Shown: in pieces, positions 1 to 64,000 of the stretch | How the letters are laid out: each line of letters begins with the position of its first letter | How positions within the stretch are numbered: the stretch's first letter is position 1 | Assembly: GCF_000739575.1 (NCBI RefSeq) | Contig: NZ_BBJO01000009.1 | Coordinates: forward strand, 124,001 to 188,000 | DNA from: Halobellus rufus | GTDB lineage: Archaea; Halobacteriota; Halobacteria; Halobacteriales; Haloferacaceae | Length of the DNA: 64,000 bases | Direction: 5' to 3' | Translations under genes and position numbers: made by a program | The notes under the pieces: generated by a model | Database searches by the model: none | Told to the model about the DNA's origin: nothing | Seen by the model: the letters and a program-made list of their open reading frames with translations, nothing else

Positions 1-427
1 CGAGGACCTCGCCGTCTTTCGAGTCGAGACTCACCATCACGCGGCCCGGGTACTCCGCCGAAACGTCTGCGACCAACTCGGGGTTCTCGACGGCGGCGGT
101 CCCGAGGATCACGCGCGCGACGCCTCGGTCGAGGAGGTCGGTGGCGTCGGCTGCGGTCCTGATCCCGCCGCCGAGTTGCACCGGGACGCCGACCGCATCG
201 ACGACGGCCTCGACGGCGGCGGCGTTCGCGCGCTCGCCCTCGAACGCGCCGTCGAGGTCGACGAGGTGCAGCGTCTCCGCGCCGGCGTCGACCCAGCGGC
301 GGGCCGCCTCGACGGGATCGCCGTAGCGCTTCTCGGTGCCGCGTTCGCCCTGCACGAGCTGGACGACCTCGCCGTCCTGCATGTCGACGGCGGGGATGAC
401 CTCGAAGTCGGGGAAGAGATCGCTCAT
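1..427 (-). CDS. hisA: HisA, ProFAR isomerase (histidine synthesis), 3' end outside window
   Basis: Cytosolic phosphoribosylformimino-AICAR ribotide isomerase, an Amadori rearrangement in histidine synthesis. The visible 142 residues begin MSDLFPDFEVIPAVDMQDG, with the family's catalytic Asp in PAVDMQ (residue 15), then LHLVDLDGAFEGE and LGGGIRT, as in the N-terminal half of the HisA barrel. The ATG at 427 is the natural start. The gene runs off the left edge, so about 100 C-terminal residues (including the second catalytic Asp) cannot be seen. HisI lies 4 kb away in the same orientation. Confidence 0.95.
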   Translation of the reverse strand, partial: MSDLFPDFEVIPAVDMQDGEVVQLVQGERGTEKRYGDPVEAARRWVDAGAETLHLVDLDGAFEGERANAAAVEAVVDAVGVPVQLGGGIRTAADATDLLDRGVARVILGTAAVENPELVADVSAEYPGRVMVSLDSKDGEVL

Positions 428-504
428 ACCGACTCCTCCGCGACGATGCGGCCTAAAGTCTCCGGAGCGCCGTGGCGACTCCCGGTCCCCAGACCGACTG
501 GCTC

Positions 505-735
505 TCACTCCGTCAGCGGCAACAGCACGCCGAACACGAACGGCGAGAGCAGCGCGATCGCCACGCCGATCCACTCGGCGTCGACGAGCAGCGCGTGTTC
601 CCACGCGGGGACTGCCGCCCCGGTCGCCGCGATCGCGAACTCGCCGAGCGCGCCGAGCGCGAACAGTCCGATTCCGAAGAGGAAGCTCCGTTTCGTCAGG
701 GTCGGGTAGTCGACGTCGCCGTACCGTCCTGCCAT
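505..735 (-). CDS. small conserved membrane protein, unknown function
   Basis: A 76-residue protein with a short polar N-terminus (MAGRYGDVDYPTLTKRS) and two hydrophobic helices at about residues 16-38 and 47-72, linked by a short loop (AAVPAWEHALLVDAEW). The basic residues before helix 1 suggest an N-in topology. I recognise no enzymatic motif. It lies upstream of hisA in the same orientation with a 77-bp gap. The Tyr-Pro-Thr-Leu-Thr-Lys-Arg-Ser stretch resembles small haloarchaea-specific membrane proteins, but the function is unknown. Confidence 0.7.
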   Translation of the reverse strand: MAGRYGDVDYPTLTKRSFLFGIGLFALGALGEFAIAATGAAVPAWEHALLVDAEWIGVAIALLSPFVFGVLLPLTE

Positions 736-893
736 ACGCGTCGACGCGCCGGCGTCGTACTACAGGATTTCGCTTGGGGAATCGACGACGAAACCGGGGC
801 GAATCTGCGATTTCGACAACTCCCGAGACGGCTGCCGCCGATCGGTACCGCCGGACCGAAAGGGCCACAACGCCCGTTGCGGTACGGAGGGCT

Positions 894-1154
894 ATGACGA
901 CGGCGCTACTCGAACTGGTTCCTGTGCTGCTCGAACTCTCCGCGTTCGGCATCGGCGCGCTCGGACTCTCGCTCGTCGGCGCGTACGTCGAACGGTTCGC
1001 GATCGTGACCGCCCAGCACGGACAGCCGATGCTCGCGCTCTGGGCGGCCCTGATGGGCGCAGTCGCGCTGTACTTCGCGTACTCGCTCACGACAGACCGC
1101 GTGGTTCCGGCGCTCGCCGATCTCACCGGGCGGGCGGCGACGTCGGCGGAGTGA
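894..1154 (+). CDS. small membrane protein, unknown function
   Basis: An 86-residue protein starting at the ATG at 894 (MTTALLELVPVLLELSAFG). An upstream in-frame extension exists but has no natural start region and reads as low-complexity Arg/Ser. Two hydrophobic segments (about residues 5-30 and 46-66) are separated by a polar loop (VERFAIVTAQHGQP); the tail is short and soluble. No recognised domain. It is transcribed toward glmM with a 78-bp gap. Confidence 0.6.
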   Translation: MTTALLELVPVLLELSAFGIGALGLSLVGAYVERFAIVTAQHGQPMLALWAALMGAVALYFAYSLTTDRVVPALADLTGRAATSAE

Positions 1155-1232
1155 GCGCGGGCGGAATTCGCCCACTCCTGCCGGCTCCCCGTGTCGCAAC
1201 CGCTTTCACTCACGCCCGAGGAGTGACACCCA

Positions 1233-2600
1233 ATGAAGCTCTTCGGTTCGAGCGGGGCGCGCGGCGTCGTCGGCGACGGCCTGACGCCCGAGTTCGTGCT
1301 CCGCATCGCGAAGGCGGCCGGGACGGTGTGGGAGACCGACCGCGCGGTCGTCGCCCGCGACACGCGAACGACGGGGGAGATGCTGACGAACGCGGCGACG
1401 AGCGGCCTCGAGAGCGTCGGTCTCGACGTCGACAGGCTCGGCCCGACCCCGACCCCGAGCGCCGTCCGCTACGCCGGCGAGAACGAGCGGCCGGCGATCG
1501 TCATCACGGCCTCGCACAACCCGCCGGAGTACAACGGCGTCAAACTCGTCGGCGCCGACGGCGTCGAACTGTCCGTCGAGGACCTCGAGACGATCGAGTC
1601 GCACGTGCTCGCCGAGGACTTCGCCACCGCCGCGTGGGACGGGGTCGGCGAGTCCCGGCGAGTCGACGCGGCGAACCGCGAGTACGTCTCCGACCTGCTC
1701 TCGGCGATCGACCGCGAGTCAATCGCCGCCGCCGACCTCACGGTCGCGCTCGATCCGGGCCACGGCGCGGGCGCGCTGACGAGCCCCGAGTTCTTCCGGC
1801 GGCTCGGCTGCGACGTCGTCACCGTCAACGCCACCCCCGACGGGCACTTTCCCGGCCGCGACTCGGAGCCGGTCGAGGAGAACCTCGGGGACCTGAAGTC
1901 ACTCGTGCGGGCGGCCGACGCCGACGTCGGGATCGCACACGACGGCGACGCCGACCGGGCGGTCTTCGTCGACGAGCGCGGCGAGTTCGTCGCCGGCGAG
2001 GCGTCGCTGGCGGCGCTGGCGGCGGCCGCGCTCGAACCGGGAGACACCACCGTCGCGGCCGTGAACGTCTCCCAGCGGCTCGTCGACGTCTGCGAGGGCG
2101 TCGGCGCGGACCTCGAACTCACGCCGATCGGCGCGACGAACATCATCACGCGCATCCGCGAACTCGTCGCCGCCGGCGAGCGCGTCCCGGTCGCCGGCGA
2201 GGGAAACGGCGGGGTCTTCTTCCCCGAGTACCGGCTCGTCCGCGACGGCGCGTACGTCGGCGCGAAGTTCCTCGAACTCGTCGCCGAGCACCCGGTCTCC
2301 GAACTCGTCGAGCCGTACACCGACTACGAGAACGTCCGCGTCAACCTCTCGTACGACACCGAGCGCGAACTCGACGCGATGCTCGCCGCCGCCGCCGACT
2401 TCGCCGACGCCGCGGACGCCGAGCCGAACACGACCGACGGTTACCGCCTCGACTACGGCGACGCGTGGGTGCTCGTCCGCCCGTCGGGGACCGAGCCGAA
2501 GGTGCGCGTCTACGCCGAGGCGAGAGACGGGGACCGCGCGCGGGAACTGGCCGACGGCGCCGCCGACGCGCTCCGTGCCGCGCTCGACAGACTGGACTGA
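1233..2600 (+). CDS. glmM: phosphoglucosamine mutase GlmM (phosphohexomutase family)
   Basis: Interconverts glucosamine-6-P and glucosamine-1-P on the way to UDP-GlcNAc; archaeal homologues may also act on glucose phosphates. 455 residues, the usual length. The phosphoserine loop is ITASHNPPEYNG (Ser94), the Mg site is DGDADR (residues 237-242), the sugar-specificity loop is GEGNGG, and the C-terminal phosphate loop is RPSGTEPKVR. All four active-site loops are intact. The ATG at 1233 gives the conserved MKLFGSSGARG start. The exact sugar substrate cannot be decided from sequence. Confidence 0.93.
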   Translation: MKLFGSSGARGVVGDGLTPEFVLRIAKAAGTVWETDRAVVARDTRTTGEMLTNAATSGLESVGLDVDRLGPTPTPSAVRYAGENERPAIVITASHNPPEYNGVKLVGADGVELSVEDLETIESHVLAEDFATAAWDGVGESRRVDAANREYVSDLLSAIDRESIAAADLTVALDPGHGAGALTSPEFFRRLGCDVVTVNATPDGHFPGRDSEPVEENLGDLKSLVRAADADVGIAHDGDADRAVFVDERGEFVAGEASLAALAAAALEPGDTTVAAVNVSQRLVDVCEGVGADLELTPIGATNIITRIRELVAAGERVPVAGEGNGGVFFPEYRLVRDGAYVGAKFLELVAEHPVSELVEPYTDYENVRVNLSYDTERELDAMLAAAADFADAADAEPNTTDGYRLDYGDAWVLVRPSGTEPKVRVYAEARDGDRARELADGAADALRAALDRLD

Positions 2601-2619
2601 CGGCCTCTCCGAACCCGTT

Positions 2620-2910
2620 TCACAGAGAGAGCACGCCGAACAGGAGGCAGAGCAGGCCCAACGCGATGAGGACGACCCCGCGCTCGAAGTCGACGTCGTC
2701 GCCGCGGTCCGCGGCTCCCCCACCGTCGCCATCGCCCGGTTCGTCCCGCCACTCGGCTGCATCGGTCGGTTCCTCCGGCCACCCGACCGTTTCGGCGGGC
2801 GCCTCGGACCGCTCCAGTCGGCGGACCGCTCGCTTCGTCCGCAGGGCGCGTGCGCCGTAGAACAGACAGAACGCGCCCGCGAGGAACGCGGCGGCGGAGA
2901 CGACGACCAT
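2620..2910 (-). CDS. haloarchaeal membrane protein with two helices
   Basis: A 96-residue protein: an N-terminal hydrophobic helix (residues 1-20, MVVVSAAAFLAGAFCLFYGA), a basic patch (RALRTKRAVRRLERSE), a long acidic and glycine-rich linker (about residues 37-72), and a C-terminal helix (GVVLIALGLLCLLFGVLSL). Both ends are membrane-embedded with a central soluble loop. No catalytic motif. It is convergent with glmM (19 bp between stops) and 6 bp from the end of the next upstream gene on its own strand, so it is likely co-transcribed with hisI and the coiled-coil gene. Confidence 0.65.
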   Translation of the reverse strand: MVVVSAAAFLAGAFCLFYGARALRTKRAVRRLERSEAPAETVGWPEEPTDAAEWRDEPGDGDGGGAADRGDDVDFERGVVLIALGLLCLLFGVLSL

Positions 2911-2916
2911 CGGCGG

Positions 2917-4137
2917 TTACAAGCTCGTTCCGGAAGTGCCCCCATCGGCGTCGCCCCCGGCGGCTGACCCGCCTTCTAGGACGGCAGAGAGGCGATCGCG
3001 GACGTCTCGAAGGCGCTCGAGTTCGGCTGCGGCCGCGCCCGACCGCACCCGCTCGCGCGCCTCGGCGTCGAGTTCCTCGTGCGCGCGAGCGACGAACCGG
3101 AGGTCCGCGTAGTCGTCGCGGCGCGTCAGGTCCCGAACGGCTCTGAGCCGCGCGACCGTCTCCCCGCTCGCGAACCGACCCAGCAGCGACGTCGCCTCGC
3201 GGGCCCAGAGGCGGAGCGTCTCCGCGTCCGGCGGCGGCAGCGACACCGTCAGCGGCTCCGCGGAGAGCCGCTCGAGGAACGTGCGGTGGACCGCGACGGT
3301 CGTCTGCAACAGCGCGGGGTCCTCAGCGTAGTGATCGAGCTTCGAGCCGGTGTAGTCGGCGTACTCCAACAGCGTCGGGATCGGCTCGTCGGCGTCGGGG
3401 CTCTCGCGGACGAACTCCCGCAGGTCACGCGGCGGGGCGTCGAACGCGACGAGCGGGAACGACTCGGCGCGTTCGAGGAGGCCGATCACGTCCGCGGCGG
3501 GGGCGGAGTCGTAGAAGGACCGAAACTCCTCGGTGACGGCGTCGTTGTACGCCTCGATCGGCTCGCGGAGCTGCTCGACGGGGGCGTCGAGGTCGGCGTC
3601 GGCGAACGCGAGCATCTCCTCGCGCCGCTCGATCTCCTCCTCGAGGTCGCGCAGGTACAGCTTCGCGTCCCGCTTCGCCGCCGAGACCGCCTCTTTCGCC
3701 TCCTCGCGGCGGTCGAGGAGGTCGACGTAGTCCGCCGCGGGTTCGAGGTCCGCGCGGGCGGCGTCGAAGTCGTCCTCGCTCAGCCGGCGGCGGTCCATCC
3801 GCTCGCCGGCGGCGTCGAAGGCGTCCGCCGCTGGGACGCCCTCCTCGAGGTCGTCGACGAGGTCGAGGAACTTCCCCTGGAACTCCACGTACGCCTGGAA
3901 GTCGCCCGTTCCGGTCGCCGAGCCCTCGTAGCGATCGAGCAGGCCCATCGCCTTCCGGTACGTGTCGGCGACGTCGACGACGACCTCCTCGCCCACCTCG
4001 TCGATCTCACTCTCGACGCGCTCGTACCGCGCTCTCGCCGCGCGGAGGTCCTCGATCCGCGATTCGGCGGTCGCGACCGCGCTCTCGACGCCGTCGGAAC
4101 CGCGGGCCTCGCCGTCGATCGCGTCTGTATCGGCCAT
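2917..4137 (-). CDS. conserved haloarchaeal coiled-coil protein, unknown function
   Basis: A 406-residue, highly acidic, alpha-helical protein beginning MADTDAIDGEARG at the ATG at 4137. That start leaves only 2 bp after the hisI stop, so the two are almost certainly co-transcribed. Heptad-like helices run over about residues 20-60 (AESRIEDLRAARARYERVES) and 135-185 (LEEEIERREEMLAFADAD). The C-terminus is Gly/Ser/Thr-rich and disordered. It resembles the domain-of-unknown-function proteins found beside hisI in haloarchaea. No enzymatic signature is visible. Confidence 0.8.
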   Translation of the reverse strand: MADTDAIDGEARGSDGVESAVATAESRIEDLRAARARYERVESEIDEVGEEVVVDVADTYRKAMGLLDRYEGSATGTGDFQAYVEFQGKFLDLVDDLEEGVPAADAFDAAGERMDRRRLSEDDFDAARADLEPAADYVDLLDRREEAKEAVSAAKRDAKLYLRDLEEEIERREEMLAFADADLDAPVEQLREPIEAYNDAVTEEFRSFYDSAPAADVIGLLERAESFPLVAFDAPPRDLREFVRESPDADEPIPTLLEYADYTGSKLDHYAEDPALLQTTVAVHRTFLERLSAEPLTVSLPPPDAETLRLWAREATSLLGRFASGETVARLRAVRDLTRRDDYADLRFVARAHEELDAEARERVRSGAAAAELERLRDVRDRLSAVLEGGSAAGGDADGGTSGTSL

Positions 4138-4139
4138 CG

Positions 4140-4505
4140 TCAGTAGACGTCGTCGGGGTCGAACACGCGCTCGCCGACGTGCTCGCCGTCGATCGTTCGG
4201 TAGAAACAGGAGCGGTGACCGGTGTGGCACGCGCCGCCGGACTGCTCGACGAGGTACAGGAGCGTGTCGGCGTCGCAGTCGACGCGGACCTCCTCGACCG
4301 ACTGGGTGTGCCCGCTCGTCGCGCCCTTCTCCCAGAGCTCGTCGCGGCTGCGCGAGTAGTAGTGCGCCCGGCCCGTCTCCCGCGTGCGTTCGAGCGCCTC
4401 CGGGGAGACGTACGCCAGCATCAGCACCTCGCCGGTGTCGGCGTCCTGTGCGACGGCGGGGACGAGGCCGTCCTCGCCGAAGTCGATCTCGACGTCGTCG
4501 GTCAT
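4140..4505 (-). CDS. hisI: HisI, phosphoribosyl-AMP cyclohydrolase
   Basis: Hydrolyses the adenine ring of phosphoribosyl-AMP in histidine synthesis; Zn and Mg dependent, cytosolic. 121 residues, a stand-alone HisI without a fused HisE. Diagnostic motifs are [18 protein letters not shown], the metal-binding DCDADTLL, and the zinc cysteines in [11 protein letters not shown]. The ATG at 4505 gives [18 protein letters not shown]. It leads a minus-strand operon with the coiled-coil gene (2 bp gap) and probably the small membrane gene. Confidence 0.96.
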
Positions 4506-4623
4506 TGTCTCATCGGACGCCGGTGCCGCCGATAGGTCTTTTGCCCCCGTCGGGCGGGGACTCGATCGGGTGCGGTTCCGAACGGAGCACCAGCGCTATT
4601 GCCGCGCGTCGAGACGTCCACGT

Positions 4624-5622
4624 ATGCGCTCGAAGGCGTGGCTCCAGCGGAACCAGGTCGTCGTCTACGCCGTCAGCGTCGCGCTCGCGGCGGCGTTCGG
4701 CGTCGGCCTGCCGTCGGCCGCGCCGCTTTTCGAGGCGTCGATCACGCCCGTGCTGGCGGTGCTCCTTTACGTGACGTTCCTGGAGATCCCTTTCGTCAGA
4801 TTCCGCGAGGCCTTCACCAACGTTCGCTTCCTCGGGGCGGCGCTCGGGATGAACTTCCTCGTCGTGCCGGCGGTCGCCTTCGCCTTGACGCGCGTGCTAC
4901 CCGCCGAACCGGCGATTCTGCTCGGTGCCCTGCTGGTGCTTCTCACGCCGTGTGTCGACTACGTCATCGCCTTCACCGACCTCGCCGACGGCGACGCAGA
5001 GCAGGTGACCGCGGTGACTCCCGCGCTCCTCCTGGTTCAGTTCGCCCTGCTTCCGGGGTATCTGTGGCTGTTTCTCGGCGACAGCGTCGCGCCCGTCATC
5101 AGCGCGGGGCCGTTCGTCGAGGCGTTCCTGTCTCTGATCGCGATCCCGCTGACGCTCGCGTGGCTCACTGAGGCGCTGGCGGACCGCGCGACCGCGGCCC
5201 GGCGATGGCAGGCAGCGATGGGCTGGCTGCCGGTGCCGGCGATGGGTGCGACGCTGCTGGTCGTCGTCGCCTCACAGCTCCCCCGCGTCGCGGATTCCGC
5301 CGGGCAACTCCTCGCTGTCGTCCCCGTCTACGTCGCGTTCTTGGCCGTGATGCCGGTTCTCGGACGGATCGCCGCCGGGCTGTTCGGGATGGACGCGGGA
5401 GAGGCCCGGGCGCTCGTGTTCACGTCGGTGACGCGGAACTCGCTCGTGGTGCTCCCGCTGGCGCTGGCGCTGCCCGCGGGCTACGAACTGGTCCCCGCGG
5501 TGGTCGTCACGCAGACGCTGATCGAGCTGACGGGGATGGTCGTCCTCACGCGAGCCGTCCCGGCGTGGCTCGTCCCGACGGCACCGGAGACGGCGATTCC
5601 CGGGCAGTTCCGGTCCGAATGA
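4624..5622 (+). CDS. ACR3/bile-acid-symporter superfamily permease (arsenite efflux-like)
   Basis: 332 residues with about ten hydrophobic segments and no signal peptide. The segment LLTPCVDYVIAFTDLADGD matches the ACR3 arsenite exporter pattern, in which a conserved Cys in helix 4 lies before an acidic loop. VTRNSLVVLPLALALP resembles the second discontinuous helix. Family knowledge suggests As(III)/Sb(III) or small organic anion export. No arsR or arsC gene is adjacent, so arsenic specificity is inferred. The ATG at 4624 fits the MRSKAWLQRNQ start, with basic residues before helix 1. Confidence 0.75.
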   Translation: MRSKAWLQRNQVVVYAVSVALAAAFGVGLPSAAPLFEASITPVLAVLLYVTFLEIPFVRFREAFTNVRFLGAALGMNFLVVPAVAFALTRVLPAEPAILLGALLVLLTPCVDYVIAFTDLADGDAEQVTAVTPALLLVQFALLPGYLWLFLGDSVAPVISAGPFVEAFLSLIAIPLTLAWLTEALADRATAARRWQAAMGWLPVPAMGATLLVVVASQLPRVADSAGQLLAVVPVYVAFLAVMPVLGRIAAGLFGMDAGEARALVFTSVTRNSLVVLPLALALPAGYELVPAVVVTQTLIELTGMVVLTRAVPAWLVPTAPETAIPGQFRSE

Positions 5623-5651
5623 ACCGTGACGAGGCGACCGTCGGCGGCGAC

Positions 5652-6683
5652 TCAGACGATCCCGAGCGTGCCGATCGCACCGAAGACCAGATCGCCGTAG
5701 GTGAACGCCACGAGCGTCCCGACGAACATCGGGACGAGAAACGGGATTCCGGGCGAGATCCAGACCTCCTCGCGCTCGGTGACGACTTTCAGCCCGCCCC
5801 GCAGCTTCTCGGGCGTCGTGCCGTAAGCGGTCCCCTCGATGTCGTCGAGGAAGGCCTCGGCGGCCCACTCGTCGTCGACGTCGCCGCCGGCGGTGAGGCT
5901 CTCGGTGTCCGCGCCCGTCTCCCCGCCGTCGGTTTCCACGCCCGTGGCGTCGTCACCGCGGGAAGGACCGTCGCGCCCGAGGCCGACCGCGCCGTCGGTC
6001 GGATCGTGCGTCTCGCCGACGCTTTCCGGATCGCGGAACCGCTCGGGCGACGCCCGGAGTTCCTCGAGCGTCAGCCCGCGCCAGCGGAGGTACATCCGGA
6101 GCGCGTCGATGTCGAGGCCGTTCCGCGAGAACCCCTCGGGCGTCTCGTAGAGTTGGCCGTGCGCCTCGCGGAGGTCCTCGACGGCGATTCGCTGGCCGAG
6201 AAAGGAGATCGGAAACCGGACGTCGCCTGCGAGGAGGTTCCGCGCGCCGAGCGCGACCGGGTACGCGGCGGCGAAGACGACCGTGTTCGTGAGGATCGTC
6301 ATCGAGAAGACGCCGAGCGTCGTGACGACCTCCGGGAGGGTGAAGCCCGCGAAGTAGTACGTCGGGTACGTGGGCAGGAGGATCGCGAGCGTGATGAGCG
6401 CCTTCGCGTCCGCGCCGCCGAAGCCGCCGATCCACCAGAGGCCGTAGGCGACCGGCGCGACGAAGAAGAGGCTGATCGCGACCTGCACGAAGAAGAGCGC
6501 GTCAGCCGACGTCGACAGCGAGAGGTGGCCGACGGCCTCGACCGCGAGCAGCAGGACGCCGAGTACGACCAGCGGGAGCCACGTCCGACTCGGCACCCGT
6601 CTGGTCTCGACGTCGCGCCACGCGGCCCACCCGAGGACCGGGAGCGCGACCAACCGCAGCAGATCCGGAGCGCTGGCGAACAT
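5652..6683 (-). CDS. pibD: archaeal prepilin peptidase, PibD-like A24 family aspartic protease
   Basis: Membrane aspartic protease that cleaves class III signal peptides of archaellins and pilins. 343 residues. The catalytic aspartates are seen at WRDVETRRVP (Asp24) and in the GxGD-type motif GGFGGADAKAL (Asp92). About six membrane segments lie in residues 5-150 and at the C-terminus (PFLVPMFVGTLVAFTYGD). An unusually long acidic, Gly/Asp-rich cytoplasmic insert (about residues 195-290) splits the last helix from the rest, as in other haloarchaeal PibD proteins. Convergent with the ACR3-like gene (29 bp between stops). Assignment to PibD itself rather than a paralogue is likely but not proven. 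Confidence 0.85.
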   Translation of the reverse strand: MFASAPDLLRLVALPVLGWAAWRDVETRRVPSRTWLPLVVLGVLLLAVEAVGHLSLSTSADALFFVQVAISLFFVAPVAYGLWWIGGFGGADAKALITLAILLPTYPTYYFAGFTLPEVVTTLGVFSMTILTNTVVFAAAYPVALGARNLLAGDVRFPISFLGQRIAVEDLREAHGQLYETPEGFSRNGLDIDALRMYLRWRGLTLEELRASPERFRDPESVGETHDPTDGAVGLGRDGPSRGDDATGVETDGGETGADTESLTAGGDVDDEWAAEAFLDDIEGTAYGTTPEKLRGGLKVVTEREEVWISPGIPFLVPMFVGTLVAFTYGDLVFGAIGTLGIV

Positions 6684-6911
6684 ACCGGGAAAGCGACCGC
6701 GGGCGTGTTGTAGTTTGCGCCTACGCGCTCGTTTTGTCGTACCTCGTTTCGGTTCGGTTGCGACGCTGTCGGCTTCGGATGCCCCGCGCTCTCTTCCATT
6801 CCCGCTCGTCGTCTCTCAGTCGCAACGCTGCGGCGGTTTCTCTGTCGGCGATCGTCCGGCCCGAGGACGACGCTCTTTCGCACACCTAACCGAACCGCCG
6901 TCGTCTGAACC

Positions 6912-6919
6912 TTTTTATC
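6912..6919 (+). promoter_or_regulatory. TATA box of the Fe-S helicase gene
   Basis: TTTTTATC begins 29 nt before the GTG at 6941. That spacing fits an archaeal TATA box for a leaderless transcript and decides the choice of the GTG start over the upstream in-frame extension. Confidence 0.6.
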
Positions 6920-6940
6920 CGAGAGCGGCACAGGGCGAGT

Positions 6941-8796
6941 GTGGACCCCGATCGGATTCCCTCGTCGTTTCCGGCCCCGAGCTACCGCGGCGCGCAGGAG
7001 CAGGCGCTCTCGGACGTTCGCGACGCGTTCGCCGCCGGAACGACGTCGTGCTCGTCCGCGCGCCGACGGGGAGCGGGAAGTCGCTGCTCGCGCGGGCCAT
7101 CGCGGGCGCGGCGGCGACGACCGACGAGGTCTCGCCCGCCGCGGCGACCGACGCCTACTACACGACGCCGCAGGTCTCCCAACTCGACGACGTCGCCGAG
7201 GACCCACTTCTCGACGATCTCAACGTCATCCGCGGGAAGTCGAACTACACCTGCATCCTGAACGGCGAGACCGACACGCCGGTCGACCGCGCCCCGTGCG
7301 TCCGACAGTCCGGGTTCGACTGCTCGGTCCGGCACCGCTGTCCGTACTTCTCCGATCGGGCCATCGCCTCGAACCGACGCATCGCGGCGATGACGCTCGC
7401 GTACTTCATGCAGACCGCCGGATCCGACGTCTTCCGCAAGCGCGACGTCGTCGTGATCGACGAGGCCCACGGCCTCGCCGAGTGGGCCGAGATGTACGCG
7501 ACGGTCGATCTGAACCCGCGGACGGTTCCGGTCTGGGACGACGTGGGCGTCCCCGACGTCGCGGCCGAGGGCGACCCCCTCGAACGGACCGTTCGCTTCG
7601 CCGAGACGCTCGCCGGCGTCGCCGAGCGCGCCAAGGACGAACTGCTCCGAAAGCCGGAGTTGACGCCGCAAGAGGCGGCCCGTCGGGACCGCCTCCAAGA
7701 GCTCCGCTCGGAACTCCAGTGGTTCGTCTCCGACTACCGCGACCCCGAGAGCCCGACCACGTGGGTCGTCGACCAGCCCGACGGCGAGGGCGGGGCCATC
7801 TCGATCAAGCCGCTCGACCCCGCGCGCTATCTCCACCACACCGTCTGGGACCGCGGCAACAAGTTCGCGCTGTTGTCGGCGACGATCCTCAACAAGACGG
7901 CGTTCTGCCGGGGCGTCGGCCTCGACCCCTCGAACGTCGCCCTCGTCGACGTCGAACACACGTTTCCGGTCGAAAACCGGCCGCTGTACGACGTGACGCA
8001 GGGGAAGATGACGTACGAGGAGCGAGACGAGACGCTTCCGAAAGTGGCGCGAACGCTGGTCCGGATTATGGCGGAACACCCCGACGAGAAGGGGCTCGTC
8101 CACTGTCACTCCTACGCGATCCAGTCCGAGCTGCGCCGGCGACTCGCACAGCTCGGCCTCGGGGGTCGCGTCCGCGGGCACGACCGCGAGAACCGCGACG
8201 CCGAGCTGGAGTCGTGGAAGGCGACCGACGACCCCGACGTCTTCCTCTCGGTGAAGATGGAGGAGGCGCTGGACCTCTCGGGGGACCTCTGTCGCTGGCA
8301 GGTCGTCTGCAAAGCCCCGTATCTCAACACGAACGACTCCCGCGTCGCCCGCCGCCTCGAAGAGGGGCAGTGGTCGTGGTACCGACGCGCGGCGCTCCGG
8401 ACGGTCATCCAGGCGTGCGGCCGGGTCGTCCGCGCGCCCGACGACCACGGGGCGACGTACCTCGCGGACTCCTCGCTGCTCGATCTCTTCGAGCGGACGC
8501 GCGGCGATATGCCGTCGTGGTTCCGCGAGCAGGTCGACCGGCTCTCGACGCCGGCGCTCCCCGAGTTCGATCAGGTCGCGGCCGGCGGTCGCGGCGGCTC
8601 CGGATCGAACGCCGCCGGGAGCCGAACCGATCGCAGCGGAGGTCGCTCCTCGACGGCGACGGGGCGTAACTCCGCGGAGTCGACGTCGCGGGCTTCGCGC
8701 GCGACGCGGTCGGACGGGACGAGTTCGTCGAGCGATCGCTCGACGGACGACGACCGGTCTTCGCACCCGCTGTCCGACGTCTGGGGCGACGGCTGA
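6941..8796 (+). pseudogene. XPD/DinG-type Fe-S ATP-dependent DNA helicase, frame broken by one base
   Basis: Superfamily 2 RAD3/XPD-like helicase for DNA repair. The N-terminus MDPDRIPSSFPAPSYRGAQE (GTG 6941) is in one frame; the rest, from NDVVLVRAPTGSGKSLL, is in another. Adding one base near 7038 (GCCGGAACG to GCCGGGAACG) restores a 618-residue protein. Motifs: Walker A APTGSGKS; four Fe-S cysteines in NYTC, APCVRQ and GFDCSVRHRCPY; DEAH box VVIDEAHGLAEW; motif VI QACGRVVRAPDD. The tail after about residue 540 is Ser/Arg/Thr-rich and disordered. Everything apart from the lost base is intact, so a base-calling error is likelier than a true pseudogene. Confidence 0.85.
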
Positions 8797-8827
8797 TACG
8801 CGGGCTGCCGCGAAACGTGCAGCGCGC

Positions 8828-8914
8828 TCACAGCAACAGCGCCGCGCCGTACGCGAACGACGACCCGACCATCAGTAACACGAGGACGAGCGCCAGCACC
8901 TGCTGTCGATCCAT
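8828..8914 (-). CDS. 28-residue single-helix membrane microprotein
   Basis: Reads MDRQQVLALVLVLLMVGSSF followed by AYGAALLL, then TGA. It is one hydrophobic helix after a short charged N-terminus. The start MDRQQVLAL and the Gly-Ser-Ser kink resemble very small haloarchaeal proteins that genome pipelines often miss. It is convergent with the helicase gene (31 bp gap). Function unknown; the support is the fitting hydrophobicity and the clean start/stop rather than a recognised family. Confidence 0.6.
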   Translation of the reverse strand: MDRQQVLALVLVLLMVGSSFAYGAALLL

Positions 8915-9100
8915 ACCTGAGCGTTGTCTCGCCTTCGATTCAGTTCTTTCGCTCGCCGACTCGTCGTCTGTGAGTGTGATACGTAATCCGGGCGATTCCG
9001 AAACGGATACATAATGAACGTTAATTTGGTTAGTGTTTTCGGAATCAAAAAGTTAGATTAGGTTCTGTTCTTTCACCTCATTAGAAAAACAGTGTCTCTT

Positions 9101-9115
9101 TGAGATGATATCTCA
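9101..9115. promoter_or_regulatory. inverted repeat upstream of the 62-residue gene's promoter
   Basis: TGAGAT-gat-ATCTCA, 6-bp perfect arms and a 3-bp centre, in an AT-rich 240-bp intergenic stretch. It sits just ahead of a TATA-like ACTTAA at about 9122 and 46 bp before the ATG at 9161, so it could be an operator or activator site. The rest of 8915-9160 is AT-rich with no other gene seen. Confidence 0.35.
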
Positions 9116-9160
9116 CGGAATACTTAACACTCCGAGTTGCGTCTATCCGCGTGTCCGCCA

Positions 9161-9349
9161 ATGTACACACACGGGCTGAACACGGCGATGACCCTGTACC
9201 GGAACGGAACACTGACGCTGTCGCAGGCGGCGTCCCGTGCGGGCCGCTCGACGGACGCGTTCGCGACGGCGCTCGTGCGGCACGGAATCCCGGTCCGCGA
9301 ACGGCAGGGGCGCGCCTCGGCCATCGAGAACTCGGTCGGAGCCGACTGA
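9161..9349 (+). CDS. small HTH-like haloarchaeal protein (DUF7317-like)
   Basis: A 62-residue protein starting MYTHGLNTAMTLYRNGTLTL at the ATG at 9161; a longer start at 9137 exists but is less likely. The core LSQAASRAGRSTDAFATALVRHGIPVRE has the spacing of a helix-turn-helix, as in small UPF0175-type antitoxin-like proteins. I recall haloarchaeal families with this layout (LYRxGTLTLxQAA), but the DUF number is tentative. It is convergent with NMD3. A role in DNA binding is inferred from the fold pattern only. Confidence 0.65.
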   Translation: MYTHGLNTAMTLYRNGTLTLSQAASRAGRSTDAFATALVRHGIPVRERQGRASAIENSVGAD

Positions 9350-9428
9350 CTGCCCGAGGCTGTCGCTCTCGACGAGTGCTGCCCGTTCGGAATCTTCTCA
9401 GCCCGCTCTCTTCATCGTCCTTTGGTGC

Positions 9429-10556
9429 CTACTCGCCCGTTTCGTCGGTTTCGGCACCGTCGGGGAGAATGTGTAGTCCCTCGCGGCTCTTCAGCACCCG
9501 AACCGTCTCGGCGTCGTCGTCGACGTAAGAGGGGCGCGCAATCGTCTTCGACTCGTACGTCTCGGGATCGAGCACTTGGATCGCGCGCTCGTCCTCGACG
9601 GTGACGACCGTCGTCTCGTCGGCGTCCTCGGTGGTCCCGATCTTTCTGGCGTCGGGCGTTTCCCCCTCCTCGAAGCTCGCTTCGTAGGCCTCGCCGGAGG
9701 TGAGCCGCACGCCTTTCAGGTTCCCGCGGACGCTTCTGACCAGCACGGGGCCGTCGTCGTCCGCGGGAGCGACGACGTCGCCGGGGGTGAACTTCGGGAG
9801 CCGCACGGCGTAGGTCACGCGGTACACCTCGTTGCCGTCGCTGTCCTCGGTGACGAGCGTCGGGTACTCCTTGACGTGGCCGCCCAGTTCGCGGACGATG
9901 CGCTTTGCGACCCCGCCGCCCATCTGGTTCGTCGAGATCTTGATGTTCGTGCCGTCGTCGGTCTCCTTGATCTCGGAGATGAACGCCTCGCGGTCGCCGG
10001 TCTCCTCGCGCTCGGTGACGTACGATTCGGCGATCTCGACGGCGCGGGCCTCCTCCTCGTTCGTCGGCGTCCGCCCGTCGGCGCGGACTTGGACGATGCT
10101 GGCGTAGTAGCCGCCGGCGATCCGACCGCAGCGGTCGCACGTCTGCCGGGCGATGAACACCGGCACTGTGACCCGCTCCTCGCGGTAGGTGTCGCGGACG
10201 ACGCCCCCGAACGTGCAGTGCATCCGGATGGTGTTCTCGTCGAGCTGTTCGGGCTCGATCCCCCAGCGGATGTCCTCGGCGTTCACGTGGACGCCGAGCG
10301 CCTCGGTGACCTGGTCGATCGCGACGTCGGTGTAGTCGTCGGCGTCGACGTCGACCCAGCGGTTGCCCTTGTGGACCGCGCCGCACTGCGAACAGACGCG
10401 GACCTCGATCCGCTCGGGAGCGTCGACGAGGTCGAAGTCCTCGAAGTAACAGTCGTCACAGAGGACGGCGTCGCGCTCGCGGGGCTCGCCGGGGAGCGGG
10501 TCGGCGCGCTCTGGAACCGGGTCGCCGCAGCGAGGACAGAACTCTCCCGAACTCAT
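9429..10556 (-). CDS. NMD3-family ribosome export/assembly protein
   Basis: Archaeal homologue of eukaryotic NMD3, which binds the late 60S subunit; archaea have no nuclear export, so a late large-subunit assembly role is inferred. 375 residues from the ATG at 10556 (MSSGEFCPRCGDPVPERADP). N-terminal zinc ribbons: CPRCG, CDDC, CSQCG and CDRCG. The central domain carries TNQMGGGVAKRIVRELGG; a KOW/SH3-like C-terminal part (FTPGDVVAPADDDGPVLVRS) follows. It is divergent from htpX with 109 bp between starts. Confidence 0.9.
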   Translation of the reverse strand: MSSGEFCPRCGDPVPERADPLPGEPRERDAVLCDDCYFEDFDLVDAPERIEVRVCSQCGAVHKGNRWVDVDADDYTDVAIDQVTEALGVHVNAEDIRWGIEPEQLDENTIRMHCTFGGVVRDTYREERVTVPVFIARQTCDRCGRIAGGYYASIVQVRADGRTPTNEEEARAVEIAESYVTEREETGDREAFISEIKETDDGTNIKISTNQMGGGVAKRIVRELGGHVKEYPTLVTEDSDGNEVYRVTYAVRLPKFTPGDVVAPADDDGPVLVRSVRGNLKGVRLTSGEAYEASFEEGETPDARKIGTTEDADETTVVTVEDERAIQVLDPETYESKTIARPSYVDDDAETVRVLKSREGLHILPDGAETDETGE

Positions 10557-10637
10557 CGGGCGAGATAGACGACCGAGGCGGTTAAGCGCGACGAAGTTGC
10601 CCGCGTCTCGCGGTCCGGCTCTCGGCCTGCAACACCG

Positions 10638-10645
10638 TTTATAAC
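10638..10645 (+). promoter_or_regulatory. TATA box of htpX
   Basis: TTTATAAC begins 28 nt before the ATG at 10666, the spacing of a leaderless haloarchaeal transcript. The htpX-pspAB pair is likely driven from here. Confidence 0.6.
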
Positions 10646-10665
10646 CCCGAGCCCCTAGTCCGGCT

Positions 10666-11535
10666 ATGGACTGGAAACCCGACTGGGGACTCCGCGGCCG
10701 GATGGTCCTCACGATGTTCCTGCTCTTCGCCCTCTATCTCGTCTTCGTGGGGGCGCTGATACAGACGGATTCGTTCTTCTTCCTGCCGCTGATGGGGCTT
10801 TTCGTCCTCGCGCAGTTCTTCTTCAGCGACAAACTGGCGCTCTACAGTATGGGAGCGAAGGAGGTCTCCGAGAGCGAGTACCCGGAGCTCCACGCGATGG
10901 TCTCGCGACTCAGCCAGCAGGCGGACCTCCCGAAACCGACGGTCGCCGTCGCCGACTCGCGCGTGCCGAACGCCTTCGCGGCCGGCCGATCGCAGAAGAG
11001 TTCGACCGTCTGCGTGACGAGTGGGCTGCTGCAGACGCTCGATCGCGACGAATTGGAGGGCGTGATCGCCCACGAACTCGCGCACGTCAAGAACCGCGAC
11101 GTGATGGTGATGACCATCGCCTCGTTCCTCTCGACGGTCGCGTTCATGATCGTCCGGATGGGCTTTTGGTTCGGCGGCGGGCGCAACCGACAGGGCGGCG
11201 GCGGGTTCCTCGTAGCCGTGGTCGCTTCGCTCCTCGTCTGGATCGTCTCGTTCTTCCTGATCCGCGCGCTCTCGCGGTACCGCGAGTTCGCGGCCGACCG
11301 CGGCGGCGCGCTCATCACCGGCCGGCCGTCGGCGCTCGCGTCGGCGCTCCTGAAGATCGACGGCCGGATGGACAACGTCCCCAAAGAGGACCTCCGCGAG
11401 CAGTCGGAGATGAACGCGTTCTTCATCGTCCCGCTGAAGAGCGACGTCATCGGCCGGCTGTTCAGCACGCACCCCGCCACCGAGAAGCGCGTCGACCGCC
11501 TGCGCGAACTCGAACGCGAGATGGAGTCCGCCTGA
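10666..11535 (+). CDS. htpX: HtpX-like M48 membrane zinc metalloprotease
   Basis: Membrane-bound protease for quality control of membrane proteins. 289 residues. Two N-terminal membrane helices (about 13-30 and 37-53), the zinc motif HELAH at residues 136-140 (IAHELAHVKNRD), then two helices and the third zinc ligand in YREFAADRGGALITG. All catalytic residues are present. It is followed after 2 bp by pspAB, the same pairing known in actinobacteria, which suggests that the two act together in membrane stress. Confidence 0.93.
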   Translation: MDWKPDWGLRGRMVLTMFLLFALYLVFVGALIQTDSFFFLPLMGLFVLAQFFFSDKLALYSMGAKEVSESEYPELHAMVSRLSQQADLPKPTVAVADSRVPNAFAAGRSQKSSTVCVTSGLLQTLDRDELEGVIAHELAHVKNRDVMVMTIASFLSTVAFMIVRMGFWFGGGRNRQGGGGFLVAVVASLLVWIVSFFLIRALSRYREFAADRGGALITGRPSALASALLKIDGRMDNVPKEDLREQSEMNAFFIVPLKSDVIGRLFSTHPATEKRVDRLRELEREMESA

Positions 11536-11537
11536 CG

Positions 11538-12167
11538 ATGGGGCTGTTCGACACGATCCGGACCGTCCTCGGGACGAACGCCGAGGCGGACGCGACGCGC
11601 GACGCCGACCCCGAGGACCTCTTCGGGATGAGCACCGCCTACGTCACGATGGAGGCCGACCTCGGATTCCGCTCTGTCGGTGCCGCGGCCCTCTGTTTCT
11701 CGGGGGTCGACAGCACCGACTTCTCGGACGTCGTCGACGACGTCGAGACGATCCTCCGCGCCGGCGAGGAGGAGACCGGCACGGAGTTCGAGCTCCGGGA
11801 GGACAGCCACGGCTGGGAGTGGGTGGTCCTCCGCGACGACGACCCCGAAGACTTGGTGACGAGCGTCCACTTCGCGGCCGACGAGTTCATCGAGCGCGGC
11901 TACGGCTCGCGACTCCTCGCGGCCGTGTTTGGCTTCGAGCGCGCTGACGGCGGCGGGAGCGAGGGCGACGCCGACCGCGCGTACTGGATCTACTCGTTCC
12001 GGCGCGGCGCGTACTACCCGTTCGCCCCGCAGCGCGGCAAGGAGCGGAACCAGCAGGTGGAGTTCAAGCTGGAGTCGGTACTCGACGGCGAGTTGGGGCT
12101 CGAAGACGACGAGTCCTACTGGTATCCGATGTGGCCCGACCGAGACGGCGGCCACCCGTGGGAGTGA
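11538..12167 (+). CDS. pspAB: PspA-associated protein PspAB
   Basis: A 209-residue soluble protein beginning MGLFDTIRTVLGTNAEADA at the ATG at 11538. The family pattern (a short amphipathic N-terminus, then EDLFGMSTAYVTMEADLGF and YWIYSFRRGAYYPFAP) matches PspAB, which sits next to htpX. The N-terminal helix could tether it to the membrane. The family role in PspA/HtpX envelope stress comes from context only. The gene is followed by a small-RNA gene on the opposite strand. Confidence 0.8.
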   Translation: MGLFDTIRTVLGTNAEADATRDADPEDLFGMSTAYVTMEADLGFRSVGAAALCFSGVDSTDFSDVVDDVETILRAGEEETGTEFELREDSHGWEWVVLRDDDPEDLVTSVHFAADEFIERGYGSRLLAAVFGFERADGGGSEGDADRAYWIYSFRRGAYYPFAPQRGKERNQQVEFKLESVLDGELGLEDDESYWYPMWPDRDGGHPWE

Positions 12168-12174
12168 GCATCTT

Positions 12175-12280
12175 GGCGAACAGTCGGCACCCGCACCGAC
12201 GGCACTGAGCGGCGTCGGCTCCGTTCCCGCGTCGGTGTGCCGAGCAACCGCGGCTCGACGCGGGGCAATCGTCAGCTCAC
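12175..12280 (-). ncRNA. candidate structured small RNA, copy A
   Basis: About 106 nt on the minus strand in the gap between pspAB and a divergent lipoprotein gene. The proposed 5' end is GTGAGCTGA (12280-12272), 30 nt after the first base of the TATA box at 12310-12303. Next comes a hairpin with arms CCCCGCGTCG (12265-12256) and CGACGCGGGA (12234-12225), 9 of 10 pairs, holding the shared GCCGCGGTTGCTCGGCAC. A second stem-loop (CCGAC...GTCGG) and the 3' block GGGTGCCGACTGTTCGCC (12192-12175) follow. Copy B at 38629 shares every block except the second hairpin's sequence. No reading frame with a start is conserved between the copies, so an RNA product is inferred. Confidence 0.6.
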
Positions 12281-12302
12281 GCGGCGTCTGGCCGCCCGCT
12301 GG

Positions 12303-12310
12303 TACATAAA
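12303..12310 (-). promoter_or_regulatory. TATA box of small RNA copy A
   Basis: Reads TTTATGTA on the minus strand, exactly 30 nt from the proposed first base of the RNA at 12280. The same box and spacing (TTTATATA) precede copy B. Confidence 0.6.
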
Positions 12311-12375
12311 CGATCGCCGTCACACCGGTGGCCGTTCCCGTGCCTATTTATCCCCGTCTCGAATAGGTTCGCCTG

Positions 12376-13044
12376 ATGCCCTCCACTACGCCCACGCCGA
12401 GTAGGCGACGCCTCCTCCAGTCGACGGCGGCGGTCCTCGGGGTCTCCGCGCTCGCCGGTTGCGGTGGCAGTTCGTCGTCCACGGGAACCGCCCGCGCCGG
12501 ACCCGACGTCGACCCGCCCGAGGACGCTGTCACCGACCCGACGCACGTCAGTCTCCGGAACCCCGAACTGGCTCCGATCGTCGTCGATCCGGCATCCGAG
12601 ACAGAGACGCCGGAGAGCGACTCCGACGTCACTCCGCAGTTCGACGATTGGCAGCACGACCTCGTCGCCGACGCCGAGCGAGCCGAAGCGCTGGAGTTCG
12701 CCGACGTCGACGGTGCCGACGAGGCCCGCGCGCTCCTCGACGGGACCGACTTCGAGTCGGAGTCGGTGTACGTCGAGGGGCACGTCGTCCCCGAATGTTA
12801 CGAGCGGCGGCTCTGCTGGGTCCGCTGGACCGACTCCGATATCGAGACCGATTACGCCCGGATCCTCCGCGACGCAGACGTCGCCTGCGGGGCCGACGAC
12901 GAGGACTTCGTGACGAACCTGATTCGGATCCCGGCCCCGCTGGACCCCGACGACGTCCGGAGCTACGGGCCCAGCAGCGGCAGCGGCCGGTGTCGGACGC
13001 CGACTGGTGAATCGATGGCGGCCGGAGAGGGGGAACAGGCGTGA
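12376..13044 (+). CDS. Tat-exported lipoprotein, unknown function
   Basis: 222 residues. The N-terminus SRRRLLQSTAAVLGVSALAGC is a twin-arginine signal with a lipobox (LAGC), so the mature protein should be lipid-anchored on the outer face of the membrane. The body is acidic, with cysteines in VPECYERRLCWVRW, DVACG and GRC that could form disulfides outside the cell. No known domain. A TATA box (CTATTTAT, from 12344) lies 32 nt before the ATG at 12376, suggesting a leaderless mRNA. It overlaps the next lipoprotein by 4 nt, so the two form an operon. Confidence 0.75.
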   Translation: MPSTTPTPSRRRLLQSTAAVLGVSALAGCGGSSSSTGTARAGPDVDPPEDAVTDPTHVSLRNPELAPIVVDPASETETPESDSDVTPQFDDWQHDLVADAERAEALEFADVDGADEARALLDGTDFESESVYVEGHVVPECYERRLCWVRWTDSDIETDYARILRDADVACGADDEDFVTNLIRIPAPLDPDDVRSYGPSSGSGRCRTPTGESMAAGEGEQA

Positions 13045-14399
13045 CCCGAACGCCTGCAGACGCCGGACGGGACCGTCGTTTCGGCCGCCGAGAACTGCTG
13101 GCGCTCTCCGGCGCCCTCGGGCTCACATCCCTCACGGGGTGTCTCGATCAGCTACCCGGTTCGGGGCCGGACACGCTCGACGGCGACGCGGTCGCGGTCG
13201 CCGTCACCGACGAGGCTCCCGAAATCTCCGAGACGCTCCCGGTCGACATCGCGACCTCCTTCGTCGCCGAACAGCGCGAGGTCGCTCGGGAGAAACTCGA
13301 CTCGGTCCCCGCGCCGTTCGACGAGAGCGAGATCCCGAACGGCGTGATCCGCGAACAGGTGAACGGCGAGTACCGGGCCGCGCGCGAGGCGATCCGTGAG
13401 TCCGCTGACGACGGGACGGCCTACGAACGTCTCGGGCGCGCGACTCGGTCCCGAGAGAGCGCACAGGAGGTGGTGCTCGCTTGGCGTGCGATCGAAGGGG
13501 AGGCGACCGTCGAGGACCTCCGCGAGTCCCGGTCGGCCGCCGACGACGCCGTCGACGCGCTCGCCTCGCGATGGGAGTACGTCGGCGACGACCCGGTGCG
13601 GGCGGCGGTCGTCCACGCGGAGATCGAGCGCGAGGTCCGCGCGGCGCGAAACTGGCTGTCGTTCGGGGAACGCGAACTCGAATACGCGGCCGAGCAGCCG
13701 CTCGAATTCGCGGACGTCGCGGTCGACATCGAACGCGCGCGGACGTCGGAAGCGGTCGCGTCGTACTACTTCGAGCGGTTCCGTGGCGACCTCGCGCGGG
13801 AAGAACCCCTGCGCGAGCGGTTCGCGACCGCGCGGGACTCGCTCGACGAACGCGTCCGGACGCGCGGCGAGTCGCTCCCGGAAGAGACCGACGATCCGAC
13901 GACGCTCGTCGACCGCGAGATCACCCAGACCGCGGGCGTGATCGCACTCTCGGACGTCCTCCGGAACGCGCGGTGGCGTGTCGAAGACCGAAGCGGGGAG
14001 CGGGACCCGCCGTCGCTCGCGAGTGATGCACTCCTCGCGGCGGAAACGCTCGTGTACCTCCGCGCGTTCGAGGCGCTCCGCGAGCGGATCGAGGAGGGAG
14101 ACGACGTCGCCGTCGATGAGGCGGACGACGTCGCTGCACTCCGCGGTGACGCCGTCGACGCGATCACTTCCGCGCGCGAAGCGGATCGCAACCGCTTCGT
14201 CGTCGACGCGATCCTCCCGCGGTTCGCCCGGGAACTCCGCTGGATCGACGACCGGCTCTCCGGCTACGAGGGCGACACGCGCGTCGACTTCGTCGAACGG
14301 GAGGCCGCCGAGTACGTCGTCGTCGCCGAGACGTGTCGCGCGGTGCCGCCCGTGAGCGCCGACGTGGCGGCGACGCTCCGCGGCGACAGCGGCTCCTAG
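13041..14399 (+). CDS. Tat-exported helical lipoprotein, unknown function
   Basis: 452 residues from the GTG at 13041, whose GTGA overlaps the stop of the first lipoprotein. The signal is RRFGRRELLALSGALGL with lipobox LTGC, so it is exported and lipid-anchored. The mature part is rich in Glu, Arg and Ala with many helical stretches and no cysteine after the anchor. I see no ligand-binding motif. It probably works with the preceding lipoprotein at the cell surface. Confidence 0.75.
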   Translation: MTRTPADAGRDRRFGRRELLALSGALGLTSLTGCLDQLPGSGPDTLDGDAVAVAVTDEAPEISETLPVDIATSFVAEQREVAREKLDSVPAPFDESEIPNGVIREQVNGEYRAAREAIRESADDGTAYERLGRATRSRESAQEVVLAWRAIEGEATVEDLRESRSAADDAVDALASRWEYVGDDPVRAAVVHAEIEREVRAARNWLSFGERELEYAAEQPLEFADVAVDIERARTSEAVASYYFERFRGDLAREEPLRERFATARDSLDERVRTRGESLPEETDDPTTLVDREITQTAGVIALSDVLRNARWRVEDRSGERDPPSLASDALLAAETLVYLRAFEALRERIEEGDDVAVDEADDVAALRGDAVDAITSAREADRNRFVVDAILPRFARELRWIDDRLSGYEGDTRVDFVEREAAEYVVVAETCRAVPPVSADVAATLRGDSGS

Positions 14400-14523
14400 C
14401 CTGCGGCTTCCGGTTTGAACCCTCGTCGATCCCACTCTCGATAGCCTTCCCCGTCGAGCGTTTTCACTTTCACTCTGCTGTTAACGAGGGTTTATGTGCA
14501 AGTGGGGCCCAGAGAGGGATACG

Positions 14524-15555
14524 ATGCCAGAAGACGATCTCGAGAGTCTCCCCGGAGTCGGCCCCGCGACCGCAGACAAACTCGTCGACTCGGGATTCGA
14601 GAGCTATCAGGCGATCGCCGTCGCGAGCCCCGGCGAGATGTCCAACACCGCCGACGTCGGCGAGTCGACCGCCGCCGACATCATCAACGCCGCGCGCGAG
14701 GCCGCCGACATCGGCGGCTTCGAGACCGGTGCGGCGGTCCTCGAACGGCGCGAACAGATCGGCAAGCTGTCGTGGCGCATCCCCGAGGTCGACGAGCTCC
14801 TCGGCGGCGGGATCGAGACGCAGTCGATCACCGAGGTGTACGGCGAGTTCGGGGCCGGGAAGTCGCAGGTCACCCACCAGATGGCCGTCAACGTCCAACT
14901 CCCGCCCGAGCACGGCGGCCTCGGCGGTTCCTGTATCTTCATCGACTCCGAGGACACCTTCCGCCCCGAGCGGATCGACGATATGATGCGCGGCCTCGAC
15001 GACGAGGTGCTCGCGGACCTCCTCGAACGCCGCGAGATCGAGGGCGCGCCCGGTGACGAGAGCGCGATGGAGGACCTCCTCGACAGCTTCCTCGACAAGA
15101 TCCACGTCGCGAAGGCGTTCAACTCCAACCACCAGATCCTGCTGGCGGAGAAGGCCAAGGAACTCGCCCGCGACAACGAGGACGCGGAGTTCCCCGTCCG
15201 GCTCCTCTGCGTCGACTCGCTCACGGCGCACTTCCGCGCGGAGTACGTCGGACGGGGGCAACTCGCCGAGCGCCAGCAGAAGCTCAACAAGCACCTCCAC
15301 GACCTGATGCGCGTCGGCGACCTCTACAACACCGCCGTGCTCGTGACGAACCAGGTCGCCTCTAACCCCGACTCGTACTTCGGTGACCCGACGCAGCCGA
15401 TCGGCGGCAACATCCTCGGCCACACCTCGACGTTCCGGATCTACCTCCGGAAATCGAAGGGAGACAAGCGGATCGTCCGTCTGGTCGACGCGCCCAACCT
15501 CGCCGACGGCGAGGGCGTGATGCGCGTGCAGGACGGCGGTCTGAAGCCCGAGTAG
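14524..15555 (+). CDS. radA: RadA recombinase
   Basis: Archaeal RecA/Rad51 homologue that forms filaments on single-stranded DNA for strand exchange. 343 residues from the ATG at 14524 ([20 protein letters not shown]). An N-terminal helix-hairpin-helix domain (residues 1-60) precedes the ATPase core: Walker A GEFGAGKS (107-114), Walker B LLCVDSL, and the L2 region [20 protein letters not shown]. Length and motifs are normal. An upstream in-frame ATG at 14494 is less likely because the conserved N-terminus begins at MPEDD. Confidence 0.97.
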
Positions 15556-15572
15556 CCACCCACCTTTTTCCA

Positions 15573-15597
15573 CGGAGGGGTCCTGTGGACCCCTCCG
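15573..15597 (+). terminator. perfect hairpin after radA
   Basis: An 11-bp perfect stem (CGGAGGGGTCC / GGACCCCTCCG) with a TGT loop, starting 18 bp after the radA stop. A T5 tract precedes it and an A5 tract follows, so a longer partly paired stem is possible. It may end radA transcription or protect the 3' end. In archaea a U-tract matters more than a hairpin, hence the modest confidence. Confidence 0.4.
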
Positions 15598-15741
15598 CGC
15601 AAAAACGTGGAGGGAAAAATGACGCTGACGAGCGGTCGAAGGCCGCGAGCTCGGCGGTGAATCGCGCGCCCACGTACAGCGTGTGCCTTCGGTACGTTGG
15701 CTTTGGTTCGAGCACGCGATTCCGGACCGCTTCCGCGTCCG

Positions 15742-15786
15742 GTATAAGTGGGTTATACGCTTAAGCTACAGAGCAATACTGCTCTG
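15742..15786. promoter_or_regulatory. two adjacent inverted repeats ahead of the DmdA-like gene
   Basis: GTATAA-GTGGG-TTATAC (15742-15758) overlaps a TATA-like sequence. Ten bases on, CAGAGCA-ATAC-TGCTCTG (15769-15786) follows. Both have perfect arms. Their position over a promoter, with an HTH_10 regulator gene 1.7 kb downstream, suggests an operator. The rest of 15598-15804 shows nothing else recognisable. Confidence 0.45.
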
Positions 15787-15804
15787 TGCCTTCTATCCGT
15801 CTGT

Positions 15805-15954
15805 ATGGCACAGCGGAACTATCTCGACGAGCACGACCGAGCGACCGAATCAGAACTCTACCTCCCCGCCGGGGCCGGCGTGTCGTTCATCGCCAGCCGG
15901 TTCGAGCGCGTCTGGGGGACGCTGTTCAATCACCACGTTGGACCACGGAACTAG
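15805..15954 (+). CDS. possible 49-residue protein
   Basis: Frame MAQRNYLDEHDRATESELYL..., followed by a stretch with aromatic and hydrophobic residues, ending HHVGPRN. It begins 19 bp after the second palindrome and stops 7 bp before the DmdA-like ATG, so it would be a leader gene of that operon. No family is recognised and the codon pattern is only mildly supportive. It may instead be a non-coding leader. Confidence 0.35.
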   Translation: MAQRNYLDEHDRATESELYLPAGAGVSFIASRFERVWGTLFNHHVGPRN

Positions 15955-15961
15955 ACTTCCA

Positions 15962-17326
15962 ATGTCCGAAAAACGCCACCCGAACCACCCCCGCATCGAC
16001 CAGTCTGATCGTACCGTACCCAGAAACCTCCGTCAAACGGGCGACGCGGACGTCGACCTCGTGATCTCCAACCGGGTCCGCAAGTCTCCGTTCTGGCACC
16101 TCTCCGTCGAGGAAGGCTGCCACGAGGCGACGGTGTACAACCATATGTACCACCCGCGGGCGTTCATCGACCCCGAAGACGGAGGCTCGAAAGCCGAGTA
16201 CGACCTGCTGGTCAACGACGTAGCGCTGTGGGACGTCGCGGTCGAGCGCCAGATCCGCGTCGAGGGCCCCGACGCCGAGGCGTTCGTCAACTACGTCATC
16301 ACCCGGGACGCGACCGACATCGAGCCGATGCGTGGCAAGTACGCCATCTGCTGTAACTACGACGGCGGCATTCTCAACGACTTCGTCCTGCTGCGACCCG
16401 ACGAGGACGAGTTCTGGTTCTCTATCGCCGACGCCGACCTGCTGCAGTGGTTGCAAGGGGTCACCGTCGGCAACGACTTCGAGGTCGACATCGACGAGAT
16501 CGACGTCTCGCCGATGCAGATTCAGGGCCCGAAATCGCCCGACGTGATCGAGTCGCTCATCGATGACGCGGTCGAAGACGTTCCGTACTACGGACTGTTG
16601 GAAGCGACGATCAACGACGTCCCGGTGTTGGTGAGCCAGACGGGCTTCTCCGGAGAGGCGGGATTCGAGATATACGTCCGTGAAGCGACGACGAACGCCG
16701 AGGCAGTGTGGAATCCGGTACTCGAAACGGTCAAAGACCACGGCGGTGCCGCGGCGCCGGTGAACGGTCGGCGACGGATCGCCGCCGGAATCCTGTCGTT
16801 GGGGCAGGACATGGACCACGAGACGTCGCCCTTCCAGGTCAACCTCGGCTATCAGGTCCCCGACGACAAGGACGCGGACTACGTCGGCAAGGACGAACTG
16901 GAACGCCAGAAGGAAGCGATCGAGAGCGGCGAGTTCCCGTTCACGCACAAGCTGGTCGGTCTGAAGATGGCGGGCGAACCGATCATGGAATGGGCTTCGG
17001 ACTACTGGCTCATCTCGGACCCGGAGACGGGCGAGGAATGCGGCTACCTGACGTCGGCGGGGTGGAACCCGGATCTCGAGGCCAATCTCGGCCTCGGATT
17101 CGTGCCAGCGGAGAAACTGCAGGCCGCGACCGACGTCCCGCTCGACGATTCGATCTACGACGCGGACCTCGACTTGGAGTTCGAGGTCCACCTCCCGGAC
17201 GAGTACGCCGAGGAGCCCGGCGAACCCGTATACGCGACGGTGGCGAAGGTCCCGTTCAAAGAGTCAGTCAACCCCAGCGCTCGCGAACAGGCCAAGATTC
17301 ACGCCAGAGACGATATGCAGGACTGA
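15962..17326 (+). CDS. aminomethyltransferase-family enzyme, DMSP demethylase (DmdA)-like
   Basis: 454 residues of the GcvT fold, tetrahydrofolate-dependent. The pattern SPFWHLSVEEG, VYNHMYHPRAF, LWDVAVERQIRVEGPDAE, GGILNDFVLL, DVSPMQIQGPKS and GFSGEAGFEIYVRE matches DmdA-type DMSP/methyl transferases more closely than glycine-cleavage GcvT. The C-terminal barrel (residues 330-454) is longer than in bacterial DmdA. ATG 15962 is chosen because the conserved part begins soon after it. No glycine-cleavage genes are nearby, which favours a catabolic demethylase. The substrate (DMSP or another methylated compound) is inferred. Confidence 0.7.
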   Translation: MSEKRHPNHPRIDQSDRTVPRNLRQTGDADVDLVISNRVRKSPFWHLSVEEGCHEATVYNHMYHPRAFIDPEDGGSKAEYDLLVNDVALWDVAVERQIRVEGPDAEAFVNYVITRDATDIEPMRGKYAICCNYDGGILNDFVLLRPDEDEFWFSIADADLLQWLQGVTVGNDFEVDIDEIDVSPMQIQGPKSPDVIESLIDDAVEDVPYYGLLEATINDVPVLVSQTGFSGEAGFEIYVREATTNAEAVWNPVLETVKDHGGAAAPVNGRRRIAAGILSLGQDMDHETSPFQVNLGYQVPDDKDADYVGKDELERQKEAIESGEFPFTHKLVGLKMAGEPIMEWASDYWLISDPETGEECGYLTSAGWNPDLEANLGLGFVPAEKLQAATDVPLDDSIYDADLDLEFEVHLPDEYAEEPGEPVYATVAKVPFKESVNPSAREQAKIHARDDMQD

Positions 17327-17497
17327 TCGCCGGAGGCGAGTTGTGAGGAACCCGGAACTCACGGTCGACCGACTCAGTTAAGCCGCCACACGGCCACCTC
17401 CTCGGTAGCGAGTGCTGCAGTACAGATCTCCACCAAGCGTCTCAAACAACACGCAATTGTATGGTCTTGTTCACTGACACTACTATCGTACGGGCCA

Positions 17498-18163
17498 ATG
17501 ACCGACATTAAAGCGGTCGTCCGAGCCGAGCATCCCGACATCGTGCTCACGGGGGCAGTCACCCACGACCGAAGCTCGAACGTCAAGTCGGTGTCGGAGG
17601 CGGGAACCGACCCGACCTCGGGGAAGTTCTTCTACCACATCGAATCGTCCGACTTCGGTCGGTTCGAAGACGGGTTACGAAACGACAGTACCATCGGCGA
17701 GTTCGAACGAGTCATCGAGACCAGAGACGAGAAGGCCATCTATAGCTTCGAGTACACCGACGAAGCGAAGATCCTCTCTCCGGTGATATCGGCCGCGAAC
17801 GGCGTCATCCTCGATATGGAGAACGACGGAAGCGCCTGGATCCTGACGGTGTGGATACCCGATCGAACGGACTTGGTTCATCTCTGGGACTACGCGCAAC
17901 AGCACGAGATCGATATCGACCTACTGCGCGTGAACGAATACGACAGCTTAGGGAACACGGACGCCGGGTTGACCGACAGCCAACGGGAAGCACTCCTCGT
18001 CGCGCTCGAAAAGGGATACTTCGAGGAGCCGCGGAACGCGACGCTCAGCGAGGTCGCGGCCGATCTGGACATCTCTCAACCTGCGGCCAGTGGTCTCCTC
18101 CGACGCGGGACCAAGCGACTCGTCATCTCGTCTCTGGTGGACGACAGCGAAAAGACAGACTGA
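17498..18163 (+). CDS. HTH_10 (bacterio-opsin activator-like) transcription regulator
   Basis: 221 residues. The N-terminal two-thirds is a haloarchaeal sensor-like domain; the C-terminus LTDSQREALLVALEKGYFEE plus ATLSEVAADLDISQPAASGL is the HTH_10 DNA-binding domain of the Bat family. The ATG at 17498 follows a 171-bp gap after the DmdA-like gene, so it probably has its own promoter. It is the best candidate regulator of that gene. The ligand is unknown. Confidence 0.85.
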   Translation: MTDIKAVVRAEHPDIVLTGAVTHDRSSNVKSVSEAGTDPTSGKFFYHIESSDFGRFEDGLRNDSTIGEFERVIETRDEKAIYSFEYTDEAKILSPVISAANGVILDMENDGSAWILTVWIPDRTDLVHLWDYAQQHEIDIDLLRVNEYDSLGNTDAGLTDSQREALLVALEKGYFEEPRNATLSEVAADLDISQPAASGLLRRGTKRLVISSLVDDSEKTD

Positions 18164-18175
18164 CCGTCACTTCGG

Positions 18176-18595
18176 TCAGTCTTCGGTCGTCGTCTCGTCG
18201 ATCTCGACGTCGCCCTCGTGGATCTTCGCGCCGTCTTGAGCGACCTGCCGAGCGAGCACGGCGCACTTGATCCGCATCGGCGAGATGTCGACGCCGAGCA
18301 TCTCAGTCACGTCGTCGGTGTCCATCGCTTCCAGTTCCGACAGCGTCAGCCCGCGGAGTTTCTCAGAGAGCATACTCGCGGAGGCCTGACTGATCGCACA
18401 GCCGTCGCCGGTGAACGTCACGTACTCGATGGTCTCGCCGTCGTCTTCGAGCCTGACGTTCACGGTGATCGTATCGCCGCAGGACGGATTCTCCCCCGTG
18501 TGCGAGAAGTCCGGATCGGACATCTCGCCCTTGTTCCGGGGGTTCTTGTAGTGGTCCAGAATCTGCTGCCGATACATATCCGAGCCCAGTCCCAT
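18176..18595 (-). CDS. sufU: Fe-S cluster scaffold / sulfur-transfer protein SufU
   Basis: 139 residues from the ATG at 18595 (MGLGSDMYRQQILDHYKNPR). The three ligand cysteines are in NPSCGD, DGCAIS and KCAVLA, as in SufU, with the SufU-type spacing. It receives sulfur from SufS, whose gene is on the same strand 2.2 kb away. The stop is 13 bp from the convergent HTH gene. A longer upstream frame to 18715 overlaps the divergent gene and was not used. Confidence 0.92.
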   Translation of the reverse strand: MGLGSDMYRQQILDHYKNPRNKGEMSDPDFSHTGENPSCGDTITVNVRLEDDGETIEYVTFTGDGCAISQASASMLSEKLRGLTLSELEAMDTDDVTEMLGVDISPMRIKCAVLARQVAQDGAKIHEGDVEIDETTTED

Positions 18596-18701
18596 TGTTG
18601 GCGGAGGTACGGCAGTCTCGCGCAAAAGGGTTCCGCCGCACGATCCGGCGAACGACGGCCGATCGGTACTTCTAGGAGCGTTCCGCCCGAAGCGGAGGCC
18701 G

Positions 18702-19031
18702 ATGGCGATTCCCACTTGGCTGAGCGATCCAGACGCGTTCGGCCCGCGGTCGATTTCGGCCGCCGAGGTCGACGGCGTCTCGGAGACGCTCGACGTCCTC
18801 GCGAGTCCGCCTCGACTCGAAATCCTCGCGGTGCTGCACCGCCGATCCGATCCGATCCGCTACTCCGCTCTCCGCGAGGAACTCTCGATCGACGACAAAG
18901 GGCGGCTGAACTACCACCTCCGTCAACTCGACGGGATCGTCACCCGTGAGGAGGGCCGCTACGCGCTCACCGAGCGCGGGGAGGAACTCGTCGAGGCGGT
19001 TGCCGCAGCCGACGCCCGAGACTCCAAGTAA
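18702..19031 (+). CDS. small winged-helix transcription regulator
   Basis: 109 residues, ArsR-like winged helix: SETLDVLASPPRLEILAVLH, then ALREELSIDDKGRLNYHLRQLD (recognition helix) and the wing GRYALTERGEELVEAV. No cysteine metal sites. Divergent from sufU (106 bp between starts) and 96 bp before azlC. Its target is unknown, but the divergent gap is a natural self-regulated promoter. Confidence 0.8.
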   Translation: MAIPTWLSDPDAFGPRSISAAEVDGVSETLDVLASPPRLEILAVLHRRSDPIRYSALREELSIDDKGRLNYHLRQLDGIVTREEGRYALTERGEELVEAVAAADARDSK

Positions 19032-19127
19032 GCGTCGACGCGCCGCGACGAAAGCGTGACAACCGCCCGGGGAGAACGCGATTTCTCCGAGAATTTACGT
19101 CCCGGTGCCGTCAACCGATCCTCGTCG

Positions 19128-19861
19128 ATGAGTCAGAAGCCGGATGACCGTCCGACGGGTTCGTCCGATCGGATCGAGCCGGTGTCGTTCTCGCTCGCAG
19201 GGCTCCGGACCGGGTTCCTTCGATGCACGCCGATCGCCCTCGGCGTCGCGGGCTACGGTGTCGTGTTCGGTATCCTCGCCGACCGCGCGGGTCTCAGCGC
19301 CGCTGAGGCGACGCTGATGAGCGCGACAGTCTTGGCCGGTGCCGCCCAACTCGTCGCGGTGGAGGTCTGGGCGGAACCGATTCCCGTCCTCGCGGTCGTC
19401 GGGACGACGCTCGTCGTGAACCTCCGGTATCTGCTGATGGGGGCGGCGCTCCGGCCGTGGTTCGAGGACCTCACCCCGCTACAGGCGTACGGGAGCGCGT
19501 TCTTCACCGCCGACGAGAACTGGGCGCTCACGATCGGCGAACTGCGCTCCGGGAGCGACGGGGCGCGTTCCTGCTCGGGAGCGGCCTCGCCATCTGGCTG
19601 TTCTGGGTCCTCGCCACGCTCGTCGGCGTCACCGTCGGGGGCGTCGTCGAGCGGCCCGCGCGGTTCGGTCTGGACTTCGTCCTCACCGCGGTGTTTCTCG
19701 TCCTCGCGACCGAACTCTGGGAGGGCCGGTCTTCTCTCCCCGCGTGGACCGTCGCCGCCGTGACGGCGGTGGCGGCTGCCCACTGGCTCCCCGGCTACTG
19801 GTACGTGCTGTGCGGCGGTCTGGCCGGAAGTCTCCTGCAGGCGTGGTGGTACGATGGCTGA
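19128..19861 (+). pseudogene. azlC: AzlC, branched-chain amino acid exporter subunit, frame broken by one base
   Basis: AzlC with AzlD exports branched-chain amino acids. The first part (MSQKPDDRPTGSSD to LTIGELRSGSD) contains about three helices (RTGFLRCTPIALGVAGYGVVFG). It then changes frame near 19560 and continues as GAFLLGSGLAIWLFWVLATL to the end at 19861. One added base at about 19560 gives 244 residues, the normal length for AzlC. The gene overlaps azlD by 8 nt, so an intact pair is expected. A base-calling error is more likely than decay. Confidence 0.8.
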
Positions 19862-20159
19862 CCTCGATCCGACGGTCGTCGCCGTCATCGCCGCGATGAG
19901 CGTCGCGACCTACGCGACGAAGGCGGGCGGTCTCTGGCTGCTCGCTCGGATCGAACTCTCCGAACGGACCGAGGCGGCCCTCGACGTACTCCCCGGAGCG
20001 GTCGTGATCTCGCTTCTCGTCCCCGCCCTCTCAGACTTGGGAGCTCCCGGGCTGATCTCGGCCGCCGCGGTCCTCGTCGTCGCCCGACGGACTGACGGCG
20101 TCCTGCCGGCGTTGGGGCTCGGGATGGTCGCGGTCGTCTCGCTCAGGCATCTGCTGTAG
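19854..20159 (+). CDS. azlD: AzlD, branched-chain amino acid exporter subunit
   Basis: 101 residues with four hydrophobic helices, the small partner of AzlC. The ATG at 19854 overlaps the azlC end by 8 nt. The conserved pattern ATYATKAGGLWLLARIELSE and LDVLPGAVVISLLVPALS fits the AzlD family. The last 17 bp overlap the 3' end of the convergent mscS gene, unusual but seen in compact archaeal genomes. Confidence 0.88.
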   Translation: MADLDPTVVAVIAAMSVATYATKAGGLWLLARIELSERTEAALDVLPGAVVISLLVPALSDLGAPGLISAAAVLVVARRTDGVLPALGLGMVAVVSLRHLL

Positions 20160-20712
20160 CGTTCTCATCGACGGTCTTCGTCCACTTCTTCTCGACGTCG
20201 CGGTTCGCCACGACGACGGTCTCGCCCGCCTCGTTTCTGAACCGGGTCTTCCGCAGCTCGATCGCCTCGACGACGCCGGTCACCGGATCGGACTTCACCT
20301 CGTCGCCGGGGTTGAAATCGGGGTCGCGAAGCAGGTAGACGCCCGCGACGGTGTCTGCGATCATATTCGAGAGCGCGTAGGAGACGCCGAGCGCGACGAA
20401 CCCGGCGGCGGTGCCGAGACTCGCGGCGATCTCGCCCATCCCGAGGATTTCGAGGAGGGTCAACGCGGCCCCGAACCACAGGAAGATCCCGGCGACCGTC
20501 GCCCCGAGGTCGACGATGAGTCCCTGTTCGTCGGGGTAGACCGCCGCGAGCGTGCGGCGAATCGCACTCGTCACCAGTCGGATCGCGACGTACGCGAGGA
20601 GCAGGAAGACGACGCCCGTGAGGAGCTTCGGCGCGGCCTGCTGTATCCCCGCCGCGAACTCGTTGACCGTTCGCTGGACCGTTTCGAGGACGAACCCGAC
20701 GGCTGTGGACAT
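20143..20712 (-). CDS. MscS-family mechanosensitive channel (short form)
   Basis: 189 residues: two N-terminal helices, then the pore-like helix GEIAASLGTAAGFVALGVSY plus ALSNMIADTVAGVYLL, and the beta domain start DFNPGDEVKSDPVTGVVEAIELRKTRFRNEAGETVVV. Much shorter than E. coli MscS, with almost no cytoplasmic vestibule. It probably opens on hypo-osmotic shock. The gene is read toward azlD and overlaps its 3' end by 17 bp. Confidence 0.85.
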   Translation of the reverse strand: MSTAVGFVLETVQRTVNEFAAGIQQAAPKLLTGVVFLLLAYVAIRLVTSAIRRTLAAVYPDEQGLIVDLGATVAGIFLWFGAALTLLEILGMGEIAASLGTAAGFVALGVSYALSNMIADTVAGVYLLRDPDFNPGDEVKSDPVTGVVEAIELRKTRFRNEAGETVVVANRDVEKKWTKTVDENATADA

Positions 20713-20806
20713 TGCTGGCGGGGAATCACGCGGCCGTCACTAAGCGTTTTGGTCGCTGCGACCTGCATTCGTCCAGTCGGTCGCCGAGAACGGGACGCCC
20801 GCGCCC

Positions 20807-22084
20807 TCAAGCGAACAACTGGCGGGCGTCGTCGACGGCGTCGACGAGCGCGTCGATCTCGGATTTCTCGTTGTAGACGTAGAAGGACGCCCGCGTCGAG
20901 GCGGGCACGCCGAGCTTGTCGTGCAGCGGCTGCGTACAGTGGTCGCCCGCGCGGATCGCGACGCCGTGGTCGTTCAGGATGCTGGAGAGGTCGTGCGCGT
21001 GGACGCCGTCGAGGTTGAACGCGACCAGCCCGCCGCGCTCGTCGCCCGGGGGTCCGTAGACCTCGACGTCGTCGAACTCCGTCAGTCGGTCGTAGGCGTA
21101 CTCCGCGAGCAGTTCCTCGTGGGCCTGCACGTTCTGCATCCCGATCTCGTCGAGGTAGTCGATCGCGGCGTGCAGCGCGATCCCCTGCTCGATGACGGGC
21201 GTGCCGGCCTCGAACTTCCACGGCAGGTCCTCCCACGTCGAGTCCTCGTAGGTGACGCTTCTGATCATCTCGCCGCCGTAGAGGTACGGCTGCATCGAGT
21301 CGAGGATGTGCTCTTTCCCGTAGAGGACGCCGATGCCGGTCGGCCCGAGCATCTTGTGTCCCGAGAAGGCGAGGAAGTCGGCGTCGATCTCGCCGACGTC
21401 GACCGGCCGCGTCGGCACCGACTGCGCGCCGTCGACGAAGATGTAGGCGTCGTGCTCGTGTGCCAGATCCGCGAGTTCCGCGACCGGGGCGACCGTCCCG
21501 AGCGTGTTCGAGACGTGGACGGTCGACACCATCTCGGTGTCGTCGTCGATCAGTTCCGCGGCGTGGTCTATGTCCAGCCGTCCGTCGTCGTCGACGCGGA
21601 TGTACTCGACGCTCGCGCCCGTCTTCTTGGCGATCTGCTGCCACGTGACCAGGGAGGCGTGGTGCTCCATCTCGGTCAGGACGACCGTGTCGCCCGGGCC
21701 CAGCTCCGCGAGCCCCCAGGCGTAGGCGACGAGGTTCAGCGACTCCGTCGTGTTCTTCGTGAAGACGATCTCCTCGCGCCCCTCCGCGCCGATGAACTCC
21801 GCGACGCGGTCGTGAGCCGCCTCGTAGGCGACGGAGGCCTCCTGGCTCAGGTGGTGGATGCCGCGGTGGACGTTGGAGTTGTAGCCGTAGTAGTAGTCGA
21901 CGATCGAGTCGACGACCTGCTTCGGCGTCTGCGTCGTCGCCGCGTTGTCGAGGTAGATCAGCGGGCGCGTGTCGTCGGGACCCTCGCCCGGCGTCTCGAT
22001 GTCGCCGCCGACCTTGCGGTCGAGGATCGGGAAGTCCGCGCGGATGGCGTCGACGTCGATCGGGTACGATTCCTGCGTGCTCAT
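20807..22084 (-). CDS. sufS: SufS cysteine desulfurase
   Basis: 425 residues; PLP enzyme that frees sulfur from cysteine for Fe-S assembly. Motifs: LIYLDNAATTQTPK, HHASLVTWQQ, the PLP lysine in FSGHKMLGPTG, and the active cysteine in GDHCTQPL. Class II SufS with a short cysteine loop, fitting the presence of sufU. A small N-terminal extension (EGPDDTR region, residues 31-40) is haloarchaeal. The start at 22084 (MSTQESYPIDVDAIRADFPI) is clear; an AT-rich insertion lies upstream. Confidence 0.95.
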   Translation of the reverse strand: MSTQESYPIDVDAIRADFPILDRKVGGDIETPGEGPDDTRPLIYLDNAATTQTPKQVVDSIVDYYYGYNSNVHRGIHHLSQEASVAYEAAHDRVAEFIGAEGREEIVFTKNTTESLNLVAYAWGLAELGPGDTVVLTEMEHHASLVTWQQIAKKTGASVEYIRVDDDGRLDIDHAAELIDDDTEMVSTVHVSNTLGTVAPVAELADLAHEHDAYIFVDGAQSVPTRPVDVGEIDADFLAFSGHKMLGPTGIGVLYGKEHILDSMQPYLYGGEMIRSVTYEDSTWEDLPWKFEAGTPVIEQGIALHAAIDYLDEIGMQNVQAHEELLAEYAYDRLTEFDDVEVYGPPGDERGGLVAFNLDGVHAHDLSSILNDHGVAIRAGDHCTQPLHDKLGVPASTRASFYVYNEKSEIDALVDAVDDARQLFA

Positions 22085-22205
22085 TGGGATCCGTTAGTGG
22101 CCGCAGCACTAACACGGCTTCGGTCTGGGCGGGATTACGCAACGGGTAGTGGTTACGAGATGGTTTCCTCAGAAAGTGAGTGAAGACTTGCAAACGCTAC
22201 GATAC

Positions 22206-22739
22206 GGTTCTGTTGAAATCCTCTCCGTGATATATTTGAGAATAATCGGTAAGTACAGATATTATTTTTGTGAAGACCTAATGCTATCAAACAAGTAAGA
22301 TTCAATTGTGTTAATGATGAGCACAATACGAACACTCACTTCGTTAGCTAAAGACGTCAGGAAATCCTACAATTATTGGAAGAATTATCGCGGAGAAGAA
22401 ATAGTCATCCAATCTGTCGAGTTTTCTGAAATGGAAGGACGAGTTAAATACGGAATTACCGGAACCGTTGATGAGGTACAGTCGTTACCTCCCGGATTCA
22501 TTCTCCGAGAAGCTGAAGAATTTTATAACACAGAAACATTTGAGACAAACCAATACGGGACACCGGTGGAGGGACGATCATTATCTGGAGAATATCACAA
22601 TAAGATATTTGTTTCATTTGATAGTATAGACCGAATCTCGTTTACTGAGGAGGGAACTGATGAATGAGGTATTTAAGAAACCCCACTTATCGGCTGTGTC
22701 ACCGTAGATAGTGTGTGACCAATAGATTTCAACAGAAGC
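22206..22739. mobile_element. 534-bp mini insertion element with IS6-like ends
   Basis: The left end GGTTCTGTTGAAATC (22206-22220) and right end GATTTCAACAGAAGC (22725-22739) are inverted repeats, 14 of 15 bases matching. Directly outside lie CTACGATAC (22197-22205) and CTACGACAC (22740-22748), an 8-of-9 direct repeat like a target duplication. The interior is AT-rich, unlike the roughly 68% GC surroundings, and holds one gene. GGTTCTGTTG resembles IS6/IS257-family ends, but no transposase is present, so it would need one in trans. The family assignment is inferred. Confidence 0.6.
22314..22667 (+). CDS. hypothetical protein, AT-rich cargo gene of the mini element
   Basis: 117 residues from the ATG at 22314 (another ATG follows at 22317). 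Low GC and AT-rich codons (AAA, ATA, TTA) set it apart from every neighbour. The N-terminus is basic (SLAKDVRKSYNYWKNYRGEE); the rest is acidic with many beta-type stretches (IFVSFDSIDRISFTEEG). No signal peptide, membrane helix or known motif. It does not look like a transposase. Acquired DNA. Confidence 0.6.
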   Translation: MMSTIRTLTSLAKDVRKSYNYWKNYRGEEIVIQSVEFSEMEGRVKYGITGTVDEVQSLPPGFILREAEEFYNTETFETNQYGTPVEGRSLSGEYHNKIFVSFDSIDRISFTEEGTDE

Positions 22740-22890
22740 CTACGACACCTATTCCGTAAGCATCGACTATTTTCAACAATCGTCGTCCTATTGGTGAAAT
22801 TACTACCGCAGCGTAGCCGCCTCACCGTCTGTTCCTAGGATATTCTACCGCGAGCGAGGCCGAAGGCCGAGCGAGCGGCGTCTTTTTGGT

Positions 22891-22947
22891 CCAGCTTTTT
22901 GCAACGAGTGGTGCGCCGGAGGCGCACCCGAGTCAGCAAAAAGCTGG
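22891..22947. repeat. nested perfect hairpin between the mini element and DUF424
   Basis: The outer arms CCAGCTTTTTGC (22891-22902) and GCAAAAAGCTGG (22936-22947) are perfect 12-bp complements. Inside, GGTGCGCC (22910-22917) and GGCGCACC (22921-22928) form an 8-bp stem around GGA. The T5 run after the minus-strand stop of DUF424 could act as its terminator. The 22749-22890 stretch before it shows no gene. Confidence 0.5.
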
Positions 22948-22949
22948 AT

Positions 22950-23249
22950 TCACATCCAAAGAAGCTGCGCGTGCAGCGTCCCGTCGACCGAGAGCACGCG
23001 CTCCTCGTCGACGATGCCGGCCTCGACGGCGACGGACACGGCGCGCTCGCCGACGAGGTTGGCGACGCTGGCGCGGGTGAGGCTGTCGACGACGGCGTCG
23101 GCGTCGACCTCCTCGGCCTCCTCGCCGCCGTAGAACGCCTCGGTCACGTCGAGTTCGATCTCGCCCTCGACGTAGGTCTCGCCGAGGCAGTCGGGGTCGC
23201 AGACGGAGACGAGCAGGCCGTCCGACGTCTGTCGTTCGCGGAGTAGCAT
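22950..23249 (-). CDS. DUF424 family protein
   Basis: 99 residues from the ATG at 23249 (MLLRERQTSDGLLVSVCDPD). The archaeal DUF424 pattern includes VSVCDPDCLGETYVEGEIEL and RASVANLVGERAVSVAVEAG. It is a soluble alpha/beta protein whose family links it to RNA or translation, but no function is established. It sits 5 bp after the TPR gene in the same operon. Confidence 0.85.
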   Translation of the reverse strand: MLLRERQTSDGLLVSVCDPDCLGETYVEGEIELDVTEAFYGGEEAEEVDADAVVDSLTRASVANLVGERAVSVAVEAGIVDEERVLSVDGTLHAQLLWM

Positions 23250-23254
23250 CGACG

Positions 23255-24025
23255 TCACCGGCGCTGCTGTTGTTGTCCGGGCTGTCCCTGCTGGTTCAGC
23301 AGCTCCTGTTCGCGCTCCTGCCGCAGTTCCTCGGCCTGCTGCTGGACCTCCTCGGCCTGCTCGTCCTCGCCGAGTTCTTCGAGCGCGCGGGCCTTCTCTT
23401 CGAGGACGTCGGCGGTGCGCATCCCCAGTCGGATCGCGTTGTCGAAGGCGTTGACGGCCTCCTCGTTGAGGCCGCGCTCGCTCAGGAAGAACCCGCGGTT
23501 GTACCACGCCTGCGGGAAGCGCGGGTCGATCTCGACGGCGCGCTCGGCGTGGTGCAGCGCCGATTCGATCTCGCCGGCGTTCCAGAGCGCGTACGCGAGG
23601 TTCGTCTCCGCCGACGCGGCGTGCTCGGAGTCGTCGTCGATGCGGAGCGCCTCCCGGTAGGCCCCGATCGCCTCGTCCCACTCCTCCAGTTCGGCGTGAG
23701 CAGCGCCCTTGTTCACCCACGCCTCCTGGGCCTCGATGGAGTCCTCCTCGGCGAAGCGCGCCGCTCGCTCGAACGTCTCGGTGGCCTCCTCGAAGCGGTT
23801 GATCTGCATGTACGAGAGCCCGACGTCGACGAGCTGTTCGACGTCGACCTGGTCGGAGGCGACGTTCCGCTTGTCGAGTTCGTCCGTGAGGACGCGCGTG
23901 TCGACGGGATCGACCTTCGTCGGGTCGACCTTCAGCTCCGGCGGGTCGAGTGTGAACTCCTCGTAGTCCTCGGAGAAGCCCTGCCCCGAGGAGAACTCGT
24001 GGTCGTCTCGCTCGCCGTCTGTCAT
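23255..24025 (-). CDS. TPR-repeat protein
   Basis: 256 residues from the ATG at 24025. A disordered acidic N-terminus (residues 1-60) precedes several 34-residue TPR units; typical pieces are AWVNKGAAHAELEEWDEAI, NLAYALWNAGEIESALHHAE and AWYNRGFFLSERGLNEEAVN. The C-terminus is Gln-rich (QGQPGQQQQRR). It should be a scaffold. It is co-transcribed with DUF424 (5 bp), so the two may act together, possibly in translation; that role is inferred only. Confidence 0.88.
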   Translation of the reverse strand: MTDGERDDHEFSSGQGFSEDYEEFTLDPPELKVDPTKVDPVDTRVLTDELDKRNVASDQVDVEQLVDVGLSYMQINRFEEATETFERAARFAEEDSIEAQEAWVNKGAAHAELEEWDEAIGAYREALRIDDDSEHAASAETNLAYALWNAGEIESALHHAERAVEIDPRFPQAWYNRGFFLSERGLNEEAVNAFDNAIRLGMRTADVLEEKARALEELGEDEQAEEVQQQAEELRQEREQELLNQQGQPGQQQQRR

Positions 24026-24168
24026 ACCGCCGGATTGGGCGTGAGGACGGTTAAGCACTGCGTCACCGGGACGACCGCGGCTGTGTCGGAGCCACACACC
24101 GCGCCGCGAGCACGCGCCACACCGCCCGCGGGGACGGATTTCTTGGTCCGGGCGCGCCTACGACCACT

Positions 24169-24729
24169 ATGCGACTCTTCGTCAGCATCGACCTCCCGGA
24201 CCGCCTCGCCGACGCCGTCGCCGACGCGCAGGGCCGCTTCGCCGACGCCGAGGGGCTCCGCTTCGTCGACCCCGAACAGGCGCACCTGACGCTGTTTTTC
24301 CTCGGCGACACCGACCCGGACCGCCTCGACGACGTCGAATCCGCGCTGGCCCGCGCCGTCGAGAACGCCGAGGTCGACCCCTTCGAGTTCCGCGTCGGCG
24401 GCTTCGGCGTCTTCCCCGCGCTCGACTACATCAGCGTGCTCTGGGCCGGCGTCCGCGACGGCGGCGGTGCGGCGGAGACGACGCGCCTGCACGAGGCCGT
24501 CGAGCGCGAACTGACCGCGCTCGGGTTCGCGGCCGACGACCACGAGTTCACGCCGCACGTCACCATCGCCCGGATGGACGACGCACGCGGGAAGGACCTC
24601 GTCCAGCGGATCGTCCGCGAGACCGACCCGGACCTCGGCTCGTTCGAGGTCGGAGAGATCCGGCTCAAAGAGAGCACGCTGACCGCCGACGGGCCGGAGT
24701 ACGAGACGGTGACGTCGTTCCCGCTGTGA
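24169..24729 (+). CDS. thpR: RNA 2',3'-cyclic phosphodiesterase ThpR
   Basis: 186 residues of the 2H phosphoesterase family, with the two HxTx motifs HLTL (in EQAHLTLFFLGD) and HVTI (in FTPHVTIARMDD). It opens 2',3'-cyclic phosphates on RNA ends, as left by tRNA splicing. ATG 24169 starts MRLFVSIDLPDRLADAV. Length is normal. It is divergent from the TPR gene (143 bp) and convergent with a DMT permease. Confidence 0.92.
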   Translation: MRLFVSIDLPDRLADAVADAQGRFADAEGLRFVDPEQAHLTLFFLGDTDPDRLDDVESALARAVENAEVDPFEFRVGGFGVFPALDYISVLWAGVRDGGGAAETTRLHEAVERELTALGFAADDHEFTPHVTIARMDDARGKDLVQRIVRETDPDLGSFEVGEIRLKESTLTADGPEYETVTSFPL

Positions 24730-24757
24730 GCGTTCGCGTCGCGGTCCCCCCTCCTCG

Positions 24758-25696
24758 TCAGTCCGCGTGCTGCGTCTGCGCGACCGGTTCCTCCTGCCAC
24801 CGCCGGAGTTCCGCGCGGATCGTCCGCCGCTTGACGAGGACGAACCCGCCGAAGATGACGGCGAACCCCACCACGGTCGTCGGCGCGAGCGTCTCGTCGA
24901 GGACGGCCCAGCCCGACACCGCCGCGAAGATCGGAATGACGTACTCCAACAGGCTCACTTCGACCGGTCCCACCCGGCGCAGGAGCCAGAAGTACAGGCC
25001 GAACCCGCCGACGCCGGCGACGACCGCGAGGTAGACGAGCGCGAGTATCCCCTCCGTCGTCCACACCACGGCCGCCAGCGACTCGCCGGGCAGGAGCGCG
25101 CTCGTCGCGTGCAGGACGACCGCGCCGACTAGCATCATCCACGCCTGCTCGGCCAGCAGCGGGAGCGTGGCCTCCGAGTCGTGGGTCAGGATCGCACCGA
25201 GGGCGAAGACGAGCGCAGATCCGAGCACGAGGGCGATTCCGAGGAGGGTCGAGCCGGCGAGGTTCGAGGGGTCCGGGTTCGCGATCGTGACGACGCCGAC
25301 GAAGCCGAGGCCGACTCCCAGCGCGCCGGTCCGATCGAGTCGTTTCCGCGCGGCAGTGAGGCGCGTCAGCGCGGGCGTGATGACCGGAATCAGGCCGAGC
25401 AGCACGGCGGCGACGGCGCTCGTGACGAACTGCTGCCCGGCGAACAGGAGCGCGTGGTGGACGCCGATGAGGAGGACGCCGCCGGCGAGGATCGGCCGCC
25501 ACTCGCGGCGGCCGGCGGGTCGAAGCCGGTCGCCGTGCCACGTGGCGAGCGCGAAGAGCAGGACTGCGGCGAGATCGAACCGGAGCGCAGCGAACAGCGC
25601 GGGCGGGAGCCATTCGAGTCCGACTTTCGTCACCATGAACGCGGTGCCCCAGATGGCGGCCGCGAGGAGAAAGACGAGGGCGGTGAGATGACGCAT
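24758..25696 (-). CDS. DMT superfamily (EamA) permease
   Basis: 312 residues with ten predicted helices in two repeats of five, as in EamA transporters: first repeat LVFLLAAAIWGTAFMVTKVG, second ILTHDSEATLPLLAEQAWMM onward. It probably exports a small metabolite or amino acid; the substrate is unknown. The ATG at 25696 (MRHLTALVFLLAAA) is the natural start. Confidence 0.87.
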   Translation of the reverse strand: MRHLTALVFLLAAAIWGTAFMVTKVGLEWLPPALFAALRFDLAAVLLFALATWHGDRLRPAGRREWRPILAGGVLLIGVHHALLFAGQQFVTSAVAAVLLGLIPVITPALTRLTAARKRLDRTGALGVGLGFVGVVTIANPDPSNLAGSTLLGIALVLGSALVFALGAILTHDSEATLPLLAEQAWMMLVGAVVLHATSALLPGESLAAVVWTTEGILALVYLAVVAGVGGFGLYFWLLRRVGPVEVSLLEYVIPIFAAVSGWAVLDETLAPTTVVGFAVIFGGFVLVKRRTIRAELRRWQEEPVAQTQHAD

Positions 25697-25846
25697 CGAC
25701 CGAACGGAAGCGACGGGTGGTGTTGAATATCTCGAATTCGGTCCGTAGAGGCGTGTCAGACACGGAATTGCGTGAGAATCGCACGCACGAGACGGCGAGG
25801 TCGAAGGAACAAGATTTTATGCGGGCCCGAGGTAGGAACGGACACT

Positions 25847-25999
25847 ATGAGCAAGAAGTCGAAGGCCAAAAAGAAGCGCCTGGCCAAACTGGAGCGCCAG
25901 AACACGCGCGTTCCGGCTTGGGTGATGATGAAGACGGACATGGAAGTCACGCGAAACCCCAAGCGCCGCAACTGGCGGCGGAGTGACACGGACGAGTAA
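25847..25999 (+). CDS. rpl39e: ribosomal protein eL39
   Basis: 50 residues, [20 protein letters not shown]..., typical archaeal L39e that lines the peptide exit tunnel. ATG 25847 lies 33 nt after an AT-rich TATA (ATTTTATG, from 25814). An in-frame ATG-like upstream frame is too long for L39e. It leads the operon: 2 bp to rpl31e, 1 bp on to tif6. Confidence 0.96.
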
Positions 26000-26001
26000 C
26001 G

Positions 26002-26280
26002 ATGAGCGCCAGCGACTTCGAAGAGCGAGTCGTCACCGTACCGCTTCGAGACGTCAAGGCCGTCCCCGGCCACGAGCGCGCCGGCCGCGCGATGTCTCTG
26101 ATCCGCACGCACCTCGCAAAGCAGTTCTCGGTCGACGAGGACGCCGTGCGACTGGACACCTCGCTGAACGAGACCGTGTGGGCCCGCGGCAAGCAGAAGC
26201 CGCCGAGCAAGCTCCGCGTCCGCGCCGCCCGGTTCGACGAGGACGGCGAGTCCATCGTCGAGGCGGAGCCGGCCGAGTAA
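26002..26280 (+). CDS. rpl31e: ribosomal protein eL31
   Basis: 92 residues, starting [20 protein letters not shown]. Core motif [20 protein letters not shown] and [20 protein letters not shown], as in archaeal L31e near the exit tunnel. Only 2 bp after rpl39e and 1 bp before tif6, so it is translationally linked to both. Confidence 0.95.
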
Positions 26281-26281
26281 C

Positions 26282-26947
26282 GTGCTCCGCGCATCCTTCG
26301 CCGGGTCGCCGTACGTCGGCGTGTTCGCCCGCGCGACGGATGACGTGCTGATCGTCCGCCCGGACGCCGAAGCCGACGTCGTCGAGGCGATGACCGAAGA
26401 GCTGTCGGTCCCAGCGGTCTCGACCACCGTCGGCGGCTCCGGCACCGTCGGCGCACTCGCGACCGGCAACGAGAACGGCATCCTCGTCACCAGCCGCGCG
26501 ACAGAGCGCGAGAAGGAGGCCATCGAGGAGGCCGCCGACCGCCCGGTCGCCGAGCTTCCGGGTCGGATCAACGCCGCGGGGAACGTCGTCCTCGCGAACG
26601 ACTACGGCGCGTACGTCCACCCCGAACTCTCCGAGGAGGCCGTCGACGCCGTCGAGTCCGCGCTCGGCGTCCCCGTCGAACGCGGCGAACTCGCGGACGT
26701 CCAGACGGTCGGCACCGCCGCCGTCGCGAGCAACGAGGGGGCGCTCTGCCACCCGAAGTCCCGCGAACCCGAACTCGAGGCGCTCGAAGCGCACCTCGAC
26801 GTCCGCGCGGACATCGGCACGGTCAACTACGGCGCGCCGCTCGTCGGGTCCGGCCTCGTCGCCAACGAGACCGGCTACGTCGCCGGCGAGGACACCACCG
26901 GCCCCGAACTGAGCCGGATCGAGGACGCCCTCGGCTACCTCGACTAG
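26282..26947 (+). CDS. tif6: translation initiation factor aIF6 (ribosome anti-association)
   Basis: 221 residues, GTG start at 26282 ([20 protein letters not shown]). The five-fold repeat fold is typical: [53 protein letters not shown]. It binds the 50S subunit and blocks premature 30S joining. It is coupled to rpl31e by a 1-bp gap. Normal length, all strong repeats present. Confidence 0.95.
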
Positions 26948-27092
26948 CCGTTTTCGACTCTCGCGACGGGCCGGGTACGCCCGTTCGACCCCTCGTTCTC
27001 CGATCTCCGAGAATCGCTCTCACGCCCCGAATCGCCCGTTCTCGGGATCCCGAGTAGGAAGATACTTCCCGCTCGCTCGGGAACCTACGGCC

Positions 27093-27278
27093 ATGAGTGA
27101 GTTTACGGTTAGCGGCCGATTCCAGAGCCGCGATGGGTTCAGTGACTTTACCACTACCGTCGAGGCCCCGAACGGGAACGTCGCCCGCGACCGGGTGTAC
27201 GCGAACATCGGCAGCCAGCACGGCCTGAAGCGCACGCAGATCGAACTCGACGAGGTCAACGAGGTGTCTGCGGCATGA
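27093..27278 (+). CDS. rpl18a: ribosomal protein L18a / LX (eL20)
   Basis: 61 residues: MSEFTVSGRFQSRDGFSDFT, then NVARDRVYANIGSQHGLKRTQIELDEVNE. This is the LX/eL20 domain in its short archaeal form. The stop overlaps the pfdA start by 4 nt (ATGA), so the pair is translationally coupled. The 145 bp after tif6 holds no other gene. Confidence 0.92.
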   Translation: MSEFTVSGRFQSRDGFSDFTTTVEAPNGNVARDRVYANIGSQHGLKRTQIELDEVNEVSAA

Positions 27279-27745
27279 TGGGCGGCGGCGGCGGACAACA
27301 GCAGCTTCAGCAACTCTCCCAGGAACTGCAGGCGATCGACGAGGAGATCGAGGCGCTCGAAGCGGACGTCGACGACCTCGAAGAGGAGCAGACCGAGATC
27401 GACGAGGCGATCGAGGCGATCGAGACGCTCGACAGCGGGTCGACCGTCCAAGTTCCGCTCGGCGGCGGCGCGTACGTCCGCGCCGAGGTGCAGGACATCG
27501 ACGAGATCATCGTCGGCCTCGGAGCCGACTACGCGGCCGAGCAGTCGGCCGACGACGCGATCGACGCCCTGGAGGCGAAACAGGACGCGCTCGACGATCG
27601 CATCGCGGAGGTCCGCGAGGAGATCGACGAGCTCGAAGACGAGAGCTCCGATCTCGAACAGCAGGCCCAGCAGATGCAACAGCAGATGCAGCAACAGCAG
27701 ATGCAGCAGATGCAGCAGATACAGGACGAAGGCGACGACGAGTAA
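27275..27745 (+). CDS. pfdA: prefoldin alpha subunit
   Basis: 156 residues: a long N-terminal helix, a short beta hub (STVQVPLGGGAYVRAEVQD), a second helix (AIDALEAKQDALDDRIAEVR), and a Gln/Met-rich tail (QQMQQQMQQQQMQQMQ). Alpha prefoldin forms the hexamer with beta and passes unfolded chains to the thermosome, also in this window. The ATG at 27275 overlaps rpl18a. Confidence 0.94.
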   Translation: MMGGGGGQQQLQQLSQELQAIDEEIEALEADVDDLEEEQTEIDEAIEAIETLDSGSTVQVPLGGGAYVRAEVQDIDEIIVGLGADYAAEQSADDAIDALEAKQDALDDRIAEVREEIDELEDESSDLEQQAQQMQQQMQQQQMQQMQQIQDEGDDE

Positions 27746-27781
27746 CGTCGCACGCAGCACTCGATTCGCGGACCGACACCA

Positions 27782-29049
27782 ATGTTTGACGGACTGAAAA
27801 AGAAACTCGACAGTTTCCGAGAAGACGTCGAGGAGACGGCGGCGGAGAAGGAACCGGCGGAAGCGAGGAGCCGACAGACTCAGACCGCGACGACGCCGCG
27901 GCCGACGCCGAACGTTCCGACACCGACGCCTCCGAGACCGCAGAGGCGTCCGCCGCCGAGGCGGACGAACGGCCCGCTGCGGACGCGACGGGTACGGAAC
28001 CGGAAACTGTCGGCGACGAGGCGGCCGCGGCTCCCACGGCTCCGGACGAATCCACGTCGGCCGGTGAGGATACCACGGCCGACGACGCCGACGCGGTCGC
28101 CCTCGCCTCGGCGGAGGCCGAGGCCGCGCTCCGCGAGGACGAGGGAGAGGATTCGGGCCCCGGCAGGCTCAAGCGCGCGGCGGCGTTCGCCACGGGGAAG
28201 GTCATCATCGAGGAGGAGGACCTCGAAGACCCGCTCTGGGAGCTGGAGATGGCGCTCTTAGAGAGCGACGTGGAGATGAACGTCGCCGAGGAGATCCTCG
28301 AGACCGTCCGCGAGAAGATGATCGGCGAGACGCGCGCGCAGGTCGAGACGACAGCCGAACTCGTCGAGACGGCGCTGCACGACGCCCTTTACGACGTCAT
28401 CAGCGTCGGCCAGTTCGACTTCGACGGGCGCGTCGCCGCGGCCGACAAGCCGGTGACGATCGTCTTCACCGGCGTCAACGGCGTCGGGAAGACGACGAGC
28501 ATCGCGAAGATGGCCCGGTACTTCCAGCGGCAGGGCCTCTCGGTCGTGATGGCGAACGGCGACACCTACCGCGCCGGCGCGAACGAGCAGATCCGCAAGC
28601 ACGCGGAGAACCTCGACACGAAGCTCATCACCCACGAGCAGGGCGGCGACCCGGCGGCTGTGCTGTATGACGCCGTCGAGTACGCCGAGGCCCACGACGT
28701 CGACGTCGTCCTCGGCGACACCGCGGGCCGGCTCCACACCTCCAACGACCTGATGGCCCAACTCGAGAAGATCGACCGCGTCGTCGACCCCGATATGACG
28801 CTGTTCGTCGACGAGGCGGTCGCGGGCCAGGACGCCGTCGAGCGCGCGAAGACGTTCAACGACGCCGCCGAGATCGACGGCGCGGTGCTCACGAAGGCCG
28901 ACGCCGACTCCAACGGCGGCGCGGCAATCTCGATCGCCTACGTCACGGGCAAGCCGATTCTCTTTCTCGGGGTCGGCCAAGGCTACGACGACCTCGAACG
29001 CTTCGACCCCGAGCGGATGGTCGAGCGGCTCGTCGGCGGCGAGGAGTAG
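27782..29049 (+). pseudogene. ftsY: FtsY, signal recognition particle receptor, frame broken by one base
   Basis: SRP receptor GTPase at the membrane. The N-terminus MFDGLKKKLDSFREDVEETA is in one frame and changes near 27866 (GCGAGGAG should read GCGGAGGAG). The acidic domain (DDAAADAERSDTDASETAE) and the NG domain then follow: GVNGVGKTTS, DTAGR, TKAD. One added base gives 422 residues. Ffh 0.7 kb away supports a working SRP pathway. FtsY is essential, so this is most likely a sequence error. The GTPase part from 28249 is intact. Confidence 0.9.
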
Positions 29050-29074
29050 CCGCGGCGGCCTTCTCACGCGCGTC

Positions 29075-29722
29075 TCACTCGGTCGCCAGCGCCAGCCCCA
29101 GCGCGATCATCGCGCCGCCGCCGACCCAACTCAGCCGCGAGGTCGTCGTCGACGCGGTGAGCGAACGCCCCACGCGCTCGGACGCGACGGCGACGCCGCC
29201 CAGATACGTCGCCGTCAGGACGGCGTAGGTCGCGCCCAGCAGCAGCATCCGGGCCTCGGCGTCGGGGCCGGACCCGGCGAACCCGGGCAGGAACGCGAGG
29301 AAGAACAGCGCCACCTTGGGATTCAGGGCGTTGACGAGGACGCCGCGTCGGAAACTCCCCGTCGCGTCGGAAGCCCCGCCGGCGGTTGCCCCGTCGGACC
29401 CGCCGTCCCGGTCGGCAGCGCCACCGAACTCGTCGTTCCTGATCGCCTGCACGCCCAGGTAGACGAGGTAGACCGCGCCCGCGTACTTGACGACCTGATA
29501 GGCCGCTGGCGCGGCGCGGAGGACGGCAGCGAGCCCCAGCGTCGCGGCCGCGGTGTGGAAGAGGATGCCGGTGGCGATGCCGAACGCGGACCGCACTCCG
29601 GCCTCGCGGCCCTGAACCCCGCGGGCGAGGACGTACATCGTGTCCGGCCCGGGAGTCAGAACGAGCGCGATCGCGGCGGCGCAGAAGGCCAGATAGGTGG
29701 CGAGGTCGGGGACGACGGACAC
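29075..29722 (-). CDS. LysE-family amino acid exporter
   Basis: 215 residues from the GTG at 29722 (MSVVPDLATYLAFCAAAIAL). Six hydrophobic helices, with the LysE/RhtB motif VLTPGPDTMYVLARGVQGRE and PKVALFFLAFLPGF. A Gly/Ser/Ala-rich spacer lies in the middle (GGAADRDGGSDGATAGGASD). It is wedged between ftsY and ffh on the opposite strand. Its 5' end is only 61 bp from the ffh start, so the two promoters overlap. Substrate unknown. Confidence 0.85.
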   Translation of the reverse strand: MSVVPDLATYLAFCAAAIALVLTPGPDTMYVLARGVQGREAGVRSAFGIATGILFHTAAATLGLAAVLRAAPAAYQVVKYAGAVYLVYLGVQAIRNDEFGGAADRDGGSDGATAGGASDATGSFRRGVLVNALNPKVALFFLAFLPGFAGSGPDAEARMLLLGATYAVLTATYLGGVAVASERVGRSLTASTTTSRLSWVGGGAMIALGLALATE

Positions 29723-29783
29723 GCGCTGACCTCTCGCCGCCGCAGAAAAAGCCTTTACCCGCGTGGTAGCGTAGAGAGCGGTA

Positions 29784-31190
29784 ATGGTACTCGACAATCT
29801 CGGGAGTTCCCTCCGCAGCAGTCTCGATAAGCTGCAGGGGAAGTCCCGCCTCGACGAGGAAGACGTCGAGGAGATCGTCAAGGAGATCCAGCGGTCGCTG
29901 CTCTCGGCCGACGTCGAGGTCTCGCTCGTGATGGACCTCTCCTCGTCGATCAAAGAGCGCGCGACCGAGGAAGAACCGCCCGCGGGGACGTCCGCGCGAG
30001 ATCACGTCCTCAAGATCGTCTACGAGGAGCTCGTCGACCTCGTCGGCGAGTCGACGGACCTCCCCTTGGAGTCCCAGACGATCCTCCTCGCCGGGCTGCA
30101 GGGCTCGGGGAAGACGACGAGCGCCGCGAAGATGGCGTGGTGGTTCTCGACGAAGGGGCTTCGCCCGGCGGTCATCCAGACCGACACGTTCCGCCCCGGC
30201 GCGTACGACCAGGCAAAGCAGATGTGCGAGCGCGCCGAGGTGGAGTTCTACGGCGATCCCGACGAGTCCGACCCCGTCAAGATCGCCCGCGAGGGCCTCG
30301 AAGCGACCGAGGACGCCGACGTCCACATCGTCGACACCGCCGGTCGGCACGCGCTCGAAGCCGACCTCATCGCCGAGATCGAGGAGATCGAGTCGGTCGT
30401 CGAACCCGACCGCTCGCTGCTCGTCCTCGACGCCGCGATCGGACAGGGCGCGAAAGAGCAGGCCCGCGAGTTCGACGACGCGATCGGCATCGGCGGCGTC
30501 GTCGTCACCAAACTCGACGGGACGGCGAAGGGCGGCGGCGCGCTGACCGCCGTCAACGAGACCGGCTCCTCGATCGCCTTCCTCGGGACGGGCGAGACCG
30601 TTCAGGACATCGAGCGCTTCGAGCCGAACGGCTTCATCTCCCGGCTCCTCGGGATGGGCGACCTCAAACAGCTCTCCGAGCGCGTCGAGCGCGCGATGGC
30701 CGAGACCCAGGAGGAAGACGACGACTGGGACCCCGAGGACATCATGGAGGGCTCGTTCACCCTCAAGGACATGCAAAAGCAGATGGAGGCGATGAACCGG
30801 ATGGGGCCCCTCGACCAGGTCCTCGATATGATCCCCGGGCTCGGCGGCGGATTCAAGGACCAGCTACCGGACGACGCGATGGACGTCACGCAGGACCGGA
30901 TGCGCGCCTTCGACGTCATCATGGACTCGATGACGGAGGACGAACTGGAGAACCCCCGCTCGATCGGAGCCTCCCGCACCCGGCGGATCGCCCGCGGGGC
31001 CGGGAAAGACGAGGAGACCGTTCGCGAACTGCTCGAACAGCACAAGATGATGGAGCAGACCATCCAGCAGTTCCAGGGGATGGGCGACGGCGATATGCAG
31101 CGGATGATGAAGAAGCTCCAGAACCAAGGCGGCGGTGGCGGCGGGATGGGCGGCCTCGGCGGCGGTGGCGGCCTCGGGCCGTTCGGATAG
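29784..31190 (+). CDS. ffh: SRP54 / Ffh, signal recognition particle GTPase
   Basis: 468 residues. N domain at 1-85; GTPase motifs [15 protein letters not shown] and [11 protein letters not shown]; methionine-rich M domain ([20 protein letters not shown]), with the RNA-binding [15 protein letters not shown]. The C-terminus is a Gly-rich tail. It binds signal peptides and 7S RNA; its receptor FtsY is upstream. A TATA-like CTTTACCC starts 31 nt before the ATG at 29784. Confidence 0.97.
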
Positions 31191-31255
31191 CGACCTAACT
31201 TTCACTGCGGCGTCGACACGTCCGATTTTTCACCCCTCCGATCGTCGGTCGTCGT

Positions 31256-31837
31256 ATGACCGTCCGGGACGTCGCCCGCGATGCGTACCGCGAGGCGCTC
31301 CCAGCGCTCGGGGCGAGCCTCGTCGGGGGGCTCGTCGCCGGCGTCATCCTCAGCGGGATGCGCGCGGAACTGCGCGCGGTTCCCGGCTTGTTAGTGCTCG
31401 TCCCGGCGCTGCTCGCGACGCGCGGCAACGTCTACGGCTCGCTCGGGGCCCGGATCTCGACGGCACTGCACCAGGGGCTCGTCGAACCGCGGATCCGCGG
31501 CGGCGACGAGCGACTGCAGTCCGCAGTCGCGGCCGCGCTCGCGAACGGCCTGCTCGTCTCGGCGTTCGCGGCTGTCGCCGCCTTTTCGATACTCACCGTT
31601 CTCGGCGACACCGTCGCGCCGCTGTCCGTCCTCATCGCGACCGCGCTCGTTTCCGGGCTCCTCTCGGGCATCGCGCTCGTCGGTGTCGTCGTCACGGTGG
31701 TGTTCGCCGGCTATCGCCGCGGGCGCGACCCCGACACGCTCGTCGGGCCGTTAGTGACGACCACCGGCGACCTCTTCGGGATGCTCTTTCTGCTCGTCGC
31801 GGTCAGGCTCGTGCTGTTCGCCTCGGGGGTGATCTGA
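31256..31837 (+). CDS. half-size MgtE/SLC41-type cation transporter, subunit 1
   Basis: 193 residues, the MgtE membrane domain alone, with about five helices. The pore-like motif LLVLVPALLATRGNVYGSLG and ARISTALHQGLVEPRI fits divalent cation (Mg2+) transport. The regulatory cytoplasmic N and CBS domains of bacterial MgtE are missing. The stop at 31837 directly abuts the GTG of the second half, so the two are made together and probably pair. Confidence 0.85.
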   Translation: MTVRDVARDAYREALPALGASLVGGLVAGVILSGMRAELRAVPGLLVLVPALLATRGNVYGSLGARISTALHQGLVEPRIRGGDERLQSAVAAALANGLLVSAFAAVAAFSILTVLGDTVAPLSVLIATALVSGLLSGIALVGVVVTVVFAGYRRGRDPDTLVGPLVTTTGDLFGMLFLLVAVRLVLFASGVI

Positions 31838-32395
31838 GTGCCGACCGAGTGGACCGTCCGGGCGATCACCCGCGCGATGCTTCCCATCCTGCTCGTCCTC
31901 ACGCTCGTCGAACTCGGGAGCGGACTGGTACTCGGTCGATTCGAGGCCCAGTTGCTGCAGTATCCGGCGCTCTTAGCGCTGGTTCCGGTGACGATCGGGA
32001 CGGCGGGTAACCTCGGGAGCATCCTCGCGGCGCGGCTCTCGACGTCGTTTCACCTCGGGACGCTCTCGTTCTCTCCCGAGGACGAACACCTCGTCGGCAA
32101 CGCGGTCGCCACGTTCGCGCTCGCGCTGTCGATGTTCCCCGTCGTCGGCGTCGGCGCGTGGGGACTCACCGCGCTGATCAGCGGCGCTCAGTTGCCGCTG
32201 CGGACGGTGTTCGCTATCGCTGTCGTCGCCGGGGTCGCGCTCGCCGTCCTCGTCATCGCCGTGACGTTCGCCGCGACGTACGTCGCCTACCGGTTCAGCC
32301 TCGACCCCGACGACGTCGTGATCCCGGTCGTCACCAACACCTGCGACGTACTCGGCGTGGTGGTCCTGTTCGCGGCCGTTCAACTACTGCTGTGA
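31838..32395 (+). CDS. half-size MgtE/SLC41-type cation transporter, subunit 2
   Basis: 185 residues from the GTG at 31838. The same domain as the preceding gene, with LLALVPVTIGTAGNLGSILAARLSTS as its pore motif and TNTCDVLGVVVLFAAVQLLL at the end. It likely forms a heterodimer with subunit 1, like the two repeats fused in eukaryotic SLC41. Both lack a CBS domain. The 100-bp gap before the next gene shows nothing. Confidence 0.85.
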   Translation: MPTEWTVRAITRAMLPILLVLTLVELGSGLVLGRFEAQLLQYPALLALVPVTIGTAGNLGSILAARLSTSFHLGTLSFSPEDEHLVGNAVATFALALSMFPVVGVGAWGLTALISGAQLPLRTVFAIAVVAGVALAVLVIAVTFAATYVAYRFSLDPDDVVIPVVTNTCDVLGVVVLFAAVQLLL

Positions 32396-32494
32396 ACCCC
32401 CGGCGTCGCCGGGCGCGGAACGGAGCACTGCGTAGCCGCGGCCGCGGGCCGCCGAACCGACGCCGATTAGTCGCTTCCGTCCGGAGTGGGGAGT

Positions 32495-33568
32495 ATGGAA
32501 CCGGGGGCACTCGTGGGAGCGGTCTGGCCCGTCCTCGCCGAAGTCGTCTGGCCCGTCCTCGTGGAGGTCGCCCCGCGGGTCGTCCGCATCGCCGCCTTCA
32601 TCGCTGTCGGCGTCTTCCTCGCGAACGTCGCCGTCGGCTTCGGCCTCGTCGAGAAGATCGCGACGTTCTCGAAGTACCTCACCCGCCCGGCGAACCTCCC
32701 GGACGAGGTGGGTACGGCCATCGTCACGACCGCGGCGTCGACGACGGCGGGCTACGGGATGCTCGCTGACTTCCGGGAGTCCGGCCGGTTGAACGACGCC
32801 GAGACGCTCGTCGCCGTCACGATGAACACGTTCTTCGGGTTCGTCCAGCACATCTTCACGTTCTACGCGCCGGTGTTGATCCCGATTCTCGGACTCGAGG
32901 TGGGACTACTCTACGTCGGGGCGCGCGCCCTCATCGCGCTGGGAATCACGATCGCCGGCGTCGCCGCCGGGGCCGTCCTCCTCGCCGGCACGGACGCCGA
33001 CGCGGGAGATCAGGGGGCGCCGAGCGTGGACGGACGGGCGGCCGCGACCACGCCGGACGGGGGTGTCGCGGACGCTTCGACGACGCCGGCAGACGCCGTG
33101 CAGGACGACGCCGACCCGCCGCGTGCGGTGCTCGAAACCGCCGCGGAGAAGACGTGGCCGAAGCTGAAGCGGATCGTTCCGCGGCTGGCGGTCGTCTACG
33201 TGCTGGTGACACTCCTCGTCCGGACGCAGGATCTCGAATCGGCCACGGGGGCCGCCGAACCGCTGACGGCGCTGCTCGGCCTCCCGGGGGCGTCGCTGCC
33301 GGTCGTCGCGGTGTTCGCCTTCGACACGACCGCCGGCGCGGCGACGATCGCGCCGATGATCGGGTCGACCTTCACGCCCCGGACCGCCGTCGCGACGATG
33401 CTGCTCGGCGGGATCATCTCCTTCGCCGTCTCGACGTTCAAGCGCTCGATCCCGTTTCAGTACGGCATCTGGGGCCCGGCGTTCGGCTCGAAGGTGATCG
33501 CGGTCAACACCGCGCTGAAGATCGTCTTCATCGCCGCCGCGCTGGTCGTCCTGCTCGCGCCGATCTGA
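32495..33568 (+). CDS. nucleoside-recognition (Gate) domain membrane protein
   Basis: 357 residues with about eight helices. Two Gate-like halves: LVEKIATFSKYLTRPANLPD and MLADFRESGRLN in the first, AVFAFDTTAGAATIAPMIGS and FQYGIWGPAFGSKVIAVNTA in the second. They flank an acidic loop of about 60 residues (ADAGDQGAPSVDGRAAATT). The family includes spore maturation proteins and FeoB-like gates; transport or permeation control is inferred. ATG 32495 is preferred over a GTG at 32486. Confidence 0.8.
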   Translation: MEPGALVGAVWPVLAEVVWPVLVEVAPRVVRIAAFIAVGVFLANVAVGFGLVEKIATFSKYLTRPANLPDEVGTAIVTTAASTTAGYGMLADFRESGRLNDAETLVAVTMNTFFGFVQHIFTFYAPVLIPILGLEVGLLYVGARALIALGITIAGVAAGAVLLAGTDADAGDQGAPSVDGRAAATTPDGGVADASTTPADAVQDDADPPRAVLETAAEKTWPKLKRIVPRLAVVYVLVTLLVRTQDLESATGAAEPLTALLGLPGASLPVVAVFAFDTTAGAATIAPMIGSTFTPRTAVATMLLGGIISFAVSTFKRSIPFQYGIWGPAFGSKVIAVNTALKIVFIAAALVVLLAPI

Positions 33569-33586
33569 CGATCGGTGTCGGCCGGG

Positions 33587-34006
33587 CTACTCTCGCTCGT
33601 CGGGGTCGACCGGCCGTCCGTCCTCCGTCGGCGGCGCGACGTGGTCGATGTACGTCTCGACGTCGGGTTCGGTGACGGTGACGTGCACGTGGATGTCGCC
33701 CAGTTCGTCGGGGTTCCCGACCGCGAAGTTGACGACCCCCTTGAACGCCGCCTGCTTCTTCAGCGCGAACGAGAAGCCCTCGTCGTCGGCGCGCTTGAAG
33801 AACTCCGTCCGGGCCGTTTCGAGGATCGCCTGCTCGTGTAGCCGCTCGGAGAACCGCTCCAGCGAGTGCGTCTCGCCGACGAGTTCGCCGGGCTCGTGCT
33901 CGAACTCGACGTTCGGAAAGAGGTTCCGGACGGCGTCTTCGACGCGGTCGGTCACCTCGGTGTCGCGAACCGGCGCGACGATCCGGGCCTCCACGCGGTA
34001 GATCAT
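33587..34006 (-). CDS. RNA-binding protein of the PF01877 (UPF0201/DUF54) family
   Basis: 139 residues, MIYRVEARIVAPVRDTEVTD, with HEPGELVGETHSLERFSERL and ARTEFFKRADDEGFSFALKK. The family has an RRM/RNA-binding-like fold; partner unknown. It starts inside the end of the UPF0200 gene (overlap 34003-34006), so the two form an operon, a pair seen in many archaea. Confidence 0.87.
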   Translation of the reverse strand: MIYRVEARIVAPVRDTEVTDRVEDAVRNLFPNVEFEHEPGELVGETHSLERFSERLHEQAILETARTEFFKRADDEGFSFALKKQAAFKGVVNFAVGNPDELGDIHVHVTVTEPDVETYIDHVAPPTEDGRPVDPDERE

Positions 34007-34659
34007 CGCGACTCACCGGCGTCTGCCGCTGGCGTCGACCCTCGGGTTCGATCGCCCTCGGGATCTTCGAGCGGTTCGTCGCCGACGCGCACGTGTTCGT
34101 CGTCCGCGAGACTCGCGAGTTCGCCCGCCAAGATCGCTCGGACGCGCTCGCGGAACGCCTCGAGCGTGTCGGTGTTTTCGACGACGACGTCGGCGTCGTC
34201 CATCACCTCGCCCATCCCGAACCCGAGTTCGCGCTCCTCGCGCGCTCGCAGCGCCTCCCGGTCGACGTCGGAGCCGTCGCGGTCGCGTTCGAGCAGCCGC
34301 TCCGCGCGGGTCTCGAACGGCGCTTCGATGCTGACGAGCAGGAAGTCCTCCCCGAACGCCTCGCGGAACCGCTCGAGTTCGACGTCCGAACGGAGCCCGT
34401 CGACGAGGACGACGTCGCTCTCTTCGCCCTCCGATTCGATCAGCGGGAGCGACCGCTCGGCGATGGCGGCCGGGCCGCCCTCCTCGCGGAGCGTTCGCGC
34501 CATCTCGCCGTGGTGCTCCGCGGGATCGAGGCCGCGATCGCGACACGCCTGCCGGATTACGTCGCCCATCGTGACGACCGGAACGCCGCGCTCGCGGGCG
34601 ACGGCGGCGGCCTCGCCCTTGCCGCTGCCCGGCAGTCCGACGGTGCCGATGACCTTCAT
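34003..34659 (-). CDS. UPF0200-family P-loop kinase (dephospho-CoA kinase/adenylate kinase-like)
   Basis: 218 residues from the ATG at 34659: MKVIGTVGLPGSGKGEAAAV, with the P-loop GLPGSGKG and VVLVDGLRSDVELERFREA as Walker B. UPF0200 proteins are often listed as dephospho-CoA kinase-like, but the substrate is not certain. The tail after residue 190 is acidic and disordered. It overlaps the RNA-binding gene by 4 nt. The 34660-34805 gap before the tRNA holds its promoter and nothing else seen. Confidence 0.82.
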   Translation of the reverse strand: MKVIGTVGLPGSGKGEAAAVARERGVPVVTMGDVIRQACRDRGLDPAEHHGEMARTLREEGGPAAIAERSLPLIESEGEESDVVLVDGLRSDVELERFREAFGEDFLLVSIEAPFETRAERLLERDRDGSDVDREALRAREERELGFGMGEVMDDADVVVENTDTLEAFRERVRAILAGELASLADDEHVRVGDEPLEDPEGDRTRGSTPAADAGESR

Positions 34660-34773
34660 TACGCGTGACTTCTCGGCACCGAGCCTTACGCGTTGCGCTC
34701 GGCGGTCTCCGACCGATCGGTCGTCGCCGGGATCCGCGCCGGAGACGCTCGCTCCGACGCCGAACCCGCATTC

Positions 34774-34781
34774 CTTTTTAC
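34774..34781 (+). promoter_or_regulatory. TATA box of tRNA-Arg
   Basis: CTTTTTAC, first base 32 nt before the tRNA's first base (34806). The spacing fits RNA polymerase starting a few bases ahead of the mature tRNA. Confidence 0.55.
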
Positions 34782-34805
34782 CCGCGACCGAATTGAGTCC
34801 CACGA

Positions 34806-34879
34806 GGGCGCGTAGCTCAGTCGGACAGAGCGTCGGACTTCTAATCCGATGGTCGCGGGTTCGAATCCCGTCGCGCCCG
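34806..34879 (+). tRNA. tRNA-Arg (anticodon UCU)
   Basis: Cloverleaf: acceptor GGGCGCG / CGCGCCC, D-arm GCTC...GAGC, anticodon stem TCGGA / TCCGA with loop CTTCTAA (anticodon TCT), variable loop TGGTC, T-arm GCGGG TTCGAAT CCCGT, and discriminator G at 34879. It decodes AGA. No intron. A partial T-arm-like copy follows downstream. Confidence 0.97.
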
Positions 34880-34916
34880 TACAGCGAGGAGCGCAGCGAC
34901 GAGCGAACCGGCACGC

Positions 34917-35030
34917 GGGATTCGAATCAGGGAGGAGTTTTGCTCCGACCGTGGTTCGAATCCCCTCACGCTCGTGAAATCGGTGATTTCACTCGCGCGA
35001 CGTACTCCCGATCGCTGACGCTCTCGGGAG
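34917..35030 (+). repeat. tRNA T-arm-like copies and hairpins downstream of tRNA-Arg
   Basis: GGATTCGAATC (34917-34927) and GGTTCGAATCCC (34953-34964) repeat the tRNA's T-loop sequence. GTGAAATC-ggt-GATTTCAC (34974-34992) and CTCCCGA...TCGGGAG (35005-35030) form hairpins. This may be a worn attachment scar or a termination region. No integrase is seen nearby. The stretch 34880-35132 holds no gene. Confidence 0.45.
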
Positions 35031-35132
35031 CCCCGTCACGCTGCGAAGTTGGCCGAGCTCCCTTACTGCTCCCCGCACCGCGATTGTGACAGGCTACCAA
35101 ACTATTATGTCGGCGTCACCGAGAGTACGGAT

Positions 35133-35498
35133 ATGGCGACACACTCCGTCATCGACGCGGACGAACTGGATCCCGGCGACCACCTCGTCGTGGAACTGGA
35201 GGGAAAGGAGATCGGCGTCTACAACATCGACGGAGCGTACTACGCGTACACGAACTGGTGTGCACACCAGAGCGGTCCCATCTGTGAAGGCCCCACCTCC
35301 GGACTGTTGGAGGCCGAGTTCGATCGCGATCAGATGGAGACGACGACCGAGTACGTCCGGGAGGGCGAGATCGTGGCCTGCCCGTGGCACGGCTGGGAGT
35401 TCGACCTCGTCACCGGCGAGTGTCACTCGAAACCGGGCGTGAAACTGATCTCACACGACGTCGACGTCGAAGACGGCGAGATCCACGTGACCGTGTAG
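35133..35498 (+). CDS. Rieske [2Fe-2S] ferredoxin-type protein
   Basis: 121 residues from the ATG at 35133 (MATHSVIDADELDPGDHLVV). The two Rieske boxes are WCAHQSG (C-x-H) and CPWHGWEF (C-x2-H), separated by about 46 residues, longer than usual because of the insert SGLLEAEFDRDQMETTTEYV. A soluble electron carrier of ring-hydroxylating-type systems; no signal peptide. It stands 98 bp before an amidohydrolase in the same direction. Confidence 0.92.
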   Translation: MATHSVIDADELDPGDHLVVELEGKEIGVYNIDGAYYAYTNWCAHQSGPICEGPTSGLLEAEFDRDQMETTTEYVREGEIVACPWHGWEFDLVTGECHSKPGVKLISHDVDVEDGEIHVTV

Positions 35499-35549
35499 GG
35501 AGGCGTCGGCCACCGCCGTCTGATCGTCCCCGGCTCGCCGTGATCCTTC

Positions 35550-35580
35550 GTTGCAGTTGGCTGAACACTTATTGTGCAAC
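35550..35580. promoter_or_regulatory. inverted repeat around the amidohydrolase promoter
   Basis: GTTGCA (35550-35555) and TGCAAC (35575-35580) are perfect complements flanking the TATA-like ACTTATT. The ATG follows at 35597. A dimeric regulator bound here would block the promoter. Confidence 0.4.
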
Positions 35581-35596
35581 CCTCGGAGTGTGTGGT

Positions 35597-36727
35597 ATGG
35601 GAACGGCATCCACGCCATCCGAGGAAGAACCGATGGAGGACCTCCTCGTCGTCGACACCGACGTCCACGTCCCCGAGCACCACCCCGACATCGCCGAGAA
35701 GGTGGCCGCGAAGATGGAGATGCCGTACAGCCACCTTCTCGACCCGAACAAGGGGACCGGCGGCTACGGGTTCCCGTCGTCCGGCAGCCACAGCGAAGTC
35801 CCCGACACGCTCAGCGTCTTCGGCGGCCGCGACGACGTGTCGAGCGACGTCACCGACACCGAGGCGTACATCGACGAACCGCTCCGGGAGGGGTTCGGCG
35901 TCGACTACCCGATCATCAACATGCAGCCGATGTGGGACGTCTACCCCGACACCGAGCAGATCGTCCAGCAGATGCCGGCCGCGAACGACGTCCTCGTCGA
36001 GGAGTTCATGGACGCCAGCGACGACTACTTCGGGCTGATCGCCGTCCAGACCCGCGACCCGGAGGCCGCGGCCGCCGAGATCCGCCGCCTCGGCGACCAC
36101 GACCAACTCGTCGGCGTGTTCATCCACCCCGGCGGCCAGGAGCGCGGCCTCGGCGAGTCGCGGTACGATCCGATCTGGGCCGCCGCGGAGGACCACGGCC
36201 TCCCGGTCGTCTTCCACACGACCGCCACCGGACATATGTGGGATATGGCGGGAATCTACCGGACGATGTCGGTCATGCCGGAGATCCACACGCTCAGTCA
36301 CCCCTTCGCGATGATGTGGGTCGTCACGAGCCTGATCGCGAACGGGACGCCCGCGAAGTTCCCCGACCTGGAGTTCGTGATCCTCGAATCGGGGATCGGG
36401 TGGGTCCCGTACCTGATGTCGCGGCTCAACCGGGAGTACAGCACGTGGCGGAGCCAGGTCCCGCTGTTGGAGAAGATGCCGGAGGAGTACATCCGCGATC
36501 AGTTCTACTTCAGCACGCAACCGCTCGGCGAGTTCAACAAGCGGTCGCATATGGCCGATATGATCGACGTTCTCGGACCCGAAAGCATCATGTTCTCGAC
36601 GGACCACCCCCACTACGACTTCGACAATCCCGAGTCGATCCGGGGGTTCTTCAGCCATCTCCCCGAGGAGGAGCAGCGGGCGGTCTTCGGCGAGAACGCT
36701 ATCGAGGTCTTCGACCTGCCCGTCTGA
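35597..36727 (+). CDS. amidohydrolase, ACMSD/COG2159 family
   Basis: 376 residues. Metal ligands: VDTDVHVPEH (first pair), VVFHTTATG (His), and STDHPHYDFD (terminal Asp). This is the decarboxylase/hydratase branch (ACMSD, 2-pyrone dicarboxylase, OMA hydratase types), acting on aromatic ring-cleavage acids. The Rieske gene upstream fits aromatic catabolism, but the substrate is inferred. ATG 35597 is chosen; MEDLLVV at 35633 is possible. Confidence 0.83.
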   Translation: MGTASTPSEEEPMEDLLVVDTDVHVPEHHPDIAEKVAAKMEMPYSHLLDPNKGTGGYGFPSSGSHSEVPDTLSVFGGRDDVSSDVTDTEAYIDEPLREGFGVDYPIINMQPMWDVYPDTEQIVQQMPAANDVLVEEFMDASDDYFGLIAVQTRDPEAAAAEIRRLGDHDQLVGVFIHPGGQERGLGESRYDPIWAAAEDHGLPVVFHTTATGHMWDMAGIYRTMSVMPEIHTLSHPFAMMWVVTSLIANGTPAKFPDLEFVILESGIGWVPYLMSRLNREYSTWRSQVPLLEKMPEEYIRDQFYFSTQPLGEFNKRSHMADMIDVLGPESIMFSTDHPHYDFDNPESIRGFFSHLPEEEQRAVFGENAIEVFDLPV

Positions 36728-36730
36728 GGA

Positions 36731-37045
36731 CTACTCCAGCGCCCGCTCGACCCGTTCGCGAAAGGTTTCGGCGTCGAGGTGGTACCGCGTGTTCCCGTTC
36801 TCGTCGCGGGAGCGATCGACGGTGAAGGCGCGTTCGCCGTCGACTCTGACCTCCCAGTCGTCGGGGTACTCCGTATTGATCCCGAGCACGGTGATCGTAC
36901 ACCCGTGCTTCGACTCCAGTCGTGACACGACCTCGTGGACGTACGTGCCGTTCTCGAACCGCGCCGGCTCGTACGACGGGAGTTCCATCCGCTCCCGTTC
37001 GCGCTCGTTTCTGACCCACCAGTCGGGCTTCGCGCCGTCGTCCAT
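36731..37045 (-). CDS. conserved haloarchaeal hypothetical protein
   Basis: 104 residues from the ATG at 37045 ([20 protein letters not shown]). One soluble domain: [40 protein letters not shown], and [17 protein letters not shown]. No known motif. It is divergent from mdh (141 bp between starts) and ends 3 bp from the amidohydrolase stop. Only the haloarchaeal style of the sequence places it. Confidence 0.7.
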
Positions 37046-37186
37046 AGCTGGCCGTACGGCGGCGTGGTGTTTGTATGTTGGTCGCGGTGCGACGAGCGGA
37101 GTGACGTCCCGCCGAGACGCGTTCCCGACGCGCGTTCGGCCCGCGCCAAAGCGTTTAATCGACCACGGAGGCAACTCTCACCCGAT

Positions 37187-38101
37187 ATGACGAAAGTAAG
37201 CGTGGTCGGCGCGGCCGGAACCGTCGGCGCCGCGGCGGGGTACAACCTCGCGCTTCGCGACGTCGTCGACGAACTCGTCTTCGTCGACATTCCGGACAAG
37301 GAAGACGAGACCGTCGGGCAGGCGGCCGACGCGAACCACGGCGTCGCCTACGACTCCAACACCGAAGTCGTGCAGGGGACCTACGAGGACACCGCGGGCT
37401 CGGACGTCGTCGTCATCACGGCGGGCATCCCGCGTCAGCCCGGACAGACGCGGATCGACCTCGCGGGCGACAACGCGCCGATCATGGAGGACATCGGCTC
37501 CTCGCTGGCGGAGTACAACGACGACTTCGTCTCCGTGACGACCTCGAACCCCGTCGACCTGTTGAACCGCCACCTCTACGAGTCGGGCGGGCGCGACCGT
37601 CACAAGGTGATCGGCTTCGGCGGCCGCCTCGACTCCGCGCGGTTCCGCTACGTCCTCAGCCAGCGCTTCGACGCGCCCGTGAAGAACGTGGAGGCGACGA
37701 TTCTGGGGGAGCACGGCGACGCGCAGGTGCCCGTCTTCTCGAAGGTCCGCGTCGACGGCGCGGATCCCGAATTCACGGCCGACGAGCGCGAGGAGATCCT
37801 CGGCGACCTCCAGGAGTCCGCGATGGACGTCATCGAGCGCAAGGGCGCGACGCAGTGGGGTCCCGCGACGGGCGTCGCCCATACGGTCGAGGCGATCCTC
37901 CGGGACACCGGCGAGGTGCTCCCCGGCTCTGTCGTCCTCGACGGCGAGTTCGGGTACGAGGACACCGCGCTGGGCGTCCCCGTCAAACTCGGCTCCGACG
38001 GCGTCGAGGACGTCGTCGAGTGGGACCTCGACGACTACGAGCGCGAACTCTTAGACGACGCCGCGGAGAAGCTGTCCGAGCAGTACGAGAAGATCGCGTA
38101 A
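37187..38101 (+). CDS. mdh: malate dehydrogenase
   Basis: 304 residues, LDH-like MDH. NAD loop [20 protein letters not shown], malate-specific arginine in [10 protein letters not shown], catalytic His in [12 protein letters not shown], and Asn in [10 protein letters not shown]. It interconverts malate and oxaloacetate in the cytosol. The ATG at 37187 has a TATA-like GTTTAATC 34 nt upstream. Normal length and complete. Confidence 0.96.
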
Positions 38102-38133
38102 CTACGCGAGCTATTCACCCGATATGTAGCCTC

Positions 38134-38532
38134 TCAGACGCTCGCTGTCTGGAACTGTGAGACGTACGCTGCGAGATCAGTTGTCGTCACGATACCGATG
38201 ACGGCACCCTCGTCGTCGACCACCGGGACGTGGTGGATGCTGTGCTCGATCATCGACTCGGCGACCTGCGCGATCGGGACCTGCGCGGTCGTCGTCACCG
38301 TCGTGTCGGACATATACGTCGAGACGGGCGTCCGATCTTTCGGCTTCCGCTCAGCGACGATCTTCACGAAATCCGTGTTCGTCAAGATTCCAACGAGCTG
38401 ACCGTCGTCGACGACGACGACGGATCCGATCTCCCCGTCCAGCATCTTCTGTGCGGCCTCCTCGACCAGCGTGTCGGGCGAGACGGTGTGTACGGGTGAG
38501 GACATCACTCGTGCGACGAAAATATCGTCCAT
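38134..38532 (-). CDS. CBS-pair protein
   Basis: 132 residues made of two CBS domains (residues 1-60 and 70-130): VVVVDDGQLVGILTNTDFVK and HVPVVDDEGAVIGIVTTTDL. It probably binds an adenosine ligand and senses energy state. No other domain. The small-RNA promoter starts 67 bp from its ATG in the opposite direction. Confidence 0.9.
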   Translation of the reverse strand: MDDIFVARVMSSPVHTVSPDTLVEEAAQKMLDGEIGSVVVVDDGQLVGILTNTDFVKIVAERKPKDRTPVSTYMSDTTVTTTAQVPIAQVAESMIEHSIHHVPVVDDEGAVIGIVTTTDLAAYVSQFQTASV

Positions 38533-38598
38533 ATCTCAGAGACGGGCGTTAACGACTATTAATGATTTGGCTCTCGGCGGTCGACTGTCGGGCGATTG

Positions 38599-38606
38599 TT
38601 TATATA
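38599..38606 (+). promoter_or_regulatory. TATA box of small RNA copy B
   Basis: TTTATATA, exactly 30 nt before the proposed first base of the RNA at 38629, the same distance as in copy A. Confidence 0.65.
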
Positions 38607-38628
38607 CGATGGCGCGGCCAGCGACCCC

Positions 38629-38746
38629 GTGAGCTGAATACTACCCCGCGTCGGGCCGCGGTTGCTCGGCACGACGACGCGGGGAATTGGTGGGCGTCGC
38701 GAACGCGAGGTCGCGCCGCCACCGACACGGGTGCCGACTGTCCGCC
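38629..38746 (+). ncRNA. candidate structured small RNA, copy B
   Basis: About 118 nt. GTGAGCTGA at the start, then a perfect 10-bp stem CCCCGCGTCG (38644-38653) / CGACGCGGGG (38675-38684) around GCCGCGGTTGCTCGGCAC, a second variable stem (GGTGG...CCACC with inner GCG/CGC), and GGGTGCCGACTGTCCGCC (38729-38746). The first stem-loop differs from copy A at only four bases. One A-to-G change between copies keeps a possible pair as G-U. It lies between the divergent CBS gene and the 3' end of uvrC. No conserved start codon or frame. Confidence 0.62.
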
Positions 38747-38747
38747 C

Positions 38748-40479
38748 CTACAACCGATCGCGGATCGTCCGCGCGGTCCGCTCGCCGACGCCGGGGACGT
38801 CGGTCAGGTCCGCCGTCGACGCGTTCCGGACGTTCTCGACGCTCCCGAACCGCCGCAGGAGGGCGGTTCGCGTCTTCTCGCCGACGCCGGGGACGTCGTC
38901 GAGGACCGTCCGGACCTCGTCCCGCAGCGTCTGGTGGTACTGGACCGCGAAGCGGTGCGCCTCGTCGCGGACGCGCTGGAGGACGTGCAGCGCGGGGTCG
39001 TCGCTGTCCCAGTCGTGCACGCCGTCGGGTGTTATGACGAGCTCTCGCTCCTTCGCGAGCGCGGCGACCGGCACGTCCCAGCCGGTCTCCGCGAGCGCGT
39101 CCCGGGCCGCGCCGAGCTGTCCCTCGCCGCCGTCGATGAGCAGCAGGTCCGGATCGGGACGGTCGTCCCGCCCCTCGATGGCGCGATCGGCGCGCCAGCG
39201 GACGAGATCGCGCATTCTCGCGTAGTCGTCGTTGCCCTCCTCGAGTCGTTTCCGGCGGTAATCCGCCTTCTCCGCGGAGCCGTCGACGAAGCAGACGTCG
39301 CTGCCGACGACGGCCGTCCCCCCCGCGTGGCTCACGTCGAACCCCTCGATTCTGGAGACGCTCTCCAGTCCGAGCGCGTCGGCGAGCCTCGCGAGGCCAT
39401 CTCCCCGTTCCGGGCCGCTCCGGGCGTTCTTGAGCGCCAGCTCCACGAGCTTCGATTCCCGGCCGGCACCGGGAACGCGGACGTCGACGCCTTCGGCGTT
39501 CAGCCACGCGACGGCGTCGGCGTCGTCCGGCGCTCCGAGCAGAGGATCGCGTCCGGGAAGTCGCGCTCGGCGTAGTACTGCGTCAGGAACGCCGTGAGCA
39601 CCGCCGCCGAGCGCTCGCCGCCCTCGGGGGCGTCGAGGCGGTGTCGCGATCGGTCGACCAACTGCCCGCGCTCGCTGTGCAGTCGCGCCACCGTCGCACC
39701 GTCTCCCTCGACGGCGACGCCGAGGACGTCGACCGCGCGCTCGTCAGTCCGCGTCGAGACGGCCTCCTCGCCCTCGCCGTGGAACGATTCGACGGGTCGA
39801 GTCGGTCCCGGAGGTTCGCCGCGCGCTCGAACTGCTCGGCCTCGGCCGCCTCGTCCATCGCCCGTCGGAGGGGATCGGCGAGCGCGCCGGTCTCGCCCTC
39901 GAAGAACCGGACGACCGATTCGACGTCCTCCCGGTACGCCTCGGCGCCGATCTCACCGGTACAGGGAGCGGTGCACAGCCCCATCTCGTAATCGAGACAG
40001 GGACGCTCGCGGTTCGCGTACTTGTGGTCCGAACAGCCCCGGAGCCCGTAGGTCTCCCGCAGCGCCTTGACCACGGTATCGACGCGCCCCTTGTCGGTGA
40101 AGGGACCGAAGACCGTCGCACCGGGGTCGGGATCTCGGGTGACCTCGATCCGGGGGATCGAGTGGTCCGTCAGTTGCACCAGCGGGTAGGACTTGTCGTC
40201 CTTCAGCCGGACGTTGTACCGCGGCTGGTGGCGCTTGATCAGGTTCGCTTCGAGCAGCAGCGCCTGCGTCTCGGTGTCGGTGACGGCGACGTCGATCGCA
40301 TCGGCCCGCTCGACCATCTGCCGGATGCGCTCGCTCCGCGGGTCCGCGTACGAGCGCACCCGGTCGCGGACGTCGACCGCCTTGCCGACGTAGACCACGT
40401 CGTCGCCGTCGAGGAACTGATAGACGCCGGGATCGGTGGGCAACTCCGCGGCTCGCTCGCGAAGTTCGCTGTGCTCCAT
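38748..40479 (-). pseudogene. uvrC: UvrC, excision nuclease subunit, frame broken twice
   Basis: Nucleotide excision repair nuclease. N-terminus (ATG 40479): GIY-YIG domain [19 protein letters not shown], then a Cys-rich region and the UVR helix [15 protein letters not shown]. The frame changes near 39795 (GACGGG for GACGGCG), continues [20 protein letters not shown], and changes again near 39530 (CCGG for CCCGG) to the C-terminal nuclease [20 protein letters not shown] and two helix-hairpin-helix motifs. Adding both bases gives 577 residues, normal for archaeal UvrC. All parts are intact, so sequence error is likely. Confidence 0.9.
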
Positions 40480-40604
40480 CGCCTCGACGTAGCGGCCGAG
40501 CGGGCTTGAGGGTGACGCGATGGGGGTTGGGACGTGGTTGGCTGCGACGATGCCGACGAAACGGAGGCGGTAGCTACAAACCGCTGCCGCGCCGACCGGC
40601 GGCT

Positions 40605-40892
40605 ATGACCGACGCCGACGACGGCGACGACACCGTCCGCTGCTGGCTGGTCGAACGGACGTACACCGACCGCGGACTCGTCGATATGACCTACGCGACG
40701 CCCGACGGCACCGCCGTCCGCCGAAAGCAGGTCTCGACGACGATTATGCGGCAGCGCGGGAGCGGCACCACCGCCGCGGTCGACGTCGACGCCGACGACC
40801 TCGAACCGGTCGACGACGCGGAGACGAGCGAACGCTACGCGGCGGAGGTCGAGCGCGTGCGCGAGCAGCACGCGCCCGACGACGAGATATAG
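40605..40892 (+). CDS. conserved haloarchaeal hypothetical protein
   Basis: 95 residues from the ATG at 40605 (MTDADDGDDTVRCWLVERTY). A small beta-rich domain (WLVERTYTDRGLVDMTYATP, RRKQVSTTIMRQR) and an acidic C-terminus. No known function. Divergent from uvrC (125 bp between starts). Confidence 0.7.
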   Translation: MTDADDGDDTVRCWLVERTYTDRGLVDMTYATPDGTAVRRKQVSTTIMRQRGSGTTAAVDVDADDLEPVDDAETSERYAAEVERVREQHAPDDEI

Positions 40893-41001
40893 GAGCGTCC
40901 CGGAGTCTCCGTACAAGAGTCCCTCGGAGCCTTCGGACCCCGAGTCTCAGCGCTGATTTTCTCACCAAACGCTTTATGCGCGGATCGAACAACCGACGCG
41001 T

Positions 41002-41994
41002 ATGAGTGCTATCGACCTAGACGGGGTGACCAAACGGTTCGAAGACGTCACCGCCGTCTCGGACCTCTCTCTCACCGTCGAGGAAGGGGAGATCTTCGGC
41101 TTTCTCGGTCCGAACGGCGCGGGGAAGTCGACGACGATCAACTTCCTCCTCGACTTCGTTCGCCCGACGTCGGGGACGGTGACGGTCCTCGGGCACGACG
41201 CCCGAGAGGACAGCGTCGCGGTCCGAGAGCGCACCGGCGTGCTCCCGGAGGGGTTCGACGTGTACGACCGGCTGACCGGTCGGGCGCACGTCGAGTTCGC
41301 TATCGACTCGAAAGACGTCGACGCCGATCCCGACGCCGTCCTCGAACGGGTCGGACTCGCGGACGCGGCGGACCGACAGGCGGGCGGCTACTCGAAAGGG
41401 ATGCGCCAGCGCCTCGCGCTCGCGATGGCGCTCGTCGGCGACCCCGAACTCCTGATCCTCGACGAACCGTCCTCGGGACTCGACCCCGCGGGCGCGAAAG
41501 AGATGCGCGAGATCGTCCTCGCGGAGGCCGAGCGCGGGACGACCGTCTTCTTCTCCAGTCACATCCTCGAACAGGTCGAGGCCGTCTGCGACCGCGTCGG
41601 GATCCTCCGCGCGGGCGAACTCGTCGCGGTCGACTCGATCGAGGGCCTCCGCGAGGCCTCCGACGCCGACGCGACGCTCCGGGTGACGGTCGGGGAGCGC
41701 GTGGACGACGACGTTCTCGCGGCGGTCCGCGACCTCTCGGGCGTCGACCGCGTCGAGCGCGACGGCGACGACGCGCTCCGCGTCGCCTGCGAGAGCGACG
41801 CCAAGACGCGCGTGGTGACCGAACTGGAGGACAGCGGCGTCAGCGTCACCGACTTCACGACCGAGGAGGCCTCGCTGGAGGACCTGTTCCTCGCGTACAC
41901 CGAGCGCGACGAGGACGTCGGGGGCGGAGCCGACGCGCCCGCCGACGACCCGACCGAAGACGCGCCGGTCGAGGACGCGGAGGTGTCGCGATGA
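41002..41994 (+). CDS. ABC-2 type exporter, ATP-binding subunit
   Basis: 330 residues. Walker A GPNGAGKST, signature GGYSKGMRQRL, Walker B LLILDEPSSGLDP, H-loop FFSSHILEQ. The C-terminal part (about 210-330) is the extra domain of the NatA/NosF-type exporters, ending in an acidic disordered tail. The ATG at 41002 is 30 nt after CTTTATGC, so leaderless. It overlaps the permease by 4 nt. Confidence 0.93.
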   Translation: MSAIDLDGVTKRFEDVTAVSDLSLTVEEGEIFGFLGPNGAGKSTTINFLLDFVRPTSGTVTVLGHDAREDSVAVRERTGVLPEGFDVYDRLTGRAHVEFAIDSKDVDADPDAVLERVGLADAADRQAGGYSKGMRQRLALAMALVGDPELLILDEPSSGLDPAGAKEMREIVLAEAERGTTVFFSSHILEQVEAVCDRVGILRAGELVAVDSIEGLREASDADATLRVTVGERVDDDVLAAVRDLSGVDRVERDGDDALRVACESDAKTRVVTELEDSGVSVTDFTTEEASLEDLFLAYTERDEDVGGGADAPADDPTEDAPVEDAEVSR

Positions 41995-42911
41995 GCTGGC
42001 AGGCCGTCGCGCGCAAGGAGTTCCGCGACGCCATCCGCTCGCGGTGGCTCCACGGCTCGACGCTGTTCTTCGTGCTCTTTCTCGGCGGTGCGCCGGCGCT
42101 GTTCTTCGGCCTGCTGATCCCGGCGGACCTCCGACAGATCTCGAACCTCTTCGGGTTCTTCGCGGACCTCGGCGTCTTCAGCTTCTCGTTCCCCGGGCTG
42201 CTCGCGCTCATTCTCGGATTCGTCGCGCTGTCGACGTCGTACGGCTCGATCACCGAGGAGCGCGAGAGCGGCTCGATCAAGCTCCTGCTGTCGCTGCCGA
42301 ACTCCCGGCTCGACGCGATGGTCGGGAAGCTGCTCGGACGCTCGGCCGTCGTCGTCGTCGCGCTACTCGTCGGGTTCTTCGCGACGTTCCTCGTGCTCCT
42401 CGCGACGGGAACCCGGTTACAACTGGGTTCGTTCGTCCCCCAGATCGCGCTCACGGCGCTCGTCGGGGTCGCGTTCGTCTCGATCGGGCTGAGCCTCTCG
42501 GCGCTCGCTGACTCGAACCGCGAGGCGACGCTCGCGACGATGGGACTGTACCTCGTCTTCGCCGTCCTCTGGGGGTCGATCTCGGAGGGGATTCCGAAGC
42601 TCCTGAACTACGCGGCGGAACAGGTCGGGATCGGCGGGATCTCCGAGGTCCTGCGGGTCAAGATCGGCGTGTTCCTGAAGTACCTGAACCCGCTGAAGAC
42701 CTACGAGACGCTCGCTGCGCAGGTGTACTACGGGCCCGAACAGGCCCGACTGGTCACGACGACGTTCGGGGAGCAGGCGATCCTGACGCCCGTCCTCGAG
42801 GAATCGGTCCCGTTCTACTTCTCGGGGTGGTTCCTCCTCGTGATCCTGCTCGCGTGGGTCGTGGTCCCGGCCGTCGTCGGCTACTGGGCGTTCGAGCGCG
42901 CGGATCTGTAA
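41991..42911 (+). CDS. ABC-2 type exporter, permease subunit (NosY-like)
   Basis: 306 residues with six helices and the ABC-2 pattern FRDAIRSRWLHGSTLFFVLF. The soluble extracellular loop (LRVKIGVFLKYLNPLKTYET) and ITEERESGSIKLLLSLPNSR match NosY/GldF-type permeases. With the preceding ATPase it makes a full exporter; the substrate is unknown. It is convergent with ligA, 10 bp apart. Confidence 0.9.
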   Translation: MSWQAVARKEFRDAIRSRWLHGSTLFFVLFLGGAPALFFGLLIPADLRQISNLFGFFADLGVFSFSFPGLLALILGFVALSTSYGSITEERESGSIKLLLSLPNSRLDAMVGKLLGRSAVVVVALLVGFFATFLVLLATGTRLQLGSFVPQIALTALVGVAFVSIGLSLSALADSNREATLATMGLYLVFAVLWGSISEGIPKLLNYAAEQVGIGGISEVLRVKIGVFLKYLNPLKTYETLAAQVYYGPEQARLVTTTFGEQAILTPVLEESVPFYFSGWFLLVILLAWVVVPAVVGYWAFERADL

Positions 42912-42921
42912 CCTTTCTCGC

Positions 42922-45081
<2,160 letters not shown>

Positions 45082-45230
45082 TTAGATGCTTCGTCGGGCG
45101 GTGGCCCGCCTCGGCGGTGCCGCGCGGCCGTCGCGATAGCGCGTCCGGACGAACGAGTGCCGGCGCGAGAGCGCCCACAGCGTCGGCGGAAACTCGTATC
45201 GCTTATCCCTGCGGACCGCAATCGCCGCGT

Positions 45231-46415
45231 ATGGAAGAGGACTTCCTGCTCCTCAACCCCGGCCCGGTGCCGATCACCGACGAGGTGTCACAGGCGATGG
45301 ACCAGCCGATGGTCTCACACCGGTCCGCGGCGTTCGAGGCGGTCTACGAGCGTGCACAGGACGGTCTCGACTACATCTTCGAGCAGTCGACGCTCGACGG
45401 ATCCTCGACGGCGACCGCGGCGGGCGGAACCTCGCTCATCCTCAACGGGACCGCGTCGATGGGGATGGAGGCGGCCGTCGCCAACCTGGTCGGAGACGGC
45501 GGCCACGTCGTCGCGCTCGTCAACGGGAAGTTCGGGCGCCGCTTCGCGCGGATCGCCGAGCGCTACGCCGACGTCACGCGCGTCGAGGTCCCGTGGGGCG
45601 AGTCGATCCCGCTGGAGGACGTCCGCGCGGTCGTCACCGAGGAGACGGACGTCGTCACGATGGTCCACAACGAGACGAGCACGGGGCTTCTCAACCCCGT
45701 CGCGGGCGTCGGCGAGATCGCCGCGGAGTACGACGCGCGCTTCGTCGTCGACGGCGTCACCTCGATCGGCGGCGACGTCTTCGAACTCGACGAGTGGAAC
45801 GTCGACGTCGCGATCACCGACTCCCAGAAGGCGCTCGCCGCGCCGCCGGGGATCAGCGCGATGTACGTCACCGGAGAGGTCGAGGAGCACCTCGACGGGG
45901 AGTCCGCGCCGTTCTACGAGGACTTGGAGTGGCACCTCCGGAAGGCCGATTCCCACCAGACGCCCTTCACCAGCGCCGTCCCGCTGTTCCGCGCGATGGC
46001 GGTCGCCGTCGAGGACATCGTCGAGGAGACGATGCCGACGCGGATCGCCCGACACCGCCGGCAGGCCGAGGCGTTCCGCGCCGGGTTCACGGCGATGGGG
46101 CTGGATCTGTTCGCGGCCCCCACGGGCGAGACCGAACTGTCGAACACCGTCACGGCGGTGTCGCTCCCGGACGCGGTCTCGGGCGACGACGCCGACGACT
46201 TCTTCGACGGCATCACAGAGCGCAACGTCAGCATCTCCGGCGGGCAGGGTCACCTCGGCGGCACGATCTTCCGGGTGAGCAATATGGGCGGGCTCCCCGA
46301 CGCGGCCATCCTCCGCGGCGTCCGGACCGTCGGCGAGGCGATGGCGGACGCGGGCGTCGACGTCGACGTCGCGGCCGGGGTCGACGCGGCCGAGGCGGAA
46401 CTCGACGCCGAGTGA
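45231..46415 (+). CDS. PLP-dependent class V aminotransferase (alanine-glyoxylate type)
   Basis: 394 residues. Start MEEDFLLLNPGPVPITDEVS at the ATG at 45231. The PLP lysine is in ITDSQKALAAPPG, with VDGVTSIGGD before it. Related to serine/alanine-glyoxylate transaminases (COG0075); the exact amino donor is not decided. The last 20 residues repeat VDVDVAAGVDAAEAE, and a copy of this DNA follows the stop. Confidence 0.85.
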   Translation: MEEDFLLLNPGPVPITDEVSQAMDQPMVSHRSAAFEAVYERAQDGLDYIFEQSTLDGSSTATAAGGTSLILNGTASMGMEAAVANLVGDGGHVVALVNGKFGRRFARIAERYADVTRVEVPWGESIPLEDVRAVVTEETDVVTMVHNETSTGLLNPVAGVGEIAAEYDARFVVDGVTSIGGDVFELDEWNVDVAITDSQKALAAPPGISAMYVTGEVEEHLDGESAPFYEDLEWHLRKADSHQTPFTSAVPLFRAMAVAVEDIVEETMPTRIARHRRQAEAFRAGFTAMGLDLFAAPTGETELSNTVTAVSLPDAVSGDDADDFFDGITERNVSISGGQGHLGGTIFRVSNMGGLPDAAILRGVRTVGEAMADAGVDVDVAAGVDAAEAELDAE

Positions 46416-46445
46416 GCAACGTCGCGGCCGGGGTCGACGCGGCCG
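46366..46445 (+). repeat. 27-bp direct repeat straddling the aminotransferase stop
   Basis: A 27-bp sequence (core GTCGCGGCCGGGGTCGACGC) occurs exactly at 46366-46392, inside the gene, and at 46419-46445, 3 bp after the stop. The 53-bp offset suggests a recent local duplication or a slipped region. The 46446-46612 gap holds only the metY promoter. Confidence 0.8.
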
Positions 46446-46612
46446 CGACGAACCGATTCTTCGGTCTCTGTCCCCCTGTTCTTTCGTCTCTCGACCGACG
46501 CGCGTCGCGACTTCGGAGGCCGCCTCCGGAAGGAGACGCGGTACCACGCCCCGCACAGCGCCCGTAACCGCTGGTTATAAGTCTCCGAGCGAATATGCGT
46601 ATTACACATAGA

Positions 46613-47998
46613 ATGGTCGATGGCTTCCACACCCGGAGTCTGCACGCCGGTCAGGAGCCGGACGAGGCGACAGGCGCGCGAGCGCCGCCGCTCTACCAGA
46701 CGACGTCGTACGCCTTCGAGGACGCCGACCACGCCGCGGACCTCTACGCCCTCGCGGCCGACGGCGACGTCTACTCGCGGATCTCGAACCCGACGACGCG
46801 GATATTAGAAGACCGACTCGCGGCGCTGGAGGGCGGGGTCGGAGCGGTCGCAACCGCCTCGGGGATGGCCGCGCTCGACTCGGCGACGAGCATCCTCGCC
46901 AGCGCGGGCGACAACGTCGTCGCCTCGGCGGATATGTACGGCGGAACCGCGACCTACTTCAACAAGATGGCGACGCGCCGGGGCGTCGAAATCCGGGTTG
47001 TGGACACCCTCGATTACGAGGCGTTCGAGGAGGAGATCGACGAGGACACCGCGTTCGTCCACGTCGAGACGATCGCGAACCCGTCGCTGAAGACGCCCGA
47101 CTTCGAGCGCCTCGCGGACGTCGCCCACGGCAACGCCGCGCCGCTGGTCGTCGACAACACGTTCGCGACGCCGTACCTCTGCCGACCGATCGAGCACGGC
47201 GCGGACATCGTCTGGGAGTCGACGACGAAGTGGATCCACGGGTCGGGCACGACGATCGGCGGGATCCTCGTCGACGGGGGCACGTTCCCGTGGGAGCACG
47301 CCGACTACGACGAGCTCTCGGGGACGAACCCGGCCTTCGGGATCGACTTCGTCGAGCGCTACGGCGACGCCGCGTTCGCCAACGCGGCCCGCCAGCGCGC
47401 GCTCCGCACGCTCGGCAACCAGCAGTCGCCCTTCGACGCCTGGCAGACGATTCAGGGGCTGGAGACGCTGCCGCTCCGGATGGCCCGCCACTGCGAGAAC
47501 GCCCGCGCCGTCGCGGAGTTCCTCCGGGAGCACGACGACGTCGCGTGGGTCTCGTACCCGGGCTTCGAGTCGCACCCGACACACCAGAACGCCCAGCGGT
47601 ATCTGGGCTCCGAGGACGGTGAGAGTACTCCCCACAACCGCACCGGCAGGGCAGCCGACACCGGTGGAGCCCCCCACGGCGGAGAGTTCGGCGGAATGGT
47701 CACCTTCGGTCTCGCCGGAGGCTTCGAGGCGGCCAAGCGGACCTGCGAGGAGACCGAACTCGCCTCCTTCCTCGCGAACATCGGCGACGCGAAGACGCTC
47801 GTCATCCACCCGGCGTCGACGACACACGCCCAGCTCTCCGAGGAGGAACAGCGCGCGGCGGGGCTCTCCCCGGAGATGCTCCGGCTCTCGGTCGGGATCG
47901 AGGACGCCGACGACGTCATCGCCGATCTCGACCGCGCGATCACCGCGGCGGGCCGAAGCGTTTCGGGAACCGAGACCGAAGCGGGGGACGAGAAATGA
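46613..47998 (+). CDS. metY: O-acetylhomoserine sulfhydrylase MetY (paralogue 1)
   Basis: 461 residues, PLP enzyme of the Cys/Met family making homocysteine from O-acetylhomoserine and sulfide. Start [20 protein letters not shown] at 46613; PLP lysine in [10 protein letters not shown]. An insert of about 25 residues ([20 protein letters not shown]) is absent from paralogue 2. A TATA at GTTATAAG (46574-46581) precedes it. It overlaps metX by 4 nt, so the two steps are coupled. Confidence 0.92.
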
Positions 47999-49200
47999 AG
48001 ACCGACAGCGGGACCGTCGACCTCGGTCGATTCGACTTCGAGTCCGGCGACGAGATCGAGAACCTCGAAGTCGCCTACGAGTCCTACGGCGAGTTCGACG
48101 GCGAGAACGCGATCCTCGTCTGTCACGCGCTCACCGGCAGCCAGAACGTCGCGGGCTACGGCTCCGGGACGGCCGGGCAGGCGCGCGCGTGGTGGAACGA
48201 CATCGTCGGGCCCGGGAAGGCCATCGACACGAACGAGTACTACGTCGTCTGCGCCAACATCCCCGGGTCGTGCTACGGGACGTCGGGACCGTCGTCGGAG
48301 GATCCGGCGGGAGAGGTGTACGGCACCGACTTCCCGCCCGTCACGGTCGGCGACTGGACGCGCTCCCAACGGCTCCTCCTCGACGAACTCGGCGTCGGTC
48401 GCCTGCACGCCGTCGTCGGGGGGAGCGTCGGCGGAATGAACGCCCTCGACTGGGCGAAGCGCTACCCCGACGACGCCCGCCACGTCGTCTCCATCGCGGC
48501 GGCCGCCCGCCTCGACGCGCAGTGTCTCGCGCTCGACGCCATCGCGCGCCGCTCGATCACGACCGATCCGAACTGGAACGGCGGCGACTACTACGACAGC
48601 GAGGCGAAGCCGGACGACGGCCTCGCGCTCGCCCGCCAGATCGGGCACGTGATGTACCTCTCGAAGGCGTCGATGGAGCAGAAGTTCGGTCGCCGCGCCG
48701 CCGGCCGCGACGCGCGGCGGGACTCCTTCCCGTCGGACCCCGCCGCGGCGTTCTTCCCGTACCGCGACGTCGAGTCCTACCTCGACTACCAGGCGGAGAA
48801 GTTCGTCGAGCGCTTCGACGCCAACTCGTATCTGTACCTCACCCGCGCGATGGACGACTACGACCTCGCGGAGGGCTACGAGGACGACGCCCGCGCGCTC
48901 GCCGCCTTCGAGGGCGAGGCGCTCTTGCTCTCCTTCACGGGCGATTGGCACTTCACCACCGAGCAGTCCGAGTCGGTCGCGAGCGCCTTCCGCGCGAACG
49001 ACGCCCCCGTCGCCCACCACGTCATCGACTCCGACCACGGCCACGACGCGTTCCTCGTCGAACCCGAGAAGGTCGGCCCGCCGCTGCGGGACTTCCTCGA
49101 CTCGGGCGTGGAGGGGCGCGCCGTCCACGACACCGACGATCCCGACCCCGACACCGGCGAGGACTTCGCGCCGGTCCACGCGTCGCTGTTCAGTCAGTGA
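47995..49200 (+). CDS. metX: homoserine O-acetyltransferase MetX
   Basis: 401 residues, alpha/beta hydrolase. The nucleophile is in [12 protein letters not shown]; the C-terminal His is in [12 protein letters not shown]. It makes O-acetylhomoserine for MetY, whose ATGA overlap with this start fits. Full length, complete triad. Confidence 0.93.
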
Positions 49201-49247
49201 GCGATGAAACCCGAACACACTTTTCTCGCCCCCTCGTCCGGCCAGGT

Positions 49248-49661
49248 ATGACTCCCGCCGATCTCCTCTCTCGGCTCGTGGGCCTCGCCGCCGGGCTCGC
49301 GGGCGTCGTCCTCGCGTGGGTCGGGCTCTTCGTCCCGCTCGCGGTCGTCGACGGCGCACGCGGCGTCGACCTCCTCGCCCGCGGCGCGGTCGCGAACGTC
49401 GCCGTCGCCGGTGCCGTCGTCGGGATCGGGTTCCTGCTCGCGGGCTCGGCCGTCGCCCTCGATCGGGGCCGGACGCTCGCCGTCTCCGTCGGCGGCGTCG
49501 CGCTCGCCGCCGTCGCCGCGCTCCTCGCAGTCGGCGTCGACCCCGGAACCGTCCCGCCGACCGCCGCGGACGGCGTCGGCGTCTTCGGCGCGCTCGGCGT
49601 GGGCACCGTCGCGCTCGCGCTCGTTCTCGCGGGTGCGCGGATCGGGAACCGGACGGTCTGA
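49248..49661 (+). CDS. small membrane protein, unknown function
   Basis: 137 residues from the ATG at 49248 (MTPADLLSRLVGLAAGLAGV) with four hydrophobic helices and short loops (DGARGVDLLARG, DRGRTLAVSVGG, DPGTVPPTAADG). No known motif. 47 bp after metX in the same direction, so possibly in its operon. Confidence 0.65.
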   Translation: MTPADLLSRLVGLAAGLAGVVLAWVGLFVPLAVVDGARGVDLLARGAVANVAVAGAVVGIGFLLAGSAVALDRGRTLAVSVGGVALAAVAALLAVGVDPGTVPPTAADGVGVFGALGVGTVALALVLAGARIGNRTV

Positions 49662-49801
49662 GGGCTTCGCCTCTAGCGACCGGGGGTCCGATCCGGACGG
49701 ACCGGCGTCGCCGACGACGGACCCAGCCCACCGACGCGTCCGCGCTCGATCGTTCCCGGAGAGCTTTTTTCCGATGGCCTCCAGTGTCGAGACGTTCTAC
49801 C

Positions 49802-51016
49802 GTGTTCGATCCGCTGCTCATCGTCGGACTCGTCGTCGCCTGTTTCGTCGCGTACAACATCGGCGGCGCGACCACCGGGCCGGCGTTCGCCCCGGCGGTC
49901 GGAGCCGACATCGTGACCAAGACGGTCGCGGCCGCCCTGATGTCGGTGTTCTTTTTCGTCGGCGCGTGGACCATCGGCCGCCAGGTCGTCGACACGCTCG
50001 GGCAGGAACTCGTCACCGACCCGGCGGTGTTCACGCTGCTCTCGAGCATCGTCGTCCTGTTCTTCATCGGGGGCGCGCTGCTCGTGGGCAACGTCTTCGG
50101 CGTCCCCGCGTCGACGTCGATGACGGCGGTCGGGTCGATCGCGGGGCTCGGGGTCGCCGCCGGCGAACTCAACTGGGCGGTGATGGGCGAGATCGCCTCG
50201 TGGTGGATCGTCGCGCCGATCATCGGCTTTTGGGTCTCCGGCGTGATCGGTCGGTACTTCTATCAGGACATCGTGCGGGCGATCGCGATCGACCGCGGCG
50301 ACGGCTCGCTCGTCGCCCTCGATCGGTCCGGCCGGATCCCGAGGCCGGTGATCGGCGAGGGAACCGAGCGCCGCGAGTTCGTCGGCGCCGTGCTCGTCGT
50401 CACGATCAGCTGTCTGATGGCGTTCAGCTCCGGGACGAGCAACATCGCCAACGCAATCGCGCCGCTGGTCGGCAGCGGCGCGCTGGAGATGAGCCCCGGA
50501 ATCGTCATCGGCTCCGCGGCCGTCGCCGTCGGCGCGTTCACCATCGCTCGGCGGACGATGGAGACGCTCGGCAACGACATCACCCAGCTACCGATGACCG
50601 CGGCCATCGTCGTCGCGGTCGTGAGTTCTACGATCGTGATCGCGCTCTCGGCGATCGGCGTGCCGGCCAGTTTCGTCGTGATCGCGACGATGAGCATCGT
50701 CGGCCTCGGCTGGGGCCGGGCGACCCGGACGACCACGCTCGACGAGGGCGTTCGCGGCAAGGAGACGCCGCGGGTCTCCGTCGGCGCGCTCACCGCCGAC
50801 GAGTCCGCGCCGACGGTCGGAAATCCGGGGTCGCCGGACGACGTCCCGAAGCAGCGGATCGGCGAGGGCTCTCCCGAGGACATCCCGCGGGCGTCTGATC
50901 TCTTCGACCCGGAGACGACGATGCGCGTCATCGTGATGCAGAACGTCGTGCCGGTCATCGCGACCGTCGGCTCCTACGGCAGCTTCCGCGTGTTGTTCGC
51001 GCTGGGCGTCCTCTGA
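49802..51016 (+). CDS. inorganic phosphate transporter, PiT family
   Basis: 404 residues from the GTG at 49802. Two PiT repeats: VAYNIGGATTGPAFAPAVGA and MAFSSGTSNIANAIAPLVG, with about ten helices and a hydrophilic loop near residues 310-370. Phosphate/cation symport. A TATA-like CTTTTTTC starts 39 nt upstream. The GTG is chosen because the upstream ATG at 49773 is in another frame. The short loop after residue 310 is Pro/Asp-rich. Confidence 0.88.
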   Translation: MFDPLLIVGLVVACFVAYNIGGATTGPAFAPAVGADIVTKTVAAALMSVFFFVGAWTIGRQVVDTLGQELVTDPAVFTLLSSIVVLFFIGGALLVGNVFGVPASTSMTAVGSIAGLGVAAGELNWAVMGEIASWWIVAPIIGFWVSGVIGRYFYQDIVRAIAIDRGDGSLVALDRSGRIPRPVIGEGTERREFVGAVLVVTISCLMAFSSGTSNIANAIAPLVGSGALEMSPGIVIGSAAVAVGAFTIARRTMETLGNDITQLPMTAAIVVAVVSSTIVIALSAIGVPASFVVIATMSIVGLGWGRATRTTTLDEGVRGKETPRVSVGALTADESAPTVGNPGSPDDVPKQRIGEGSPEDIPRASDLFDPETTMRVIVMQNVVPVIATVGSYGSFRVLFALGVL

Positions 51017-51073
51017 CGCGGCAAATAATACCGGGTCTAAAGCTTTACCTCCCGCACGGGACAAGCGGGGTAT

Positions 51074-52372
51074 ATGGCAGACGACGACAAGCCGCTCGGA
51101 TTCGGGACGCGGAGCCTTCACGCGGGACAGGAGCCGGATCCGGCGACCGGCGCGCGCGCACCGCCCATCTACCAGACGACCTCGTACGTCTTCGACGACG
51201 CCGACGACGCCGCGGGGCAGTTCGCACTGGAGAAGGAGGGGTTCATCTACAGCCGACTGATGAACCCGACGGTCGCGACGCTGCAGGAGCGCCTCGCCTC
51301 GCTCGAAGGCGGAATCGGCGCGGCCGCGACCGCCTCGGGGATGGCCGCGCTCGACCTCGCGACCTTCCTGCTCGCGAGCGCGGGCGACAACATCGTCACG
51401 GCGTCGTCGCTGTACGGCGGCACCTACACCTACTTCACGCACACCGTCGAGCGTCGCGGGATCACGACCAAGTTCGTCGACACTCTCGATTACGACGCGT
51501 ACGAGGAAGCCATCGACGAGGACACCGCCTACGTCCACCTCGAAACGATCGGCAACCCCGCCCTGGTCACGCCGGACATCGAGCGGATCGCCGACATCGC
51601 CCACGACCACGACGTGCCGCTGCTCGTCGACAACACGTTCGCGACGCCGTACCTCTGTCGACCGATCGAACACGGCGCGGACCTCGTGTGGAACTCCACC
51701 ACGAAGTGGATCCACGGCGCGGGGACGACCATCGGCGGCATCCTCGTCGACGGGGGCTCTTTCCCGTGGGCCGAGAACGCCGAGAAGTACCCCGAGATCG
51801 GCGCGTCGAACCCGGCCTACCACGGCGTCAACTTCGCCGAGCGCTTCGGCGACGCGGCGTTCACGTACGCCGCCATCGCCCGCGGCCTGCGCGACCTCGG
51901 GAACGCGCAGTCGCCGTTCGACGCGTGGAACACCATCGAGAAACTGGAGTCGCTGCCGATGCGGATGGAGCGGCACTGCGAGAACGCGCAGGCGGTCGCG
52001 GAGTTCCTCGAGGACCACGACGCCGTCTCGTGGGTCAACTACCCCGGGCTGGAGAGCCACGAGACCCACGAGGAAGCCAGCGAGTACCTCGACGGCGGCT
52101 ACGGCGGGATGATCACGTTCGGGCTCGCGGCCGGCTACGAGGCCGCCCGCGACACCGTCAACAACGTCGAACTCGCCTCGCTGCTCGCGAACGTCGGCGA
52201 CGCGAAGACGCTCGTGATCCACCCCGCGTCGACGACGCACCAACAGCTCACCGAGGAGGAACAGGCGGCCGCTGGGGTCACTCCAGATATGGTACGCCTG
52301 TCGGTCGGCATCGAGGACGTCGACGACGTCATCGCCGATCTGGAGCAGGCGATCGAGTCGGCGACGAACTGA
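51074..52372 (+). CDS. metY: O-acetylhomoserine sulfhydrylase MetY (paralogue 2)
   Basis: 432 residues, clearly a close relative of paralogue 1 (the same [20 protein letters not shown] and [10 protein letters not shown]), but lacking its insert. The start is at 51074. It stands apart from metX, with its own promoter region. It may serve a different sulfur or cysteine role, or be a back-up copy; the difference cannot be read from sequence. Confidence 0.9.
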   Translation: MADDDKPLGFGTRSLHAGQEPDPATGARAPPIYQTTSYVFDDADDAAGQFALEKEGFIYSRLMNPTVATLQERLASLEGGIGAAATASGMAALDLATFLLASAGDNIVTASSLYGGTYTYFTHTVERRGITTKFVDTLDYDAYEEAIDEDTAYVHLETIGNPALVTPDIERIADIAHDHDVPLLVDNTFATPYLCRPIEHGADLVWNSTTKWIHGAGTTIGGILVDGGSFPWAENAEKYPEIGASNPAYHGVNFAERFGDAAFTYAAIARGLRDLGNAQSPFDAWNTIEKLESLPMRMERHCENAQAVAEFLEDHDAVSWVNYPGLESHETHEEASEYLDGGYGGMITFGLAAGYEAARDTVNNVELASLLANVGDAKTLVIHPASTTHQQLTEEEQAAAGVTPDMVRLSVGIEDVDDVIADLEQAIESATN

Positions 52373-52384
52373 TCGACCCGGCCT

Positions 52385-52399
52385 GAGGCGCGACGCCTC
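52385..52399 (+). terminator. hairpin after metY paralogue 2
   Basis: GAGGCG-CGA-CGCCTC, 12 bp after the stop, followed by CTTTC. A plausible transcript end. The gap to the ferredoxin shows nothing more. Confidence 0.4.
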
Positions 52400-52513
52400 G
52401 ACTATCTTTCACGTTCTGGACGCTACAAAACCGAACAGTTACGCGGTTTCAGTCGCCTCTCGAAGAAAACTGAACAGCAAAGTCTAATGGGTAGGCACAC
52501 AAACCATCTGCTG

Positions 52514-52903
52514 ATGCCTACCGTAGAATACCTCAACTACGAAGTGCTGGACGACCAGGGCTGGGACATGGACGACGACGACCTCTTCGAGAAGGCCGCT
52601 GACGCCGGGCTGGACGACGAGGACTACGGTTCCCTCGAAGTCAACCAGGGCGAGTACATCCTCGAAGCCGCGGAGGCGCAGGGCTACGACTGGCCCTTCT
52701 CCTGCCGCGCAGGTGCCTGTGCGAACTGCGCGGCCATCCTCAAAGAGGGCGAGATCGACATGGACATGCAGCAGATCCTCTCCGACGAGGAGGTCTCGGA
52801 GAAGAACGTCCGCCTGACCTGCATCGGTTCGCCCGCCGCCGACGAGGTCAAGATCGTCTACAACGCGAAGCACCTGGATTACCTCCAGAACCGCGTCATC
52901 TAA
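52514..52903 (+). CDS. fer: halophilic [2Fe-2S] ferredoxin
   Basis: 129 residues from the ATG at 52514 ([20 protein letters not shown]). Four iron cysteines in [13 protein letters not shown] and LTCIGSP. The acidic N-terminal insert (residues 8-42) is the hallmark of haloarchaeal ferredoxins. Electron carrier for 2-oxoacid oxidoreductases, cytosolic. A CTTTTTCTC T-run at about 52960 may end the transcript. Confidence 0.95.
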
Positions 52904-53023
52904 CGACCGGCGTTCGCTGACCGCGCTGTTCGCGACGTACGGATTTCCGCACGGTCGCTTTTTCTCGGGATCTCGGTACTGACTGTAGAACGATTGCGTA
53001 GACGCGGGGCCGCGAGACCTCGT

Positions 53024-53227
53024 CTACAGCGACTGCACGTCCTCGCTCGTCACCACCCGGTCGTCGGGGAGACGCGCGATGCAGTCGTGACACAGGAAGA
53101 ACTCGCCGCCGTCGTCGAGTTCGAGCGTCATCCCGCCCGACGACTCCGCCTCGAACGACCAGAAATCCCCGATGCCGCCGGCGATCCGAACCGACCGACC
53201 GCACCCGTCGCAGGGTTCACTCGTCAT
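53024..53227 (-). CDS. small zinc-ribbon protein
   Basis: 67 residues from the ATG at 53227. Two CxxC pairs, CDGCGRSVR and CHDCIAR, are separated by about 40 residues with WSFEAESSGGMTLELDDGGE. A haloarchaeal CPxCG-type zinc finger of unknown target. Divergent from the YkgJ gene, 87 bp between starts. Confidence 0.75.
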   Translation of the reverse strand: MTSEPCDGCGRSVRIAGGIGDFWSFEAESSGGMTLELDDGGEFFLCHDCIARLPDDRVVTSEDVQSL

Positions 53228-53314
53228 ACCGGGAAACGGTGTGCGAGGTAGATACGTCCTGCGGCGTCGACCTCGCCGCACGATTCTTATCGTGGGACAC
53301 CGTAGCACTTGTCA

Positions 53315-54229
53315 ATGAACGTGAACTGCGAGGGGTGTGCCGGCTGCTGCATCGACTGGCGGCCGCTCGCGGACTCGCCCTCCGATCACGAGCGACGGGG
53401 ACCCGGGAAACCCCTCGACGGCGCTTACAACTTCGTCCCGCTGACGCGCGACGAGGTGGCCCGATTCGTCGAACGCGGCCTCGGGGACGTCCTGACGCCG
53501 CGGGTCTGGCGCGTCGAGGAGGACGCGCCGGGCGTAGTCGTCGACGGCGTTCGACTCGCCGCGCTCGACGGTCGACCCGCGTTCTTCGTCGGCCTCCGGA
53601 AGCCCCCGAAGCCCGTCGCGCCGTTCGAGACCGAAACGCGCTGGCTGCGCACGTGCGCCTTTCTGGACCCCGAGACGCTGCAGTGTCGCATCCACGGCTC
53701 GAAGCGCTACCCCACCGAGTGTGCGACGTATCCGAGCCACCACCTCGACCTCGGCGTCGAGACCGAGTGCGAGCGGGTCGAAGCCGAACACGGCGGCGAG
53801 CGCCTCCTCGAGGACACGCCCGAGGGAGACAGCGACGGATTGCTGCTCGGCCCGCAGGCGGTCGGCGCGAAACTCTTCGGCTATCCGGACCCCGACGACC
53901 TCGCGGGCGTCGTCGACCGGATGCGACGCGGGACGCTGACGGACACCGACCGAGCGGCGTTCGTCGGCGTCGCCGCGGGGTCGCACCCCGGATCGCTCGC
54001 GGTGAACGACGAGCGCGCCGCGACGGCGACCGCAGCGGTCCTCGACGCCGACTCGTGGGCCGGTCAAGCGATCGACACGTGGACCGAAGCGGCCGGGGAC
54101 GACGGGGAACTCGCGGCAGATCCGCCGCTCGCGGCGACCGTCGAAGTCGCGCGCGGGGCCCCCGAGACGCCCGGGTGGGACGCGGTCGGCGACGGCCCCG
54201 CCGCTGGCTCCGACCCCGAGAACCGTTAA
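53315..54229 (+). CDS. YkgJ-family cysteine-cluster protein
   Basis: 304 residues from the ATG at 53315 (MNVNCEGCAGCCIDWRPLAD). The cluster cysteines are in CEGCAGCC, TCAFLDPETLQCRIHG and CATYPSHH, as in YkgJ/UPF0153. They are thought to bind iron or zinc; the function is unknown. The C-terminal half is alanine/acid-rich. Confidence 0.85.
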   Translation: MNVNCEGCAGCCIDWRPLADSPSDHERRGPGKPLDGAYNFVPLTRDEVARFVERGLGDVLTPRVWRVEEDAPGVVVDGVRLAALDGRPAFFVGLRKPPKPVAPFETETRWLRTCAFLDPETLQCRIHGSKRYPTECATYPSHHLDLGVETECERVEAEHGGERLLEDTPEGDSDGLLLGPQAVGAKLFGYPDPDDLAGVVDRMRRGTLTDTDRAAFVGVAAGSHPGSLAVNDERAATATAAVLDADSWAGQAIDTWTEAAGDDGELAADPPLAATVEVARGAPETPGWDAVGDGPAAGSDPENR

Positions 54230-54253
54230 CCCGCTTCGGACCCAACTCCGAGT

Positions 54254-55279
54254 ATGAAAGTACTCGTGACAGGGGCGACGGGGTTCGTCGGGAGCCGGCT
54301 CGTCCCCGCGCTCGACGCGGCCGGCCACGACGTGACCGCGCTCGTTCGCGACGCCGCGCGGTACGAGCCGCCGTCGTCGTCCGTTCGGGTCGTCGAGGGC
54401 GACCTCCTCGAGCCCGGCAGCTTCGACGCCGCGCTCGACGTCGACGCCGCGTACTACCTCGTTCACTCGATGCGCTCGGGTCCGGACTTCGAGGACCGAG
54501 ACAGGCGCGCGGCCGAGAACTTCGCCGACGCCGCCTCGGAAGCGGGCGTCGAGCGCGTCGGTTACCTCGGCGGACTCGGCGAGGACCGCGACAGACTCTC
54601 CGAGCACCTCCGGTCTCGGCGGGAGGTCGAGCGCGTCCTCAGCGAGGGGACGTACGCGCTCACGACCCTGCGCGCGGCGATCCTGATCGGCGCTGGATCG
54701 GCGAGCTTCGAGATGATCGTCCAGTTGGCGTCGCGGCTGCCGGTGATGGTGACGCCCCGGTGGGTCGAGACGCCCTGCCAGCCGATCTTCGTCGACGACG
54801 CGATCGACTACCTCGTCGGCGTCCTCGACGTCCCGGAGACGGCGGGCGAGACCTACGAGATCGGCGGTCCCGACGTGCTGACGTACCGCGAGATCCTGAC
54901 TCGCGTCGGCCGCATCCGCGGGCACGAGCCGAGGATCGTTCCGGTGCCGATCCTCTCGCCGAAGATCTCCTCGCTGTGGATCGGACTCGTCACCGACGTC
55001 CCCGCCGCGGTCGCGCGGCCGCTGATCGAGGGGCTGAAAAACCCCGTCGTGGTGCGCGATCACCGGATCGAGTCCCTGATCGACGTCGACTCGACACAGT
55101 TCGACGAGGCCGTCCGGCGGGCCCTCGACGACGGACGCGGCGAGGACGTCGGAGGCGACGGACGCTCCCGGCACGGAGAGGGGACTTCCGACGGGACTGC
55201 GGCCGGGGTATCGGAGGGCCCCGCAGCCGACGAGTCCCCGAACCGTCCCGCGGCCTCGGAGGGGAGTTCCGACCGCTGA
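54254..55279 (+). CDS. NAD(P)-binding SDR protein, NmrA/NDUFA9-like
   Basis: 341 residues: Rossmann loop VLVTGATGFVGSRLVPALDA, then YYLVHSMRSGPDFED, GYLGGLGEDRD and FVDDAIDYLVGVLDVPETAG. An atypical SDR of the complex-I chaperone/UDP-sugar type. The last 50 residues are a disordered Gly/Ser/Asp-rich tail. It shares one base with the next gene's ATG (TGATG at 55277). Confidence 0.85.
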   Translation: MKVLVTGATGFVGSRLVPALDAAGHDVTALVRDAARYEPPSSSVRVVEGDLLEPGSFDAALDVDAAYYLVHSMRSGPDFEDRDRRAAENFADAASEAGVERVGYLGGLGEDRDRLSEHLRSRREVERVLSEGTYALTTLRAAILIGAGSASFEMIVQLASRLPVMVTPRWVETPCQPIFVDDAIDYLVGVLDVPETAGETYEIGGPDVLTYREILTRVGRIRGHEPRIVPVPILSPKISSLWIGLVTDVPAAVARPLIEGLKNPVVVRDHRIESLIDVDSTQFDEAVRRALDDGRGEDVGGDGRSRHGEGTSDGTAAGVSEGPAADESPNRPAASEGSSDR

Positions 55280-56001
55280 TGGCCCGTCTCCCGCCCCGCT
55301 ATGAGTCCGACGTCGAACTGTACGGCGACACGTGGGTCTACGAGAGCATCGTGGGGGCGATCCCCGGACTCGACCTCTCGGACGGGCAGGCGATGGCGGT
55401 GCAACTGCTGCTGTTCGAGACGGCGGTGCTCCTCTCGGCGTGGGCCTACGACCTCTGGTCCGCCGCGCTGCCGGGAACTGTCGCCGTCGCCGTCGCGGCC
55501 GCCGGAAGCGGCGTGATGCGACAGTTCGGTCGCGGGACGAGAAAGCTCGACCTCCCGGAGCCGTACCGCCGCCTGCTGTTCGGGTCGAGCATCGAGACCG
55601 TCCTCGGCATCCTCGCGTTCGTCGGCCTCGTGACGCACCTGTTCGTGTTCGACCCGCGCGTCGCCGAGGTCTCGCTTCTCGACTCGCTGTTCGGCCCGGA
55701 GCCGCCGGTCCCGGTCGTCTTCCTGACGCTTCTCATCCTCTGGGACCTCTGTTACCGCATCGGCACCTCGTGGTGGGCGGCGGTCGTCGCGCTGTGGCGC
55801 TCGTGGCGATACGAGTTCGACGCCGAGACGGTCCGACGGCTCCGTCGGTTGGACGCGCTCAACGTCCTCTTCGGACTGACGCAACTCGGGATGGTCCCGT
55901 TCGTCGTCGACCAGCCCGTGCTCCTGGTCGCCGTCGCCGGTCACGTCGTCGCGGTGACTGTCGTCTCGCTGGCGGCGATGGCGACGCTTTCGGTCCGGTG
56001 A
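55279..56001 (+). CDS. haloarchaeal membrane protein, unknown function
   Basis: 240 residues from the ATG at 55279, overlapping the preceding stop by one base. A soluble head (MARLPPRYESDVELYGDTWV) and about six helices (VQLLLFETAVLLSAWAYDLW, VLGILAFVGLVTHLFVF, VVFLTLLILWDLCYRIG). No known catalytic site. Co-translated with the SDR gene. Confidence 0.75.
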   Translation: MARLPPRYESDVELYGDTWVYESIVGAIPGLDLSDGQAMAVQLLLFETAVLLSAWAYDLWSAALPGTVAVAVAAAGSGVMRQFGRGTRKLDLPEPYRRLLFGSSIETVLGILAFVGLVTHLFVFDPRVAEVSLLDSLFGPEPPVPVVFLTLLILWDLCYRIGTSWWAAVVALWRSWRYEFDAETVRRLRRLDALNVLFGLTQLGMVPFVVDQPVLLVAVAGHVVAVTVVSLAAMATLSVR

Positions 56002-56020
56002 TCGGGAAGCGCGAAAAGAG

Positions 56021-56194
56021 CTACTCGCCCTGCAGCTGCTTGAACTGGTCGAGGAGCGCCTCCGTCGAGTCGCCGGAGTCGTACTCGATAGACCCTCGAT
56101 ACACCGTCCGATCGTCCGAGAAGTCCGTATCGACTGTCCCGTTCTTCCGCTCGCGACGCTCGTGTTCGTCGTCGTCGTATGCGCCCATCGACAT
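56021..56194 (-). CDS. DUF5786 family protein
   Basis: 57 residues from the ATG at 56194 (MSMGAYDDDEHERRERKNGT). Acidic, with the family end YDSGDSTEALLDQFKQLQGE. Haloarchaea only, function unknown. Too short for the usual gene cut-off. Confidence 0.85.
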   Translation of the reverse strand: MSMGAYDDDEHERRERKNGTVDTDFSDDRTVYRGSIEYDSGDSTEALLDQFKQLQGE

Positions 56195-56325
56195 GGTACG
56201 TCCTACCGTGTGAGTGGTACCCACATATATGTATCGCCGTTTTCACCATTGATACTCCTCGCGCGGCTGAGGTGTAGCGTCGCCTCGTCCGACAGTATAA
56301 ACCCGACGGGGCGCAACTGCCACGT

Positions 56326-57318
56326 GTGGCACGTCCGCTTCGCTTTCGACACGCGCCCGGTCGGTGGACCGAAGACCGGGTCGTCGGTCAAATTTATCGC
56401 GATCTAGATCGGAATCTCGGTGCGACCCGTCGCAGTCCGTGGTTCAAACAGCCCGAGCGCTTCGCGGGAGAGCGCTTCGAGATGGACAACGGCGACGTCG
56501 CGCTGTTTCTGTGGAACGACGAGGAGGCCTACTGGCTCGGCAACACCGAGACGCCAGAGGCGCTCTGGCGCACCGAGAAGTACAGCTTCGAGGCGGTCCC
56601 CGACGACGTCTCCCGGTGGGCGACGCGGGAACTCACCGCGCAGCTCCACGAGGAGAGCCCGTGGCTCGAACCGTACCCGCACCTCTCGTGGTTCTTCCTC
56701 CCGGTTTTTCTCTCGAAGGACGGCCGGGAGACGACGCGGGAGTTCTTCGACGAACACGCGGCCGGGTTCCCCGACGCCACCCGCGAGGAGGCGCTGGAGT
56801 TCTACGAGGCCTTCCTCCGCACTCGGGTGCTCGACCCGTGGCGGGAGGTGATGGCGGGCAAACTCGGGACCTCGGAGTACCTCGATCTCACGCGGATGAC
56901 GGCCGCGATGGGCGAGTTCAACGTCGGCCACCTGTTGGTCGAAGCGGGCTACGAGATCACGCCCGAGATCGAGGTGTCGACCGGCCACGCCATCGACTAC
57001 CGGGCGCACGGGCCGGACGGCGAGGCCACGCTCGTCGAGGTGACGCGGCCGACGCCGACGGACAAGCGGCGCGCCGGGACGCCCGTGGCCGCCGTTCGCG
57101 ACACGGCGGCGACGAAGTCCGACGGGCAGTTGGAGGAACACGGCGGCGGCGTCGTCCTCTTCGTCGACTGCTCGTCGTTCCCCGACGACGAGTGGCAGTC
57201 CGTCATCGCCGAGCGACCCGAGGTCCACCACCGTCCGGCGGTCGTCTTTCGACTCCGCCCCGACGGTCGCGTCGAGGGGTACACGAAGGGAAGCGTCCCG
57301 CTCACGCTCCCATTTTAA
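56326..57318 (+). CDS. DUF5784 family protein
   Basis: 330 residues, GTG start at 56326 (MARPLRFRHAPGRWTEDRVV), 31 nt after GTATAAAC, so leaderless. The C-terminal part IDYRAHGPDGEATLVEVTRP resembles a restriction-endonuclease-like fold, but active residues are unsure. Haloarchaea-specific, function unknown. Confidence 0.83.
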   Translation: MARPLRFRHAPGRWTEDRVVGQIYRDLDRNLGATRRSPWFKQPERFAGERFEMDNGDVALFLWNDEEAYWLGNTETPEALWRTEKYSFEAVPDDVSRWATRELTAQLHEESPWLEPYPHLSWFFLPVFLSKDGRETTREFFDEHAAGFPDATREEALEFYEAFLRTRVLDPWREVMAGKLGTSEYLDLTRMTAAMGEFNVGHLLVEAGYEITPEIEVSTGHAIDYRAHGPDGEATLVEVTRPTPTDKRRAGTPVAAVRDTAATKSDGQLEEHGGGVVLFVDCSSFPDDEWQSVIAERPEVHHRPAVVFRLRPDGRVEGYTKGSVPLTLPF

Positions 57319-57367
57319 AGTGACCGGCCGATAAAATCGAATCGGCGTTCAGAACGCCGAACGTCGC

Positions 57368-57652
57368 TCAGAACGAGACTTGATCGGGGCCGTCTTCGCC
57401 CATCGCGTAGGCGTCGCGGTCGCTGTAGTAGCGCCGGCCGATCGCTTCGTGGCCGAGGCCGCAGAACAGCGCCGATTGGGCGTCGTCGGCGTTGACGTAG
57501 GTTTCTGAACCCGCACGGGCGAGTACGTCTCCGAGGCGGGCGGTCCCGTTGGGCAGTTCGATAGTCCGGTCGCCGTACGCCTCGATGAGTTCCTCGGTCG
57601 TGGCCGGGAACTCGTGAGCGTCGATGAGTTCGCCGGTGTGGTTCAAGCGCAT
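57368..57652 (-). CDS. DUF5789 family protein
   Basis: 94 residues, MRLNHTGELIDAHEFPATTE, with IELPNGTARLGDVLARAGSE and GHEAIGRRYYSDRD. A small soluble haloarchaeal protein of unknown role. Start at 57652. It shares an upstream region with the divergent PHP gene. Confidence 0.83.
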   Translation of the reverse strand: MRLNHTGELIDAHEFPATTEELIEAYGDRTIELPNGTARLGDVLARAGSETYVNADDAQSALFCGLGHEAIGRRYYSDRDAYAMGEDGPDQVSF

Positions 57653-57721
57653 TGCATCCTCCTCTCCGTGCTCGACATTCTTAATGGTTTTCTATGAAGG
57701 TATATTGAGTGGCTTAATTCC

Positions 57722-57735
57722 TTAATGATCATTAA
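57722..57735. promoter_or_regulatory. 14-bp perfect palindrome between DUF5789 and PHP genes
   Basis: TTAATGATCATTAA, in an AT-rich stretch, 70 bp from the DUF5789 start and 73 bp from the PHP start. Symmetry, position and AT-richness suggest a binding site for a dimeric regulator serving both genes. Confidence 0.5.
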
Positions 57736-57807
57736 TTGTGGAGCCGTCTCACGAGAACAGTTCGCACGGGCGCAAGGGATTTGAGACGCCGCGACCGACG
57801 TAGTACC

Positions 57808-58650
57808 GTGATTCGGGAACGCGACGGCCACGGCGGCGGCACCACGGGTGAGGACGCACCTGCGGCCGACCTCCACGTCCACACCACCGCCTCGGACGGG
57901 ACGCTGACGATTCCCGAACTCCCGGCAGCGGCGCGCGCCGGCGGCGTCGACGTCGTCGCGGTGACCGACCACGACCGCGTGCATCCCGAACTCGACAGCC
58001 CGGTGCAGACGCTCGACGGCGTGACCGTCGTCCGCGGCATCGAACTCCGCGTCGACGCCGGCGATCAGCGCCTCGACCTGCTGGGATACGGGCTGGAGGC
58101 GACGGATTCGATCCGCTCGGTGACGACGCGCATTCAAGAGAACCGCAAGGAGCGCGGCGCGCAGATAATCGAGCGCGTCGAAGCGCGCCTCGGAGTGGAA
58201 CTCGACGTCGAACTGGAGGACGGTATCGGACGGCCGAACATCGCCCGCGCCATCGAAGCGAGCGACGCGCCTTACGACTTCGACTCGGCGTTCGAGGAAC
58301 TGATCGGCACCGGTCGACCCTGTTACGTCGAGCGCTACGTCCCCCCCTTTTCTGAGGGTGCGGAGGTCCTCGCGGACTCCTGTGCCGTCGTCGGCTTGGC
58401 GCACCCGTTCCGCTATCCCGACGTCGAGGCGGCGCTCGACCGCGCCCGCGACCTCGACGCCGTCGAGCTTTTTTATCCCTACAGCGGAGCCAGCGCCGCC
58501 GCGGAGGACCGCAGGCAGGTCGCTGCGGTGGCCGAGGAGGCGGAGCTGTTGCTGACCGGTGGGTCGGACGCGCACGACCGGACGCTCGGCGTCGCCGGGC
58601 CGTCCCAGTCGGCGTTCGATCCGATCGCCGCGCGGCTGCCGGGGGTCTGA
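57808..58650 (+). CDS. PHP-domain phosphoesterase
   Basis: 280 residues from the GTG at 57808. Metal motifs DLHVHTTASDG, TDHDRVHPE, GIELRVDAGDQ and GGSDAHDRTLG. A PHP hydrolase of the RNase AM/histidinol-phosphatase type; substrate unknown. A longer TTG start at 57736 was rejected because its extension is Arg-rich and unlike the family. Confidence 0.85.
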   Translation: MIRERDGHGGGTTGEDAPAADLHVHTTASDGTLTIPELPAAARAGGVDVVAVTDHDRVHPELDSPVQTLDGVTVVRGIELRVDAGDQRLDLLGYGLEATDSIRSVTTRIQENRKERGAQIIERVEARLGVELDVELEDGIGRPNIARAIEASDAPYDFDSAFEELIGTGRPCYVERYVPPFSEGAEVLADSCAVVGLAHPFRYPDVEAALDRARDLDAVELFYPYSGASAAAEDRRQVAAVAEEAELLLTGGSDAHDRTLGVAGPSQSAFDPIAARLPGV

Positions 58651-58737
58651 CGCGCGCCGTCGGACGCGTCGCCGATTCTCGGAGCGGATAGCCGCGAGCG
58701 TAGACTTAAACCGCAGTGGGGACGTAACAGGACGTGT

Positions 58738-58902
58738 ATGAAGTGCCACTACTGTGACCGGGACGCGGCGTACGCTGCGGAGAAAGACGGTATCAAGGTC
58801 GGACTCTGCGAGCAGCACTTCCGGACACAGGTCGAGGCACTGGCGGACTCCGAGGAGTTGGCGGCGATCCGCGAGCAGATCGACATCGACCGGACGGAGT
58901 AG
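58738..58902 (+). CDS. small zinc-binding protein, DUF6757-like
   Basis: 54 residues, MKCHYCDRDAAYAAEKDGIK, then VGLCEQHFRTQVEALADSEE. CHYC and CEQH bind zinc. Haloarchaeal, function unknown; too short for normal gene finders. The transcript starts downstream of CTTAAAC at about 58705. Confidence 0.82.
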   Translation: MKCHYCDRDAAYAAEKDGIKVGLCEQHFRTQVEALADSEELAAIREQIDIDRTE

Positions 58903-58917
58903 GCTCACTTTCTCGGT

Positions 58918-59031
58918 TCAGCACCGGGGCTCTCGCAACGACCGCCCGCACTCCGGACACGTCTCGTCGAGTATCGTGACCGACGCGTCGCAGTCGGGGC
59001 AGAACTCGCGGTAACAGACGCGGTCTCCCAT
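58918..59031 (-). CDS. 37-residue zinc-ribbon protein
   Basis: MGDRVCYREFCPDCDASVTI then LDETCPECGRSLREPRC. CPDC and CPEC form a rubredoxin-like knuckle pair. It is convergent with the DUF6757-like gene, 15 bp apart. A typical haloarchaeal micro zinc finger of unknown use. The 59032-59209 gap shows no gene. Confidence 0.72.
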   Translation of the reverse strand: MGDRVCYREFCPDCDASVTILDETCPECGRSLREPRC

Positions 59032-59209
59032 CAGTTCACGTTCGCCGGGCAGACACAAATTCGCTTCGTCGCTTGCACCGTCGCCAACTCGATAGCGGGG
59101 GCTGTTCGGTCTCGATCGATCGGCGCGAAAAAATTCGGGTCGTCGCGGGCGTTCGGCGGGCGATTCGAGGCGTGACGTGGGAGGTGTGGTGGCGTGTTCG
59201 GAGCCGCTA

Positions 59210-60892
59210 TTACATTGCGCCGCCCATACCGCCCATACCGCCCATGCCACCCATGCCGCCGGGTGCACCGCCGGGCGCGCCACCGTCGTCGCCGCCGTCG
59301 TCGCTGCTGCCGCCCTTGAGGTCGCCAGCGGCGATGACGTCGTCGATGCGGAGGATCATCACGGCCGCCTCGGTGGCGGACTCGATGGCCTGCGTCTTCA
59401 CGCGGAGGGGTTCGACGACGCCGTCGTCCTCCATGTTGACGATGTCGCCGGTGTAGGCGTCGAGGCCCGCACCGAAGTCGCCGTCGGAGTGCTCCTTGCG
59501 GAGGTTGACGAGCGACTCGATGGGGTCGAGGCCGGCGTTCTCGGCGAGCGTGCGCGGGATGACGTCGAGCGCCTCGGTGAACGCCTCGATCGCGAGCTGC
59601 TCGCGGCCGCCGACGGAGCTGGCGAACTCGCCCAGTTCCATCGACAGTTCGGTCTCGCTGGCACCGCCGCCGGGCAGGACCTTGCCGTCTTCGAGGGTCG
59701 TCTTCACGACGCCGAGGGAGTCGTCGATAGCGCGTTCGAGCTCGTCGACGACGTGCTCGGTGCCGCCGCGGAGGATGAGCGTGACGGACTTCGCGTCCTC
59801 GACGTCCTCGACGAAGATGCGCTCGTCGCCGCCGATGTCCTTCTGGGCGACGGAGCCGGCGAAGCCGAGGTCGTCGGCCTCGATGTCGTCGAGGGAGCCG
59901 ACGACGTTGCCGCCGGTCGCGCGGGCGAGGCGCTTGAGGTCGGAGGACTTCGCGCGGCGGACCGCGAGGATGCCCTCCTTCGCGAGGTAGTGCTGTGCCA
60001 TGTCGTCGATGCCGTCACCGACGAAGACGACGTCGGCACCGACGTCGACGAGCTGGTCGACCATCTCCTTCAGCTGCTCTTCTTCCTGATCGAGGAACTG
60101 CTGAAGCTGGTCGGGGTCGGTGACGTTGACTTCCGCGTCGATCTCGGTCTCGCGAACTTCCAGGGCCCCGTCGAACAGCGCGACGTCGGCGTCTTCGACG
60201 CCGAAGGGCATGTTCTCGTGGACGCGCTCCTTGTCGACGATGACGCCCTCGACGAGCTCGGAGTTGTCGATGGAGCCGCCGACGACCTTCTCGACGGAGA
60301 CGTTGTCGATATCGATGCCGTCGTCGTCGGCGACCGCCAGCACGGCGTCGACGACGAGCTCGGCGAGCAGGTCCTTCGAGGATTCGGCGCCCTTGCCGGT
60401 CATCGCCGTCTCGGCGATCTTGACGAGGGTCTCGCGGTCCTCTTTGCCGACCTCGATGGCGTTCTCTTCGAGGATCTCCTTGGCCTTCTCGGCGGCCTGT
60501 CGGTACCCCTGCGCGATGGTGGTCGCGTGGACGTCCTGCTCGATGAGTTCCTCGGCCTGATCGAGGAGTTCACCGGCGACGACGACGGCGGTCGTGGTGC
60601 CGTCGCCGACCTCGTCCTCCTGGGTCTCGGAGACTTCGACGATCATGTTCGCCGCGGGGTGATCGATGTCCATCTCCTTGAGGATCGTGACGCCGTCGTT
60701 CGTGACGACGACGTTCCCCGTGGAGTCGACGAGCATCTTGTCCATTCCCTTCGGACCGAGCGTGGTCCGTACGGATTCGGCGACCGCTTTGCCCGCCGAG
60801 ATGTTCATCGACTGCGCGTCTTTACCCTGTGTACGCTGGGAGTCTTCGCCCAGAATGATCATCGGCTGACCCTGCTGCATTCGCTGAGACAT
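59210..60892 (-). CDS. thsA: thermosome subunit (group II chaperonin)
   Basis: 560 residues. Start [23 protein letters not shown] motifs [27 protein letters not shown] and [11 protein letters not shown]; the catalytic aspartate is in GDGTT. The C-terminal tail has repeated GGM units ([17 protein letters not shown]), typical of chaperonins. It folds proteins, taking chains from prefoldin. Alpha or beta type is not certain. Confidence 0.95.
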
Positions 60893-60919
60893 ACTCGAGT
60901 CAACGATTGTTTGTGATTC

Positions 60920-60927
60920 TATAAAAA
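60920..60927 (-). promoter_or_regulatory. TATA box of the thermosome gene
   Basis: Reads TTTTTATA on the minus strand, 35 nt before the ATG at 60892. A strong AT-rich box, as in heat-shock genes. The divergent DICT gene has its own box 70 bp away. Confidence 0.6.
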
Positions 60928-60998
60928 AGCATCGCTACCGGCATCGAAAGCCCCTCCATACGCACGATATTGGGTGTTAACATCTGTCACATTTCGTG

Positions 60999-61006
60999 TT
61001 TATATA
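60999..61006 (+). promoter_or_regulatory. TATA box of the DICT gene
   Basis: TTTATATA, 66 nt before the ATG at 61065, so the mRNA should have a leader of about 35 nt, unusual among the leaderless neighbours. A TGTTAACA palindrome (60975-60982) lies just upstream. Confidence 0.5.
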
Positions 61007-61047
61007 CTCGATCCGCCGTCCGGTGTGTAAAGCTCTATTACGCCGAC

Positions 61048-61064
61048 CGGCCTTTCACTGGCCG
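61048..61064 (+). promoter_or_regulatory. hairpin touching the DICT start codon
   Basis: CGGCC-TTTCACT-GGCCG ends one base before the ATG at 61065. In the leader it could hide or present the start. Confidence 0.35.
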
Positions 61065-61838
61065 ATGGCACTTCGGGAGTTCATCGACGAGTTCGCCGAG
61101 GGGGGCGGCCAGACCTCCCTCTCGATCGTCAACAGCGAACAGCCCCCGATGGTCGCCCGAATGCTGAACTCGCTGTTCGACGCCCAGCCCGTGGACGTCT
61201 CGGAAGTCTCCCGCGTGCTCTCGGAGGACGACGTCGTCCAACTCCGGCGGGACGGAACCGTCGTCTCCCAATCGCAGTTCGGCGACGTCCGCGACGCGAT
61301 CCTCGCGGTCAACTCGGACCTCTACATCACCGGCTCGCGTCCGCTCGAAGCGGTGGAGACGCCCGCGGTGGTCCGCGACCTCGAAGGCACCCGGTTCCGC
61401 GTGCGCGGCTATCCGGCCGGCACGAAGGGGAAACTCCTCCTCATCGAAATCTCCCGCTACATCGAATCGCTGGCGCTCCGCCACGGCGACGGCGAACTCC
61501 ACACCGGGTTCCAGCGGCTCTCGCGCCTCGTCGACGAACGGGGGACAGAGCGCGCCTACGAGACGCTCTCGGACACCGATCTCGACGTTCACGTCTACGG
61601 GATCGGCGACGCCGACGCGCTCTCATCGTTCCCGGTCACGGTCCACAACGACGACGTCGAGGAACTCCGCTGGGGGTGGTTCGTCGTCTTCTCACCCCCT
61701 CCCGGCTCCGACGGGACCGGCGCGGCGCTCCTGGCGGTCACCGACGACGACGTCGAATGGGACGGCGTCTGGGTGATCGACACCGACGCCGCGCGAAAAG
61801 TGTCCGATTACCTCTCGACAGAATACGGCGAGCAATAG
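61065..61838 (+). CDS. DICT sensory domain protein
   Basis: 257 residues from the ATG at 61065 (MALREFIDEFAEGGGQTSLS). The DICT pattern YGIGDADALSSFPVTVHNDD and FVVFSPPPGSDGTGAALLAV fits sensory domains often near histidine kinases or light systems. No kinase or DNA-binding part here, so it may sense and pass a signal to a partner. ATG choice: an upstream in-frame start at 60996 overlaps the TATA box. Confidence 0.75.
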   Translation: MALREFIDEFAEGGGQTSLSIVNSEQPPMVARMLNSLFDAQPVDVSEVSRVLSEDDVVQLRRDGTVVSQSQFGDVRDAILAVNSDLYITGSRPLEAVETPAVVRDLEGTRFRVRGYPAGTKGKLLLIEISRYIESLALRHGDGELHTGFQRLSRLVDERGTERAYETLSDTDLDVHVYGIGDADALSSFPVTVHNDDVEELRWGWFVVFSPPPGSDGTGAALLAVTDDDVEWDGVWVIDTDAARKVSDYLSTEYGEQ

Positions 61839-61864
61839 CCGACGTCGCCCGGTCGGTCCTGTCG

Positions 61865-62407
61865 CTAGCCCGACTGCCGAACGTCGAACCCCTGCGTGAG
61901 TTCGTTGTGTTTCCGCTCGAGGAACGAGTACACCGCGCCGTGCGGAGCCCCGTCGAGGATCATCCCGACGGCGCGGCGGACGGCCTCGACTTCCTCGGGT
62001 TGGCCGATGACGCCGAGCGTCGTTCCCTTGATCACGACCTCCGCGCCCGTGAGTTCCTCCATCAGCTCTCTGGTCCGGCCGTTCTCGCCTATGAGCCGGC
62101 CCTTCTGCCGCTTGAGGTCGTTCTTGTTTCGGGTGTGCGATTCGAGGTCGACGAGCTCGAACGTTCGGAGCTCCCCCTCTAACAGCGACAGCGCCGATTC
62201 GGGCGTGAACCCTCGACCGATCGCGCGGACGATGTCGGGCGCGATCATCCCGCTGACGGGATCGCCGACGTCGTCGATCGCGACAGAGCCGCTCTCGGAG
62301 TCGATGTCGAGACGGACTTCGGCTCGATCTTCGATCTCGCGCATCGTCTCACCCCCTTCGCCGATGAGGACGCCGATGCGGTCCTGTGGGACCTTTACGT
62401 GTTTCAT
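61865..62407 (-). CDS. KH-domain ribosome assembly protein Pno1/Dim2-like
   Basis: 180 residues from the ATG at 62407 (MKHVKVPQDRIGVLIGEGGE). Two KH domains with GxxG loops: IGEGGETM and IGENGRTRE. The archaeal homologue of Pno1, which binds 16S rRNA's 3' end and works with Rio1 and aIF1A, both upstream. 90 bp after rio1. Confidence 0.9.
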   Translation of the reverse strand: MKHVKVPQDRIGVLIGEGGETMREIEDRAEVRLDIDSESGSVAIDDVGDPVSGMIAPDIVRAIGRGFTPESALSLLEGELRTFELVDLESHTRNKNDLKRQKGRLIGENGRTRELMEELTGAEVVIKGTTLGVIGQPEEVEAVRRAVGMILDGAPHGAVYSFLERKHNELTQGFDVRQSG

Positions 62408-62497
62408 ACGGCCGAATACCCGGTGGAGCCGTTTAAGCGTTTGTTCGTCAAGCGGTTCCACAGCGCGTGCCGGAGGGGTACGTTCGACTCTCCGGAG

Positions 62498-63421
62498 TCA
62501 CCTGTCGCCGCGCCGGTCGCTATCGGTGTCGGGCCCGTCGGGATCGCCGCTCGGATCCGCCTCGACGGCTGTGACGAACTCGTATAGTTCGTCTCCGGTC
62601 ACGTCGAGTCCCTGCCGACCGAAGAAGGCGGCCACGTTGCGGCAGTCCCGCCGGAGGAACTCCTCGGCGTTGGGGTGGTGGACCGTCACCGCCTGCCCGA
62701 GGTCGATCACGACGAGTTCGCCGTCGTGGATGATCATGTTGTACTCCGAGAGGTCGCCGTGGACGAGTCCCGCGGCGTGGAGCCGACGCATGTATTCGGA
62801 GACGACCTCGTAGGCCGTCTCGGGGTTCTCGACGTCGACCTCGGCGAGCCTGCGCGCGCGCTCTTCGACGAGTCCGACGAGTTCCATCACGAGGACGTTG
62901 CGCTCGACGGCGATCGGTTCGGGCACGCGGACGCCTGCCTGTCGGGCGCGAGAGAGGTTCGCGAACTCCTTTTGGGTCCACGCGAGCACGACCTGTTTCT
63001 TGTCGTTGCCGATCCCCTCGAATCGCGGGTCGCCTTCTAGGTACTCCCGCATCTGCCGGAAGTTCGAGGCGTTGATCCGGTAGATCTTCACGGCGACGTC
63101 CCGTTCGGCCCCGTCGTCGCTCCCGAGCGCCTCGTAGACGTTCGCCTCCTTGCCGGTCGAAATCGGGCCGCCGAACGCGTCGATGTGCCCGTCCTGGACG
63201 AGTTTGTAGATCGCCGCGAACGTGGCGTCGTCGAAGACCGACTGCTCGACTTTGAACTGGTCGGCGTCCTTCAGGCGCTTGCGGAACTCGTCGAACTCGC
63301 GGTCCCGACGGCGAGCGATCCTGTCGGCTTCGGTGTCGGAGACGTCGATCTCTTCCCACTCGTCGCCGGGGGCGTCCGCCTCGTCGGGAGCTAAAAAGCC
63401 GTACTCGTCGGAGTCAGTCAC
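62498..63421 (-). CDS. rio1: RIO1 serine protein kinase
   Basis: 307 residues from the GTG at 63421, overlapping the aIF1A stop by 4 nt. Kinase motifs: [11 protein letters not shown] (nucleotide loop), VAVKIYRI (Lys), [11 protein letters not shown] (catalytic) and VIDLGQAV (metal). A small-subunit assembly ATPase. An acidic N-terminus (residues 1-50) and a disordered Asp-rich C-terminus. Confidence 0.95.
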
Positions 63422-63708
63422 TGAATGTGTCCTTCTTCGCGGAGCTGGTCGGCCTCGGACTTCTCGTAGCGCCAGGTGATGTCGCCCTTTTCGTCCTGCC
63501 AGTCCCACGGTTCGACGAGCACCACGTCGTCCTCGCGGATCCAGATCCGCTTTTGCATCCGCCCGGGAATTCTCGCGGTGCGCTCGACGCCGTCGGCACA
63601 CCGGACTTTCACGCGGTTCGCTCCGAGCATGTTCGTGACGACGGCGAACACCTCGTCGTCGTCGGGCATCCGGAGGTCCCGCCGCCCTCCGTTCTCGTCG
63701 TCGCTCAT
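63418..63708 (-). CDS. eif1A: translation initiation factor aIF1A
   Basis: 96 residues from the ATG at 63708 ([20 protein letters not shown]). OB fold with [20 protein letters not shown] and IRKRE-like [20 protein letters not shown]. It leads the aIF1A-Rio1-Pno1 operon. Confidence 0.96.
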
Positions 63709-63865
63709 ACGCGGGCGTTCGTCGCGCCCCGGTTTAAGTTCTGCGAGAGTCGACGAAATCGCCCGCGAAGGCGAATGTCGCCACTTCGGCAGACCAGTTC
63801 GGGAACGGTGTACTCGGAGACCGACAGACGACAGTCTCATAGGTCCACCGTCGGTAGCGCCCGGT

Positions 63866-64000
63866 ATGGCAACTGATAGGCTTCTCGTCTCCGGCGGCCG
63901 GGTGTTGCACCCGGACGCGAGCGTCACCGAAGCGGACGTGCTCGTCGACCGCGCCGCCGGCCGAATCGAGGCCATCGGATCGGATCTGACGGCGGAGTAC
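63866..64000 (+). CDS. dihydroorotase/amidohydrolase N-terminus, cut by the window
   Basis: 45 residues seen: [20 protein letters not shown] then [20 protein letters not shown]. This is the opening beta sandwich of the cyclic amidohydrolases (dihydroorotase, hydantoinase, allantoinase). The metal-binding part is off the right edge, so the exact enzyme is open; pyrC is a fair guess. Divergent from eif1A. Confidence 0.6.

Follow-up and report, generated by a model that had tools for sequence, protein, structure and literature searches.

A transposase-less haloarchaeal insert with IS5-type ends beside sufS, probably a mobile insertion cassette

The 64,000-nucleotide stretch analysed here (the window) carries beside sufS a short AT-rich segment bounded by repeats, which raises the question of whether it was inserted by transposition and, if so, by which transposase. 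A sequence-only reading had proposed a mini insertion element with 15-bp inverted ends flanked by a 9-bp direct repeat, enclosing AT-rich DNA with one gene and no transposase. All of these components are present. The arms, GGTTCTGTTGAAATC (22206-22220) and, in reverse complement, GCTTCTGTTGAAATC (22725-22739), match at 14 of 15 positions; the direct 9-mers CTACGATAC (22197-22205) and CTACGACAC (22740-22748) agree at 8 of 9 and enclose 534 b. GC content is 0.389 (38.9%) in the element vs 0.652 and 0.664 in the kilobase on either side, and ORF reading gives one main frame (116 aa, ATG 22317) and zero transposase.

Judged by comparison with the family of related elements described below, the bounds are 22206-22740 (535 bp), a one-base shift from the first reading. 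The target duplication is also better read as 8 bp, TACGATAC/TACGACAC (7/8), than as the 9 bp first proposed. C22740 was assigned to the element because family termini start with GGC and clean duplications in the family measure 8 bp; given such a duplication, the first base of the left 9-mer (C22197) is taken as coincidental. The right terminus reads GGCTTCTG where most of 25 other aligned right ends read GGCTCTG, a one-base insertion. This indel and the single base at which the duplications differ bear out the earlier opinion that the insertion is not very recent, and with its altered termini the window copy may now be immobile. The features, with the evidence for each, are as follows:

22175..22205, + strand: target, a palindromic repeat dispersed throughout the genus, of which this is a degenerate copy's right end (genus comparison)
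22198..22205, no strand: left 8-bp target duplication TACGATAC (single copy in the empty site of G005; family 8-bp duplications)
22206..22220, + strand: left terminal inverted repeat GGTTCTGTTGAAATC (family consensus GGCTCTGTTGAAATCCT)
22206..22262, + strand: left end with conserved subterminal sequence CCTC..CCGTGAYAKATTTG..GATCGGTAAGTACAG (comparison with related ends)
22317..22667, + strand: cargo gene, 116 aa from the ATG, 119 aa from the GTG at 22308 (relatives 30-39% identical)
22680..22740, - strand: right end, ~60 bp of conserved subterminal sequence (aligned right ends)
22725..22740, - strand: right terminal inverted repeat GGCTTCTGTTGAAATC, with one base inserted relative to the family (right-end alignment)
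22741..22748, no strand: right target duplication TACGACAC, 7/8 (repeat comparison; family duplications)

The occupied site was compared with the same locus in the genus. A search with the joined flanks gave end-to-end matches in three genomes (G005, G011 and G007). In G005 the exact target is uninterrupted, ...GACTTGCAAACG-CTACAATAC-CTGTTC, with a single copy of the repeat and no insert: this is the empty site that the sequence-only reading had proposed to look for in close relatives. The G011 and G007 matches align across the gap but miss part of the target sequence, and the exact target bases are kept in G005 only. The gap between sufS and the next gene measures 326 b in G005 vs 869 b in the window, and the difference, 543, equals 535 + 8. 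The order of sufS and this next gene, which encodes a 99-aa protein, is kept without an insert of such size in 8 of the 16 other genus genomes (L099, L100, L101, L103, L104, L107, L108 and L110). The empty site, the gap arithmetic and the family of homologous ends support the mobile insertion that had been suspected, and the segment is a transposition insert. No second copy was found in the 81-contig draft genome, and the body of the element has no match in 60 genomes of relatives.

The insertion lies where a degenerate half copy (22175-22205) of the dispersed palindrome ends. This repeat, of ~84 b (TATAGTAGCGTTTGCAA ... TTGCAAACGCTACTATA), has many copies in most genus genomes, for example at loci L130, L131, L132 and L133-L147.

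To which family do the ends belong? The same termini (GGCTCTGTTGAAATC) occur elsewhere in the genome that carries the window, where an element of 1215 bp, its termini matching at 15/15, contains the gene for a 275-aa DDE_Tnp_1 protein; NF033579 identifies the protein as IS5 (225 bits vs a cut-off of 140). The intact candidate helper, at C81:106838-107662, has 275 codons and no stops. Its element has no clear duplication, and it matches the window element in its termini better than in its subterminal sequence. Of 60 genomes searched, this one among them, 47 hold relatives of the transposase, as do 277 plasmid records; among the 30 listed plasmid matches, two are annotated as ISHla2 and ISHxa2. 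In 6 of the 30 loci examined (L068, L070, L071, L072, L075 and L076), a GGCTCTGTTGAAATC-type terminus goes with a perfect 8-bp duplication and an 80%-type transposase. These six elements measure 1304-1598 bp, longer than the transposase requires, and several have an ORF behind it. Larger units with 8/8 duplications were also found: one of 2206 bp with a GNAT gene on a Halarchaeum plasmid, one of 2592 bp with a PAS/histidine-kinase gene on a Haloplanus plasmid, and the Halopiger ISHxa2-type copy, 2490 bp long with two further genes, one for an RDD protein. At L209 (ISHla2-type; 2/8), L212 and L213 the candidate bounds lack a duplication, and at L097 no candidate bounds were found.

From these comparisons we assign the window ends to the IS5-family group NF033579, with GGCTCTGTTGAAATCCT termini and 8-bp duplications. 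The window element has the termini of elements encoding an IS5 transposase; since it encodes none itself, it is non-autonomous and not an insertion sequence. The ISHla2- and ISHxa2-annotated elements share with the window group the terminus GGCTCTGTTGAAATC in front of the transposase; in contrast to the window element they encode the enzyme, and the 8-bp duplication is shared by the ISHxa2-type copy only, the ISHla2-type candidate bounds giving 2/8. Neither name was found in any open-licence PMC paper.

The family was then delimited in 249 fetched loci (962,337 b, overlapping) by requiring both termini, each with no more than 2 mismatches in 13, at a distance of 250-4500 b from each other, and a duplication of at least 7/8. 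This gave 31 distinct elements, 26 with 8/8 duplications, and none in 10 controls with scrambled 13-mers. Thirteen encode a near-complete IS5 transposase, one (E20) keeps a remnant, and 17, the window element included, have none; because the loci had been chosen for bearing ends or transposases, 17/31 establishes existence and is neither a frequency nor a census. E4 and E7, at 90% identity, do not count as independent. The 7/8 threshold excluded two candidates from the window's own genome, whose duplications agree at 6/8 (L039 2639-4617, with DUF4238, and L047 2125-2590).

Cargo differs among the transposase-less elements, and some of it lacks a family assignment. E24 carries Amphi-Trp, E14 PAS and DUF7344, and E15 HalOD1 with a DUF7344-like domain just under its cut-off. 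E1, in the genome of the window, carries a type 2 isopentenyl-diphosphate isomerase-type gene and a 118-aa membrane-type protein; the same 118-aa-type protein is found in E12, from another genus, with 80% aa identity. The interiors of E1 and E12 are 86.5% identical over 416 b, yet they are bounded by different end types, and this points to exchange of cargo and ends between elements. L041 (G000:C67) holds at 2162-4187 an element of 2026 bp that lacks a transposase, is flanked by a perfect 8-bp duplication and carries a type 2 isopentenyl-diphosphate isomerase-type gene.

Similarity extends inward from the termini. Searched in 392 genomes, the right end proved conserved over ~60 b; at E <= 0.01 it matched in 25 of them, counting the window's own genome, and the weakest of these matches are short. 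The left end resembles those of E12, E24 and E15, and the window's subterminal types at both ends are common to these cassettes. A left-end search with the end of E12 gave matches in 209 of the 392 genomes, many of the listed ones covering only the first 21-38 bases, and this number is not taken as a cassette count. Left and right subterminal sequences are unlike each other, as would be expected of asymmetric ends that have to be recognised by a transposase. An autonomous element combining exactly the two subterminal types of the window element was not found.

We read the window element, with a probability of roughly 85%, as an archaeal mobile insertion cassette with IS5-type ends that depends on an IS5-family transposase acting in trans. 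This enzyme would come from another place in the cell, the C81 helper being the candidate, and would bind the termini and the conserved subterminal sequences, pairing with the window ends. It would excise or copy the cassette and integrate it with an 8-bp stagger, giving an 8-bp duplication, here beside sufS in the dispersed palindrome. The cassette so left has two asymmetric IS5-type ends enclosing one gene, and no transposase.

An alternative that differs in origin, and that we consider unlikely while taking it seriously, is that the element derives by internal deletion from a passenger-bearing IS5 element, having lost its transposase and being still mobilised in trans. Such deletions happen, as E20 keeps 31 transposase residues at one end only, and in the GGCTCTGTTGAAATC group the length of most transposase-bearing members leaves room for passengers. 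The window element, however, has no transposase remnant, and in its left subterminal sequence it resembles the cassettes, not the transposase-bearing elements. The other possible origin is that new ends came to flank a gene.

Much less probable is that an IS6 transposase moved a mini-element of its own family, as the sequence-only reading proposed from the look of the ends. IS6 termini have a GG tip, a cTGTt core, a caaa motif and a length of 15-20 bp (as given in excerpts of PMC7986276), and two own-genome IS6 copies also have perfect 8-bp duplications, a length that does not discriminate since the IS5 group makes 8 bp too. The resident copies argue otherwise: among seven PF13610 (IS6-type) matches in the genome, five have clear terminal repeats, and these read GGCACTGTCTAGTT or GGTCGTGTTTAGTT, with GGTAGTGTTTAGTT on one side of one copy. 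At L060 the best candidate repeat is GGCAGTGTTCAGAT, and at L061 none was read. The window termini are thus not those of the resident IS6 copies with readable ends; they match, as do the subterminal layout and the 8-bp duplications, the IS5-family elements, where IS5 transposases sit inside termini of this kind. Moreover, E15 (L175, G364:C35, ~421-1120) holds a complete 700-bp IS6 element with termini GGCACCGTCTAGTT and duplication CTGTAACC (8/8) of its own, which is a later insertion, and five queried IS6 transposases match none of the 31 elements except E15. On the other termini of the resident copies and the nesting in E15, an IS6 origin was rejected.

Least credible, and refuted by the empty site, is that no mobile element exists and chance repeats surround an AT-rich islet: such repeats alone are not rare in the window, but the right end is conserved in 25/392 genomes and many sister elements have duplications. 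When inverted 15-mers matching at 14/15, separated by 200-3000 b and flanked by repeats of 7/8 or better, are counted, the real window has five pairs vs 0-2 per dinucleotide shuffle, and such a pair turns up in 6 of 20 shuffles; the repeats by themselves are not beyond chance. The insertion stands above chance because of the comparison of occupied and empty sites and the family of homologous ends.

How does the cassette reading relate to known systems? Like mobile insertion cassettes (MICs), the window element is bracketed by inverted repeats of an IS, carries a passenger gene instead of a transposase, and has a target-site duplication (7/8; empty site in G005). It is not a MITE (multicopy, short, non-coding; reviewed in PMC10969869), being single-copy and encoding a protein with relatives. 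According to excerpts of PMC3913671, MIC231 of Bacillus cereus is mobilised in trans by the IS231A transposase, and MIC231 and mic-qnrD of Proteeae likewise have IS inverted repeats, a passenger for the transposase and a target duplication; for the window element trans-mobilisation would fall to the intact candidate helper. These two are bacterial with other IS ends and duplications, whereas the window element has IS5-type ends, an 8-bp duplication, a haloarchaeal host and virus-type cargo. MICs are also treated in PMC3129680 (excerpts). Transporter IS (tIS; excerpts of PMC3129680 and PMC7986276) have passenger genes too, but keep a transposase. By description alone, the window element resembles ISH2/HqIRS32, which the excerpted text of PMC3119063 presents as haloarchaeal, ~520 bp long, with one non-transposase ORF and no transposase; that ORF-bearing MITE is described there as ISH2-type. 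Excerpts of PMC6563490 (2019) state that composite transposons with diverse passenger genes were undetected in archaea, and those of PMC10544981 describe a single haloarchaeal transposon passenger gene. Among the listed matches in open-licence PMC papers, no title concerned archaeal mobile insertion cassettes.

The cargo has relatives in 4 of 391 other genomes, plus Halorubrum coriense (scan of genome contigs); a Halomicrobium urmianum plasmid, probably one of the same four, gives one distant weak match (E 5e-2). The relatives are 30-39% identical and share a core YW..Y.G....I ... G..V..LPPGF ... FVSF.S (L066 was left out of the alignment). In G129, beside a pleolipovirus-type provirus, the relative follows a betapleolipovirus-type NTPase (phrog_1979), and the surrounding stretch also has a spike homologue and an integrase; a tyrosine-type integrase is near the relatives in G309, H. 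coriense (by sequence reading only) and the Halomicrobium plasmid. The cargo thus probably came from a virus or an integrated element. The cargo has no family assignment in Pfam, PHROGs, NCBIfam or PADLOC, the sole Pfam match being DACZ_N (E 0.14, below its cut-off). With tblastn against phages the cargo matched only staphylococcal tail proteins (best listed E 8e-3), taken as chance, and the G129 relative nothing; a scan of IMG/VR gave no cargo relative. A structure model from a two-row alignment (mean pLDDT 42.7) was too poor for a fold search.

The widespread IS5 group takes two forms, passenger-bearing elements and cassettes that lack the transposase, and is present on chromosomes and plasmids of several haloarchaeal families. 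Archaea, viruses and plasmids are thereby given a route of gene exchange that can be tested, and such cassettes could account for some of the AT-rich orphan genes that stand isolated. Speculatively, and with the odds against it, one IS5 transposase group might run a haloarchaeal cassette economy, in which free-standing end pairs capture, exchange and spread arbitrary single genes, ends and cargo reassort, and the window element captured a virus gene. In that doubtful scheme the cargo would range over virus genes, small membrane proteins, a pilin, HalOD1, PAS and histidine-kinase proteins and an IDI-2-type gene; if true, it would be a transposase-driven functional counterpart of integron cassettes.

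Three further observations were made. At L038 (G000:C78, 3700-6850), eight IS5-type termini cluster within ~3.1 kb, with several small ORFs between them; this may be a hotspot or an array of cassettes. E19, a 1843-bp transposase-less element, lies at L200 on the Halobellus limi plasmid NZ_CP031313.1 (33000-38000), a stretch with two annotated cation:proton antiporter pieces; its ORFs look like antiporter fragments in separate frames. Finally, a second dispersed intergenic repeat, GCGAGCGAGGCCGAAGGCCGAGCGAGCGGC...TCCAGCTTTTTGC...GCAAAAAGCTGGA, is found at window positions ~22851-22950 and has many partial copies in the genus.

Follow-up and report, generated by a model that had tools for sequence, protein, structure and literature searches.

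The closest described counterpart comes from Streptococcus pneumoniae, where five highly similar CiaR-dependent small RNAs, the csRNAs, control competence, with action on comC reported in the accessible part of that work (PMC4507080). In archaea, transformation of Methanococcus maripaludis needs a type IV-like pilus, the MinD/ParA protein MMJJ_11080 with its operon partner MMJJ_11090, the TctA-like MMJJ_13030 with MMJJ_13020, and a thermonuclease, and the accessible text of the study describes no RNA among these components (PMC10133366). In haloarchaea, sRNA132 of H. volcanii was reported to be Haloferax-specific (PMC6560208), and 22 of 27 haloarchaeal sRNAs were found to be confined to H. volcanii (PMC3956466). 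A 209-nt intergenic itsRNA of Halobellus limi, STRG.136887.1, is listed as conserved and expressed in an Atacama halite metatranscriptome, as far as the accessible text goes (PMC7002113).

On the evidence of sequence conservation, both sites in the 64-kb window (the whole stretch of DNA analysed here) are genes of one small-RNA family, which is haloarchaea-wide and previously uncatalogued. A first-pass annotation of this DNA had reported two copies, and its coordinates and strands hold (Table 1), as do the distance of 30 nt from the TATA box (TTTAT) to GTGAGCTGA in both copies, a common hairpin with four differences in 41 nt and the 3' end GGGTGCCGACTGT(C/T)CGCC. Its notion of a two-copy family fails, since this genome carries at least 40 full-length copies, while its proposal of an independent structured RNA with its own promoter finds support in the sequence comparisons, although it had missed both the pseudoknot and the sharing of the promoter with leaderless genes. 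The family resembles the csRNAs in consisting of near-identical sRNAs encoded by separate intergenic genes, in having one promoter class and in its link to transformation, here a candidate one. It differs from them, as far as they are described in the accessible text, in that the five csRNAs, to which it has no sequence relation, depend on a bacterial regulator, whereas here up to 60 copies adopt a predicted pseudoknot fold, and in that action on comC is reported for the csRNAs whereas the haloarchaeal family is known here from sequence alone. Like sRNA132, s479 and SHOxi it is a haloarchaeal sRNA encoded by separate genes under basal promoters, but for none of these has a multicopy pseudoknot family spanning the class been described. 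Some H. volcanii sRNAs may nevertheless be members (the conserved H225.2R, hts10 and the EV-enriched HVO_2908s/H3.2), as may STRG.136887.1, for which the accessible text describes no family, pseudoknot or regulon, and single members may already stand among listed H. volcanii or metatranscriptome sRNAs (PMC10927574, PMC7002113, PMC3956466). The open literature searched describes neither the RNA family, nor its promoter class, nor a competence regulon in haloarchaea. We know of no such RNA in any competence system.

Table 1. Features of the two RNA copies in the window and of the genes that mark the slot of copy A (window positions).
Feature	Positions	Strand	Remarks
Copy A, promoter	38599-38628	+	TATA box TTTATATA at 38599-38606; GCGGCCA box at 38614-38620; exact match to TTTATN5AN4GNGRCCA
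Copy A, inferred +1	38629	+	Spacing as to the start codon of leaderless genes
Copy A, RNA body	38629-38746	+	5' GUGAGCUGA ... 3' CUGUCCGCC; covariance-model match 38598-38748, 133.9 bits (training copy)
Copy A, helix S1	38644-38653 x 38675-38684	+	CCCCGCGTCG x CGACGCGGGG; covariation, both-side changes in 7/10 pairs
Copy A, S1 loop	38654-38674	+	Includes GCGGTTGC
Copy A, helix S2 (pseudoknot)	38666-38672 x 38731-38737	+	TCGGCAC x GTGCCGA; covariation, outside the covariance-model structure
Copy A, variable hairpin	38685-38730	+	Within third pseudoknot loop; length and sequence differ among copies, even orthologues
Copy A, unpaired conserved 3' tail	38738-38746	+	CTGTCCGCC; consensus CTGTTCGCC
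Copy B, promoter	12281-12310	-	TTTATGTA and GCGGCCA; exact motif match 12289-12310
Copy B, RNA body	12175-12280	-	Covariance-model match 12173-12311, 124.2 bits (training copy)
Copy B, helix S2	12243-12237 x 12190-12184	-	TCGGCAC x GTGCCGA; pseudoknot pairing
Copy B, helix S1	12265-12256 x 12234-12226	-	
CBS-domain gene	38134-38532	-	Divergent neighbour of copy A; slot marker, outside RNA
uvrC	38748-40479	-	Convergent neighbour of copy A; slot marker, outside RNA; two ORFs in different frames (38748-39446, 39583-40479), a frameshift or an assembly error

Thirty loci from the first BLAST search display one constant order, namely TATA, GCGGCCAGCG, GTGANNTGA, a stem with a GCGGTTGCTCGGCAC loop, a variable region and GTGCCGACTGTTCGCC. 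Judged by covariation, the RNA is an H-type pseudoknot with helices S1 (~10 bp) and S2 (7 bp), in which part of the S1 loop (in copies A and B, TCGGCAC) can pair with GTGCCGA immediately 5' of the 3' tail. This is the topology of H-type pseudoknot RNAs such as the preQ1-II and SAM-II riboswitches and ToxI, in which the loop of a stem pairs 3' of that stem and the third loop may hold an optional hairpin; unlike these, the haloarchaeal RNA has no Rfam match, leads no single downstream gene and does not occur as tandem repeats. In an alignment of 21 copies, none of them from Halobellus, 97.2% of the S1 and S2 cells are paired (99.3% for S2), 10 of the 17 pairs show both-side changes (7/10 in S1, 3/7 in S2) and 55 cells are changed on both sides compared with 16.2 +/- 2.9 in shuffles, a score reached by 0 of 500 shuffles. 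Pairing drops to 28-60% in slid controls and is also reduced when partners are swapped between copies. The covariance model used for searching (R1), trained on 25 copies, has the S1 stem as its sole structure, and S2 covariation on R1 alignments is therefore not built in. S2 occurs as TCGGCAC/GTGCCGA, GCGGCAC/GTGCCGC, GCGACAC/GTGTCGC, ACGACAC/GTGTCGT, CCGGCAC/GTGCCGG and GCGACGC/GCGTCGC, and S1 is wholly rewritten in single copies (CCGGCGGCG/CGCCGCCGG, CCACCGGAC/GTCCGGTGG, CGCGAAGCGG/CCGCTTCGCG), such per-copy listings being illustrations rather than a test because the script selects the best stems. That conservation tracks structure and not codons, as first noted from copies A and B, is supported by an S1 that is fully rewritten between species yet pairs; a protein-coding reading was rejected, with S1 rewritten and variable lengths that are not multiples of three.

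The region between the two helices ranges from 7 to ~90+ nt, so that the variable hairpin, originally described as part of the common architecture and indeed present in copies A and B, is optional family-wide. In the shortest copies the third loop measures 7-8 nt, about the minimum with which H-type pseudoknots span a 10-bp stem. Nested minimum-energy folds of the window copies are not better than those of shuffles (z of -0.25 and 0.20), as expected for GC-rich sequence with a pseudoknot beyond the program's model. The alignments inspected contain neither a C box (RUGAUGA) nor a constant ACA, the features of box C/D or H/ACA guides. Across the alignments the 3' end reads CTGTTCGCC followed by variable sequence, and the RNA probably ends where conservation does, a placement made uncertain by the lack of a terminator-like T-run downstream.

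The covariance-model search of haloarchaeal genomes proposed in the first-pass annotation did find further copies, with the pairing kept. With 150 candidates scored, the at least 40 copies of this Halobellus genome all span model positions 1-137; those of the window score high (E ~1e-33 for A and ~4e-31 for B) by construction because both belong to the training set. Independent of the model, a BLAST search with copy A hit 16 of the 60 related genomes searched (E 2e-28 for the best non-self match), with at least 14 matches in this genome and many in ten related ones. A scan of named genomes for the pattern placed the family in Halobellus. The other 11 copy-bearing genomes of the same genus have 17-60 copies each by R1, and other genera, with more candidates scored, 13-21, the g43 genomes having 2. 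Class-wide, R1 matched 215 of 392 sampled haloarchaeal genomes in 50 of 86 genera, the matches listed being full length, while a phylum-wide sample gave no match outside the order among the matches listed. Matches in bacterial contigs, those of planctomycetes among them (L095, L105, L122), were dismissed as chance, with no covariance-model match, and carriage on plasmids or phages was likewise rejected, blastn against the plasmid and phage collections giving no match. The earlier statement that no named RNA matches also stands: Rfam 15 matched only a tRNA in the window and no family at gathering threshold for the copies, and a permissive search of seven loci, including six non-Halobellus copies, returned only a chance mir-598 match elsewhere. 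Five genomes labelled as the same genus (G001, G008, G010, G012 and G016) have zero detectable copies; their sampled stretches have 40-54% GC, so that a GC-rich model may miss members there, and they are probably a low-GC sister lineage in which either the model fails or the family is absent. A third RNA copy lies at contig positions 189203-189343 (-), 1.2 kb past the end of the window.

Upstream of +1, the consensus is TTTAT-N5-A-N4-GNGRCCA, with the GRCCA box ~10-15 nt before +1. The exact pattern has 30 matches in this genome, compared with 0 for the reversed pattern, and these divide into 26 RNA copies and four leaderless genes whose ATG or GTG start codon occupies the position of the RNA's +1/GTG. 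Matches of this kind were found in 12 of 12 genomes from nine genera. Six of the first 20 matches that R1 had not found are further RNA copies, and in 13 of the remaining 14 a start codon follows at 30-35 nt, counted from where the TATA box begins. By these sequence criteria, the upstream block is a promoter common to the RNA copies and to leaderless protein genes. The TATA-to-GTGA block, of constant spacing, is a shared promoter element outside the RNA: inclusion of the GCGGCCAG block in the RNA was rejected since the block precedes leaderless start codons with the same spacing, and its pairing with the CTGTTCGC tail was rejected as showing no covariation by inspection, GGGACCAG occurring with an unchanged tail. 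From promoter and covariation together, we infer that the RNA is transcribed from GTGNNCTGA.

An idea of the function of the family comes from the protein genes behind the same motif. Those that recur across genera are a DUF7310/7311/T2SSE/T2SSF/DUF7283 type IV-pilus ATPase operon, a DUF7382 protein whose N terminus resembles that of pilins, DUF7857 with a MinD ATPase behind it, a PLD nuclease and a NucS_N protein; other genes with the motif encode a ParA-like ATPase, a rad3/XPD-like helicase, DUF4013, DUF3006, a short TctA and, each named from a weak match, a Cas4-like protein and a HerA-like ATPase. In the short TctA genes the motif lies 31-34 nt before the start in 10 of 10 genomes (9-12 of 12 positions), and in the same upstream survey of ten genomes the long TctA paralogues have no motif. 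It is the overlap in pilus, MinD and TctA with the M. maripaludis set, which in its accessible description comprises a type IV-like pilus, MinD/ParA with its operon partner and a TctA-like membrane protein (PMC10133366), that leads us to call the set a candidate DNA-uptake (natural transformation) regulon of haloarchaea. The likeness is partial: in addition to the RNA, which the accessible text on M. maripaludis does not describe, the predicted membership of thermonuclease failed, the upstream regions of haloarchaeal SNase-type thermonuclease genes being devoid of the motif, and the regulon therefore does not cover the whole Methanococcus gene set. Loop complementarity to regulon mRNA starts (9/20 compared with ~3 expected, a weak result from a mononucleotide shuffle) is a lead only. 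Two loci may be mentioned here: a type IV-pilus-like cluster (L174:1-12001, with DUF7310, T2SSE, T2SSF and DUF7283-7285) carries the GRCCA promoter three times and has a gene for the tubulin CetZ (8769-9857) in divergent orientation, and in genome G094 an RNA copy lies ~2.3 kb downstream of a short TctA promoter, with the motif at both (L245:1414 and 3768).

Our main reading, to which we assign a probability of roughly one half, is that of a multicopy trans-acting RNA of the haloarchaeal DNA-uptake regulon that shares its promoter and is likely to be a feedback regulator. When the regulator of the GRCCA promoter is active, all copies would be transcribed together with the pilus, MinD, TctA and nuclease genes, and the ~80-120-nt RNA would fold into the H-type pseudoknot, which would fix the geometry of three constant single strands, the 5' GUGNNCUGA, the loop GCGGKUGY and the 3' CUGUUCGCC. 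Through the constant loop and tail, all copies would do one job in trans on a common partner, their number acting as dose, and the RNA would most likely feed back on the uptake state. Co-regulation of RNA and protein genes is suggested by the common promoter and trans action by the fact that only constant segments are conserved, with nothing slot-specific even between orthologous slots, whereas the feedback role is preferred by analogy with the five csRNAs of pneumococcal competence. The wider proposal, that a natural-transformation regulon with a promoter class to itself is conserved in haloarchaea and that its most abundant member is the pseudoknot RNA (up to 60 genes per genome) rather than a protein, as integral controller or RNP component of DNA uptake, is made tentatively. 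Haloarchaea gain here a class-wide sRNA family with strong covariation support, described haloarchaeal sRNAs appearing mostly species-restricted, and the TATA and GRCCA promoter code points to a candidate competence regulon, in which the TctA-like protein is a candidate DNA transporter of archaea; haloarchaeal DNA uptake and its control become directly testable through deletions and reporters.

The places in which the copies lie might suggest a more local role. All are intergenic, about 70 of 103 face a convergent gene, in many cases with -4 to 50 nt between the end of the copy and the stop codon of that gene, and same-strand neighbours often begin 100-130 nt downstream. Some slots also seem common to different families, with gene names assigned by eye: a DUF389-like gene (L046/L193), the convergent gene of L035/L156 and an archaeosine transglycosylase (L036, L150, L151). 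Together with the missing T-run, this is what would be expected of cis-acting elements, each transcribing into its neighbour, as antisense silencer or structured leader, and acting where it is made. However, the divergent/convergent arrangement emphasized in the first-pass annotation is the majority pattern without being universal, all four neighbour orientations being found among ~101 copies (51 '-,-', 18 '+,+', 17 '+,-' and 15 '-,+'). Moreover, no common function is evident among neighbouring genes, the position expected of a cis leader or riboswitch, in the 5' UTR of a sense gene, is at odds with the two thirds of copies that face a convergent gene, and a loop and tail kept constant class-wide within a pseudoknot would be needless, all of which makes cis action unlikely.

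It is more doubtful still that the RNA is a structural part of the uptake machinery, as a scaffold or guide-less cofactor of a helicase or nuclease, and not a regulator. The promoter in common with nuclease, helicase, ATPase and pilus genes would fit such an RNP, as would a constant 3D frame with no guide-like variable segment conserved by slot, but no RNA-binding protein has been identified in the regulon and the copies vary from 1 to 60 without evident parallel change in the protein set.

Evolution in place favours a selected family over a MITE-like dispersed element, either selfish or domesticated, that took over the regulon promoter and spread its copies in the genome. The CBS gene-uvrC slot holds a copy in nine of nine other Halobellus genomes examined and none in seven outgroup genomes; within it, the flanks, the six nt before S1 and the variable hairpin have diverged and the sequence downstream of the RNA is not conserved, whereas S1, S2, loop and tail persist, the S1 stem being replaced in one orthologue (L065) by TCCGGGCCGG/CGGCCCGGA. 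When 53 copies of other Halobellus species were compared with only 30 of this genome's own, 16 shared both flanks and 13 one flank, which gives 29 of 53 with at least one; the other 24 matched none of the 30 slots, many slots being species-specific. A high, variable (1 to 60) and dispersed copy number would suit a mobile element, and Halobellus copies are more alike, with an S1 near-homogeneous within the genus that suggests amplification there; in genome G262, by contrast, S1 differs among copies, which must therefore be old. Since the slots are intergenic and many are conserved between species, the family appears to be selected and mostly vertically inherited. With copies that are full length in the model search, compensatory changes that keep the pairing in orthologous slots, no match in plasmids or phages and no terminal inverted repeat apparent by eye, we consider the mobile origin a slim possibility. 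An omega-RNA of the IS200/IS605 kind would be linked to tnpB and carry a 3' guide; no neighbour gene is consistent among ~100 copies, and orthologues differ in the sequence downstream of the RNA. A DNA-level element, either an uptake signal or a protein-binding palindrome, would account for a dispersed repeat tied to a putative DNA-uptake regulon but is very improbable, given an S1 sequence free to change with pairing kept, interleaved S1/S2 pairing that fits a single folded strand, a promoter at fixed distance in each copy and 2-60 copies per genome, far sparser than known uptake sequences with their thousands per genome.

Inserted or adjoining repeats were seen at a few copies of the RNA. 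At L216:2761-3012, the loop of a copy is seemingly broken by an insert of ~80 nt, possibly a MITE, whose ends are inverted (TCACCGCGTTTGCAA/TTGCAAACGCGGTGA), and MITE-like inverted repeats lie in or adjoin the copies at L009 and L064 (ATAGGGATTATCGTAA...TTACGATAATCCCTAT; ATAGTGATTACTCTC...GAGAGCAATCACTAT).
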